Below, piece by piece: positions 1 through 64,000 of a DNA stretch of 64,000 nt. The position numbers and the translations under genes are program-made. Below the pieces are notes generated by a model. It saw only the letters and a list, made by a program, of their open reading frames with translations. It was not told the DNA's origin and did no database searches. The stretch comes from Bretschneidera sinensis. Lineage: Eukaryota; Streptophyta; Magnoliopsida; Brassicales; Akaniaceae. The DNA is taken from assembly GCA_023935145.1 (NCBI GenBank), contig CM043700.1, positions 142,844,828-142,908,827 on the forward strand. The letters run 5' to 3'. Every line of letters starts with the position of its first letter. The first letter of the stretch is position 1.

Positions 1-663
1 AGCTGAGCTCGAATTTTAACTCAGATTCGTTTAGTTTTTAATTCACGAAAGATATATTGTCGGCATTTTTTAAAATGAAATTTTACTTTTCTTTTCTTTT
101 TTGAATTTGCTTGTCTATTTTTTCTGGGCAGATTTCTTGACATCACAAGCATGGTAATTTTACATGTAGGGAATGTGATAATACATGTTATTATATCTTT
201 TACCATAGAACGATGATGCTATTATCATAGGCATTACAAAAGTACTTGTTCTTCATAAGAAGACTTTAATTCTTGCTAGTTTGTGTTTCTACATATTCTT
301 CAGTAACTTTTCAAGTCTAAAGAACTATGCGGAAAAATAACACCTTATGCCTCTTGAATCAGAGGAAAAATATAATTTAGTGCAACTTAAAATGTATATT
401 AGAAATCGTTCTTCTTGTTTTGTCATGATTTATGATAATAATGATTTTGTAACTTTTGGACAAGTGCTGGGAGAGTATCTGTTTAGGAACTATTAATCAA
501 TAGGCATGGACCATATTATGCTGAGCAAATAATTGAGATCAAAGCTATTAAGTTGGGTTAACATTTTTGGATTTCTTTTATCAAGCTTATACTATGTTCT
601 CATGTTAACTCGTGCTTGCATTCTCCAGCTTGAGTTTGATTTATTAGAGAAGTGGAAAACCCG
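1..663. other. AT-rich upstream region
   Basis: No coding sequence is supported here. A pyrimidine stretch ending in CAG near 628 looks like a 3' splice site, about 35 bases before the ATG of the BAP31-like gene. The tail of this region may therefore be a 5'UTR intron of that gene; a cDNA would decide. Confidence 0.4.
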
Positions 664-1056
664 ATGGCTCTAGAGTGGGTTGTTCTAGGGTACGCTGCGG
701 CCGCAGAGGCGATCATGTTGTTGCTGCTGACGATCCCTGGGCTGGACGGGTTGAGGAGGGGTTTGATCGCTGTGTCACAGAGCCTTCTGAGGCCGTTTCT
801 GTCGGTGGTGCCGTTCTGCCTTTTCCTTCTGACGGACATCTACTGGAAGTACGAGACCCGTCCTAGCTGTGAGGACGAATCCTGCACTCCGTCGGAGCAC
901 CTCCGCCACCAGAAGTCCATTATGAAGTCTCAAAGGAACGCTCTCTTGATCGCTGCCGCTCTCATCTTCTACTGGCTCCTCTTCTCTGTCACCAATTTGG
1001 TGGTCAAGATCCATCAGTTGAATCAGCGCCTCGAAAGGCTCAAGAACAAGGACTGA
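664..1056 (+). CDS. BAP31-like ER membrane protein (short plant form)
   Basis: Single-exon CDS of 130 residues. I start at the ATG at 664 (MALEWVVLGY); the in-frame GTG four codons upstream is not a plausible plant start. Three hydrophobic stretches are visible: about residues 5-27, 38-58 (ending LTDIYWKYE) and 92-113. The membrane topology and the DIYWK-type motif after the second segment match the plant members of the B-cell receptor-associated protein 31 family, which are about 130 residues long and lack the long cytosolic coiled coil of animal BAP31. A short basic and acidic tail (RLERLKNKD) follows the last segment. Family members sit in the ER membrane and are thought to help export or quality control of membrane proteins. 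The plant short forms are poorly characterised, so the role here is inference. The gene is clearly GC-richer than its flanks. Confidence 0.85.
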   Translation: MALEWVVLGYAAAAEAIMLLLLTIPGLDGLRRGLIAVSQSLLRPFLSVVPFCLFLLTDIYWKYETRPSCEDESCTPSEHLRHQKSIMKSQRNALLIAAALIFYWLLFSVTNLVVKIHQLNQRLERLKNKD

Positions 1057-4000
1057 TTCACAACATTGCAGGTCACTTGATACAGCCTATGTCACCTCTA
1101 TGCACTCGAGGTGCCCTGATGTCCGTCAATCTGGCGGCATGTGACACATGCACCCGGTGTTTATAGAAATCTTTTTTCACAAGGGAATAACTTTCGTTTA
1201 GAGTTAGATGCAATGAAAATGCGCGGACAAATTGTCTTTGCTTTGTGCTTACTGGTTCCATATGCACATGAATTAGTAGGGGTCTTTGCATTATCTTGGA
1301 GATGGTGGTGGTATTTACGAGTACGAAAGCTTATTAGGATAACAATTCCTCCAACGACCCATTAAGAAATCACTTCGAAATTTATGTTGCTAAGTGCTAT
1401 AGACGATTTCAAAGAAAACAAAAACAAAAAAACAGATCGCTCGGGTCATTTGGTCAAATAATCACTTTTGGGTGCTTTATAAAAGAGATCCGAAATTGAT
1501 CATCCTTCCTAACAATGTAAAATAAAAAATGTAAAGCAAATTAGAAAAATAGAACTTGCATTGTTCTGATTCAAGTTAAAGAAGAGTCGCACACAAAAAT
1601 CAATATTTGGACCTGTAACTCTATGTTCAATGAACTTATCGTTAATGCAATGTATGTTTTCATACAGCCAAGTTAATATACTTATTGTCCTCATTCTGTT
1701 ACGTTTTGATATGTCACTATGTATAAAAGTTTTGTTTTTATATTTTAAAAATAAATTGAATTGTTTCCTTTATGTTTGTTACAGGGTTGAAAGTTTTGAT
1801 GGTTAGTTGTTGATGGAACCTTGGTATGAGTTGACTAGGAAAATCAATGGTAATGTGCCCTAGTATTTATTTTAATGTTATGCCTTTTTTTGGGCTGCAC
1901 AATGGTCTAATTTTCGAAATTTGATGAAACCAAACATATTTAAGTAGGTAAAGAAAAAAAATATTGACGTAGATAAACACAAATGAATATCAATATAACT
2001 CAAAAGCTTAGATTGAAGAGTTTTTGGTCCGAACTATGTTTATAACCCATTATTATTATTATTATTTTTTGATGTGTGATAACTCATATGCGGATATTTC
2101 AACAAATCTTTTCCTTACGTGTAAGTTATATACCAAATTCTCCCTTAAATGAAACTATTGGTCTGCACATCAACAGAAAGTCCTCTATGAGACGAACTGA
2201 GTCCTCCACAGGCAGATTGAGTTCTCCACGGGGCTCCCACTTGAAAGGAATCATTGACCATGCGATCAACAAGAAGTCTTTCACAGGGAGACTGTATTGT
2301 AGGGCACACATGATAATCTTTCAAAAAACCGTAGGCACACAAACTTTCCATTCACAAACTCAATCACGGAGTAAATTCTGATACCACTTATTAAGGTCAA
2401 GAGTACTTCACAGAAAAATATTGTATGCAAACACGGACTTGATAGATATGAAAATATATCAATATGGCTTAAATGTACCAAACTGGATCCTACATACAAT
2501 ATCTTGTAGGAAAGTTAGATCAATAATCAGCTGAAGGAGATCAAGAGATGATACTGTCTTTGCAAGAGCAATTCTCGGTGCTTTGGCGTTTTGACGAGCT
2601 TTTTTGAGTTTGATATTTTAATATTTGCTTTGGAAACCCTATGGAAGGTGCTCTCCTAATGAAATATTTTATGATGTATGAATATTTGCTTGTTTTGGAA
2701 CCCCTATGGAGGGTGTTCTCTAATTTATCTTTCGGTTGTTTGGATGTTTCAAATTTTACGGCGTTGTTTGGGTAATACTAATTCGTTATTAAGAATTAGT
2801 CATGGGACTATTAGTGACGATGAGCAAAGGACACAAAACTTGTTACTAAAAACTTTTAGTAACAATTTTAGCAGCCTATTTTCTTGTAATGTCTAGATTG
2901 TAATTTTAAGTTTAAAATAAGTTAAACCGAAATGAGGAGGAGGACGTCTAGTAAGAGCAAAAATTCCTCCAACAACCCATTAAGAAATCACCTCAAGTAC
3001 AAGCTCTTAAGTGCTAATGGTGGCTCTAATGATGACAAAAAGGAAAAGAAAATAAGTTGCCTAAGCATTGTCTTGATGAATAAAGTTTAAAAAGAGTGGT
3101 GCACAACAATATTTGGACCTCTAACGAAAGCTAGAGATTGGACGATCAAATAACAACAATTCAATAAATAACATTGTTTTTGTTACTATTAATAATAGTT
3201 TTAATTAACAATAATAATAAAACATAATTAAGTATCGTAAGGAAATTTATTTGGTACGGTGAACAACATCATGAGAAATGATCACATTAAAAACAAAGCA
3301 TGAGTGTAAAGATCTAATAAGGACCATTTTTTGTTTGGGACTAAATTGTAACAAATCTTAAGTTTAAATAACAAATTTACACTAAACCATTAAAATAAGT
3401 TTTATTATGACGATATTTAAAAATTAATTAAAACCAACTTAAAATTAATTTTTTTTGCCTTTAATTATTTTAAGTTTTGTGCTTTAAGTTGTATTTAATT
3501 AGTTCCCAAACAAAACTTAAACAGTAATATGAGTGTTTTTTAGTTTTTAGCTAAACTAATATTTTATGTAATCAAGATATAACTTTGGCTGTTGATAGGG
3601 TTTTGATTTAGTAGTCAAGGTTGAGATACTGGGATTACAAAATTTCAAGTTTTATTCTCATGATATGTACGTTATTTGTCTGATTTTATATTAGTTATTT
3701 TTTTAATTTTATGTGGGTTGTGATTGTATTGTAAGATTTAATATTCTATATAATTATAGGTTTCAGTATGATTAATATGATAATACATATTTATATTATA
3801 ATCAAATCATTCGTTATATTATTTATATTTAATATCAAATCAATCGATATACTATTTATAAATAATATCGCTTCAATAAAAAAATAATAATTCATAGTTT
3901 ATTAATCATATAAGAGTATGTAATTAACCTAAGTTTGCATATAATCTTATTATATGTCACACATTGACAAACTATCTAATCCTAGATCCTATTTTAATTA

Positions 4001-5219
4001 ATCAAGGAGCCGTAGCCAGGGCCAGATATTGGAGGTTAGGTTATTGAACGATTTCAGTAGACTTATATACTCAGGAGAGATAAACTTTTTGGGAATTACA
4101 AAATCTTTGTCTTTTTAATTCCATTTTCTAATTGTTTGTGATAATGACATTTCATTAGTGGAGGCTCCAACATTTGCTACGAAGGATCAAAGCTTAAGAT
4201 TTGGTAATTGTTTATTATTAAATGACAATTTAGTAGGTGAGCAATAGAAATCCGATAGAATCCAACTATATATGGATCCAATGCAGAACCCACAAAACAG
4301 GAGATGTGAGCATAATGTCTCATCATCTTATGCGTCAGACACTCATGGATACTTGATTAATTATTAAAAAAATATTTTTATTAATTAAATTTAATTGATT
4401 GAATTTAAAATTAATATTACATTGATATTTTTTTAATAAAATTATTAAAAAAACTATCAATTTAATGCAAATCATTTATTAATTTATATTTTAATTATTG
4501 TTTAACGAATTTTAATGGAATTTGAGATTCCGTTTGTTTCAATGAGAAATAATAGTATGAAAATTAAATATGTGTAATATAGTGTTTTACTTGTGTTTGG
4601 GTTTTATGAAATTCAATTTCATGTAAAATAAAATTTTACAAAGTTACCAAAACAACTTCGGTCCTTTTTTGATGTAATTTATTTTATAGATAATTGAAAA
4701 ATAATTTTTTTTCTTTATACAAGAAACCACTTACCCACTTTTTAAAAATTTATCTATTTACAACATTAATTTTTTCTCTTTATTTATTTTTTATATTTTT
4801 CATAATTTATTTTCAAATTTCAACGAAACAAAGAAAATTTAAAACATAAAACTCAATTGATTTTACACTATAATACCATTAAACCTAAATAAAAGATTTA
4901 ATCGAGTGATAAATTGTTGGATCTACTATTGTAAGATTGAGTGCTTCAAAAAATTATCCAAAAATCTTTAATATTGATTAAGACTATATATCCTCTTTCA
5001 CCGGAGAAGGTCATCTTCCAAATATAATTAAGAGGCCTAGAATTAAATTTTTTCACCTGAGTATTTGACATCACTAAAACCATAAAATGATGCAATAAAT
5101 GCAAAAGACCAAAATTTTGAATAAAAAAACAAATAAAGATGGTAAAATGTTGGTAGTAAGATATTTCATAAACCAAGAGACAGATAAATAAATATGAATC
5201 CAAACATGAAGACTCAACC
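1057..5219. other. Gene-poor AT-rich region with degraded repeats
   Basis: No convincing gene. It holds a diverged direct repeat (about 1343-1625 and 2963-3125), a short near-tandem repeat (about 2622-2660 and 2680-2725), and a retroelement leader relic near 2390. The part from 3150 to 5000 is very AT-rich with many homopolymer runs. ORFs there are short and of low complexity. Confidence 0.5.
2076..2390 (-). mobile_element. LTR-retrotransposon leader relic with tRNA-Met-type PBS
   Basis: On the minus strand, 2386 to 2377 reads TGGTATCAGA, the core of the initiator-tRNA-Met primer-binding site used by most plant Copia elements. The sequence downstream of it on that strand is GC-richer than its surroundings and looks like an untranslated leader. 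No gag, protease or polymerase reading frame survives, and the LTR edge could not be placed. Call it a degraded relic. Confidence 0.45.
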
Positions 5220-5221
5220 TT

Positions 5222-5900
5222 ATGGAAGAAGATTCTTGAAATAAAAAATGGGCTGATAGCTTCTGCAGGGTCTTTATAGCAAGCCCAATCTAGGATGCTT
5301 GAATGGGAAGAAAATGATCAGATCAGTGTCAAAAAGGTCTACAATAGTCTCAGGTCCAGAGGTACCCTAGTTCCTTGGGCCAAAACAGTTTGGAATAGCA
5401 GCTGTACTCCTAAGCACTCATTTATCCTATGGCTGGCAATGAAGGAAAAGCTCCTCACGAAGGACAAGCTTCAGTTTATTGAAATGGACAGAAGGTGCCC
5501 CTTATGCAGTGAGTTTGCGGAGTCCTCTGACCATCTATTCTTTGCTTGTCGGATCAGTTGTGTCATTTGGTCAGACATCAAAGGATGGCTGGGTATTAGA
5601 AGAAGAATGAACACTATCAAATGTGCTACCAAATGGATCCATAAAGAAAGCAAAAGGGAAAGGGCCTTCTGCCAAGGCCAGGATGGCTGCTTGGCCAGCA
5701 CAGTTTACCACATTTGGATGGCTAGAAATGCCAAAGTGTTTGATGACATTGCTGCCCACCCCATTAGCATAGTCAGGAAAGTTAAAATTCATGTGTATAG
5801 GATAGTATATGCTACATTTCCTGAACTAAAACTTTTGATGTAATTTGATTTTTGTAATCGCTTATAAAACTGTATCTTCTGGGTATGCCCAATATATTTG
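5222..5900 (+). mobile_element. LINE (non-LTR) 3' remnant, zf-RVT domain
   Basis: An open frame at 5295-5843 (182 residues) carries the zinc-binding domain that ends plant LINE reverse transcriptases. Visible features are the W-x-P-K-x-S-F-I-L-W-L motif, then CPLC, then HLFF-x-C, giving the Cys-Cys-His-Cys set, followed by a Trp-rich tail. The fingers, palm and endonuclease parts are absent, so this is a 5'-truncated copy, the usual outcome of target-primed reverse transcription. Sequence after the stop at 5841-5843 (T-rich with TTTGTAA) looks like the element's 3'UTR. The frame has no internal stop, suggesting a fairly young insertion, but it is not a functional host gene. Confidence 0.8.
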
Positions 5901-6730
5901 GTTCATTATGTTTTTTTTTATCAATATATTTACATTTACAGATAAAAAAGAAATATCAACCATAGTTTTCTCTTTAATATAGTCTTATATATTCAGATTG
6001 GACCATGCTGCATGCCATGCTCCATGTTGACAAATCTCAATCTCTTTGTTTGGTCCATTTATAGTAGTAGTGGACCAACCTATTATGTTGAGCAAGTCAT
6101 CAAGTTAATAGATGGTAAGATAAGTAGACAGACAGGAATGGGTATTTAATAAACAAAATTTTACTCATAGAAATGATTGAAAGTCTATGAAATATATGTG
6201 ACATAAAATTTATTTTATCATTAAATGATGAAAAAAAAATTATGAATATTTATATCATGTATATTTTATAAATCCGAATTAAACAAAAAATTGTAGATTA
6301 GAAAGACCTAAAAGGAAAAATAGATCATATCATAAGCAATGCCAAATCGCCACCTTCCACTAAACCGACCTCTCTTGCATGCGTGTTGACAAATTTATCT
6401 TTCTTTATAATTACATTACTTCAGCGCTTCTATTCCTTTGGCTCCTAAATTTTTAATTTAACATTCGTCTTTTCTCAATTGAAAGATATCTTTCTAACCC
6501 TCCACTAAAATCTCACTAAATACAAAACAAACCCATCAATATTTGTTAAACTCCACCTTAAATGTATGATTACATATCCTTTTTTTTTCTTCATAGTCAC
6601 ACAAACCCAATACTTGTTTCTTTGCTACATTGGCTTTAAATTACATCAATTACCTCTTGAGCCTCCTTCAAATTTCTTGTTTCTTTTTCCAACAATTGTC
6701 AATTATATTTTCTTGATCAATTGAAGCAAA
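5901..6730. other. Upstream region of the PADRE gene
   Basis: AT-rich, with C/T-rich tracts over the last 300 bases typical of a plant promoter and 5'UTR. No coding sequence or clear element was seen. Confidence 0.4.
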
Positions 6731-7108
6731 ATGGCTAATTGTATTGCTTGTTTCATACCAAGAACTTTAGGCTGTTGCATTAATGAAGCCATAATCAAAG
6801 CCAAGGATGACAAGGTCTTGCGTATTGCGAAGATGGATGGTAAGATACTTGAGAACTCTGCTGGGAAAAATGTAAGTCATGGAGAAATTTCATCTAAAGA
6901 TGATAACTTGGAGAAAGTTAGTGGTGGACGTGGTGTTAGGAGGATCAAAGTGGTTATAACAAAGCAACAGCTTCAACAGTTGTTAGCAGAGCAAATATCA
7001 GTGGAGCAGGTGCTTTCAATGCTCGACAAAAGAACTACTACTTTATCTGTTGGTCCGCCGAAAAATTGGAAGCCAAAGCTTGAATCCATCGCTGAAGGAA
7101 ATGAGTAA
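6731..7108 (+). CDS. PADRE (DUF4228) domain protein
   Basis: Single-exon CDS of 125 residues starting MANCIACF. The pattern of a short Cys-containing start, a central block that reads like VLRIAKMDGKILE, a basic VRRIKVVITKQQLQQLLAE segment and a Pro-rich tail with W-x-P-x-LESIAE is typical of the plant DUF4228/PADRE family. The MxNC-type start suggests lipid modification in related proteins; here position 2 is Ala rather than Gly, so N-myristoylation is not predicted. PADRE genes respond to pathogens and abiotic stress, and their biochemical role is unknown. It lies tail-to-tail with the HSP21-type gene. Confidence in the family is good; no finer function can be given. Confidence 0.85.
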   Translation: MANCIACFIPRTLGCCINEAIIKAKDDKVLRIAKMDGKILENSAGKNVSHGEISSKDDNLEKVSGGRGVRRIKVVITKQQLQQLLAEQISVEQVLSMLDKRTTTLSVGPPKNWKPKLESIAEGNE

Positions 7109-7842
7109 TTTAATTTTTGGTATGTAACGATTAGATTTTCACTTTTCCTGGGTTTTGTCTAAAATTTAGTGTAATATATATCGCAGAAATAGATGAATGA
7201 TATAAATGGAATGGTAGAAAACTTAAATCATCTCGTACCTATGATTCTCTTTTCAGCATCAATATTAAGTTTCGTCCCTTTTTGAATTAAATCATATCCT
7301 TTTAGAAGGACAAATTCACTTGTGAAACAAGACCATTCAATGTTCATGAACCCTATACAGACGCGTTTCAGATGTTTTAAGGCTAGATCAAATTTGCCCA
7401 GAAATGAAAGCCCAACTATCTGGTATAACAGGCACAATAACTTAGATCTTTCTTTGATTTTACTCCAAGGATCATTGAAAGTAAATGCTAAGTAAATGGT
7501 TTTCGAGAGCAGGGCTGAGTTCGTATTATGTTACCCAGATTCAGGTTTGATCTTTTTTTCTTCAAGCTTTCCACTTGGACTCTTTTTTTTCCCAAGCCAA
7601 GGAAAATTTTGTTGGACAAGAAAGCTGGAAAATTTGGGGCTCTCCAAGTCATCTGGTGGACGGAGGCTTATTTCAAAGAGTAAGGTCTTATTTCTGAATA
7701 TTTATGTTTTCAAATTTACAATAGAACTATCATACATAAAAGAAAGATACCATCATAGAAAATTTAACACAATCTCAAAACAAGCGCCTGGTACAAACAG
7801 GAACACTCTTGTTGAAGCAACTTGTAATACGCTAGTTTTCCT
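7109..7842. other. Tail-to-tail intergenic region (PADRE / HSP21)
   Basis: Contains the 3'UTRs of two convergent genes. Short ORFs here lack family features. No repeat structure noted. Confidence 0.4.
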
Positions 7843-9400
7843 TTACTGAATTTGTACGTCGACGACCTTGCGTTCAACTTTGGTCTTAGGAATAGAAATG
7901 AGGAGAACTCCATTCTTGAGCTCTGCTTTGATTTTATCCTTGTCACAGTTATCACGAAGTTGAAGACGAGTATCGTAAGAACTGTAACTCCTACTCGACC
8001 AAGAATCATTATCTCCATCTTCTTCTTTCTTGTGCTCTCCTTTAATGACAAGAATATTGTCTTCCACTGAAACCTTAACCTCCTCTTTTGAGAGACCAGG
8101 CATGTCAAAACGCATCTTAATCTCATGTTCATCATCTCTGATGTCCCAAGGTGTGCGTAAATCCCCTGTTGCTGCTCTGTTCCGGCTCCCAGGGAATGTC
8201 ATTGCATTCTCGAACAGCTGGTCCACTGTGTCTAGCATTTGACGCATTGTCCTCATTGGATACACGGGGTCCAACAAATCTGTATCAGATCAAACATATT
8301 TGTTAAAATCCATGAGCTCAAGCTATTAAAATAATTGACTACCAATTATTTTTTTTAATAAAATTAACTTCTTGTGAGGATGATTGGTTCTTCCATTTTG
8401 TTGATTAGCCATCCAATTTGATTTAGTGTGCAATGCAATATTGCCACTCAAGATAAAGGATATTTACTGATTCAGCTCTTGAATAGCGCATTCCACTTGT
8501 GATTTGGGTTGCAATCAAAGGGTATTTCTCTAACATGAGCCTATTGGTCTAGTGATCAGTAATCACATCAAGATCCTCCATATGAGCGACCCCCTCCCCA
8601 CCACCAATTGTACCCAAAGGGTATCTCTCTATCTGTCTAAGGTACTAGTACTATATTACTTTTCTTGATGTGAAACCTTATTCTCCTGGCGGATGGCAAA
8701 TCAGGGTTCCAAGCATTTTGTGGGAACAGCTATCTGAAAAGGCATTATCAAAAGAAAAAGGAACGGTTCAATTAACATCCAGATGCCATCCATGTCTGCA
8801 AATAGAACAGTCATAATTGGTTTTCTCGTGCTAGCATCTTTTCCTTTTCACTTACCCTTTTCTCTTTTAGTCCAAAATCACCCCTCTTTAGTTGTACGTG
8901 TCTTTCTTTCTTTTCTAATTTTCGGGTAGCAAGCAGTACGAAATGCCCCCAGTAACAGGGCCAAGTGGGAAAAACAGTGGATCAAGTGATCAACATGTAG
9001 CCCTTTGAATTAGTACTTCAAATAAGTAATAACCCATCATAAATCTTAATCAAAAACACCAAAACAAAGAAAAATTCCTATTTGCAAAAACAGTTACTAA
9101 TACTATAAGCGTGAAACCTTCAAAACTATTCAACTTACCAAAAGGAGAGAGATCCGCAGCCAAGCGTCTAGGCCTCTTTTCCACAGCAGTCCCTTGGTTG
9201 CCACCTTTATTAACATGCACGTCCACAGACGTATCCTTTTTCTCTTGAGCTCTCACAACCGGCAATAGACTAGGCCTATAATTGATGCAAGCATTCCTTG
9301 ATGGAAAGGCAATTGCTTTAGCTGTTGCTGTTGCAGACCCAGCCTTGTGTGAAATCATGGGTAAAGAAGAACAGGGCCATCGCATAAATGTTGTGGCCAT
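7843..9400 (-). CDS. HSP21: Chloroplast small heat-shock protein (HSP21 type)
   Basis: Two exons: 9400-9139 and 8279-7843, joined at CCTTTTG|GTAAGT and GATACAG|ATTTG, giving 232 residues. The start is the ATG at 9400 (MATTFMRW); upstream in-frame codons are GTG only. Residues 1 to about 50 form a Ser/Ala/Arg-rich transit peptide. The [15 protein letters not shown] junction and the Met-rich amphipathic [12 protein letters not shown] helix (about residues 95-115) are hallmarks of plastid sHSPs. The alpha-crystallin domain runs from about 130 to the end, with the GVLLISIPK edge strand. Family members are ATP-independent chaperones forming oligomers that protect photosystem II and thylakoid proteins in heat. 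The 859-bp intron holds a SINE-like insertion. Heat-shock elements lie upstream. Confidence 0.93.
8532..8614 (+). mobile_element. Short SINE-like insertion with 16-bp target duplication
   Basis: An 83-bp segment in the HSP21 intron is flanked by a direct repeat with one mismatch: CAAAGGGTATTTCTCT at 8516-8531 and CAAAGGGTATCTCTCT at 8615-8630. The insert contains TTGGTCTAGTGATCAG, which resembles a degenerate tRNA-type box A of SINEs. No clear box B or A-tail was seen. The repeat length fits L1/LINE-driven insertion. Orientation is tentative. Confidence 0.5.
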
Positions 9401-9535
9401 TTTTCGTTTCACGTGCACAAGAGTAAGTTAGGCACAATTTCAAGAAATAGTACTACAAGTGAAGTGGGTATATGTACATGCCGTAGAAGAGATTTCCCCT
9501 TTTGCTAGTGAGAAATTACTCGTTAGAGATGCATG

Positions 9536-9543
9536 TATATATA
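9536..9543 (-). promoter_or_regulatory. TATA box of the HSP21 gene
   Basis: TATATATA, 136 bases upstream of the ATG on the minus strand, implying a 5'UTR of about 105 bases. It is the best-placed TATA motif for this gene. Confidence 0.55.
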
Positions 9544-9633
9544 GGCAAAGAAAAGAGCAAATGATGGGTGTACAGGGAAAGAGCTAGAAGAGAGAAATCT
9601 TGAAGCTTTGAGAGAAAAGACAGAGTAAATGCG

Positions 9634-9643
9634 AGAAAATTCT
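9634..9643 (-). promoter_or_regulatory. Heat-shock element (proximal)
   Basis: AGAAAATTCT is a perfect head-to-head pair of HSF half-sites (GAA-nn-TTC). It lies about 95 bases upstream of the TATA box. Weaker GAA/TTT pairs occur between 9594 and 9609, so the array may be larger. Confidence 0.55.
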
Positions 9644-9702
9644 GGATTCAACACGTGGTTGTCTCGTTACCCATATACATGACAAGTTTTCAGTTTAGAG
9701 GT

Positions 9703-9720
9703 TTCTCATTCTTTCGCGAA
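9703..9720 (-). promoter_or_regulatory. Heat-shock element (distal)
   Basis: TTC at 9703-9705, TTC at 9713-9715 and GAA at 9718-9720 sit in register on the 5-bp HSE grid. TTC-GC-GAA at 9713-9720 is a perfect tail-to-tail pair; the unit at 9708-9710 is degenerate. Confidence 0.5.
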
Positions 9721-9749
9721 AGATCCAAGATTTTGCATTACAGTTAAAT

Positions 9750-12218
9750 AAAAGAATCTCTTTATATATATACGCATATATAGGTCTTTCTTTACATTTT
9801 GACCCTTTTAGTTTGCTTTATTTACTTTGTGCTTTAAGTATAACGTTCTTGACTAGATTCTCCTCCATTCCTATACCTTTATTTGTGTTGTATTCTTGAC
9901 CAGACAGGTTCATAACATTTTACTTGATTAGATACTTTTATATGGATTTTGGTTTTTTTTTTTATTTTTATATGAAAATATCGAGACAATTTTTTTACAT
10001 CTTAATTATTTTATTAAATTATCAATAATATGTTATATCAATAATATTATTTAAAGTAAATAAAACTGCTTATTTAACGTAATTTCAACATAAGTTAAAA
10101 CGAACATGAAAATTTAAGTAACAAAATGAACCAGTTGTTAAGATTACTGCAAGAAATTAATATTGCATGTTCCAAACCATATGGAATTCACCCTCAAAAT
10201 GCGGATCAATTTCACAGGTGAGAACTCCAGCAACTATTTGAGAGAAGGAATTGTCACTACTGTATAAGATCCAACACGCAATAATTTCTCCAGCAGTGCT
10301 GACATCTTCCACCATCATAGATGTAAGTAGGGTATGAGTAGATTAAAGATTTAAGGGTGCCATTGGAGGACTTACATAACGTGGGGACGCATGAAATGAG
10401 AGATTTTTATTTTTATTTTTATCGCTGATAAAGATGAGAGTGGTGAACAAGAGGAATTGATGTCTCCTCCTACATTCTAAAACTATAGATGTTAATAGAT
10501 TGGAACTATAAATGTCAATAGGTCGAATTTAAATGTGAAAATATTTTTATTCGTTTAATTCATAACGGTGAAGTGCATCATTCACTTTTATTATCATTCA
10601 GTGATTCGATAAAAGTTTTTAATTCAATTCCAATCAATGGAAGTGAAAGAATCATTCATCTTCCACTCGTTATCACTTGATTTTTTTTTTAAAAATTAAA
10701 TGTTATTTTATCAAATACTCCGTATTTTAAATAAAATTTGTTACCTCAATTCACAAATCATTTCTATAATTAAAAATGTAAAAAACACTGTTTTTTGACT
10801 TAAAACTGTAGGAAAAAACATATAAAAATATGTATTTTTGTAAATATGATACGGAGTAAAATAAATATTTTATAGAGATTGATGAGACAATTAAAAGTTC
10901 AAGTAGAATGAGAAATTACTTCTGCTACCACTCAATATCCAGTCTGCAAATAAAATTTTATTTGCACAACTAACCAATTACTCACTTTGAAAAACATATT
11001 TCAACTGAAACAATCGAATCAGATTTTCAAAAATATAGTTAGATTTTAACATTTCTATCCAAACTGATAATTTTATCTTATTACTATTGAACGGAAAACA
11101 TATAAGATAATTCATCATTCTCTCAAAAAAAATCTATCAAACACAGTCTAAAAATTCATCCTGCCCTGTTTTCATTTTCTCCTACAAACACGATCTTGGG
11201 GTATGATATTTTATGGAGGATCACTAAAATGAGAATCCAATGAAGTTCTAGTTCTTTATGCGTAGCCAAAAATCATCACAGGAATAGTCTCAATAAGAGA
11301 ATCCACAAAAACAGTAAAACCTCACATATCCCAAAATAAGCTTTGACTGGTCTACGTATTGGACAACCCTACATCTTTCAACCATTAAAAAGCTTTCTCC
11401 TCTCCATAGCCCCAAAAAGGCCAAAACTAATCCACCACTGCCACGGATTACAAAAATAGCCCTACAATCCTATGTGTCCCATACCCATTGGATATTCCCT
11501 GAAACCAAAACAATTGTCCCTCTTCTCCCGGCAAATCTCAAATCCCCAAAATAACCAGAAACTTTTGGGTGTAGCCGCTGCACTTGCTGTGGGTGCTTAT
11601 CAGCCGTCTATTAAGAGAGAAAGCTATTCTCTCTTTTAATAGACTATTGACATACATTCTAGATAACTTACACTCACAACACTCAAAAATTTCACCAAAA
11701 TAACGCCATTATTAACTGAAATAAAACTCTCTCAACACGTGAAAAAAAGCCTATCAGAATTCAATTCCGTGGTTGTTTCTTTACAACAAAACATGAAAGC
11801 AAAAGCTTACCCCTCTTTCTCTCTCTCTGCCTCCAGCTTTCAGCATTCTCGAGAGAACTCACTCTTTGATGTTTGTCTGACACAAAACTCCATTAAGATG
11901 CTTCATGCCACTAGAAAACACCATTTCTTTTAGCATTATATACTGAACATATTAACGTTACAGTATGATTATAAAGCAGTAATTTATGTACTAGTACAAT
12001 GCTGCGGCAGAGTCTGTGTCCCAAATGCATGGACTAGCCATGCGCAGTTGCAGGTTTTACATAATTTGTTTCTTTCTCTTCATTTATCATCTCCAGTGCC
12101 TTTCGCATTTAAAGATGCTACCTACTATTACACTCCACATAGAGAAGCGACTATGAACAAAACCCCAATTTTGCTATATAAGGAGGTAACTAAACTTTGC
12201 TTTGCTAGTGTAAATTTC
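9750..12218. other. Intergenic region between HSP21 and IQD genes
   Basis: AT-rich in the left half, with a MITE-like inverted repeat near 10.8 kb. From about 11.4 kb it becomes C/A-rich and probably holds the IQD promoter and 5'UTR. No gene is supported. Confidence 0.4.
10716..10858. repeat. Possible MITE: 143-bp segment with 10-bp inverted ends
   Basis: TACTCCGTAT at 10716-10725 is matched by its exact reverse complement ATACGGAGTA at 10849-10858. The interior is AT-rich and non-coding. A clear target duplication was not found, so a chance inverted repeat is possible. Confidence 0.35.
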
Positions 12219-14363
12219 ATGGGGAAGACTAGAGGAAACTATTGGTTGACTGCAGTAAAGAGGGTTTTTAGGTCTCCTACCAAGGAGATCAATGAGAAGA
12301 AGAGCTGTAGAAGGACAGAAGATCATGAACAAGAAGAAGAAGAAAAGGTCAATCAATTTTCCTTCACGACATTAGCTTTTCTGTTTCTTTTTTTTTTTTA
12401 AATGTTCTTTTGTTATTTTCCATAATAATCCTTAATTACTAAGTTCAGTAGAATTTGTTTGTCGGTTTGTGCAGAAGAGAGGAAAAAGAAGATGGATATT
12501 CAAGAAGCCTTCAAATCAGGAAACAGTGATACAACACTGTGAAGCAATAAGGACCATAACCATTACTGCTAATGCTATTGAGGCCACTGAAAATTCTGTT
12601 GTTTCAAAAGCTATCTCTGTCTCTGAAGCTGTTGATGATGAGCAGCAAAGACATGCAATTGCAGTAGCCATGGCAAACACAGCAGCTGCTCAAGCTGCAG
12701 TTGCAACAGCACAAGCTGCGGCAGAGATTGTTCGTCTTACCAGACCCTCCATTTTCGTCAGACAACACTTAGCCTCCATTGTTATACAAACAGCTTTCAG
12801 AGGATATCTGGTAATGAAAGATTAAATTCAGATCATCCGTTTCATTTCTTATATATACTTTGCATATCACTTTTATAAAATAGATTTGGTTTTGAAGGCA
12901 AGAAGAGCTCTTCGGGCACTTAAAGGGCTGGTGAAGCTGCAAGCATTGGTGAGAGGCCACAATGTTAGAAAGCGAGCAAACATGACTCTCCGATGCATGC
13001 AGGCTCTGGTTCGAGTGCAAGCTCATGTGTGTAATCAGCGCAAGAGGCTTTCTTCGCATGAAGGGAGCACAGATTCCATGTTCAGTGATCCCAACAGCTT
13101 ATGGGGATCACATTTTGCAGACAGGAAATCCACTGTAAGAAGTTTAATGATCTAGCTAGTAGTATCATTTATGTTAAGGAAATTGCAGTTGGGCCTTTTC
13201 TCACTTTGTAATGCAGTCTAGAGATGAGGGCAGCCCTGAAGATGATTGGATCCATTGGGATGACAACCCACAAACACTAGAGGAGATAAAGACAATGTTG
13301 CAGAAAACAAAGGAGATAGCGAGCTTGAAACGTGAAAAGGCCCTTGCTCATGCTTTCTCTCATCAGGTTTTGATCTCTCTCTCGATAATCTGTTTTATCA
13401 CTATGTTCTTCTTAATTAAATAATTGAACTGAACATTTTCATTGGATGGGGGTGACGTATGAAAAGATGTGGAGAAGTGGAAGAGATACACATGAAAGTG
13501 AGGGAGAGCTTGATCATGAGAGAGCTAGATGGGTTGATCGGTCGGCAACAAGGAAGAAGCAGCAATGGGAGTGCACAGGAAGAATATCTTGTGAAAGTGA
13601 GGGAGAGATTGATCATGAGAGACCCAGATGGATTGATCGGTGGGAAACAAGGAAGAAGCAGCAATGGGAGTGCACAGGGAGAATGTCTTGTGATCAGAGA
13701 GACCCAATAAAAAATGTTGAAATTGACACATATCGTCCTTACTCCTGTTCAACCCCCAATTCTCATAAATCACAAAATCAATATCACCACCACCAACAAC
13801 AACATAGGCCTAGTTCATATTCTGTTGCCTCTCCCCTCCACAGAGCCCACAAAAATCTTCTCTGCAGCCAGTACCACTCGATCATCACACCATCCCCATC
13901 CAAAACAAGACCTTTACAAGTGCAATCAGCTAGTCCTCATTGCCCAACAGAAGAGAGGAACCACCCCAGTATAATGCCTCACACGCCCACCTCTGCAGGT
14001 TATACTAGCATGCCAAACTATATGGCTGCAACCGCATCTGCATCGGCTAAGACAAGGTTTAGATCACAAAGTGCACCAAGGCAGAGGCCTTATACCCCAG
14101 AGAGGGAGAAACCGGGTTCTGCCAGAAAACGCTTGTCATTTCCAGATCCTGACAAGGACCCGTGTGGTGTTTATGAAGAGGATGGCACTAATTATGATCA
14201 ATATAACCTCAAGAGCCCTATTAGCTACAAAGCAGGCATCCATGGGGGCATTAATCTTGGAATGGAACAGAGGTCAAACATGTCTTCTTATTGTACGGAC
14301 AGTCTTGGTGATCATGAAAGCTTTCCACCTTCAACCAATGATCTAAGGACATGGTTGAGGTAA
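12219..14363 (+). CDS. IQD17: IQD calmodulin-binding protein (IQD17/18-like)
   Basis: Five exons: 12219-12347, 12475-12810, 12898-13134, 13217-13366 and 13467-14363, all phase 0, giving 582 residues. I start at [20 protein letters not shown], the canonical IQD amino end; an in-frame ATG at 12153 is upstream. An Ala-rich helix precedes the IQ67 domain (about residues 140-207), where [10 protein letters not shown] is split from [23 protein letters not shown] exactly at the conserved intron. The carboxyl end has the DUF4005 block with [23 protein letters not shown]. IQDs are scaffolds that bind calmodulin and kinesin light chains on microtubules or in nuclei and steer cell shape. The start resembles IQD17/IQD18 more than others; the symbol is provisional. 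Exon 5 carries an unusual tandem duplication. Confidence 0.92.
13494..13691 (+). repeat. 99-bp in-frame tandem duplication in IQD exon 5
   Basis: Two copies of a 99-bp unit, 13494-13592 and 13593-13691, each encode a 33-residue block around [25 protein letters not shown] and SC. The copies differ at a few bases, including S versus W and A versus E in the VDRSA/IDRWE stretch. The unit is the segment following the WRSGRD motif, which is conserved and single in the IQDs I know. Confidence 0.9.
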
Positions 14364-16288
14364 TTAGCCAAGCAAAGAGGATGATTTGGTGATCATGGGA
14401 GGGAAGATAACAAAGATTGTGTTTTGAGCCATGGAAGTTAGTCTTCACGATATTTAAAACCTCACAGTTCATGCACCACATGGTTACACATCAATCTTGT
14501 TCTGTAATTTAATCCATTATTTTTACCATATCTAGTTCAAGTCCTATAAGCATCCTATTCTGCATTATTATTCCCATTCATGAACTGACACAAATCAATA
14601 ATAGGATAAAGGATAACGGGGAAGTTTTAGTTGATAATTTTAGGCTCCCTAATTAAACTAGTGTACTTCAATAATAGCAAATAAGGGCACTATAAAGAAA
14701 TCTATGAACAAAGGCCTCCACTCTACAGTGCTCTTTACAGTGAGTTCACAATCAAACTCGATACTGACAGACTCTGCATATTGCTTATTGTTGATCTTTT
14801 GGTATAGTGGATTCTTCAAAGTTTAAACCACATGTTTAACAAAGTTTCTTAAAGATTCTCCCTCTCTGTTGGACTTGGTCTAGCCTTTAGCTTTACATAA
14901 AAGTGAGAACCAAGCATGTGTTGACAGGATCCAGATATTCGTCATATACTGCAGATGCATGCCCTTTTTTCTTTTACTCAATAATTAATTATGTTGCCAA
15001 TTTATATATAAAAAATAACAATCTTAAAGGTAGAAATATAAAGCAGCAAATGCTAATATTAATCTCCATATTAACAACAGCTAGAAATAATACCATTAGT
15101 TTACTCTAACAAGCTAAAAAAATGAGAACTAAAGATTAACAATGTTGAGATGCATCACTGAAGCATTTTGTCGAATAATAAATGTATAGTATACCCAATA
15201 GTTTTGCCACTACACACACTGATGAACTGATAAATGATAATCATGTATACCCAATACGTAGAGTAGACTCCGTTACTGGTGATCATCGTGGTCCTTACGT
15301 GGAGAGGCAATTGGCAAGGCCCAAATATTTATATCGAGCCTTCATATTCTGGACCCTGGATAAATCCTTAACAGGACCTATTTGGGCTTTCAATTTTCTG
15401 GGCAAGTTTTTGGGTCAGAGAAGACTTCACATTGGCGGTTGGGCCTCTAAAAATCCAAAATGGCTCAATGTCCAAACCATACAGAAAGTAGTAGATATTT
15501 CAGTGCACAAGTCAGAATTTTTTTTTAAAAAATATGTAAAATAGCATCTGCTTACATCGAGCCGAAAATGACCAGTCGATCCAAAATATCAAAATTCGGT
15601 GCCGCCATTTATTGAACCAAAAGCTGATGAAATCAGAGGTCATTCTTTAGAATCCACAGAGATAGTGATAACATTAGGAGCATCAGCTCTTCTTCAAGCA
15701 GCAGCTGATGTATTTCAACTTTAAAACCGACCATAGGTATTGTTGATATTATTCATTTTTCATATGAATCAGAACCACAGAGAGAGAACTTCAAGATTTG
15801 CTTTTTTCGTTTTCGTTTTTTGTTTTTTACTTTTTAAATATTTGATCCATCTTTGATTTCCTTATCACATCCACAATACAATCCTAAAACAAAGATGTCA
15901 AGCACAGAAGGGTCGAAGAATTTGGAAGATGGGTATAACAAAAGCCAGTCTTCCCATTAGTCTGAGTAATTTTTTATAATAAAAAAATCAAGTTAATCCC
16001 AAAATTATTGTACTCAAAATTCTTTATCAGCAAAAAAATCCACTTTGTCCCCATGATCTCTTTCTCCTCGCAGCTTAAACATGACACGACACGACAACAA
16101 ACGATTTTTTACAAGCTCTGAAACTCTTAAAAGTTTAATGCTCTGTAGAGCTTACAATAGTACCATCCGAAACAACTAATTCACAATTACTTAAAAACCA
16201 AACCTAACTTCATAAAGCAGACAACATAACCAATCAATGAACCCATTAAAAAAGGTAAAATATAACGCTAATTCATAACGATTTTGTT
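14364..16288. other. Intergenic region between IQD and GRF
   Basis: Holds the convergent 3' ends of two genes. An open frame at 15182-15544 (120 residues) has no family features. No repeat or RNA gene seen. Confidence 0.4.
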
Positions 16289-18441
16289 TTAATTCAATGA
16301 TGATGATGAAGCGAGCTTGTCTTGATTCAACCACAGCGGAGCCATCACAGGTTTGGCCCTTTTACTCCCAAAATTAGGGCTGCTATTATCACTGCTATCA
16401 GACAGTGAAGCAAGCGTCCTCTGCAGAACCCCAGACGGTGAAGAGACTGTAGCCCCCGCTTGTCTACCGGAATCTCCATTTCCAGCAATAGAAGACTGCG
16501 GATTTGAGACTGCTGCGGATGCGACGGAGCTCGGCCTTAGGACCTCTGCTAAAGGCCCTCCTGGTGTAGAAGGTGCCCAAGAAGAAGGGGCAAGCCAGCT
16601 TGAGAGATGCGATTTAGTGACACATTCATGGTCTTGAGAGTTTGATTCTATGACCCCTAAGCCCATTTGGATCTGACCCATTTCATCTTCAATGGAGTTG
16701 GTGCCTCCCATTGATAGAGTGAGTGAGGATAGTGAGAGGTTCCCATTAGAGGAAACATGGGTTTCAGTAGCAGAGTTTGGTCCTTGGTCATCTGATGCTC
16801 TTCCATTTGACCATGCATCAATAAAACCCCTTGGGGTCTCTGCGTTTGGCCTTTGATCAAGAACAGGAACCATATCTGGGTTGAGAAAAAAGGAACACGC
16901 ATTGCTCTGTTCATCTTCTCCACAAGTGATGTTCGCATATGAATTCAGATTCAGAGTCTCTTCCTGCAGGTAACTTCGATTGAGAAGAGTATCGTTGTGA
17001 GTGGTACAAAAGGGGCTCTCACTGGTCAGTCCTCTTCTCGTCTGCTGCTGCATCAGATTGCACCATTGTTGATAAGTTGTTGGGGTCATGGGCAAAGGTT
17101 CTCCTTTCGTTATCCAATCTAAGCTTCTGCAATTTGCAGCAAACAGAAATCACAAAATCAGGGATTTTTCACAATTATACACATGAAATCCATAAAGATC
17201 CTAAATTTATTTATCATATTTTTCAATTGTTGAGAAACTAAACGAAAAGGGTCACAAAGATTCCATAATTTGACAATAACCCAACAACTAAATTTTAACC
17301 TTTAACCCACCTGGGTTCCTTGTATGATTGGACAGAGGCCACAGACAAGGCAGAGACTTTCTTATGAAATGGCTGGTCAAGAGTTCCATCAAACTGAGAC
17401 GGAGATGAAGAAGCGTTGTTGTTGTTGATAGCCATAGCAATATGAGGTGAAGCTGGAAGATCATGACTATGGCGAGTCTTTTTATTGTTAATATTATTGT
17501 TATTGAAATTGGCAGCAAGTTCCACATGCTTTCTTGAACGGGGACGGCTTCTGTGCATGTGACGCTCACAGTACTTCTGGTCAGGTGCCACATCTCTTGA
17601 GCACCTCCATTTCTTCCCATCTGTTCTCCTGCATCTCCCGGGCTCTAGATCCCCAACCCTTGACAATCTCAGATTTAGACCACTACCCACTGCTCAAATC
17701 AAAACAAATTCATTAGTAAACAAACACCTTTGCAAAGATTGTAACTTTCAACAAATTAGTAATTATTAATTAAAGCTAAAATGTAATAGCCAAGAAAATA
17801 AATTCTTTGGGGAGATTACAGGGAGAGTTGGAAGATGCAGAGACAGAGGGATTTCTGGTAATGGGAATAAGGAGATCAGGGGGCACAGGAACAGAGGCCA
17901 TCATGTACTTGTATATCATTGCTTGCCTCTCTAACTCCTTCCACTGAGCATGAGTAAAAGGAAACCCCAAAGATGATGCCATTATCCCTCCTGCTCCTAC
18001 AAATACATAAGAGTATCAATTGTCATCAATCTTTTCTCTTTCATTAAAGAAGTTGAATATTTTCTTAGTCAGAGAGGCAGGCAAGAACAGAGAGAGAGTG
18101 AGAGAGAGAGAGAAGAGGCAGGGATTTATAAGAACAAGAAGATTTCTTTTAGCATGCATTGACTTTGATGAAGGTAAAAGGGCTATCTATACTATACCTG
18201 CAGGAGGAGGTTTGAAGGCGGTGTGAGCAGTAGAGGCAGTATTGATAATGGTTTTAGTCAAGGCGATGTCAAAAGGCTGCAGGGTCTTTAGCCCAACTGC
18301 ACCACCATTAACAACTGCAACAGTAGCAGAATTACAAGCAACAACATCGTATATATCACTGCTCTTAGCCCTGATCATGCTACATGTGGGACCATCACCA
18401 TGCGATGAGATTGGACGGTGGTGATTATCAGGATCACCCAT
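16289..18441 (-). CDS. GRF: Growth-regulating factor (GRF) transcription factor
   Basis: Four exons: 18441-18198, 17996-17820, 17689-17311 and 17126-16289, giving 545 residues with consistent phases. The start is ATG at 18441 (MGDPDNHHR). The QLQ domain, about residues 94-130 ([19 protein letters not shown]), binds GIF coactivators. The WRC domain, about 154-196, has the C-x9-C-x10-C-x2-H zinc set and a basic nuclear-targeting stretch that binds DNA. The tail carries a GFIDAW (FFD-like) motif near 367-372 and GGPLAEVL near 456, as in the GRF1/GRF2 group. GRFs with GIFs promote cell proliferation in leaves and meristems. Exon 3 contains a miR396 site. A GIF gene lies 12 kb away. Intron 1 holds a GA-repeat near 18090-18115. 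Confidence 0.95.
17520..17540 (-). promoter_or_regulatory. miR396 target site in GRF mRNA
   Basis: The plus strand reads TTCCACA-T-GCTTTCTTGAACG, which is the miR396 sequence with one extra base. The mRNA (minus strand) is therefore complementary to miR396 with the single-nucleotide bulge after position 7 that is known for GRF targets. It encodes RSRKHVE at the end of the WRC domain. Expected effect: cleavage and repression of the transcript in mature tissue. Confidence 0.92.
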
Positions 18442-21400
18442 CACTACAATTAGGGAATGATTCCGCACGTTGCAGCTTCACATCTAAATCAATTGCTCCA
18501 CCATCACTAATTCCCTCTTGGCTGGTGCCTTGTCTGAAACGCTAAATCCATTCATACTATCGCTCATAATGGAATTAAACAACTTTTTTCTATTTAGGGA
18601 AACTGCTTTTCCCACCAAACAACCATAACCCCCACACACCCCAAATAAAAAAAGAGAAAAAGTAAAGAAAAAACTCAAGGCCCGCAACCAATTCCACTTA
18701 CAACTTCCTTTTTTTGAAGGAAATATCCTTCAATGAAAAAAGCTAAATTATACTCTCATGATGGTTTTTCCTTTTTTTTTCTCTACGGGAGAGGAGATCA
18801 CTGACAAGTAATCTACAGACCAGTAGAAATGTAGAATCTAAAATAAATTGTAAATTAATACGGTGGTAAGGAGAAGAAAACGAAAAAAAAAAACGAATTT
18901 ATAAAATAGGAGTTTATTTTATTTTTAAATAAAATAAAATATATTTTTATATTATTTAATAATAAACTAATAAATTCGTATTAAACAAAATCTTCTCAAA
19001 AGAAGTGAGGTTTTATGATGCGAGCTAGGTATGGGTTGCCGCCATTATCAACCTATGCTTTGCTTCCATGCTTCAAACATTCGCATCAAGACAAATTATT
19101 TAAAGCAACTCTCTCTTTCTAATGTTCCCTCTCTCTCATCGTTATTGCACTCTCGTTTTCTGCATGTAAAGCTTAACAGCGGTGATAGATAAATAACAAA
19201 GCTATCCAACAAATTACCAAAAAGTTTGAATTGTAATTATCAGAAAGTTCGAATTAAAACAAACAATTCAGATAAAACTACAAAAAAAAAAGAAGTCGTT
19301 TCTTTCGTATTTCCTAGCATTGTTTCATTATAAGTACGTCCATGATTCTCATGTTGAACTATGCTGACCTCTAACATGCTTTTTTTAGTGTTCTTGAATT
19401 TTTTTTTTTTTTTAAGTTTTGCTTAACCAAAGTCAAAATCTATCTGCATATCCAGATTATAACGCCCAGTAGCTAGGGGGATTTTGGAGTTCAATTTCTT
19501 AAATTATAATAAAAATTATGAAGTAAATTGTACATTATATTGTTTTTTTATATAAATTTAAAATTTTAAAATTTGACGAAAATTACTTTATAACCACAGT
19601 TTTACATCATAGTTTTTTACTGTAAAGAAGTTTGATCCGCAAATCATATATACGAGTTTAGCTTTGCTGCAGTAAAAGTTATGATGTAAAACTTACTGTA
19701 CACGAATTTTGCACATGAATTTAAAATCCTTTAATTATAGGATGTGATAAAAATCAATTTATAATCAAAATTTACATCTACACTAAAGTTTGTTTTATAA
19801 TTTTTTATTACAAAAGAGTTGATCTCGTCTATACTCTTATCATTTTAACTTTAAGTTACTTTTCATTCTCAACATAAACAGTAAAAGAATATATTCTTAA
19901 AAGTTATATATACGATTACATTTTTTTTAAAACATTGAGGGCATATTTAATTTGAAAAAAAACAATTTTTTTATTTTTTATCTTTATCTTTTTATCATGT
20001 TCTTCAACGATTTACATGTTTTTAAAAAAAATAAAAAATAAAAAAAATATTTTTCAAATTACGTTGAAAAAATAAAACACAAAAATATTGTCTTTTAAAT
20101 TAAGTTAAAAAATTTCAAATTGTTGAAAAAATATTTTAAAATTAAAGATTTAAAAAATATTTTTCACATCTAAAGGAACTTGAATTTTTATTAAAACAAA
20201 TCTTAAATCAAACATTAAAATTTTTAATTTTTTTTTTATCAAAAACCATTTAGAAAACCATTTTAATCAAAACTAGAGCTAAGCATAAAAAACACTTTTT
20301 ATTATAAATTATTTATAAAAAAAAAAAAACATTTCAAATTAGGCTAAACGGTATCAAGGAATACACTCTTTCTGGTTGTCTCATAAACGCCGTGACTCTA
20401 ATGTCGTTAAGATCACCGTTAAGAGCCTTTTAGTTCCTCGGGAGGCGGGCCAGGTCCACAAGACCCGTAGTAGGCGTGAACATGATGGCTTAACTAATTG
20501 TCTCGGGCAATGCCCCTTCTTTTTATAGCAACACTTTGAATTCAAAACCCATTTTCACTTCTACCTCGTGTCCACCACATTCCACTCCACTCTACTCCGA
20601 TCTGTCCCCTTGGTAATATGATTAGCGTGTGTTCTTCAACCGCTTGATTGGAGCGTGCATCTAGAGTCTGTATGTTTGATAATTAAGATGAGATGTGACA
20701 ACACATAAGGTGAGATTGCCTATGAATGACAAAGAGATGAAATTGTGGGTTGTAATATAATATTGAATAAATTATCCCTAATTATTTTTAAGGTGATTGA
20801 ATTAATATTAATATATTAAATTTTTTTAATAATTTATTTTTTAATTTTAAAATATCTATTTTTATAATTAAATAAATTTATATAAAATTAAAATTTTAAT
20901 TGAATGATTTTTTCATGATAATCAGAATAATATTGAATTGTTAATAAAAGAAAGTAATCGATTAAGATTTAAGATATGAGTTTATATATCTCAAATAATC
21001 AAGTAATTATAATTAATTTAATAATTTTATTAATAAATTATTTATTTCAATATTTTTTGTAATACAGTTTTTTTAGATTATTTAAAAATATGTAATATCA
21101 TTTTAATTTTTAAAATAAAAAAAAGTTTTATTTGATTTTTGTTATGTGATGGTATTTGATATTCGTTTATTTGAGATGTTATGCTACTTAATTTTTTTAA
21201 AAAAAATATATCAACAAAATTTTCAATTAAAATATTTAATTTTTTATAATGATCTTTAATTTTAATTTATTTAAGCATGCGATAGGCAATGATTTTATAA
21301 TATTTTTTAAAATATAAAATATATGAATTAAATTTTTTATACTATATAATATAATATAAATTTATTTAAAATATACTTTTAATAAATTTAAAAAAAAACA

Positions 21401-23583
21401 ATAATAATTTTATTTAAAAAAAACTCTAAAAAAAATTTGTTAAATATGTTCCATCTATAATATATACTTATATTTTTAAAAAAAATAATATTTATAATAC
21501 TTAAAGATACTTTGATCAATATTAAAAATAATATTCAATAATAATTTTGATTTTTTAAAAAAAATTATTTTGAAAGGTTTATAGTAAAAATTTGTTCTTG
21601 ATATTAATATTATTTCTATAAATTTAAAAATAATGTAATATAATTTGTAAAATATTATTTGAGACTTTTTATTGGGCTTTGTGTCATTATGGATACTAAA
21701 GATAGGACATATCTCTAACAAGGGGGCTGCTTGGAGCTCATTGGCTGAAAAAACGGCCATTGAAAATGAAAGTAGAACTAATATTGGGAAAAGCATGCAA
21801 ATCTAATTTAGGAAAGACATCTTGCTCTATATTTAATTTAATGGTTTAGTCTAAAATTTATAATGAATTTATTTGAAAAAGCTTAAATTTAATTTTAAAT
21901 CAGTTGAAAAAGGAATACCATGAACTAAGCCTTTTGGTGAAAAAAGCAACACTAGTTAGCATATTCAGCTTCTCAGTTTAAAAAAATAAAACAAACGCCA
22001 AGGAAACATTGCCTTTGTGGTTTGTGCCACTATCAATATTTTTCGTATTTGTGGTCAATTTTTTTATTTTTTATAATTATATTTGGATTTCGATTTCAGT
22101 GTTAAATTCAAATGATACAATTTTATATTTTATTTTGTCTTTTGTTTCGATTTATTTCGATTAAAACATCATATTTCAATTAAAATACTACAATATAATT
22201 TTTATATATTTAAAATTTTATGAGAATAATTTAAAATTTTTTGTTATTCCTCTTCGATTATATGATATGAGCGATATATTATTCTTATCATTTGATATTT
22301 GAATGATAATTTTTTTATTATGAGATATTTTTATATAAATATATTTATAATTGATTGTAAAACAAAAATTTATGTAAAATTAATTTATATATTTTAATAA
22401 TAATTATTTTTTTATAATTATATTTTTTTAAATATATATTTAAAAATATTATTAAATCTAAAATGATACACCGAAATCGAAAGGTTCAATTTCAATTACT
22501 AAACCAACGAAATTTATCCTTGTTTAAATAGCAAAATCCCCATTTTGGCTTTTCGACGACCGGGAAATGGATTTTATACCCGAAAAGACCACATGGGCCC
22601 GGCAATTCTTCGTACTTCTTTTCTACTGTTCCCATTTAAAATTCCTTCCCGTTTCTCTTTTTCTTTTTTTATTAGTTAGCTCGATTTCAAATTTTTATTT
22701 AAGGATTTGACTCAATCCATAAAATAAAAAAAGGCAACCCACTCATATAAAAGCTAACCTTTTTTAAAAAAAAAAAAGGCATTTGGGTTTGTTACAGAAT
22801 CCAGACTTAGATCGGACTAGGCCACAACAAACCTTAAAGATAGTTTGGATTGGGCTATGATCTCTGTGGGATGCTGATTTTTGGGTTGGTAATAAAGCCA
22901 GTCAAAAACATTACGAGTCTTAAACCATCAAACTTGCTGTGTTTCAGCTTACCTTCTTATTAATTATTTTTTAGTATCTATTTTAATAACACGAGGCGTC
23001 TGAGGAATCAGAAACATTGAATACATTTGATGGTATTATCCAATTGAGGGTTGTTATTTCATTTTCTTTAGGAGAGATGGATTATAAATATTGCTCAGAT
23101 GCGCATGACCGCATGACTGTCCATTAGACAATTTGAATCAAGAACACCTTTATTTTCCATGAGATAAGTATCTGACCAACTTATAGCCCCACGGAGTAGT
23201 AGCTTTTCTTTGAGTCAAAGTATCATTATTCTAATCTCTAAGCAGAAAACAATCAAACTAAAACATGTTGGAATCTGCCTCTTTTCCCATGTGCTGCATT
23301 TCAAAAACCCATAAAAAAAGTAGCCTTAAAAAACAGTAAAATACCATCCACAGACCAGCATTAGCAGCCCTCAGAGACCGAGCATCCAGTGGATTCCTTT
23401 TGAGTAAAGTATTCAGAATTATATTATGTGGGAATGATAATTATCAATAATAAATAGACTGTTCAAATTGGGCTCTTTTCTTGAAGAACCTAAAAAGAAG
23501 GTACTGAAACCTAATCTGTCCTCAACAATAGTGTAATGTTGAGAGTATTTCCTTTCTATTAGTATGTTTTATCAAGGGTAACC
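18442..23583. other. Long AT-rich gene-free region
   Basis: The first few hundred bases are probably the GRF promoter and 5'UTR. From about 18.9 to 22.5 kb the sequence is extremely AT-rich with many homopolymers and no credible ORF. A GC-richer island at about 20345-20660 stands out but has no recognisable coding content. The last 500 bases precede the receptor kinase and are its likely promoter. Confidence 0.5.
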
Positions 23584-26500
23584 ATGTTCTTGTCATTCTC
23601 ATATCAAGTTCTCTTCTTTCTTACCCTTTTCTTAGCTTCTTCAGTCTCATTACACCCATCTGCTGTTTACCTTCTCCAATTTCTTACCAGTCTCCCAATA
23701 CAATCTCAACAACTCTTGCCATGGAACCAATCAAACTCACCTTCTTCACCTTGCGAATGGCCTGGAGTTTCTTGCTACCAAAACAACAAATTTCAAGTAA
23801 AGGCCTTGAATCTCTCAGGTTTTGGACTCTCTGGCATCTTAAACAATTCCATTTCCTATCTCTGCCTTCATAAACATTTGCTCTCTCTTGACCTCAGCGG
23901 CAACAATTTCACTGGTGCGTTGCCTCAATTGCTTGGAAACTGTGGACAAATCAGTACCATTCTTCTAAATGATAATGGGTTTCAAGGATCAATCCCCTCT
24001 GAGCTTTTTAGATCAAAACGGCTTTCAAGGCTCGACTTGGGCTATAATTCCCTTTCTGGTGAAATCCCTCTTGAGGTAAGATTCTGTACCAATCTTGAAT
24101 ATATTGGACTTTACAACAACTTCTTGCGTGGAGAGATTCCAACTAAAATATTTTCTCTACCAAATTTGAAGTTTCTATATCTAAACACAAACAACTTTAC
24201 TGGGTCATTACCAGATTTATCACCTTCATGTGCAATTCTTCATCTTTGGATTCACGAGAATGAACTTTCAGGATCTTTACCTCGTACCCTTTTTAATTGC
24301 CAAAACCTTACCATGTTTTTGGCATCTGACAACAATTTTGGAGGTATCATTCCACCAGAAAACTTCGAAGGTGTTTGGCAACTAGAAGTTCTCTATCTGA
24401 ATGGGAACAATCTTGAAGGGGGGATTCCAGAGAGTTTGTGGGCTCTTGAAAATTTGCAAGAGCTTGTTCTCTCAGTGAACAAGCTTAATGGAACTATATC
24501 TGAGAGGATTGGTCAATGTAATCAGCTTTCAGTTATTGCACTCTCTGGTAATAAGCTCATGGGTCAGATTCCTTCGTCAATAGGAAATCTCACTGCTTTG
24601 AATCAATTGTTTCTCTTTGATAACATGATTACTGGCTCATTACCTCGTGAGCTTGCAAACTGCAGTTCACTTGTTGAACTTAGGCTTCAAAATAACTTTC
24701 TTGTAGGAACTATCCCTCCAGAAGTTTGCAAACTTGAACTTCTTGAGGTTCTTTTTCTTTTCAACAATCGTATCGAAGGTTATATTCCTAAGGAGATTGG
24801 TAATATGAGCAGCCTTGTCCAGTTGGCTCTGTATAACAACAGTTTAAGTGGAAGAATCCCATCTGAATTAACCCATTTGAAGAAACTTACATTTCTATCC
24901 TTAGCTCACAATAATCTCAATGGAGAGCTGCCATCCATGCTTGGGAAGAATTCTCCTGGTTTAGTCAAATTGGATTTATCTGGGAACAGTTTTTACGGTT
25001 CGATTCCTTCTAGCATTTGTACTTACAACAAACTTTCAGTTTTAGCCCTTGGAAACAACCGATTCAATGGTAGTTTTCCAATTGAAATTGGAAAGTGTTC
25101 ATCACTCAGGAGGGTGATTCTCAGTAACAATCTTTTGCAAGGGAATATACCGGATGATTTGGATAAGAACCCTGGAATTCTTTTCATGGAGGTTACAGGA
25201 AACTTGCTTGAAGGAAAGATTCCCTCAGTTTTTGGTCAGTGGAGCAATCTGTCAATGCTCGATCTTTCCCAGAATAGGCTCTCGGGTTCTATACCTCCTG
25301 AGATTGGGGAGCTGAAGAATCTTCAAATTTTAAGACTTTCTTCTAACAGACTAACAGGAAGCATTCCATCTGAGTTGAGCTATTGCAAAAAGATAATCGA
25401 ATTAGACCTCAGCAAGAATTATCTTTCAGGAAGCATTCCTTTGAAGATAACATCATTGATCGATTTGCAAAGTCTTCGCCTTCAAGAGAACGAACTTAAC
25501 GGATCTATACCTGATTCTTTCTCGTCCCTACAAAATCTCATTGAGTTGCATCTTGGAAGCAACAGCCTTCAAGGCCCCATTCCTTGCAGTGTGAGTAATC
25601 TTAACCATTTCACTTCAGTTTTTAATTTGAGCAATAATAGGCTCTCTGGTGAAATCCCTGGATGTATTGGCAAACTAGACAAGTTAGAGAATCTTGATCT
25701 CTCAAGCAACAGTCTTTCTGGTGAGATACCAACAGAACTGAACAATATGATCTCCCTTTACTTTGTGAACATATCATTCAATCACCTTATTGGAGAACTC
25801 CCATCTGCTTGGATGAAGATGATGGCTTCCAATCCCAGGTCATTCCTCGGGAACCCAGAACTTTGCTTGTCAGGTAATGAAGATGGATTTTGTAGAAAAG
25901 TTGGTAAACACCATAATAACAGAGGCAGGTTGCTGGCTGGTGTCATTATTGGTGTGGTTGTCTCTGTAGCATTGCTTTGCGCTGTAATTTACATGTTGGT
26001 TGTTCGATGCCTTCAACAAAGATATTCCGGTGATCAATCTCTTCTCCATGAATGTCAATCAAAAACTGAAGATTTGCCTGAGGATTTAAAACTTGAAGAT
26101 ATAATGCGTGCTACTGAAGGATGGAGTGACAAGTATGTGATTGGAAGAGGAAAGCATGGGACGGTTTACAGGACGGAATCTTTAAAGTCAAGAAAACATT
26201 GGGCTGTTAAGAAGGTGAACTTGTCTGAGACAAACTTTACCGTTGAGATCTCATCTTTGAGCTTGATTAGGCACAGAAATGTGGTAAGAATGTCAGGCTA
26301 CTGCATCAAAGATGGATATGGTTTCATTGTGACCAAGTTCATGACTGGAGGAACTCTTTTTGATGTGCTGCACTGCAGTGAACACAGTCTGGTTTTTGAC
26401 TGGAAAACTCGATTTCAAATTGCTATTGGTATAGCTAATGGCCTTTCTTACCTTCACCATGATTGTGTTCCTCAAATTATCCATAGGGATGTCAAGTCAG

Positions 26501-27079
26501 ATAACATTCTGTTGGATTCTGAGTTGGAACCAAAGATTGGAGATTTTGGGATGGCAAAATTGATTCATGATTCTGATTCAAGCTCAACAATGTCCACAAT
26601 TGTGGGCACACTTGGCTACATAGCACCAGGTCGGTTTCTTTTTCACTTTATTTCTGTTATTTCCAACAATCTTGAGAATTTTATATCCTTAGAAGCTCAC
26701 TTTCTAAACAAAATCCTTTCTTGCCTTTTCTGTTCCTTCGACCCTTACAGAAAATGCGTACTCGACTCGGTTGACAGAGAAATGCGATGTCTATAGCTAT
26801 GGAGTCATTCTGTTAGAGATACTATGCAGAAAATTGCCAGTAGACCCCAGCTTTGAAGAAGGCCTGGATATCGTCTCGTGGACAAGGAAGAACCTAATGA
26901 AAAATGATGAATGTATTTCCTTCCTTGATGAAGAGATCAGTCTCTGGGATAGTGATGAACAACAAAAGGCACTAATACTATTGGAATTGGCACTTGAATG
27001 CACCGAACAAGAAGCTAATAATAGACCCTCCATGAGAGATGTAGTAGGATTTCTTATAAAGTTGAATGAGAAACACTAA
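23584..27079 (+). CDS. LRR receptor-like kinase (subfamily XI, PEPR-like)
   Basis: Two exons, 23584-26629 and 26751-27079, joined as CCAG|GTCGGT and TTACAG|AAAAT so that GYIAP continues to ENAYSTRLTEK; product 1124 residues. A signal peptide covers about residues 1-22. An N-terminal cap with CEWPGVSC is followed by more than twenty plant-type LRRs (LxxLxLSxNxLxGxIP) with many N-glycosylation sequons. A membrane segment spans about 783-805. The kinase has the P-loop GRGKHGTVY (about 853-861), the Lys of WAVKK, HRDVKSDN (about 966) and DFG (about 986), so it is an RD kinase expected to be active. The single intron inside the kinase activation region is characteristic of subfamily XI. Relatives perceive secreted peptides such as Pep/DAMP ligands; the ligand here is unknown. 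Confidence 0.93.
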
Positions 27080-27909
27080 AGATTGTAAATAACATTATAC
27101 TAACAAAGAAAATCCCAAGGTTTTGTTATTCAATACATATTTTTTTACCGGTGCCATTATTGGAGATGTGTATACCAATGCCCATGGCTGTAAATATGAA
27201 AAATCTTCAAATCTTAACTATTGTCATGAGCAATGGAGAACTATCTGTGGTGTATGCCAGGACCAAATGCTGCAATCGATGCATCTTGAAAGTCCATGTA
27301 GAACAAAATTACCTTCACCTGAAACTCTCTATTTTCCCTTCCTGCTTTTGAAGGGTATAATCATCTTACTGAAACAAAGATCATTCGCGATTTAATGAAA
27401 TCATATGCTTTTAGTGCTGCATGTGTAAAGATAATTCGTGATTTAACGAAATCAAGCTGTTCGATACTTTCACCACTGTACATGACAAGAAGCCTTTTTT
27501 TCATTCCATTCTCAAGGCTTAGTTTCCTTCAGATGCTACAGTAAAAATAATAATATGGCTTCAATGCTTCATTAATAACAGACAGCAACGCAGGCAAAAT
27601 ATCGGATAAGCATAATTTCTCTCAGATGCCTGATTACAGCACCATTTTACACAATTTGAGCTCTCTACCCCTTGATTTAATTTCAAATGTAATGGAAAAT
27701 TTCATCCAGACAGAATGCATTTCAAGACAAAGTCTTCAAGTAAATTTGGTCAACTGATTGAGTATACCATGCAATGACAGAGAACAGTAGTAATTATTCT
27801 TTATAAAGATAGGGGTACTACCAAAACCTACTAATAAACCATTTGCATTTCAAGAGAAAAACATTCTTGGAGCCACAACATCAAACTGGAATAACATGCC
27901 TCAAAGCAA
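27080..27909. other. Convergent 3' intergenic region
   Basis: 3' flanks of the receptor kinase (+) and the small membrane-protein gene (-). Short ORFs here have no family features. Confidence 0.4.
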
Positions 27910-29683
27910 CTACTCCATTGCTTCCACATGTTGAGAAGCTTCAGTTTGTTTGAAACTTTCCAGAGCAGAGATTCGTCCATCTAGAGATTCATGAAAGCCC
28001 TTCACCTTGAGAAACAAAAACAAAATAAACAAAACTAAGTCCATATCCATGCTGTCCCTCCTACACGCTTGCGCACACACATACACGTACAAAGACAAAA
28101 GAAGTGGAAAGGGAGAACACAAGAAGGAACGCACCAAATTCAAACGAACACTTATTCTTTAGAGCTAAGAAAATTTTCTTTTTCCTGATTACTTTAGCAC
28201 TGTATCACAAAATTTAGCGCTTTCTAGATCTTTTTAAGACTTCCCTCTTTCACATCACAAGAGGCAATTAAATGCATGCAAGTTGCACACTGTGTATGCT
28301 TCACAACTACTATGAGAAACAAAAACAGTGTCTCAATACATACGTAAAAAAAACGAAGAAGATCAGGAAACTGAGAGCAAAACAGGAACCAATAACTAGC
28401 CTTAAGCATCTGAATCTTTGAATTGAAACCAAGCATCTAAATTTAATCATTCTCTAGTATTTTTCACTCATTTCTTTTATAAGGTTTCAACCTTGCGCTT
28501 ACACTTTTCTTTAGATAATAAGAAAGCAGCTTGTCTCTGATCCCAAATTCATATGTCAGGCCTATGACCACAGTCAACCCCTGACACTGAAATCCCATTT
28601 AAAAAACCATTCCCAAACAAAAACTGAACACTAAAGTGAGTAGGAGACAGCAACAATGCCCATAAAATAACATGACTCAAATAACTCATCACTCATTAGA
28701 GAATGTGTGTACCATAGACCACTTATTTGTAATAGGGGATACACAAAAGCCCACAGCTCTAGATTGGGTACCCACACACAGACACCACCAGGAAAAAAAA
28801 GAGCAACAAATCATCCAGTCTAATGCTTCATCCAAGCACCAATAATCAGCGCTGGCTTCGTGTTAAAAAGATCCATGGTTTAAGAATTCTAACCCATACC
28901 CAACCCAAGAACACCACTTAAAATGGCAAATCCATATGCCCCTAGTAATGAATTTTAGTTTTACCAATTTTTTATAATTAATTTTAGTTTAGCAACACCA
29001 GATATAGATTACTTCAAGCAAGGATGCAAAATAAGGAAGTTATCAATCAATAGAAAATACTGGCTAAGCTATTTACCATCTAAAAGCTTTCTACCAACTT
29101 AATCGAGCACAATATGCATACTTTCAAAAAATATCCTTCCATATTTATCTATGAATCACATAAACTAATTATTACCACGATGGTGATGGTCCTATCTGGT
29201 CAAGAACCCTATCACAGCGTCAATGTCTCTCTGGTCTCTAGTTATTGCATTTTTTTTTCTCAATTATAAATATTGCCCATTTTTTCAAAACGTCTCTCTA
29301 GCAATTGCACATCTATCATACAACAAATTGAAACAAATACCTCCATATGCAATACAAAAACTAAAATTAATTGGGAGCTTTTTACAACGAAATAATCCAA
29401 ACGACCTTCACAACCCGCATTGAGATCAACCTAACAATCATGTAACTCCATTTAACGAGAAAGTCAAGGATGCCCATATGTTAACAAAACATACAGATAA
29501 ATGAAACTCCGGAAAGAAAAGGAAAACTCACGTACTAATAATATGTATATTGGTGGGTACCTGTTGAAAGATGGATTCGTTGGCAATTTTGTAGTCCTTG
29601 TGGAGGACGTAAAAACCCAATAACGACGCTGTTGCAGCTCCTGCAAAGAATGATGCCAATCTCACCCTCAACACGTATCCCAT
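27910..29683 (-). CDS. Small membrane-anchored protein, unknown function
   Basis: Two exons, 29683-29561 and 28005-27910, join CAACAG|GTACCC to CTCAAG|GTGAAG in phase 0 and give 72 residues. The amino end MGYVLRVRLASFFAGAATAS and following LLGFYVLHKDY form one hydrophobic segment (about residues 8-29) with a positive start, so a signal anchor or a mitochondrial or plastid membrane anchor is likely. The tail (about 36-72) is a short amphipathic, probably coiled helix: VKGFHESLDGRISALESFKQ. I recognise this as a conserved small plant protein family annotated only as hypothetical. The 1.55-kb intron shows no further in-phase exon, but a missed micro-exon cannot be excluded. It shares a roughly 380-bp divergent promoter with the GIF gene. 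Confidence 0.75.
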
Positions 29684-29801
29684 CTTCTTCTCTTCCTTCT
29701 CCTTCTTGTTCTTTTTCTATGTGTTTTCAAGATGATACGTTCCTTTCTCTCTCTCTTTCTCTTGTGCAACAATAAAAAAGGCTCTTTCCCTTCCACTACT
29801 A

Positions 29802-29840
29802 CGACGCCGTATAAGAACTCACTTGTATTAAACGGCGTCG
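29802..29840. promoter_or_regulatory. Inverted repeat in divergent promoter
   Basis: CGACGCCGT at 29802-29810 is matched by its exact reverse complement ACGGCGTCG at 29832-29840, separated by 21 bases. It lies between two divergent genes and is GC-rich within AT-rich DNA, so it may be a paired factor-binding site serving both directions. Confidence 0.4.
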
Positions 29841-30025
29841 CGTTAATGTCTGTTTAGGCTTTATCTTGTATTTTATAACTAATGCCTTGGGCAACATCGA
29901 TTTTATTTATTTTAGTACTTTGTTTCTCCTATATTTGATATTTCGACAGAAGACTTATATAGCGAAAATGAAGTTTAGCAAAGGAGTCCATTGACGTTTC
30001 TCTCTTCTTCCCGTTTCTAGAAAAC

Positions 30026-30039
30026 TAGGGTTAGGGTTT
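30026..30039 (+). promoter_or_regulatory. Telobox in GIF 5'UTR
   Basis: TAGGGTTAGGGTTT, two telomere-type units, lies 24 bases before the GIF ATG. Teloboxes are known in promoters and leaders of plant genes linked to dividing cells and ribosome production, and as recruiting sites for TRB proteins and Polycomb. Confidence 0.6.
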
Positions 30040-30062
30040 GGTTTTGGGTTTTGTTAGTAGAA

Positions 30063-32841
30063 ATGCAGCACCAATCACAGATGTTGAACCCTCCAACAAA
30101 CATCACCACTGAGCAGATTCAACAGGTACTGACTGTTTACATTCATATAAATGTACAAATATGTATTTACATGTACCTATAATATAAATTTAATGCATTT
30201 TATGTTTCTCAGGATTGATAGGTTTTGCATGCATTGTGGTAGGAGCTCTTGGTTGTGTGTATTTGAGTTAATACTTAGCATTATTAATTGTATTTCCCTT
30301 GACATATTAGTTTTCGCTTGCGTCTCCCTAAAATTGAATGAATGAGAGTTTGTTTTGATTTTATTGTTTTCTGGGTTTCAATCATTCTCATCTCTTAGTT
30401 CAAGAAACAGGAAATTGATTTTGAAAATTTTGCTTACAATACGATACTATTGTAGATTTTACTTGCCATTTTTCTGTTTTTCTTTGTGGGTGGAGTCTCG
30501 TTGCTTATGTTGAAAACAACCTTGATGTTGTGCTATGGATTCCATATCTTGTTTTCTCTTAGAAACAAGGGTGGTTTTTAAGGTAATTATACTTTCTTAT
30601 TAATATTTCAAGATCACGTAATTTCCATGGGATACGGTTTAGTTGATTAAGGTGTGTGTATCTAATGGCAAGGTGTGAAGCTATTTTTATATTGACAAAC
30701 ATGGTAATCCTTCTATATATACGAGATTTTGTGGCCCTGTTGTAGAAACCTGAGCAGAAGCAACTTTTGTTAAGGAATGTAGGTTTTGAGAGTCTTCACC
30801 TGATCTTTTCCAAATGGATTTATGTATAATTATATACTGAGCTCTAGCATTGATGCTTTCGTGTAAATAATAAAGCTTGAACTATTAACAATGTTTATAT
30901 ATGAAACCTGTGATTGGATTGTAAAGGAGGCCAAATGAGCATGTGTTTGAGGCTAGATCAATTAGTTTAACCAAATTGAAACTGTTACTATAAAAGGGGA
31001 ATAAAAGAAAATGAATGAATCATTAATTTGATACTATTATAAAGATGGTGATGTGCTTTGCTTGATGCAGTGCCTGGACGAGAATAAACAGTTGATTGTG
31101 GCCATAATGGAAAATCAAAACCTGGGAAAGATTACTGAGTGTGCCTCGTGAGTGACAACTTACTATAATGTTCGTTGGTATATATTTCTGTAATGGCAAC
31201 AAATGGTAAAAGGCTATAATTTCGCTGATTTTTGTTGTGTGTTGAATGCATCAAGTCCATTTCAATACCCTGGAAGTACACTAGTTTATGTTTTCTTTTC
31301 ATGTGTCACATTGTCTGGTAATTATTTTGCTTACCACCTCCTTTATGGATTAGAGAGGAATGTACCATGATCAATCTATAGGTAGTTTGCATGATTTACT
31401 CCTTTAATGATCAGATACTTCATAGAGCATATCCTTCATCGGTGCCGAAGCTATGATGTTTGGCTGTTTGACTGGGGGGCCTAATGATAGTGAATATCTG
31501 TCATTCAATAAAGAGGAAGCAGCAGGAAATCACTTCTGCTTCCTGGGTCTTTATTCCTGGTCTGGTGTTCAGCATGTGGGGTCCTGTTTTGTTGTGATTA
31601 CAATCTATGACGTCTATCAGTGATTGCAATCTGAATGCTAGCAAGACAAAATGGTGTAGTCTTGGTCATGTTCATCAAAGAATACTTTGATTTCATGTGA
31701 AGATGCTGAAGGACAAGGGCAAGGCTAGAAATCCCAGGGTAAGACAAAAAACATGATGGACTTACATATTAGGAGACAATAGGGCTATAGATGTAAATGG
31801 TTAAAGAAGCAAAAAGATCATAGAACATATCTAGTAATTAAGGGTTCAAACTATTCACTCATTTTTTGTCAAGGACTATGAATTATAATCTCTGTTCTAA
31901 TGTTACAGAATGCTCTTTAAGTATGTCTTTGCCAAGAGTATGAATTATAATTTTCAGCATCAGGATTGCTGCAATATGGACACTTACTAGGACAATCTGG
32001 CATCCACATGAGACTTTTAGATATGAATCTCTACAATGGTTTGCATCACTATTGGATTTTGAACAGATTATATCAAATTGTTTCAATTTTTTTTTTTTTT
32101 TCATTTTCTGACATTATCACAAATATCTGGTATTTTAATTATTCTTTTTTCCAATGTTAAATGTACTTGTCTTTCCTTCTTGTACCACGATAAGAAAGAT
32201 AGGAAATTATGCTGGCTTATAGTGAGCTCATTGTTGGCTGATGGTCTGGGGATGGAAAATTTCATTATAGCTCTGCAAGTATGATGAGCATAGGTGGTTA
32301 TAAGATATTTCAAATGATTTAGGTATCAAGCAAAGCTACAGCAGAACTTAATGTATCTTGCCAGAATTGCTGATGCCCAGCCACAAGCAACCGCTGCAAT
32401 TCAGGTGGGTTACCTGATGAGTGCCATTTCGAACCCGTCCTACCTAATACCTAGGAAAAGATACCCCCCTCCCCTCTAATACTTTTGCTTACCTATGAGA
32501 AAATTTTGTAGATGCCCCCTCAATCTGCTGGGCAGCAAGAGCAATATGTGCAGCCTTCTCAGGCTGCATTGTCTCAACGACAACCTGGTTCTCTCGGTCC
32601 AAAGTTGCCTTTCCAGCTCAATGATCAGCAGCAACATCAGTCACCTTTCCTCCAACAACAGCAACTCATTCAAGGGCAGATGGCCATGAGGCCAGGTGCT
32701 CCCAGCAGCATTTATCAGAGCATGCAGACTGGTAATTTGATGAATATTCGAGGAAACAAGCAAGATGGCATAGATGTTGCTGCTGGAGATGGCATGGCAA
32801 AGTCATCTTATGGACGCAGCATTGGAAATACTGAAGGCTGA
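30063..32841 (+). CDS. GIF2: GRF-interacting factor (GIF2/3-like coactivator)
   Basis: Four exons: 30063-30125, 31071-31147, 32323-32404 and 32512-32841, phases consistent, giving 183 residues. Most of the SNH/SSXT domain is split over the first three small exons: ITTEQIQQCLDENKQLI, then AIMENQNLGKITECAS, then YQAKLQQNLMYLARIADAQP (about residues 14-67). The rest is Gln-rich with LIQGQMAMRPG and a GNLMNIRGNKQDG motif typical of plant GIFs. GIFs lack DNA binding; they bind the GRF QLQ domain through SNH and recruit SWI/SNF remodellers. The product is shorter than Arabidopsis GIF1-3 (about 195-225). The symbol between GIF2 and GIF3 is not certain. Confidence 0.93.
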
Positions 32842-35138
32842 AGCATGACTCTCAGTCATTGATGACTTAGCTATACATGCCATGGTGTTTATAGTGTGTA
32901 GCACTTCCTCAAGCAGTGGTCTACTTCTAAAATCATTTTATTCACATTTCCTTTTTCAGGCTAGTTCTGTCTCTGTGGTGAAAAAACTGCTTTCATCTTG
33001 CTTGACTTGATAATTTTACAGCAGTGGTGGATTTCTCCTTCAAGCTCATGCCTTGTTTTATGTAGTTTCTTTTCAACACCTCTCAGATATTGATCTGTTT
33101 TCTTTATTTGAGCGAATTTTAAAAGTATGGGACGCACCGTCCTCTATATTTTAAGATTATGTCGGGTCTAGGTGTCGGATGTAGGTATTCGATCATTTGT
33201 ATTTGATTGATTTTGAAGGTCCAAGCTTTATATTATTTGGACACATTGGATGTGTCCGACATGAGTACTTCAAGGAGAACAAATAGTTTAACTGCCTAAC
33301 AATATGATTTGAAGAAAATACTGAATATAATAATCAATTTACTTGTACAAGAAATCAAAGATAAATCTCTATTCGCACTAGAGATAGAATGGATAAAGAA
33401 TAAGAGAGACCTCTCATTATGTAACCATATAGGCCAATGAGTCTTCTTTTAACTAAAAAAAAAAATTGTTATCCTGAAATCCGATAACAGATGTATACTA
33501 GTTAGGTTTTTAATTATCGTACTGTTTTGGTTAGAGGCTTAGAGCCTGCTAAATCAAAGAAAAATATAGGACCAAACTTGATTTTAAACCCCTAAATTCC
33601 TCAATAGCTAATAATACTACATAACTAATTTTTGTTAATAAAGTTAAGGCCTGTGACACGACTGAAACACAGAGCGCATGCCTGCCTTCTGGCACTTCTT
33701 AAAAAGCTATTCTTCCGATATTTTTTATAATTTGATAATCCTCTTCTTAGCAGTGATCCTCAAGTCTGTTCCACAGCTACGCAAACTGTTAGCAAATTGG
33801 GAGGCTTGGTTCACAAAATTCCTCGCATCTGAATTTCTAATGTTATTCCCGTGTTTGGGCAAATACATTGAAATGGGCTGCTCTTCTTCATGGTTCATCG
33901 TCTCCAATTAGTTTGCTGCGAGTTAATCAACAGAGCACCAATAACGCTACAGAATATTACTTATTCAGGTGCTCAGGGATTTCTGCATACAGTGTTAGGG
34001 TCACTACAGAAGGATAGGTTTCAAGTTTCCGGATCAGACATCTCAGAGATGCGTACAAGATTCTCAGTTAGCACAAGACATGGTTTCAGAAAAAAAATTA
34101 TTTAACTGTCCAATCCTAATCAATGCATTGTTTTCATGCACATAATTCACCTTCCATACAACAAATCTGACATCCAAGACGTTGACGGTCCAAATTTTCT
34201 CAGATTCGGCAAGACCTGAAGACCATGACTAGCAATTACCTCCCATTACTGCAAGTCCGAACAACCCAATCCTTGAACCAAGTATACTCTAGAACCCCAG
34301 AATCAGAGCTGTCTTACACCTGAGTTCAGAGATTTACTTTCTATATATAGTTCCAAATTTTAGTGATTTATGCGTCCACAAAAGTAAGCGCAAAAATATA
34401 GCAAGACTAGAAATAAAACAATGTTAAAAGTCGTAAAATTCAGGAAATAACTATTGCTTACTAATGGATTCACAAACAAAATAAGTATGATCAATCAAAT
34501 GCACAGATGTTGTGTGCGTTAATAACTGCAGGCACGGATTGTGCCGTTGAGTTTGACAAAAACCAAACAGTAAATTTAATAATTCATCCAACAGATCAGG
34601 GGGTTGGGGCAAATGCAAGGAATTTTAAAATGTCAGCGGCAGATTCCAATCAAAAAAATTTAAAAAGATGCAATACAATAATGGTGATTTCAATCTGGAT
34701 GAACATTTTCTACTGCGAGTTGGATCCCCAAAAAACTCTTGCTCCACAATGATGTGTTGATTCCACATATCCTGCCAAATGAGACCATATTTTGGTAACT
34801 TTCTGGAGCAAGTTTAGCAAACAATAATTTCAAAACCATGAGATTTCAATCTGATATGCTGACAATTATACATCTGATTATTCTGGTTGAACAGATGTTG
34901 TGTGAGTTATGGCATGTACATTACCAAAAAAGTAACACAATCGACGTTTAAGTCATAAATTACTGCAAATAAATGGTATAGCAGGTTTTGAATACCAAGC
35001 ATGAGGACCAGAGCAACAATCTCTATCCTACTCAACCCCATTAAAGAAAACATTTAATATATATAAAATAAAAACCAAAAGATTTTACTAGAAACTCAAT
35101 AGGTAAAGAATTGATTGAAGTGATACCAATGATCACAG
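32842..35138. other. Convergent intergenic region (GIF / coiled-coil gene)
   Basis: 3' flanks of two convergent genes. A 77-residue ORF at 33678-33911 with a hydrophobic stretch has no family match I can name. No RNA gene seen. Confidence 0.4.
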
Positions 35139-35147
35139 ACATGTACA

Positions 35148-35235
35148 AACAATTTTTTTATTGGTAAACTCACACAAACACCTCTCAAACCTGAGACCTT
35201 TAGGACCCGGGGCCTCAGCCAAGGCCTCCTCAGCA
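35148..35235 (-). mobile_element. SINE-like insertion with 9-bp target duplication
   Basis: An 88-bp segment is flanked by ACATGTACA at 35139-35147 and 35236-35244; the match extends to 13 bases with one mismatch. On the minus strand it contains TTGGCTGAGG (box A-like), then AGGTTTGAGAGG (box B-like) about 30 bases later, and ends in an A-rich run (AATAAAAAAATTG). These are SINE hallmarks. It lies just downstream of the coiled-coil gene. Confidence 0.6.
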
Positions 35236-35628
35236 ACATGTACAGACATTAAAACACGAGAATAGCTGGTACTAAAAAATTAAGAACTTATGCAGCAATG
35301 ATGCAGTTAAACTAAGCCTCCAATCATTGAACATAATTGTTCTAAATCACAAACCTTAAAATTATATTGGGCAGATCATGGCTGCAGACCTCTAGCCAGT
35401 TACCATGATCCCATAACTACTCAACATGTAAAAAGATGGAAGAAAACATATCTTGTTTTTTTTCTCTTGTTAATCTTAAACTATCAAAATAGTCCAAGCA
35501 CGTGGTAAAGTAATAAATCATATGACTCAACAGTAGAAAAGCAAAAGGTATGACAAAGAATAAAGCAAGCATGTCTAAGAAGCAATGTAAGGTTCAATAA
35601 AAAATAAAAAGCAATGTAAGGTTACTTA

Positions 35629-38600
35629 CTATCTTCTGGAGGTTAACGAAGTCCCCGTAGTCCTGCAAGGCACAACATATCAAGTTCAATAAGTTTTAGA
35701 GCTACATAATGCATGACAATAGATTGCAGCCTTCTTATAAGTTGAACTATACCTGCCCTGCTGTTTCCGCACAAAATTCAAGTTAGACCTTCCCTGAGTT
35801 GAGACCTTACTTCTATCAAAATTTGCTCCATTGAGCTCACAAGGATCTTTAGATTTGCTCAAAATCTTTACATTTGAGAGGCCTTCAGCCAAACCAAAAG
35901 AAACACCATTTGGATGCTGATTCTGCATTGCGGACAGCTGTGAAGAATCAGCAGTTGCATTTGGAGTGATGAGAGCATACTCTTTGAAGACAGTCTTGTC
36001 AGTCTTCACATGGTTGGAATCCATTGAAGGAACCTTTTTCAACCGGTGAGACCGTGCCATAGGAGTAACAGCCAAAAATGAGGAGTAAGGGGATGATGCT
36101 GCAGCAGCTGCAGCAACTTTGGCAACAGCTGCTCTAGCTGCTATCATCTTTTGTGCTCCCTCTCGAAGTTGAATATAGTCACCCTCAATCACAAATAACT
36201 GAAATCACAAAATAAGATTCTCAGATACTAAAGTACACATATTTAAAGACATAAACTACTTTCTAGAAACTCACTTCTGGGTGACTTGCAACAAAGTCAT
36301 CCAACTTTCCGTACTTCTTCTTGTAATCATGCCAATGTAATGGTGCAAGCATTTTCCCTAGCCTATTTGGAAGCTGTCATTGACACAGATAACTTATATG
36401 ATTAGTCAGACCAATCAAACAGGTGTCAAGCATCATACTACTTACGGCCTTAAGAGTTATTGTTTGCTAACTCACAGTTGAACTGATCCGAATTCTAACA
36501 CCAGCTGGAATTGTACGAACTATGCAAGCCAACAGTGACCTTTCATCTAGCAGAGCATTCTCTGAAGTCCTTCCTGTTGTCCCAGTTGAGATCAAAGCTT
36601 CAGGCAAAACTGTACCAGTGCCATTGTTGATTCTGCTTTCATGGACATTAACTGAATGGACAGAAGTATCAGAAGGGGATGCACCAGCTGTAGAACCTTT
36701 TTGTTCTGCGGCCAAAAGCTGGCCCTCTAGTCCATGATTATTCAAGTTCAGAATGTTCTGCTCCTGGTGCCAGTTCAAATTTAGGATAATGTTAATATCT
36801 GATCTTACTCACCAGCCATTCTCAAGACCAACCAAACTGATCTGATGAAAGATAAAGAAAAAGGAGCAAAGACAAAGACAAACCTTAGATTCACTGTTCT
36901 GTTCAGGAGGGTCCAATCTTAAGGCCTCGTGAAATTGTGAAGAAATTTGTTGCAGGTTCTGCTCAGAATGGGGGGCAACATGATAATTTCCATCAATTGA
37001 CACAAAAACCTGCAAGGAAGAGTTTTAATAGGTCCTACCAATCACATCAAATAAAAAGGACAACATTGTGTACAGAAACATCTTTATGCAAATAACCTGT
37101 GCTTTCCCAGTTGATGATGACATCATTGAATCAGACTCCACCCCTTGGCTGATATGAACATCCAGATAGTCTGGACAAAGAGTGTGTTCATTAACAGACA
37201 CTTCATATTCATACTTAGCATCTGACCTCACCAGGCCATGATCAGCTTGAGAAGGTGGGATTTTGTTCTCTGTAGATATCTGTGAACCCTCTGATACAGT
37301 CTGAAGAAGAAATAAGAGAAACATTACATTACCATAAGCAAAGCATTAAAAAGAGATGAACCATGCCTTCATAAGTTAATTAATATATAGTATAGATAGA
37401 TACCTGTTGGTTCTGCCAATGTTGCATGGATGATATTGCTGGCATTGAGTGATAATGCCCAACCTGAGATTGAGGAACATGCGGTGGCACAGACTGGGGA
37501 ACCCCCTGTTGATGCATGACAAAAGAATGCAGAGCAGTCACCTGTCCAGGTGGAAGGTAGGCAGGCATCCCAAGTAGAGAAGATGGAGCAATTGCCACAC
37601 CAGGAACATGATCGGTCTAATAATAAGCATAATTCTTTATCAGAGTGATAGAACCAAAAGAAATGGGACTATAAAGAAGATACTGAAACATTTAACTTTT
37701 ACTTCCTCCACATATTTGATGAAATTTCCAGAAAAGAGGATTTATAGACAAATAAACAAGTGGGTTTTTATTGGTAATCACAAGAAAATAGTTTTCAAAC
37801 TCTTATTGAACATAGACCAAAATCCTTTTGTCTTAAATATTTTTACATAAAGTTATCAATAACATATACTATAGCATTACGTAATGTATAATAATATCGT
37901 AATGAGAATGTCTACAGCATTTTTTTAGGTAAGAGCATGTCTACAGCATTGAACCCCACAAGCAAATATTTATCATAATGTGGATGTCTCCAATTTTTTT
38001 ATAAGTAAAGCGTCTCCAAATTTTTTTGATAAGTAAAGCATGTCTCCAAATTAAGTTAGCTAAAACACTTTCGAAACGTTATCAATACTTACGAGCAGCT
38101 TCTTTTGATGCTTTTAGGCATAAAACCAAACATAACTTACAATAATCTCATGTGCTACCTAGTAATGTTCGTCCAGTTACTGCACCCCCACAGTACAGCA
38201 CCGACCTCCCAACAAACACTAATTTAATCAGATAAAAAAACAAAAGCATTCATCCATCAACTGCATTATAAACCAAAACAAGAACTAGAGGCCTTGAGAC
38301 AACTACATGAACCACACATGCACCAGATTTACAATGAGCCATCAAACAGGCAGGCATACCTTTCAATCACAAGTTTTAGAAAGATAGTTACTGTTGTGGC
38401 CATGGTCCGAGGGGTGACTCGGATCCCACATCGTTGAGTGAAAGGCAAGACTGGCGCCTTATAAGGGTGGGAGTCCTCACTCCCTCACGAGGCCTTTTAA
38501 AACCGTGAGGGACCTGCTCCCAAAGCGGACAATATCGTGAGCCAGTCTACCGGGATCTCATCAATGGCGCCGTCTGTGGGAACCCCGGAATTGACCAGAC

Positions 38601-41600
38601 ACAACCGCCAGTCTTCCCTTCACTGGGGGGCTATGTTGTGGCCATGGTCCGAGGGGTGACTCGGATCCCACATCGTTGAGTGAAAGGCAAGACTGGCGCC
38701 TTATAAGGGTGGGAGTCCTCACTCCCTCACGAGGCCTTTTAAATCCGTGAGGGACCTGCTCCCAAAGCGGACAATATCGTGAGCCAACGCCCTACCAGCT
38801 GAGCTAGGACGGCCCTCCTCAGTTCGGTCGGGGTGGTGGTCCCGCACCACCTCATGAGGCCTTCCTTAGGGGAACAAATCCGTGAGGGACCTGCTCCCAA
38901 AGCGGACAATATCATGAGCCAACGCCCTACCAGCTGAGCTAGGACGGCCCTCCTCAGTTCGGTCGGGGGTGGTGGTCCCGCACCACCTCATGAGGCCTTT
39001 TAAAACCGTGAGGGACCTGCTCCCAAAGCGGACAATATCGTGAGCCAGTCTACCGGGATCTCATCAATGGCGCCGTCTGTGGGAACCTCGGAATTGACTA
39101 GACACAACCGCCAGTCTTCCCTTCACTGGGGGGCTATGTTGTGGCCATGGTCCGAGGGGTGACTCGGATCCCACATCGTTGAGTGAAAGGCAAGACTGGC
39201 GCCTTATAAGGGTGGGAGTCCTCACTCCCTCACGAGGCCTTTTAAAACCGTGAGGGACCTGCTCCCAAAGCGGACAATATCGTGAGCCAGTGGCCTCGTG
39301 AGGGAGTGAGGACTCCCACCCTTATAAGGCGCCAGTCTTGCCTTTCACTCAACGATGTGGGATCCAAGTCACCCCTCGGACCATGGCCACAACATAGCCC
39401 CCCAGTGAAGGGAAGACTGGCGGTTGTGTCTGGACAATTCCGGGGTTCCCACCATTGATGAGATCCCGGTAGACTGGCTCACGATATTGTCCGCTTTGGG
39501 AGCAGGTCCCTCACGGTTTTAAAAGGCCTCGTGAGGGAGTGAGGACTCCCACCCTTATAAGGCGCCAGTCTTGCCTTTCACTCAACGATGTGGGATCCGA
39601 GTCACCCCTCGGACCATGGCCACAACAGTTACCATCATGATACTTAAAAAAGAAGTTACTTAAGACAACAAACTATGCACTGTCATCCATTATGATTGGT
39701 GGCCTTCACATATTGAAACACAGCATATGGTTTTCCTTTTTCTTTTCATTTCCTATAACCGAACAAGACAGGCGTACATCAACCCCGACCAACCCCATTC
39801 AACCCATTAACCACCTTTTTTTATATAAATAACCCATTGACCGCCTTAGTAAAGACAGAAGGGTACGGAGACAAGTTTGTAATTTTGTACTACTGGGAAA
39901 ATTTGTAATTTTATAATATGGGGCAAAGTTATAATTTTATAATATGAGGCAAATTTGTATTAGGATTAGGGCTTCCTTATTTACAGTGTTAGCTTGAGGT
40001 TAGGATTCTTAAAAATCCCTCTAGAAGGGGATCCCTAAGTTACTTTTCGATTAGCTTTGAATAAATAAAAATCATATTGATATTGGGTATCGATTCCTCT
40101 CGACCTCCGGAGTAGCCTGGGATTCTTTTCCTATCCCCAGGGTAGCACATTCTCTTCCAATCTCATGGTAGCCTGGCTTCTATTTCTTATTCTATTACTG
40201 TTCTACATCAGTTTGGTATCAAAGCCTAAACTGATCCCTAAACTCAAATCCAAAAGCAAACCCACATATACAGCCATCCCATTAACACTAGTGCACAATC
40301 TGCCCAGACACATACTCACGAACCAAACAGGACCTTAGGGCAAAACGGCTTAAAGGCAAATTCGTCACTCTCTGATCACCACCAACCCACACCGCCACCA
40401 CCACTCACCTTGCCAGGCTTGGGCGACCAGAACCTAAGCCCTCGATCCAATCCTCCACGCATCGCCGCGAGTGACCACCACGCGCCGTGCAACCACTCAC
40501 CGTAGCCAAACACGCCACCAGGACCAGAAAACCTTATCTACTCACCCTCGGCACACACATGCCAGTATCTTGACCTTAACACGGCCAAATCTCACAAAAT
40601 ACCATCGTTCATGTTGACCAGTCCTTTCCCAGCGTCAGAACCGTCATCTGTACCGGAAAGGGTCGATCTAGTCATCCCACTCACCTCACCCGCCTGAGCC
40701 GACCATAGCCTGAGATTTTCGGGCTCATCTGCCAAGCGCCGCCCAACGCAGCCGCCACGCGCCTCCGCCAGAATCGCAACAACACCCGACCATCCACATT
40801 GCCAGGATCGGAATCGGCCGATCTATCCATTCTCTATGTCCACGTGCCATTCTATTGGCCGAATCTCGGCCAAATCACACAAACGCTACCACGCCCCACC
40901 TTCACCGATCTCCACCTCCAATCACTTTCGTACCGAACCACCACCACCACCGTGATCGCCAGCCTCAAGCGATCATAACCTAGCGAGGTCAATCCCAATC
41001 GCCACCGCCATGATCGCTGTCAGCACCAAAGTCACGAAGTGCTGTTTTGTTTCCAAATTGTCTATTTCACAGAGAAGCTTAGTTGTTACTGTTACTTATA
41101 TTTACAATTTTTTAATTTAAAAAAAAAGTGGTCGAAAAGAAAAGGACCAAAAAAAGAGTGGGAAAGAGAAAAGGCAAAAAGAGAAAGTAAAAAAAAAAAG
41201 ATAAAGACCGAACTGATGTAGAACAATAATAGAATAAGAAATAGAAGCCAAGCTACCCTGGGGATTGGAAGAGAATACCAGGGGGATAGGAAAAGAAGCT
41301 AGGCTACCATGGAGATCGAGAGGAATTGATAATCTAATTTTTATTATTTATTCAAAACTAATCGAAAAGTAACATAGAGGATCTCTTATATAAAAATCTT
41401 TAGGAATTCTATCGTTTCTCATGAGGATAAAATTTTGACGATGAATGTCCATTGTGGAGGTGCTTCAAACCAAACAGTGAGGATAAAATCAACATCAGTA
41501 GGATGCATATCAACCACTGCCTCAATCATGCCTTCAATCTTTTCTCTTGACTTGGAAGTTTGTTCCTTCGTACTTTCGTCATTGACTGTCTTTTCAATAT

Positions 41601-44600
41601 TTAGATTACCAAGTTCAACATTGCTCAACTCCTCATCCTTGTCTTGGACGTGCTTGCAATCTGTTGTCTCAACTTGCTCGACAAAGACTTCCGACGTGTC
41701 GTGAGGCGTCTCTAAGTCAATGATCTTGGAAGCTTCATCTTCGTGGTTCTCAGGTTGGAAGTGAGCATAATTAACTTGCTTTGATGGACCGAGAATGAAA
41801 CCACAGTTGCGATTAAAATTGACGGTGAAGCTTTCTATTCTCTTAAAAACATATCAAGTACCTTTTAGAGCTCGAGAGAAGCCTCGTTAAGCAGAATTGG
41901 TTCTCTTGATAAGTAATACCCAATCGTTATCGGGCAAACAGTAGTCATAAATACAACGACCATTCAACTTTGTTTTAGCCTAAAAAGCATCTTGGTGCCT
42001 AGCAAATTGCACAATGGCTTGAAAATCATAATTAGTTTGTGAGATAGTAACTTTCTCAATAAACCCATATGGATCAAAAACCTTATGCAATACATCTTCT
42101 GTGACAGGATATAATGCATTATGAATGGTCACACAAAGGATTCGGTTTGAACTCATTACTCGTGGATACAATTTTTTTCACACAATTTTTTTCCACCTCT
42201 TTTTTTTTCACTCTCTCACTTTGACTAACACAGCACAACTTTTTTTTGACTTTTTTTTCACTCTCTCCCACTTTGACTAACACAACACCACCTTTTTTTT
42301 GTTCTGAATTTTTTGTTTTGTTACTTTTTGTTTTGTTTTGTTTATCTTCTAAAACTTCAAAAGGAAAAATACAGAATCAGTGGCGCGTGGGTCCCAAGGA
42401 TGAAGAGATCGGGCGATTCCGATCAAGGTGGGACTGCTGGTTGCGGCGGATGGGTGTGCCGAGGGTGGCGTGTGGCAGTGACGCGCGGCGGCGCATGGAG
42501 GATTGTAACGGGAAGCTCAGGTTCTGGTCGCCCAAGCCTGGAGAGGTGAGTGGTGGTGGCAATGTCGGTTGGTGGTGACCGAAGAGCGACGATTCGACGT
42601 TAAATCCGTTTGGCCTAAGGCCCTGTTTGGACATGGATCATGTTTCTGGGAAAATTTTGTGTTGGTGTTTGTGGTATGGCTGTATAGGTGAATTTGCTTT
42701 CGGATATGAATTTTTTAATTTTGGTAGAGAAATCGATTTTCAAGACTTCCATGACTATACTTCATTTGTACAAGCATCACATATCTTGCTGCTTCAAAAC
42801 TCGAGGTTGAGTTTTTTCTAAGTGGTGGAGAATGATGGAGTACAGTAGGATATGGGAACAAAGTTGTAAATTGTAATCCTTAAAGAATTATATTTAGTAG
42901 GGATCCTGGCACATTGTATTTAATTAGGATTTAATTTCTTAGAATAGTATTAGGATATAGTATTTGATATTTCTTTATTTACAGTGTTAGATTAGGATTA
43001 ATATTAGGATTTCTAAAGATCTCTACATAAGAGATCCCTATGTTACTTTTCGAACAGTTTTGGAATAAATAAAAATTATTGATAATGAGTATCAACTTCT
43101 TCTTAACCTCCAGGATAGTCTGGCTTCTCTTTCAATCCCCTAGGGTAGTCTGGCTTCCCTTTCAATCCTCAAAGTAGCCTAGCTTCTATTTCTTATTCTA
43201 TTATTGTTCTACATCAATACCACCCCACTTACAACATTAGAAACACATTGCACAATTTTAGTAACTCCTCACTGAAATCAGCTTCTATCCAGCTCATGCA
43301 AGTTTATACAACACCAAAAGAATGTCAAACGGATTATACAGTATTCAACAGGTCATCAATTCCAAGAATGTATATTTTTTAGTAACTATTATACGTGGAT
43401 GAAATACACAAGAGAAGAGACATAGTGGTTATCAGTTGGCTCAGTATGAATCAGAGAAATATAGATGTAAGAGACTGTACGGCTTCATTTTCAATGAAAA
43501 ACATTAGCATAAAGAATGGTGTGCACTATGCATTGCAACCACAGATTATTGGTTGCATACCAAACTTCCTAACAGTGATTTGAGTAAAGCAGAGCATGCA
43601 TAGTTCCTACTAACAAAAAGGAACAACCTTACCTGAGTTGATGTATTGCCAGTTGAAGCAAAAGATTGAAAATTGTCTGAATTCCCATTTGGAAGGACAC
43701 CACTATTAGCATTTGTTGCACTGCCTCCATTTGCATCTAGTTGGTTTCCATTATTCTGGCCAAATTGAGAGGCATCCTTTGAATTTGTCTGGGATATACG
43801 TGATTCATCAGCGCAAGTGCCAGTCCTTTCCCTTGCATCAGCCAGCTCAAGTTGAAGCTGTTGTATTGTATGCAAATGAAGTCTGTCCATATCCGCAAAC
43901 TAACAACAGCAACCAGGAAAAGGAGGTCAATAAACTGAACTAAAATAATATCCACCATTATTGGAAGAACGACAGATAATACCATAAAAAAGGGAAAAAG
44001 AGACCCAAAAGTAATCGACCTGTCTTTGACAACCAAGCCAGAGCTGGTTATATTGCTCCGTACGTTCTCGTAACTCAGCCTGCAGTGAGTGGTTTGTAGT
44101 TGATTGCAAGGCGTCCATCTCCTGAACACGGGCAATCCAAGCTTGGGCCTCCCTCAATTGCTCATCCTTGTAAAGAATGGTCTCTTGAGCAACCCTATGC
44201 TGAAAAATAAGAATATCATTAAGCACTACACTTCATGGCCAATACATAGGATATTAGTTATTAACCTCCTAGTAAACAACTTAACAACCAATAGAATTCC
44301 AAACTGAATACAAAGTACTGTTGTATGGCTACTATTTTTCTTGCCATAGATTTAGTTATTTTAGGAGCATGCAAATGTACAGACCTGTTCCTGCAACTCA
44401 ATAAGCTGCCTTTCTTTATCTTGAATATGTTCTTGAAGATCATGTATCTGCTTTATATGTTGGGCTCTCTCAGCTTCAGAGTGATCGCGTTCTCTTCTGC
44501 AGGAGGAAGCATTCCATCAAAATTTGTTAACAATGTCCAAATGTCAAATCTTGACAGCCCAACACAACATATACAAAATTCTCATAGGCAGTAATGTGTT

Positions 44601-46453
44601 AACAAACAACGATTCACATAATGAAATAAAATATACCAGAAATATAAACGAAAAAGGCTCAAATCATTACATACAAGTCTAAAAGGGTTAAAAAGACATA
44701 CCTGAAACTTGCCAGTTCTTTATTTTGTTCTCTAAGAAGGTCCTCTTTGGCCCAGGCCTGCCAAAATAGTACAGGGGAAACTACCTTGGATATAATTCAC
44801 CCCAAAAATATAAAACAGAAGAAGTGCAAAAGTAAATGAAAAAAATAACAAACCGCTTCGTTATCTATTTTAGTTGCATGTAGCTCTCTATCTTTCTCTT
44901 CAATCTTCCTTTCCAACTCATGTATGGTCTGTTCCTTTTCATGGAGTTGCTCCTGCACAAATAGTATGCTCATATTATATTGGAAGTCATAAGAAATTAA
45001 ATAAAATAAAATCAGAAACTTCAAAAAGTGTCAGTTTATGGTGTTTTTGGAAAGAACTTCAAGTGAAAATGAATGTCTATGCCCAGCATCACATTTAAGA
45101 ATTGATTGATATAATCTGAGAAATGGAAAAGACTATTAACAATAATTAAAAATAAGAATATTTTCTCAAAAAGTTGCAATCCAAACACAATTCCCTTGTA
45201 ATATATCAAACCTGAACTCTGGCGGCAGAATTAGCATGCTCTTTGATTTGAGCATCAAAGCCGTTCTGCATTTCTATGATCTCAGATCTTGCAAACACCT
45301 GAGCTCTAAGCTCAGTTTCCACCTGTTGTAGTTCCTCTCTGTGTCTAGCAACACTCTGAAGTCGCTGCTGCAAAATATCATTATCCCAACTCCCATCCAC
45401 CGTTATTGAACAAAAGTCCACATCAACTGGCTCCCTCTCATGCTGCACCTTGACAAACATTAACCAATGTTCACTTCCCATCATTATTGAACTATGTCTA
45501 GTTTTAATATCAAAACCCTTACCTCATATATTGTTCTCTCATCTGATTGGCCCAACTTGGATCGTTCCAACTCCTGTATATTCACAAGTTCCAAGTAATA
45601 ACCCAAAAAGTCAATAATAGAGGTAGAACCAATAAACACTAAACTCCCTTTTAACTGTCATGAAAATGCAGGGAAATCTGAGATATAAATAGTTAGAAAC
45701 AAATCAGAATATACATACTACTACTCAATTTTTTAGCTCATCAACTGATGGACCAAAAGAAAACCAATTTTTTTAATCCAAAAACATTATAAAAAAAAGT
45801 AAATGAACGCTTCACGGACCTTAATATATGTGCTTTGCTTATTAAATATTGATAAACGAATACAATAGTTATTTCCCCAGTTATTTGCTTTCAATGCAAG
45901 TTCTCATAAACCAAACAAATAGCGACATTTCCATCAGAAGTGAACAATGAGTTCAATCTTTGCCAGTTTACCCAAACCGTTTGATTTAAGGACCACATTA
46001 ATATCCAGATACCAGGAACACCCTTTAAACCCTAACCCTACTCTGGGTCAACGAGACAACTGGGGAAACATTTGAAAACTCATAGGAGTATGTAACAATT
46101 ACAGATAATTTGTATAATTGTATCAGGCGTTCTATAATCAATAACCACGTGAGAACCAAAAAACGAAAAAAAAAAAAAACTCTAGCTGGTCGCTGAGAAA
46201 AAAGCTTAAGAAATCAAATAGTTGTCCTCAAACCCCAGATTTAACGCGCCAATTTATCCCATGTTCCTACATTTTTTCATCAACAAAACCAAAACCAAAT
46301 ACAAACAATTTCGAAGCAATTTACCACCTCGTCCCCGGCGTGTCGACCCGGGTGGTGCTCCGAAACGGCGCGCCACTCCTTCCGCGACGATGATGACAAC
46401 GGCATGGGCAGAGAACCGCCGCGTGAGGCGGCGACACCGGCCGCGGCCTCCAT
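35629..46453 (-). CDS. Plant coiled-coil protein, unknown function (845 residues)
   Basis: Fifteen exons in consistent phase: 46453-46328, 45573-45523, 45448-45212, 44952-44854, 44757-44702, 44496-44385, 44199-44020, 43899-43633, 37616-37404, 37300-37097, 37009-36884, 36763-36476, 36373-36275, 36198-35753, 35662-35629. Exon 1 may extend one codon to a GTAAAT donor. The product starts MEAAAGVAASRGGSLPMP. Residues about 60-330 are a long heptad-rich coiled coil (HELERKIEEKDRELH, ERQLIELQEQ, AQAWIARVQEMDALQ). Residues 330-450 are Asn/Gln/Pro-rich. A compact domain near 650-720 has NRLGKMLAPLHWHDYKKKYG, FVASHPELFVIEGDYIQLREGA, followed by an Ala-rich helix. It matches a conserved land-plant family that I know only as uncharacterised. 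No catalytic motif is seen. Intron 8 (6 kb) is swollen by retroelements. Confidence 0.88.
38387..38391. repeat. Target-site duplication, left (GTTAC)
   Basis: GTTAC immediately precedes the first LTR and recurs at 39628-39632 immediately after the last inverted LTR. Five bases is the usual duplication length for LTR-element integrases. Confidence 0.8.
38392..39627. mobile_element. TRIM retroelement, inverted multimer with single TSD
   Basis: The array reads in order: LTR 38392-38563 (172 bp, TGTTG...CATCA); internal 38564-38633 (70 bp); expanded LTR 38634-39066 (433 bp); internal 39067-39136 (70 bp); LTR truncated at 39137-39290. It then flips to the minus strand: partial LTR 39292-39394 (103 bp), internal 39395-39455 (lacking about 9 bp of the primer site) and a full LTR 39456-39627. 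The first and last LTRs look identical by eye over 172 bp, in opposite orientation. The internal region begins TGGCGCCGTCTGTGGGAA, a plausible primer-binding site, and ends CACTGGGGGGCTA, a plausible polypurine tract. No protein is encoded, so it must rely on another element's enzymes. It sits in intron 8 of the coiled-coil gene. Confidence 0.88.
38786..39055 (-). repeat. Two 135-bp units with tRNA box A-like motif
   Basis: Inside the expanded LTR, a 135-bp unit starting AACGCCCTACCAGCTGAGCT repeats at 38786-38920 and 38921-39055. On the minus strand it reads CTAGCTCAGCTGGTAGGGCG, which contains a perfect tRNA-type box A (TAGCTCAGCTGG). No box B (GGTTCGA) follows, so this is not a working tRNA gene. 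It may be a captured tRNA or SINE head. Confidence 0.7.
39628..39632. repeat. Target-site duplication, right (GTTAC)
   Basis: Exact partner of the left GTTAC; it abuts the terminal TGTTG of the inverted LTR (seen here as CAACA). Confidence 0.8.
39860..43216. mobile_element. Rearranged Copia-like LTR element cluster
   Basis: Three related LTR-like segments end in CTACATCA: about 39860-40210 (+), 41214-41405 (-) and about 42850-43216 (+). The first is followed by TTTGGTATCAAAGCC, a tRNA-Met-type primer-binding site. A GC-rich untranslated leader (about 40320-40560) has a diverged inverted copy at about 42420-42700. The middle segment, 41214-42700, therefore lies in opposite orientation and includes a broken RRM gene piece. 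No gag or pol frame is left. The outer LTR edges were estimated by comparing the copies and are approximate. Confidence 0.6.
41887..42156 (-). pseudogene. Captured PTB-like RRM fragment, broken
   Basis: The minus-strand frame from the ATG at 42156 reads MSSNRILCVTIHNALYPVTE and then DVLHKVFDPYGFIEKVTI, closely resembling the second RRM of plant polypyrimidine tract-binding proteins (NRILLVTIHHMLYPIT, VFSPYGFVEKI). An in-frame TAG at 41980-41982 interrupts it, after which the frame continues with LNGRCIYDYC, matching the end of the same RRM, to a TAA at 41887. It has no introns and lies inside the LTR cluster, so I take it as a host-gene piece carried by a non-autonomous retroelement. Confidence 0.65.
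46027..46040 (-). promoter_or_regulatory. Telobox in first intron of coiled-coil gene
   Basis: AAACCCTAACCCTA on the plus strand, so TAGGGTTAGGGTTT in the direction of the gene: the same 14-mer as in the GIF leader. It lies in intron 1, about 290 bases after exon 1. Confidence 0.5.
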
Positions 46454-49400
46454 TCACAATCGAATGCTCCGATACTGCTCCAACTCTATCTCTCTATCTA
46501 CAGAAAGACTACGGTTTTTTAGGAGAGCAGAAGAAACCCTAGAATTGTAGAAATTTACAGTTGGAACTCGAAAAATATAATGGAGTAACTGGTAATGAGA
46601 GAAAGGTAACCTGACTCGGCTGAAAGATTTGGTGGCGTGGATTGGGGGGTTTTGGCGATTGGAGGGTTTTGGAGGATTTGAGTGTAAATAGCGAAAATGT
46701 TGACGCGAGAGAGAACGAAAGAGGGAGAGAGTGATAGGGAGGGAGAGAGATGATTGGGTGTGAGAAATTTCTATAGAAGGTAGGCTCCCGCCATTTATAG
46801 GGCAACTTCATGACGCGCTCACGCTTTTCTGGAGACGCGTGTATCATACGGCTCAGAGTCGGTGATCAGGTCCACAGTTGTAGTCAGCATTCCTTAGACT
46901 AGAAATAGGAGTAACCGTTATTCAAACATACATCAAAAGGAAAATTTAGCTGGCTTATATATATATAAAATTCTATAATCTTCCATATTTATATAAATGT
47001 TTTGGAAAAAAAAATTATTCTGAAAGTTTCATCATTGTATTTATTTAATCAAAAAATTTCTATAAATATCAATTTACCTTTGAATATTTTATTTTAATTT
47101 AATTTAACATTTTGTCCAGATTCGTATATGATTTGTGATCCATTCTCATAACTCTATATTAATTTTAATTGACGGATTTGAACAAAAAATTCAATTGATA
47201 CAAAACAAAACGTTCAAATGTAAATTAAACTTATTGAAAACTGAAAGTTAAATAGACACTGTGAAACTTTAAAGATAAATTTATTTTTTTTTCAAAAATT
47301 TTAAATAGGATGTAAAACCTTTTTATAGATAAAAATATTCATATTTAAGCAAAGTAGTTTTGATTTTATAATTATTTGAACTATATAAAAATAATTTAAA
47401 TAAAATTTTGATTGATATAATCTTTTATTATTTTATTAGAACTTGGATTGTTATTATTTTTTATTATTTTATTATAATTTTGATTAAGTCTGAATAGGAT
47501 GTAAAACTTTTGATAGACAATAATACCATTAATCAATTCCTTATAAACAATGTATTTGTGTTTAAAAAAATATATATTAATTAATACGTTAACTAAACAT
47601 TATATAAAAAACTTAAAGTTGTACTTTGTTCAAAATTTCAATTTATTCATCATTTGTTTCTAAAAAATATATTATTGCGTAATTATAAAAATAAAGATTG
47701 ATAAGCATAAATTTAAGATATTTCTTACTTGTTTAAATCAAATTATTCTCTTCCCCTTTGACGAGGACAAAATATACATTTCCAGTTTGAAAGTTCTATC
47801 ACAAAAAAAAAAATAGAAAACAAAGTACTTCTAACCATTTAAATTAAGTAATATGTATTTAACATGGTTTTTTCTTAAGAAAAAAATATATCATATTATA
47901 AAAAAAGGTGGTGTCGGGAGTATTTAATCATATTTTAATATTATGTTCGATATAAATTTGCATTATAAATTATTAAAATTAGACATGCCTACTAGATATT
48001 GAGTGATTAACTAGAAATTACTTTTAACTTTAAATCTTTTGTGGCACCCGACATAATTAATATTAGAGTCAGATTAATTAAAGTATGAATAATTAAATTA
48101 TAACTAAATACATTAAATTGATTAAAAATAATTAATATAAATTGATATTTTAACCGATTTAATAACTTTTTGACTATGTTAAACAAGTTTACATTGTAAT
48201 AATATTAATTTTTTTTAATGATAAAAAATTGAATATTGTATTCAAATTTACCGTGCTCAGTGATGCTCTGGTAAAAAGCCCAACAACATACGTGGCCAAA
48301 ATGTACATAAAAATAAGTCGAAGAAATGATTTGTGATAATTTAGAGCCTATTTGGTAAGTTGGTAAAACCAACTAAGAAGTGGAACAAAAACCCTATTAT
48401 TCTGTTTGGGATAGATTATAATCTGGACAAAAAATAAGTGAAAGACTACGTAAAACAACTTTTTTACCCATTTTCTTTGCGAACATTTTCAGTTTGTTCA
48501 GAATTATCAACGCGTCGGAAGACTACGTAAAACAACCTGCCTCCATTTTCTCTTTTCATCTCTCTCTGTGTAAAACTATTTCTCAACAACTATGTTAATT
48601 TTCTTGTAAAATACAAGCAAATCCTCCACCCAGAAAACGCATTTGTTCGGCTTCTCTTCAGAATCAAGGGTTATGTAGCCGTTGTCGTTTGCTGCATCAA
48701 CGGTCACATAGTCGCAAGGAGCAGCCGATAGACAGCCAACACCTCTGCATAAAAAAAAAAATTCATCTGAGGATTATCTCTTTCTTGGCAAATTTGTGGT
48801 GATTTTTTTGTTGTGGGTCGTTGAATTTGTGGGTTTGAAATTGCAAGATTATTTCCATGTGGGTTTTGTGTTGGCGGTTGAACTTTGGTGTTGAAGATGA
48901 TAGTGGGCGAGATATTGAATTGAATTTTTTCGTTGTTTGTTGATGGTGTTGATTGGTTAACAAGTATTGTGGATAGTAAAATGATAATTTCTGGTGATGA
49001 CAAATGGAGTCAATTAGTATAAGAATGTGCAAAGAGTGGTACAGTGGGTACCTTAGTTAGCTTGGGTTGGTGATAAAACACTTGGTGCAAGTGCCAGTGT
49101 TGGTGTTGGTGTTGGTGTTGACGGCGCAACAGGACAAAGAGGTTTTGGGGCTAGAGAGCAAATGGGGTTCTTGATAAATGGGTGTTTCTTTTGTATATTT
49201 TTCAAAGTATTCAAACAAAAAATATTCAGACATATTTTTTCCAAATAAAATTTAACTTTTATAATCAATTTTAATTTCAATAAATAATTTGTTAATTTAT
49301 AAGTATTAATTATTAAAATTTAATATATTCTTAATTTTAATTTTAAAGAGTAAAATACATTTAATGCGAAAAGTGAAAGATTTTTTTAAAACAAAGTTAA

Positions 49401-52224
49401 GATAAAAAAAAATGTATCAAATAACTTTCAAAAAAATGTATTAAATAGATAAAAGAGCTGGTATTCTTTCATACCATTTTTAGTTATTCTGACAACCTTA
49501 AATTGATTTCAACACCTTTTTAACAAACATGTTATAATATTTAAAATTTAATTAAATATTAAATTATAATATTATACTAATAAATGATAAATTGATTTAT
49601 GGTTTAATTGTAAATTTTTCTCTAAGTTTAGGGTTAAGTAGTAATTTGCCTTATGAGTTTTTAAAATAAATAATTTAACTTTGACAATGTCAATTTATAG
49701 CAATTCAATCCATTAGTCTGATTTTGACAAAAAAATTTATCGAAAAACTTAATATATTTATCAATTACCGCGTCAGATGGTTAAAATTACCGAAAAATTT
49801 AATATATTTGCTATATGATGTGGCAAGTTAAAAAAAAAAAAAATTTCGATAATCTTTTAGTCATAATTTGATCGAAATTAGATCGATGGATTGAATTGCT
49901 CTAAATTGATAAAATCATAAATTAAATAGTTCTTTTTAAAATTTAAGATGACAAACTGTTACTTAACTCTAAATTTTTTTTTAAAAAAAATTACAATTTA
50001 GCCTTCACTTTTTCAACAATCAATCCCAAACAAGTTTGATGGCTGACAATGACATGCAATTTGTTAATTAGTATTAGACACTCAAATCCATCTTAAAATA
50101 GCATGACCCGTGAAGGTGACTACACTTGTTTCATTCATTTGTTTTCTTTTTTGAATAGAAAAAAAAAAATAAGGTGCGTCACATACACTACAAAGGAAAG
50201 CATCAAGTGAAATGAGGAGGATATTCAATCTACTAATGAGCATATTATTAACTTTATCTACAGTATGAACAAAACATCTACGATTTGTTCAAAGAAACCT
50301 CAACAAGGTGACCTTCTGGAACTTCAACGGCAACTAGTTTTGGTTTCGATTCCAAGTCTCCAACAATATTGTGGTTTTTACTTTTCAAGAACGGTTTGTT
50401 GGCATCTGCACAAATTTTCTACAATAACACGTTTTTTCTTATGAATCAATTTGATTTATTCAATCGACAAGTCAATTGTCTTGTGTGCCCAAAATTTCCA
50501 TTGAAAAGTCTAGTATTATACCTTTATAATAACTTGATATTATGCCTTCAATTAAATTTACAGGACAATATTAAATATGGTTGGTTTGGATCTAAAATTT
50601 ATATTTTAGTTTTAGATTATTTGGAAACTTCATTGATAATTTTAAAAAACTTTACTGATAATGTTATTTTTTGGATCACATATCTATACTTACGTTACTG
50701 TTGACGTCGAAAATGTGTTTGCTGAGCTAGAGGTCGGGCCTCGACGAAACTTGCACAGGATAAAGAGGATGAGCTAAGGGGTCGCTGGAGGAGATGCCTC
50801 CGAAAATGCTCCAAAGCTCTTGTTAGTATGTGGTAAGGTGCACGGAAGTAGTAGTGTTCTCTTTTTAGGTCAAGAAAGGTCTGATCGTTTAGAATGCGCA
50901 CATGAGTCTCTTTATAGAGTTTTAAGGCAGCCTTCTACCCAGGGTGGTGATGACGTGAAGTCCCAACTTGGTTGGGCAATGATGCCAAAGAGGCCCGACT
51001 AGGTAGTATGGGGTCGTCCGTTTGTGCTTCGTTTTGCTATCTTGATCAGGAGCCGTCTATGTATAAGGGCGGCTTTTAGGCCAAGGGCGATTTAGTGACT
51101 TGGAGGGCGATGATAACCTGAAGCGTGGGCTCTCTTGTGTGTTGACTTTGTTGCCTATCCATTTGGTGGTCCACATGTTATCTCTTTATTGGATGTGATT
51201 TTTTAACTGTATCAGTTACTAATAAAACTCTTTAAAATTATCGGTAAATTTTCAATGGATCTAAAACCAACCATCTGACCAAATTTTTTTCTAAGTATAA
51301 TAGGCTTTTGCTAGTCTTGCAATGTTAAAGCTTTATTTTATTTGGTTGATTGAAGCAATAATGATACAAATCAAAACTAAAATATTACTCTTATGGTTTA
51401 ATTTTTATATTCTTTTTTTCTTTTCATAATTTGAGAAAAATAATATAATTAGAATAACACATATTATTAACAATCGCTATTTCAATGAATTTTCAAATCA
51501 CATAATAGTGACAAGCTTTTTATATTTTATTCTTTTTTAAAGAATAAAATTGGGTGAAAGTTGAACTTCAATATTACACACAAAAATTTATGCATTCTCA
51601 CTTTCACATGTTATTTGCCTTCAATAAATTTGCATAAATTATTTATTTTAGATTTGTTTTTCAATATTATCAGATACCACCAATTTTTAGGTAAAATTTA
51701 TCGCTTTTTTTGTTTGTTTATGTTTTGTAAAGACTTAGAAATTAAAAGAAAGCAAAACTAATTATAGTCTAATTTATTTTTTTTTTTTTAAATTTCAATT
51801 CACTAATTTGGAAGAATTTGAGAGAGCTGTAATTTAGAATGAAAAATCTCAAACTTTCCCATTTTTTTTTCAATATAAAAAATGTAATGATTTTTTTTTA
51901 TATAAAAAAAAAAAGGGAAATCAATGAAGACATGCATGATTACAGTCGTTTTTGTCGACCATTGATAAGAAAATGTTTAACCGAATGAGACGGGTTCACA
52001 TAGACCCAATAAAAACCAATAGAAGAAATATGACTGTCACTATAAACACCTCAGTTCGCTGGCGTCATAGTTTTATTATTTCAACCTTTTCAAATTTATA
52101 GCAAGCCAACAACGTTTTCATCTCCTCCATTTTCTCTCTCAATTCTCTCGTCGGTGTTACTAGTCAAGTTCTCAAGGCTAAGTTACTTTGACCGATCAGT
52201 CCATACAGATCTCCTCATCCAACG
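46454..52224. other. Intergenic region upstream of the CRK gene
   Basis: The first 400 bases are GC-richer and hold the divergent-side promoter of the coiled-coil gene (pyrimidine/GA tracts near 46690-46750). The range 46.9-48.3 kb is AT-rich and empty. A less AT-rich patch at 48480-49150, with repeated TTGGTG units near 49090-49120, has only low-complexity ORFs. A patch at about 50700-51190 is GC-richer and may be an old mobile-element piece, but no domain can be read. The last 150 bases are the CRK leader. Confidence 0.45.
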
Positions 52225-55200
52225 ATGGGCCATTGCTTCAGCAAAAACGTCTCCGCGGCGGTCAACAATGACACAATCGCTGCCGGCAACCAACCAAAGC
52301 CGTCGCCGCAGCAACAGTCTCTGGATTCTCCTGCGCCGCCAAACTACGAAGTCGACTCCTTCGCCGGCAGCCCGTTCCCAAGCCCGCTGCCGGCTGGGGT
52401 TCCACCATCGCCGTCTCCGGCGAGGACGCCGGGGAGGAAGTTCAGGTGGCCGTTGCCTCCTCCGTCTCCGGCCAAACCGATCATGGCGATCATGAGGCGA
52501 CGCGGCGCGGCCAAGCATCCGAAGGAAGGCCCGATCCCCGAGGACGGAGGAGAAGGAAACGGAGGAGGAGAGAGGGCGCTGGACAAGAATTTTGGTTACG
52601 CGAAGAACTTCGGCGCTAAGTACGAACTAGGGAAGGAGGTCGGGCGGGGGCATTTTGGTCATACTTGCTGGGCGAAGGCCAAGAAGGGAGAGCTCAAAGG
52701 ACGGTCTGTTGCTGTCAAGATCATCTCCAAAACTAAGGTGTGTCTTTCTTTGGTATCATCATGTCTTACTAGTTCTAATTTCTTTGTACTATATATGTAA
52801 AATTCCTTGATATTTAAGTCATACGTGGATTTTGTTTTTTTTTCAAAAATGTCCTATGGCCTATGTGCGCCACTGGGGATTTGAGAAGTGCAGGGGAAAT
52901 TCATGGTTGAGGCAAATACGACGAGAATACAACTGCAATGAAAGTAGTTGTTAGACAATTTCTGGTTGGTTAACTTTTGAAGAGATAGGGTAGGGAGAAA
53001 ATGCAAAAAGAACAAAAAAATAAGAGAGGAGAAAAGAGAATAGCATGTTACTTGGCAGTTTGGGGAATTAGCAGAGCATTTGAGGAGCAAAGTGTGTGGT
53101 AGTGTAGTAGTGTATACTGTTGTGTTCTCATAATAACTCTCTTGACTCATTAGATTTTTTTTTTTTTTTTTGGGGGGGGGGGGGGGTGGTGGATTAATTG
53201 ATGCACAACTGGAGTTGGTAATGTTGTGAATTCCAGGAGCTGGAAAATAAAAACAAGGTTCACAAATATGTATTTTTCAGGAACTACTTTTCTTTTTTTA
53301 AGGAATGGTTTGATGCAGTCAAATTTTTTTGTTCAAGTTGCTTCTTTAACCTCACCTTTTTATTAGTATAGAAAAATGGTGTTGATATTAAATTTAATTG
53401 CTGGGATGTTGTTAGCTACAACCGGGTTTGTTACTTCTAACCCAAGTGCTTATGATCACTGTTGAAAATTTTTAACCTCTTTCCTTTTTTTTTTGTAATT
53501 CAAAGTTCTTTTCTTACCTTCCAACAATTCTTCTAAGTCTTACATTTTTTTAGTACACTAAAATCTTTTGGTTTACTTAGTTGACCACACGGGTTTCTAT
53601 TGAGGAGCATTAGTAACCGAGTGTTATTTGGCAGATGACAACAGCAATATCCATTGAAGATGTTCGTCGGGAGGTGAAACTATTGAAAGCCTTATCTGGT
53701 CATAAGCATACGATCAAATTTTATGATGCATTTGAGGATGCCAATAATGTCTATGTTGTCATGGAGTACGTATGTCCTTGTTCATTTATTTTTTATGGCT
53801 CAGTATTTTTGGTTGCATATCTACATATGGGAATCTTTGCACAGTTGTAAAGCCAACTAAAATGAACTTTTCTTTGAAGATTAAAAACTTTGCTAAGAAA
53901 AACTTATCAGTTAAGCTGATTTTGTGGATGTATTAGTCTTTGCATACTTTCTGCACCATCACAGATGACAGAACTAAGAAATTTTGTCTGAAGTAATCAA
54001 AATCTTGTTTTCTTGTCAGGTTATGTGAAGGTGGAGAGCTACTGGACAGAATTTTATCAAGGTAGAAAAGGAATTCTTATCTCATTGACTCTTTGTATTA
54101 CCTGAGGCTGAGGCCACTTTTAGTTTTATTGTAAATTTATGAGTTTTGTTTGACGGTTTTCTTTATTACTTCTTTGTTGCAGAGGTGGTAGATACACTGA
54201 GGAGGATGCTAAGAGTATTATCGTGCAAATTTTAACGGTAGTTGCTTTCTGTCATCTTCAAGGTGTTGTGCACCGTGATCTAAAGCCGGAGGTATAGCAT
54301 AGTACATATGATAATTTAATGCTAATTCACTTATTTTCTCATTTAAAATAATTATTTATTAGTGAAATGAAATGGTGGTGCATGTGCATGTGCAGAATTT
54401 TCTCTTTACCACAAGAGACGAGGATGCTCCAATGAAGATTATTGATTTTGGTTTATCTGATTTTATTAGGCCAGGTAATGGTCCTTATCCAATGACTATT
54501 TTTTCAAATTGAAATGGTATTTTATGTGAATAACTACACTGATGTAGCAAAAATAATAGACCTAGTTATTTCTTATCTTTTTTTTTTTTTTAAACCTATC
54601 AATTTGATATAAAAGTGCACTTTGATGGACTAGTGAAAAGTAGTAAAATTTTTTTTCTGACATATGCTTCCTGGAAAAATTAAATGTGAATTCCTTCTGA
54701 ACAAAATCTAGGTTTGGTAGAATTGCTAAATGATTAGGAATTTGAATCTACAAAGGAACAGAGCAAAGGGCCTTTGGTTTGCTAGTTGCTTGGAATCTAC
54801 AGTCCTTGTTGAGGTTCAGTGGGTGATATCCACGTGGAAAAGGAAATGGGCAAGTGAAGGTCATATATGGTGGTGGACATAGAACCCTTTGGCTGAAGCT
54901 TTTGGGTTCAACTGTGGTCCTAAGCTATATATTTTAGCACTTCCTGCCCCAACTATTCTCAACTTGGGACCTTACATTCCAGCAGTCCCTTTTGCTTCCT
55001 TATGTACTAATGTCCCAGAAAGATTATGTTCCTGAATTATTGAATGTCTTCTCGCAAAGTACAAACTCTTGCTGCCTGGTGATAATATATGCATAATTTA
55101 TATTATGCTAAATCAGCATCAATTTATTCTTGAGAAGTGAAAACAATTCATTCTGTTCATAAAATGGATTCCCTTGATCGTACCTGATGGTAATAATAAG

Positions 55201-58200
55201 CTAAAAACCTGATCACCTTTATACAACTGACTACTTACATAGCTCTTAGGCTCTTTTGGAATGTAAAAGTATCGTGTTATGCCTGCTAATAATATTGCAT
55301 GGGTTAACTTGGGATTAGAATATTGTGAGAGGGAAAAGGCTTCCAGACAATGTTTGATCCTGTGCTATTTATATTAAATTGTAAAGGCATAATTACAAAT
55401 ATACTCCTTAACACCCCCTCTCAAGTTGGAGCATATATATCATATGCATCGAACTTGTTACAGATAGATCTAACCCGTGGATCATCCAATTGCTTAGTAA
55501 ACAATTGGTATGCTAACTGATATGTTGATTTTACATGTTTTGTACGAATAACATTCAGTAAAAGTTTAATCAACTTTAATATGCTTTGTCTTCTCATGAA
55601 ACACACCGAATTAGTTGCAATATGAATAACTCATAGAACGTGACTGCTCAAACCCAAGTTTTGTCAGGCTATGCACTTGATCTAGCAACTATTCTATGTT
55701 TCTGACCTTTCCATGACACTATATTACCCCAACAAACACACAATATCCAATGGGAGTGTTAAGGGGTATACTTGTAATTATGCCTTTGTTTATTATAAAT
55801 AGCACAGGACTACTACAACCGATATGGAAATCTCTCTGAGTGATCATGCTCATGCTAAATTTCTCTATTGGTTGTCTTTTCTTGGATGTTTCTTTTTTCC
55901 TGAAAGTGTGGTATTTGTCTGGCCACTTATTAAGAGATCAAAGCTGGCCTTCATATTCACTGTCATCCAAGTGTTTCATTAGTTTAGCTGGGATATTAAC
56001 CATGCTTCCGAAAGCATGTGTTGACTAGGACCATTTGGAAACAATTAGACACTGTAACTCCCAATTGGAGATTGGTAAGGACTCATAAAGACTTTTTGTA
56101 ACATATATTTCAGGGTAGGCTTTCTAGCCTCTCCATGGGAAGTTTAATCCCTTAGTTTTGATAAAGTCACAGATAAAGGGTTCATGAGGCACACATTATT
56201 GCAGTTAGCAGCCTGGGTATAGCTCAATTAGATTGTGTTGTAATGGATTTATGACTTGAAATAGTTTCTTGCCACTGATTACCCAATTTTGCTCTGTGGA
56301 ATGCTTTCGTTCATTTGAGTTGCACACATGCATCTTTTATTCTCAAGTGCTTTCAACTGCATATTACATCCAAACAGTGAAATATTTGTGTGTGTGTGTG
56401 TGTGTAAATCTATTTCTGTTAGTCTAATTAAAAGAAAAAGAGGCATGTGAACTTCCAGCACTCTTTGCAAAAATGCTATCTTTGTTGGTGCAGTATGTTG
56501 ACAATTATTTCCCTTTGAATTCATGGGGACATGTCATCCGTTGTAAGTTTGAAAACAGAACATTCAACCTTTCACATTTGCAGATCAACGACTCAATGAT
56601 ATTGTTGGCAGTGCATACTATGTTGCACCTGAAGTTCTCCACAGATCTTACAATCTTGAAGCAGATATGTGGAGCATTGGTGTCATAGCATACATATTAT
56701 TATGTGGAAGCAGACCTTTCTGGGCCAGAACTGAATCGGGAATTTTTCGTTCTGTGCTAAGAGCTGATCCAAACTTTAAAGATTCACCATGGCCTGCAGT
56801 ATCACTGGAAGGCAAAGATTTTGTAAAAAGGCTTCTTAGCAAGGACCACAGAAAAAGAATGACTGCTGCCCAAGCTCTAAGTAAGTTATGTCTGAATATT
56901 TTACCATAAAGATGAACACTACATTATATATCTTTTCCTCATGGAAAGTAATGTAAATGCTTTGCATTTGCAGCTCACCCATGGTTACGAGATGAAACCC
57001 GTGCTGTGCCTTTGGATATTTTCATCTACAAGTTAGTCAAGTCATATGTTCGTGCCACACCTTTTAAACGAGCAGCACTAAAGGTAGTAGCCTGATATGT
57101 TCTTTTTAATGAAGAACATACTACCATTCTTCTCATCCTTCATGTCCTTGGGAACCAAAAAATGTTTTAAAAAGAATAATAATCAGTAAGGTGGCTTATG
57201 CTTGATATCCAGGCAGCTTGCCTTTAGTGGCACATGTGGCACATATGTGGCCCACCTTTTGGGGCAAGTTAGCCTTCCACTTGATGATATCTAATTGTAA
57301 ACTACACATGGTGTCCTCTGCAATCTCCTGATCTGTAATAGTTCTTTTTGCTGCTTCTTAATATGATTGCAGGCTCTTTCAAAAGCTATACCAGGAGATG
57401 AGCTTGTGTATCTTAGGGCACAGTTTCGGCTACTGGAACCAAAAGATGGATGTGTCACCCTTAATAATTTTCGGATGGTTGGTTGGTGCTTCCTTTTTTT
57501 AGTATTCATGTAATGTTTGAACTTGGGTTTTTGATTTAGCGGTGGTAGTTTATATGGTAACCGATGTTGTGATTTCCATTTGTTATCCACCATAGTTTCT
57601 CATCACTATTTAATTTCTTGTGAAGTGCAGGCTTTAATGAGACATGTGACTGATGCCATGAGGGAGTCAAGAGTTCTTGACATTTTAAATGCGGTGAGAT
57701 AACTTGGTGTATCTTAATTATTTTCAAGCAGCATAACTCAATATAGCTAAGAACAAAGAATGCAGTGGTTCCACATTTCAGTGTAGTTCATAATATATTC
57801 TGTTTTCCTCATCATATGCATATTTGTGTGTATGTATTGTGTAAGCCTTTGCGTGATATGAAAGTGGTGAATGATTCCATAATTTAGGATTAGAAAGACA
57901 TATATGGCCAGTCTATTTCCTCAGGAAACATAAAAGAAACTTCTTCCATGTCTTCTTGCGTTCTTGCAATATTGTTCCCTATTGATAATCGGAGATTTGA
58001 TCTTTAGAGTAATTCTTAGTTAGACTGTGCCTAATAGACTAAACCAATCATGAGTTGCCACTTCAAAATTTATTAGATAATTGATATTTTAAAATCTACA
58101 AGTTTTTAAAAATGGTGAAACATGATTGATGTAGTCTACAATTCATGTGTTAGATCTTAAAATGAATAAATGTTGATGACCAAAACTGTTGATCTGTTCA

Positions 58201-58692
58201 ATTTTCCATTTCAATTTGAACTATTTGTGAAATCATCTAATTTCTTGCAGCCTTTGCACAAGATCATTCTTCTATTTTGTTTTTCCTAACAGTTTCAATC
58301 CATAATTTTAGATGGAACCGCTCTCTTATAAGAAAATGGGTTTTGAAGAGTTCTGTGCTGCTGCAATCAGTACATATCAGCTTGAGGCTCTGGAAGGATG
58401 GGAGAAGATTGCAAGCACGGCTTTTGAGTATTTTGAACTGGAAGGAAATCGAGTCATTTCCATTGAGGAATTGGCATTGGTACGCATATCTCTATTTAGA
58501 AACATCATTTAAGAGTACTTTCAGCCTACCAAACTGTATAAATATTCTGTGCAGGAAATGAATCTGGGCTCTACAGCTTGTTCTTCGCTCAAAGATTGTA
58601 TCAGGAGTTCGGATGGGAAGCTGAGCTTCCTTGGATATACCAAATATTTACATGGTGTGACAATACGCAGTTCCAATACAAGACATCGATAG
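52225..58692 (+). CDS. CRK3: CDPK-related protein kinase (CRK3-like)
   Basis: Eleven exons: 52225-52737, 53635-53765, 54020-54061, 54183-54291, 54396-54474, 56584-56880, 56974-57083, 57373-57477, 57631-57693, 58312-58479, 58555-58692; 584 residues in consistent phase. MGHCFSK has Gly2 for myristoylation and Cys4 for palmitoylation, so plasma-membrane attachment is expected. A Pro/Ser-rich variable region (8-130) ends in the family block [20 protein letters not shown]. The kinase (about 133-395) has [22 protein letters not shown] (259-266), DFG (282-284) and the [12 protein letters not shown] activation loop. The carboxyl region has four EF-hand-like units whose Ca-binding loops are degenerate, the mark of CRKs, which are calcium-independent or calmodulin-modulated. 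It ends [13 protein letters not shown]. Intron 5 (2.1 kb) holds a Copia relic. The number within the family is provisional. Confidence 0.94.
53155..53186. repeat. T17-G15 homopolymer pair in CRK intron 1
   Basis: Seventeen T are followed directly by fifteen G. It is a simple repeat in intron 1 and a possible site of polymerase slippage or assembly error. Confidence 0.9.
55340..55810 (-). mobile_element. Copia relic in CRK intron 5
   Basis: A minus-strand frame at 55606-55421 reads [26 protein letters not shown] and YDIYAPT, the carboxyl end of a Copia RNase H/integrase polyprotein. It is bounded by inverted copies of an LTR-like stretch: GTGCTATTTATA...AAAGGCATAATTACAA at about 55365-55410 and its reverse complement at about 55757-55808. 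Most of the element is missing. Two LTR pieces in opposite orientation point to rearrangement after insertion. Confidence 0.65.
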
Positions 58693-59763
58693 CATATACA
58701 GCCAAGGATATAGAATTGATTTACTAAATTTTTTATCAAAAGTGTTCTAGATTCTTTCTTTGTTTCCGAGTTTTGAGAAAAAAATTGTGTATAAATGAAT
58801 GTCCATAGATGACAAGACAGAGAGATTGAGGTAATACATTTTCTCTCCATTACATGTCAATTCTACGTTAATAAGTGCACAGATCGTTGAGGACAAGTCA
58901 AGATTTTTATTACTTTCTTAAAATGAATTTTGATCTTATAGTTTGTGATATTCATGGTGAGATAGTTCTCTGCTGAAAAAACGTAGTATAAACTTTTTGC
59001 ACTTTTATGCATAAATTGTTTGTTTGTAATTTTGAAGAAATATTTATGCATCTTATTATATGCCTAACATATATATGTTTATTTTACATTTAACCAGATT
59101 TTTACTAAGCAACTGACAATGCAGAAAGTCTAAAGTTGGATTTATTTCTGCAATGTGATCCTGAAAGAAGCCTGACCATGGAGCAGAAATCCTTAAGTTT
59201 TACCTGGGACCTTACAGGCTTTCCCTCTGTTTTTTAAGCTCCTGTTTTCTTTGGTAAGCACCGATCACCGATGCCTCTCAAATAGAAAGTTTTATATAAA
59301 CCTTTGTTTGCTATAGATGTAGTTTTGGTTTATGACTATCAAAATAATTATGAAACAGTTTTTAATAAAAAAAAACAGTTCTTAATAATAAAAAAAAAGT
59401 TACGAAGTTAATAAATGTTATTGTGTTTACACAACTTTTGTGCAAACAACTGCTTTAACACAAATTAGTTTTCTATTAACTCTTTTTCAATTTTTGATTT
59501 TTTCCAAAAACTATCTTTTAAGATGTTTAGTCTAACATTTTTCTTTCTAATATCAAAATATATATTTTATTGATAATAAAACATTACAATATGGCATAAG
59601 ATCCTCACGCCAAAGGAAACACAACACAACTCTCTTGACAACAACAGAATAGAAAATGTCCAGACAAAACTAGACCATAATTAACCCATAAGATTAGACA
59701 TACCACAAACTAAATGACGAAACAGGACCGAAAAACATAAACAAGCCACAAAGGTAAAGCGAA

Positions 59764-59964
59764 TCACCAAACATAATTCAAGGCTTGTTGCTTTTCCTCT
59801 ATATCCTTCAATTTCATTTGATGAAGCTTTTCAATCATGCTCTCATCGCTGCCATCAAAAGTTAACCTTTACTTTTTAGCCAACTCTCATGTTTTAATTG
59901 CCTCATCTTAAGTTTTCTCATCCCTAATAAAGGAGGGCGCACCACTTTCAAGATTCAGGTTATC
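59764..59964 (-). pseudogene. Broken reading-frame relic, family unknown
   Basis: One minus-strand frame of 67 codons has protein-like composition (SGAPSFIRDEKT; TFDGSDESMIEKLHQMKL; DIEEKQQALNYVW) interrupted by three in-frame stops before a terminal TGA. The acidic, helix-like text is unlike the surrounding AT-rich DNA, so it looks like the end of a decayed gene or transposon protein. I cannot name the family. Confidence 0.4.
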
Positions 59965-60790
59965 AAACTTATAAAAGATTAATAAAAAAAATGAATAAAT
60001 TTTAATTTTCACTTATTTAAAATTATAATTTATTATATTTATGTTTTTAAAGTTTGATTTGATTTAATTGGACACCTAAAATTTATAAACGTTTCAATTT
60101 ACATCATTTACTTCAAAATCTCTTCAATTCCTATGTGTCATCCGATATGGCTAAATAAGCGAAAATTTTTTCTTCCGACACGTTATGCATCCCTCAAGTG
60201 ATTATTAATGGTTTGATTCCATAGATTTTCGATTTAAATTTAAAGGATGGAAGAGACTCTGTCTGTTGGAAGAGAAATAGATGTACGTAGCTTATAAATG
60301 AATTGGTGATAATGCCAAATTTTCTGTTCAAATTGGTCAGGTTAGATTTAACCCGGCTTTACACGTAAGAGCTGGCGTGAGATTTCGAAGGTAAGATATA
60401 AAAGCATATTCGACTTCAGGTTGTATGTGAACAAACAAGTAGTAGTATTTCATTAAAATGAATACGAAGAAGTTGAATATCCTATTTTAGTTTCCTCAGA
60501 GAGTTGTTCTTAAAAAAATAGCGTAAAAACATTTTTATTCAAGTCAATTAGCTTGAGATTCTTTAAACTATAATAACTAGTGATAAGCTCATGCGTGGCA
60601 TAAGTTTTTGATTTATATTTTATTTATAGTTTTTTAGAGTAAAATAACAAAACTTATAATTATGATATGAATATTATATTATTAAATATTTGTTTTACAC
60701 ATAAATTTATTTTCATATATTACATTTAAAAAAATAAAAAATAACATTTAATTATAACAAAATCACGTGACACATCATCAAGATCCAAAC

Positions 60791-60795
<5 letters not shown>

Positions 60796-60830
<35 letters not shown>
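60796..60830. repeat. (AT)n microsatellite
   Basis: About 17 AT units without interruption. Confidence 0.95.
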
Positions 60831-60831
<1 letters not shown>

Positions 60832-62884
60832 CCGCAGTTAAACAAATTTCTTTAGTACCCCTTATGTTTGATGATACAACAAAATGAAAGGTCGCGGTGT
60901 TTTTTAAAAAAAAATTTCCTCTAGGAGAGAGAAATTAAGAACTTAAGTTGCACTAAATGCCAAGTTGCGTATGCAATTTGTTTAACAGATCCATTGACCC
61001 TTGGTGTTTGGTAGTACTTCCCCTTGAATAAAATATGCCGCCTACCTTAACAACATACGCAAGTTAAGATTGTTGGATAATGATTATGGGCTAAGTGAAA
61101 TTAATCTTTCATAGAAGAAATAATTTTCATTTAATCTTATGTTGTATAACATAAAAATCATTTCATTTTTTTCACTTATAATTCATAATCAATATTCAAA
61201 ATACAATACTAATTTCTTAATCAGACCATAAAAATATAACTAATAAATCTATATCTATTCATTAAAAAAAATTATAACCTACAAATACTCTACCCGAATC
61301 TATTAAGTATTAAAAGTAATACCGTATCGATTCCTAATCTATTAACAATTATCCATATCTTACTCAAACAGACTCGAATAAATAGAATACCTCTTAAAAA
61401 TTTACCCCTTAGAGAGGAGTAGAAGTAGAGATAGAAAAATTGATAATTTAGAAAAAGTCAAATTAGTTCAATAATTTAAAGAGAGAGGGAGAGATGTGTA
61501 GTCCGTGAATCACTTGTTGGCTCATAAAATAGTATGTACTGCATACTTTTCAACAAGTCTCTGTACGTTGCCATAAGCATCAAGGCAGTGAACAATCCTA
61601 TTCTGGAACGGCATGATATTCGTCATATTGGACTGCCTTAATTGATGCTTTTTGATTGAATGAAAATACTTTCAGTGTTTTATTACAAATCGGCTACAGA
61701 CAATAAACAAAGCATCAGTATTGTGCTTCAAAAGTTTTTGGATTCACCCATGCACGTCTCTTTGCTACCAACACCAAGAAAAATAAATGCGTCTGGATTT
61801 TCCGTGGCTAACATATTGATTCATAATGATGGCCTGAAGGGCATCACTAAAAAAAAACCCTAAAACGTGGAGTCTCCAAGTTTGTAGGACAATCCTGCTA
61901 ATCATAACCCACCAATCCAAAGAAGCTAATAAATTTCTTTCAAAATGTATAGAAAATACAAAGTTGGTAACTTTGACATATTTATATTTGACCTTATAAT
62001 CATTTCAGAACATGTGCCCACTTTTTTTTTTTTTTAGCTTCGTCCAACAATTTCTTGAAATCGTGTTAAGTAAGAATTTTCTATTTGAAAAGACTGTGAA
62101 AATGTGAAAATCATAATTCAAATCTTATATTTATTTAAAAATCGAAATAGAGTTACGTTTATGGTGAGATTGAATGTTTTGTTAATGTGATATTTAATCT
62201 CACCATAAACTTGATTTCCATTTCAATTCTTAAATGGAGAGGATCTTAGTCTAATTATTTTTTATAAAAAAAATTATATAATTAAGATAATAAAAGTAAA
62301 CTTAGAACTTTACTTTTAGAAAGGAGATGTCATTCACAATTGAGTTATATCCAAGCCACAACATGTGGAGGGTTTGATTACCAGATTAAGTAACTTTTAA
62401 AAATTATGTAACAAAAAAATTAAAAAAGTCTATTAGAGGTTTGATGGGATTGCATGCTTATCCATAATGAATTCGGATGCAGTGGCTCCAAGCAAAGCCC
62501 TCCAATTTCCAACATGTCCCATACGTTTACAGTAATTCTCTCACCACCAACTTGGCTTCACTATCACACTTTCATGTGCTCACTTTAACAAAAGTGTGAA
62601 AAGAAACAAGACATGCCCCCAAGTTAATAAAAGAGATGAGATATGATATTTGCTTCTTTCAGTTTTTGTAAAAATATATAATAAAAAAAACAATTCCTTT
62701 AATATGTATTCAAAGTAATTTCACACACGTACATTTAATTATTCAATTTTTTTCATCATTATCAACAAGAGCATACAAATTAACCAGGAAAAATATTACA
62801 ATAAAATTATAAAAAAAAATCTGAAAAATAAAAGGATGAAGAAACAAGTTTACATAAATAGCTGAATACACAAATCAATCAAAT

Positions 62885-63259
62885 CTAAACACTAAAACAC
62901 CAAACGTGATGGTGGTAGTGGTGATAGTTCATGTGTTGCTCTTTGTCGATCAAGCCTTGGACATAGCGAAACTCCTCCACTTGGCAAGGGATGGTGATGG
63001 GTCCTTTCTGATCAAAACCAAACTCTTCTTCTGCTTCCTTCAATAGCTGCATGAACAGAGGGTGATTTATGTAAATCACAGGGATCACAAACCTCTGCAT
63101 CTCCTCACCCACCAAGATTGCTACACACCCTTTTGGGATATCTCGCATCATCATCTGATCCTTCTTATTAGTACCATGATGATCATGGTGAAAGTGGATC
63201 TGTGGCATGTGAAGATGAAAACTGATCAAGTGGTGATTCTTATCTCCAGTACACCCCAT
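62885..63259 (-). CDS. SAUR32: SAUR family protein (SAUR32-like)
   Basis: Single-exon CDS of 124 residues, as usual for SAURs. I start at ATG 63259 (MGCTGDKNHH); the in-frame codons upstream are TTG. A His-rich amino end (HLHMPQIHFHHDHH, about 17-30) precedes the SAUR domain, about residues 38-105: DIPKGCVAILVG, QRFVIPVIYINHPLF, LLKEAEEEFGFDQKGPITIPC. The His-rich start and FVIPVIYINHP are typical of the SAUR32 branch. SAURs inhibit PP2C.D phosphatases, thereby raising plasma-membrane H+-ATPase activity and cell expansion; SAUR32-type members act in apical-hook and stress growth. I recall the Arabidopsis homologue next to CRK3, as here. Confidence 0.93.
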   Translation of the reverse strand: MGCTGDKNHHLISFHLHMPQIHFHHDHHGTNKKDQMMMRDIPKGCVAILVGEEMQRFVIPVIYINHPLFMQLLKEAEEEFGFDQKGPITIPCQVEEFRYVQGLIDKEQHMNYHHYHHHVWCFSV

Positions 63260-64000
63260 TTTCAACAAATTAACACCAATAAAGGAAGAAAAAAAAAGAA
63301 AGAGAGAAAAAATAGTATTCTCTCAAACCTTGTTTCAGTTTCTTGTGAGGTTATGAGAAAACTAGAGAGAAAGGCCAAGGATCAGAGGAAGAAATGGCAA
63401 GCTTGAAAAGGGTAAAAGAAGAATCTGTTAGAGATCTTGGTATGTTGCTCATTATAGATGACAATCAAAGGTTATCAACATGTATGATCTAAGATTGAGA
63501 TTTTGATGAGAGAATGAATTTTGATGAGGTTAGATATATATAGGGATCAAGGAAAAAGAGAGTTGTAGGGTTTGTTTTGTTTGTGGTTTGTACACAGAAG
63601 GGGCTTGTTTCTTTTTCTACTACTATCATCTTAGTCTTCTAGACTGAGGTAGAAACAGCTGAAATAGTCCTTAACGGTAGGTATATTATTATTATTATAT
63701 TATTTTGTTATTGCCGTCTAAGACAGGTTTTGCTACAGCCGGAATTTGTACGCGCTATGTACAGGTCATGAGTGTTGCTATTTCCACGAATTTCACATCT
63801 TCCTAATTTCACGTTTATACATATAAAGAGGATAAGGGCTTTGGAAATTTTTTTGCCGGACACGCATTTAGTGGACCAAGTGGTAGATATATGCCGCGCA
63901 AAGTCAACTGGAATGAGAGAAAAACTTTTATCTTAGACATTAAATTTTTATATTTATATTAAAAAAAATTCTTATAATTATAATTTATGATTACAAAATG
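63260..64000. other. SAUR promoter and upstream region
   Basis: A purine-rich leader on the plus strand near 63280-63400, then a TATATATA motif near 63534-63541 that could be the TATA box for the SAUR gene, about 275 bases before its ATG. I saw no TGTCTC auxin-response element. The end of the window is AT-rich and empty. Confidence 0.4.

What the first reader, a model, noticed from the sequence alone, without database searches (positions are those of the whole stretch)
38387..39632. TRIM element integrated as a tail-to-tail inverted multimer with one shared 5-bp TSD
Seen directly: both outer ends are the U3 (TG) ends of the same 172-bp LTR, in opposite orientations, and GTTAC flanks the whole 1236-bp array. 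A normal LTR element would end with a U5 (CATCA) terminus on the right. A later inversion would need a breakpoint exactly at the element edge to give this picture. The simplest reading is that a palindromic, two-U3-ended cDNA (from autointegration, template switching or end joining of two cDNAs) was used by an integrase as one substrate. The outer LTRs look identical, so the event is recent. This is an unusual and possibly undescribed amplification route for non-autonomous retroelements.
Basis: partly seen in the sequence, partly recalled or inferred. Interest (0 to 1): 0.9.

Follow-up and report, generated by a model that had tools for sequence, protein, structure and literature searches.

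The report
Retroelement inserted by two matching ends
In this apparently plant genome, 14 of 40 insertions read of a tiny LTR retroelement carry the same (U3) end on both outsides around an inverted array, 11 of them inside a perfect 5-bp target duplication; this likely means that DNA copies are folded or joined tail to tail before an integrase inserts them, and one inverted array of this kind of element has already been reported in maize.

Summary
A 1236-bp array (38392-39627) of a non-coding TRIM-like element (172-bp LTR, 70-bp internal region) has U3 tips on both outsides, identical outer LTRs and GTTAC on both sides. It is not a lone accident. I read 40 insertion loci of the family in the host genome: 15 are U3-U3 ended (14 with TRIM U3 on both sides, one with a gypsy-type U3 opposite a TRIM U3; 12 perfect 5-bp TSDs), 25 are U3-U5, none is U5-U5. 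The census is near-complete at best. The tail-to-tail centres look like accidents of linear cDNA before integration: two U5 ends joined through ATAT, primer-binding-site letters, hairpin turns, and once 389 bp of plastid-type ycf3 DNA as filler. The gypsy/TRIM insertion points to a Ty3/gypsy-type helper integrase. Autointegration by a U5 end is not supported for this copy. An inverted TRIM array with one TSD is already in print for maize (Gao 2016, Fig. 2C legend). What appears new is the frequency, the polarity and the junction signatures. All mechanism steps are inferred from sequence.

The parts
38387..38391 (.). left 5-bp target-site duplication GTTAC
38392..38563 (+). L1: complete 172-bp LTR, U3 tip at the left outer edge
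38564..38633 (+). I1: 70-bp internal region, PBS-like start (ATGGCGCCGTCTG), PPT-like end (GGGGGGCTA)
38634..39066 (+). L2: composite LTR (LTR 1-153/154, variant units spaced 126-135 bp, then LTR to 172)
39067..39136 (+). I2: 70-bp internal region, 2 differences from I1
39137..39291 (+). L3: LTR 1-155, lacks the last 17 bp (no U5 end)
39291..39292 (.). tail-to-tail junction LTR 155 | LTR 103, no microhomology found
39292..39394 (-). L4: inverted LTR, positions 103-1 only
39395..39455 (-). I3: inverted internal region, 61 bp, 9-bp deletion in the PBS; has the I1 base at both places where I1 and I2 differ
39456..39627 (-). L5: complete inverted LTR, U3 tip at the right outer edge, identical to L1
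39628..39632 (.). right 5-bp target-site duplication GTTAC (direct)

Best explanation
This is a TRIM-like retroelement array with U3 tips on both outer edges and one GTTAC duplication, and it was likely inserted in a single step by a retroelement integrase acting on two U3 ends of a tail-to-tail (palindromic) cDNA made before integration. Inferred steps: (1) TRIM RNAs are reverse transcribed with the proteins of a Ty3/gypsy-type helper, and RT jumps between repeats build multi-unit arrays. (2) The U5 side of the linear cDNA (3' end of the plus strand) is lost or left unprocessed and is joined to a second cDNA by end joining, or snaps back on itself and primes synthesis. Either way the product has U3 at both ends. 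(3) The integrase inserts the two U3 ends and leaves a 5-bp TSD. For the window copy end joining is the better of the two, because the centre has no microhomology and the right arm resembles the outer rather than the adjacent left unit. Likely consequence: the two U3 regions face each other, so a transcript would fold into a long LTR hairpin.
For: U3 tips on both outsides, direct GTTAC repeat, identical outer LTRs. In 40 loci: 15 U3-U3 (12 perfect TSD, 2 at 4 of 5, 1 unmatched; one of the 12, L020, pairs a gypsy-type U3 with a TRIM U3), 25 U3-U5 (17 perfect, 2 at 4 of 5, 6 none), 0 U5-U5; control 6 of 1560. Among 19 arrays with inverted units: 15 U3-U3, 4 U3-U5, 0 U5-U5. Exact genome-wide patterns: two loci with directly joined U5-U5 ends, none with directly joined U3-U3 ends. 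Junction signatures: CATCA|ATAT|TGATG in L011 and L013 (two U5 ends each keeping AT); PBS letters kept at L033 (CATCAATGGCGCC joined to LTR 67, where GGCGCC also occurs) and L020; hairpin-consistent turns at L041 and L009 (TCCGAG/CTCGGA), L014 (TGAG/CTCA) and L017; a 389-bp plastid-type filler at L027 (ycf3; plastid group II intron). Helper: L020 has a 678-bp gypsy-type LTR U3 end on one side and a TRIM U3 tip on the other inside TSD GGATT; L047 and L048 have TRIM LTRs at the two outer edges of what looks like one element with gypsy-like sequence, TSD AGATT; L054 carries gag, RT, RNase H and rve in Ty3/gypsy order with a similar PBS (86% over 21 bp). RSV integrase concerted-integration assays use donors that each carry a single, gain-of-function U3 end (PMC3579926, one passage).
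Against: No reads, no related accessions and no empty site were seen: the joined-flank search did not complete. Some junctions recur in separate insertions (ATAT in L011 and L013; the same breakpoints in L016 and L018; the same stub in L009 and L041), so part of the set may be copied rather than formed anew. The window junction has no microhomology, so fold-back is not shown for it. L033, and 6 of 25 U3-U5 loci, have no matching TSD. My first automatic table called L009 U5-U5 with no TSD, because the unit search missed a 20-bp U3 stub; reading the sequence gave U3-U5 with TSD GTTGC, and that correction is mine. The census is incomplete: one search scored 40 of 124 candidates and cut its list, and a U5-U5 array has no outer U3 tip to be caught. 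The polarity could come from integrase preference rather than from how the cDNA forms. The helper is inferred from chimeras only. The plastid-type filler could come from a nuclear copy; the search for it did not complete.
Confidence: 0.85

Rival explanations
1. An ordinary U3-U5 TRIM array inserted first, and a later inversion, gene conversion or fold-back repair flipped its right part.
For: Internal head-to-head turns exist in L009, L014, L016 and L021 inside U3-U5-ended arrays, so flips inside arrays do occur.
Against: The breakpoint would have to fall exactly at the element edge beside an intact TSD, and to do so in 12 loci with perfect TSDs. The right flank repeats the left TSD directly; inverted flank matches were 0 in the 34 rows. 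No U5-U5 product was seen in the 40 loci.
Confidence: 0.05
2. Autointegration: the U5 end of one cDNA attacked another cDNA and gave the inverted form, which was then integrated.
For: Autointegration is reported to give inverted DNA circles for HIV-1 (PMC5314604, passages).
Against: It should leave one precise processed U5 end at the centre. In the window both arms lack it (LTR 155 | LTR 103). Where U5 ends are kept at a centre, several carry extra letters (ATAT, PBS letters, filler).
Confidence: 0.03
3. The U3-U3 arrays are a terminal-inverted-repeat DNA transposon lineage moved by an integrase-like (Ginger-type) transposase, not cDNA products.
For: U3 tips on both outsides look like TIRs, and some junctions are shared by separate insertions.
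Against: PBS- and PPT-like motifs sit where a retroelement needs them, ordinary 414-bp LTR-internal-LTR copies and solo LTRs with 5-bp TSDs exist in the same family, and I count 16 different centres in 19 inverted loci.
Confidence: 0.05
4. Assembly chimera or collapse of repeats.
For: Palindromic repeats are hard to assemble, and no reads were available.
Against: An artefact would not be expected to produce matching 5-bp TSDs at 12 separate loci. Maize TRIM arrays of this kind were confirmed by PCR and sequencing (PMC4717578).
Confidence: 0.02

Closest known systems
Tandemly arrayed TRIMs (TA-TRIM), maize Zma-SMART inverted array AC220956:117725-118283, TSD CTTCA (Gao et al. 2016, PMC4717578, Fig. 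2C legend)
   Same: TRIM units in inverted order inside one 5-bp TSD; arrays of that figure checked by PCR and sequencing
   Different: Passages and legend seen, figure not held. One inverted case is named in the legend, and the passages I saw give no end polarity and no mechanism for it. Here 14 of 40 loci carry TRIM U3 on both sides, with junctions that suggest how.
Cassandra TRIM tandem arrays (PMC7215508, passages)
   Same: short non-coding LTR units in arrays
   Different: The passages describe tandem arrays found with outward-facing primers; Cassandra LTRs carry 5S rRNA (PMC4717578 passage), and no 5S match was found here
Wukong TRIM of maize (PMC4528315, passages)
   Same: 72-bp internal region, multi-LTR elements, 5-bp TSD
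   Different: LTRs said to be usually in one orientation, explained by recombination
Retroviral 2-LTR junctions made by end joining (PMC5314604, passages)
   Same: ends of linear cDNA ligated by host end joining
   Different: There the two LTR ends of one molecule join into a circle; here U5 is joined to U5 and the product integrates. A U5-U3 type junction (CA|GATC|TG) is also present, in L047.
Inverted LTR loci as silencing triggers (Mu killer type; EVD antisense nested insertion, PMC11624286, passages)
   Same: opposed LTRs that could give hairpin RNA
   Different: There a rearrangement or nested insertion is invoked; here the inverted form appears to arrive ready made

Membership tests
[quoted passage not shown]
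   172-bp LTR TGTTG...ATCA; 414-bp LTR-internal-LTR copies L034 and L036
[quoted passage not shown]
   ATGGCGCCGTCTG after the LTR and GGGGGGCTA before it; the priming tRNA was not identified
[quoted passage not shown]
   70-bp internal region; no reading frame of 110 aa or more in the array
[quoted passage not shown]
   29 of 40 loci perfect, 4 at 4 of 5, 7 without
Cassandra TRIM | 5S rRNA in the LTR | tested here: not met
   no 5S match in Rfam scans
DIRS-type elements (inverted terminal repeats) | tyrosine recombinase, no TSD (recalled) | tested here: not met
   5-bp TSD present
Ginger-type DNA transposon (integrase-like transposase) | TIRs as the normal form and an encoded transposase (recalled) | tested here: not met
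   25 of 40 loci have U3-U5 ends; no frame of 110 aa or more in the window array
Ty3/gypsy as helper | gag, RT, RNase H, integrase in that order; termini or PBS shared with the TRIM | tested here: inconclusive
   L054 has the domains in that order and a similar PBS; the chimeras L020 and L047+L048 link the two; trans-mobilisation itself was not tested

The most novel reading that the evidence does not exclude
In this TRIM family the palindromic, two-U3-ended cDNA is a regular transposition intermediate: the integrase needs a U3 tip, the U5 end is dispensable, and every such insertion plants a ready-made LTR hairpin that could silence its own family and helper.
Probability: 0.35. Interest if true: 0.85.

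Novelty: new variant of a known kind. Interest (0 to 1): 0.64.

Why it matters
Opposed LTRs that could give hairpin RNA are proposed triggers of retrotransposon silencing, and the paper seen on this (PMC11624286, passages) puts them down to rearrangement or nested insertion. Here 19 of 40 loci read hold inverted units, and 14 of 40 carry TRIM U3 on both sides in a form that appears to have been made before integration. If so, hairpin loci are a routine by-product of reverse transcription. The polarity (U3-U3 but no U5-U5 among 40) makes two questions directly testable: which cDNA end fails or folds back, and which end a plant Ty3/gypsy-type integrase really needs. It also suggests that LTR finders that rely on direct LTRs would miss or mislabel such copies.

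Tried and rejected
Autointegration by U5 ends: no processed U5 end at the window centre. Post-insertion inversion: would need edge-exact breakpoints at many loci. Cassandra: no 5S rRNA. tRNA gene in the variant units: ARAGORN and Rfam give no tRNA. A viral-contig scan with an 18-letter LTR word found nothing. A protein search to name the host gave mostly unnamed proteins among the 120 of 546 listed; two rows bear plant species names (Citrus sinensis 90%, Sarracenia purpurea 84%, over part of a kinase exon), so the species is not settled. Seven paper searches were answered. Their lists are capped or short (3 to 20 rows shown, out of up to 959 papers), I opened passages of eight papers only, and the library lacks most subscription journals; in what I saw, only Gao 2016 names an inverted TRIM array. 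A script for exact microhomology gave no usable value for several loci, so junctions were also read by eye.

Census limits: one search scored 40 of 124 candidates and cut its list. I fetched 35 clusters from it and 7 more found by tip patterns, 42 in all. L049 (a 43-bp fragment) was dropped before counting, L043 is a segmental copy of L020 and was counted once, L047 and L048 are taken as the two ends of one element, and the window was added: 40 rows. In one search the end types of the window, L009, L020, L044-L046, L050 and L047+L048 were entered by hand; the flank letters were read by the script. Searches listed 100 of 195 and 100 of 136 tip matches. The 41 tips not preceded by A all lie in loci I fetched or in the window; two of them are inside L010 and not outer. 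One search gave 5 U5 ends not followed by A (exact 18-letter match), all in known loci. The patterns for tips preceded by A, and for U5 ends followed by A, did not complete.
Full report
What is there. The window carries a 1236-bp array at 38392-39627 flanked on both sides by GTTAC in the same orientation. Its parts are a 172-bp LTR (TGTTG...ATCA) and a 70-bp internal region with a PBS-like start and a PPT-like end, spaced at 242 bp as in a TRIM. The left part runs forward (L1-I1-composite L2-I2-L3) and the right part backward (L4-I3-L5). Both outer edges are U3 tips, and the outer LTRs are identical over 172 bp. The centre joins LTR position 155 to inverted LTR position 103 without microhomology. 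I3 carries the I1 base at both places where I1 and I2 differ, and has its own 9-bp deletion in the PBS and one private base. So the right arm is not a simple copy of the neighbouring left unit.

The family in its genome. The host genome (1.21 Gb, 550 contigs) was reachable only intermittently. A search with the array gave 324 matches, with 40 of 124 candidates scored and the list cut. A U3-tip pattern gave 195 tips against 1 for the reversed pattern. I fetched and mapped 42 clusters, besides extension pieces. Canonical 414-bp copies (L034, L036), tandem arrays, solo LTRs (L044-L046, L050) and inverted arrays all occur.

End polarity. tabulates 40 insertion loci. U3-U3: 15, with 12 perfect TSDs (window GTTAC, L011 ATGAG, L013 AAACT, L017 CAAAG, L018 ATATG, L022 AGATA, L031 ATACC, L032 CAGGG, L038 CCTAT, L039 ACCAT, L041 ACATC, and L020 GGATT, whose left U3 belongs to a gypsy-type LTR), two at 4 of 5 (L027, L037) and one unmatched at the edge (L033, where the left AAATT recurs one base further right). 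So 14 have TRIM U3 on both sides, 11 of them with a perfect TSD. U3-U5: 25, with 17 perfect, 2 at 4 of 5 and 6 without. U5-U5: 0. An earlier automatic table had labelled L009 U5-U5 without TSD, because a 20-bp U3 stub had been missed; read directly, L009 is U3-U5 with TSD GTTGC. Flanks paired across different loci match in 6 of 1560 cases. Among 19 arrays with inverted units, 15 are U3-U3 and 4 are U3-U5. The 41 tips not preceded by A all lie in loci that I had fetched or in the window; two of these are internal to L010. Exact patterns find directly joined U5-U5 ends at two loci and directly joined U3-U3 ends at none. If either end could equally be the buried one, 12 U3-U3 against 0 U5-U5 has a chance of 0.0002 (0.0005 by the same rule with the 11 TRIM-only loci). 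This assumes independence, which shared junctions weaken, and a census without bias against U5-U5, which I could not fully test.

How the centres look. I count 16 distinct tail-to-tail centres in 19 loci. L011 and L013: CATCA-ATAT-TGATG, two U5 ends each carrying AT beyond the CA, as expected of unprocessed ends. L022, L033, L037 and L020 also keep bases beyond the CA; L033 and L020 keep the PBS start ATGGCGCC. In L033 the PBS copy GGCGCC meets the GGCGCC of the LTR and the sequence then runs backward to the U3 tip, which fits a plus-strand 3' end that folded back and primed. L041 and L009 turn inside a small inverted repeat of the U3 (TCCGAG/CTCGGA), L014 at TGAG/CTCA, and L017 in a hairpin of the variant unit. 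L038 turns at the palindrome TTTTAAAA. The window, L031 and L032 show little or no overlap. L027 holds 389 bp of plastid-type DNA between its two U5 sides: part of ycf3 (NCBIfam E 2.8e-31, 108.8 bits, below that model's cut-off of 143 for a full protein) with a plastid group II intron, so DNA and not spliced RNA was captured; whether straight from a plastid or from a nuclear copy is open. Filler of this kind is a known mark of end joining (general knowledge). Together these point to accidents at the U5 side of linear cDNA before integration, by end joining in some copies and fold-back priming in others. These steps are inferred.

Copying of arrays. The ATAT centre, the L016/L018 breakpoints, the L009/L041 stub and one head-to-head turn (L014, L016, L021) each occur in insertions with different TSDs. 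Either the sites are favoured, or some inverted arrays are themselves copied. U3-U5-ended arrays with an inverted middle could do this by ordinary retrotransposition. I could not separate the two.

Helper. L054 (beside TRIM L025) holds a Ty3/gypsy-type element: gag PF03732, RT PF00078, RNase H, rve PF00665 in that order, read piecewise as it stands, and its PBS resembles that of the TRIM (86% over 21 bp). L020/L043 starts with a 678-bp LTR that matches the L054 LTR at 71-77% and two LTRs in L047 at 81%, runs through the PBS into a TRIM array and ends in an inverted TRIM U3 tip, TSD GGATT. L047 and L048 lie about 14.8 kb apart edge to edge, with a TRIM LTR at each outer edge and TSD AGATT. L047 holds two gypsy-type LTRs joined by CA|GATC|TG, and L048 shows gypsy-like sequence after the PBS (by eye against L054). 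I take them as one element; the roughly 11.5 kb between the two fetched pieces was not read. These chimeras suggest shared particles and a shared integrase; they do not prove it.

What is known. Gao et al. 2016 (PMC4717578; passages and the Fig. 2 legend seen, figure not held) define tandemly arrayed TRIMs and list one inverted maize case with TSD CTTCA, with PCR and sequencing. Wukong (PMC4528315, passages) has LTRs usually in one orientation; Cassandra (PMC7215508, passages) forms tandem arrays. Retroviral cDNA ends are joined by NHEJ (PMC5314604, passages). RSV integrase is assayed for concerted integration with donors carrying a single gain-of-function U3 end (PMC3579926, one passage). LTR hairpins have been looked for as triggers of EVD silencing (PMC11624286, passages). 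In the capped lists of seven searches and the passages opened I saw no description of frequent two-U3-ended insertions or of the polarity.

Consequence. A transcript across 38494-39525 is predicted to fold at -744.8 kcal/mol with long near-perfect stems (no shuffled control at that length). Promoters in the two opposed U3 regions would make such RNA from either side; no promoter was tested. This is a prediction only.

Verdict. The form has one precedent that I found. Its frequency, its U3-U3 polarity, the cDNA-end signatures and the mixed gypsy/TRIM insertion make it a new variant of a known kind.

Noticed in passing
window 38788-38814 and 38923-38949 (minus strand): The variant units in L2 contain GGCCGTCCTAGCTCAGCTGGTAGGGCG, which reads like the 5' half of a tRNA with an A-box (recalled; not matched by ARAGORN or Rfam).
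   Followed up: partly
window 39217-39313: The palindrome centre gives a weak Rfam match to the MIR473 precursor (26.2 bits against a cut-off of 52); probably only the hairpin shape.
   Followed up: no
L027 1823-2211: 389 bp of plastid-type DNA (ycf3 with group II intron) sits between two U5 sides of a two-U3-ended TRIM array; searches for its other copies in the genome did not complete.
   Followed up: partly
L047 1223-2792 with L048 1333-1504: What looks like one element of about 14.8 kb with TRIM LTRs at both edges, TSD AGATT, gypsy-like sequence and two gypsy-type LTRs joined by CA|GATC|TG, like a 2-LTR junction; the middle was not read.
   Followed up: partly
L020 and L043: The same gypsy/TRIM chimera lies twice on contig C4, about 54 kb apart; a 3001-bp stretch upstream (including part of the LTR) is identical: a recent segmental duplication.
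   Followed up: partly
L014, L016, L021: The same head-to-head turn (internal region into LTR 46) occurs in three insertions with different TSDs, at a 15-nt near-inverted repeat shared by LTR and internal region.
   Followed up: partly
L025 and L054 9180-9862: A TRIM copy abuts, head to head, the U3 side of a Ty3/gypsy-type LTR and has no TSD of its own.
   Followed up: no
window 23563-27079 and 52192-56909: Reading frames that look like an LRR receptor kinase and a calcium-dependent protein kinase (read by eye; a kinase match for part of the second).
   Followed up: no
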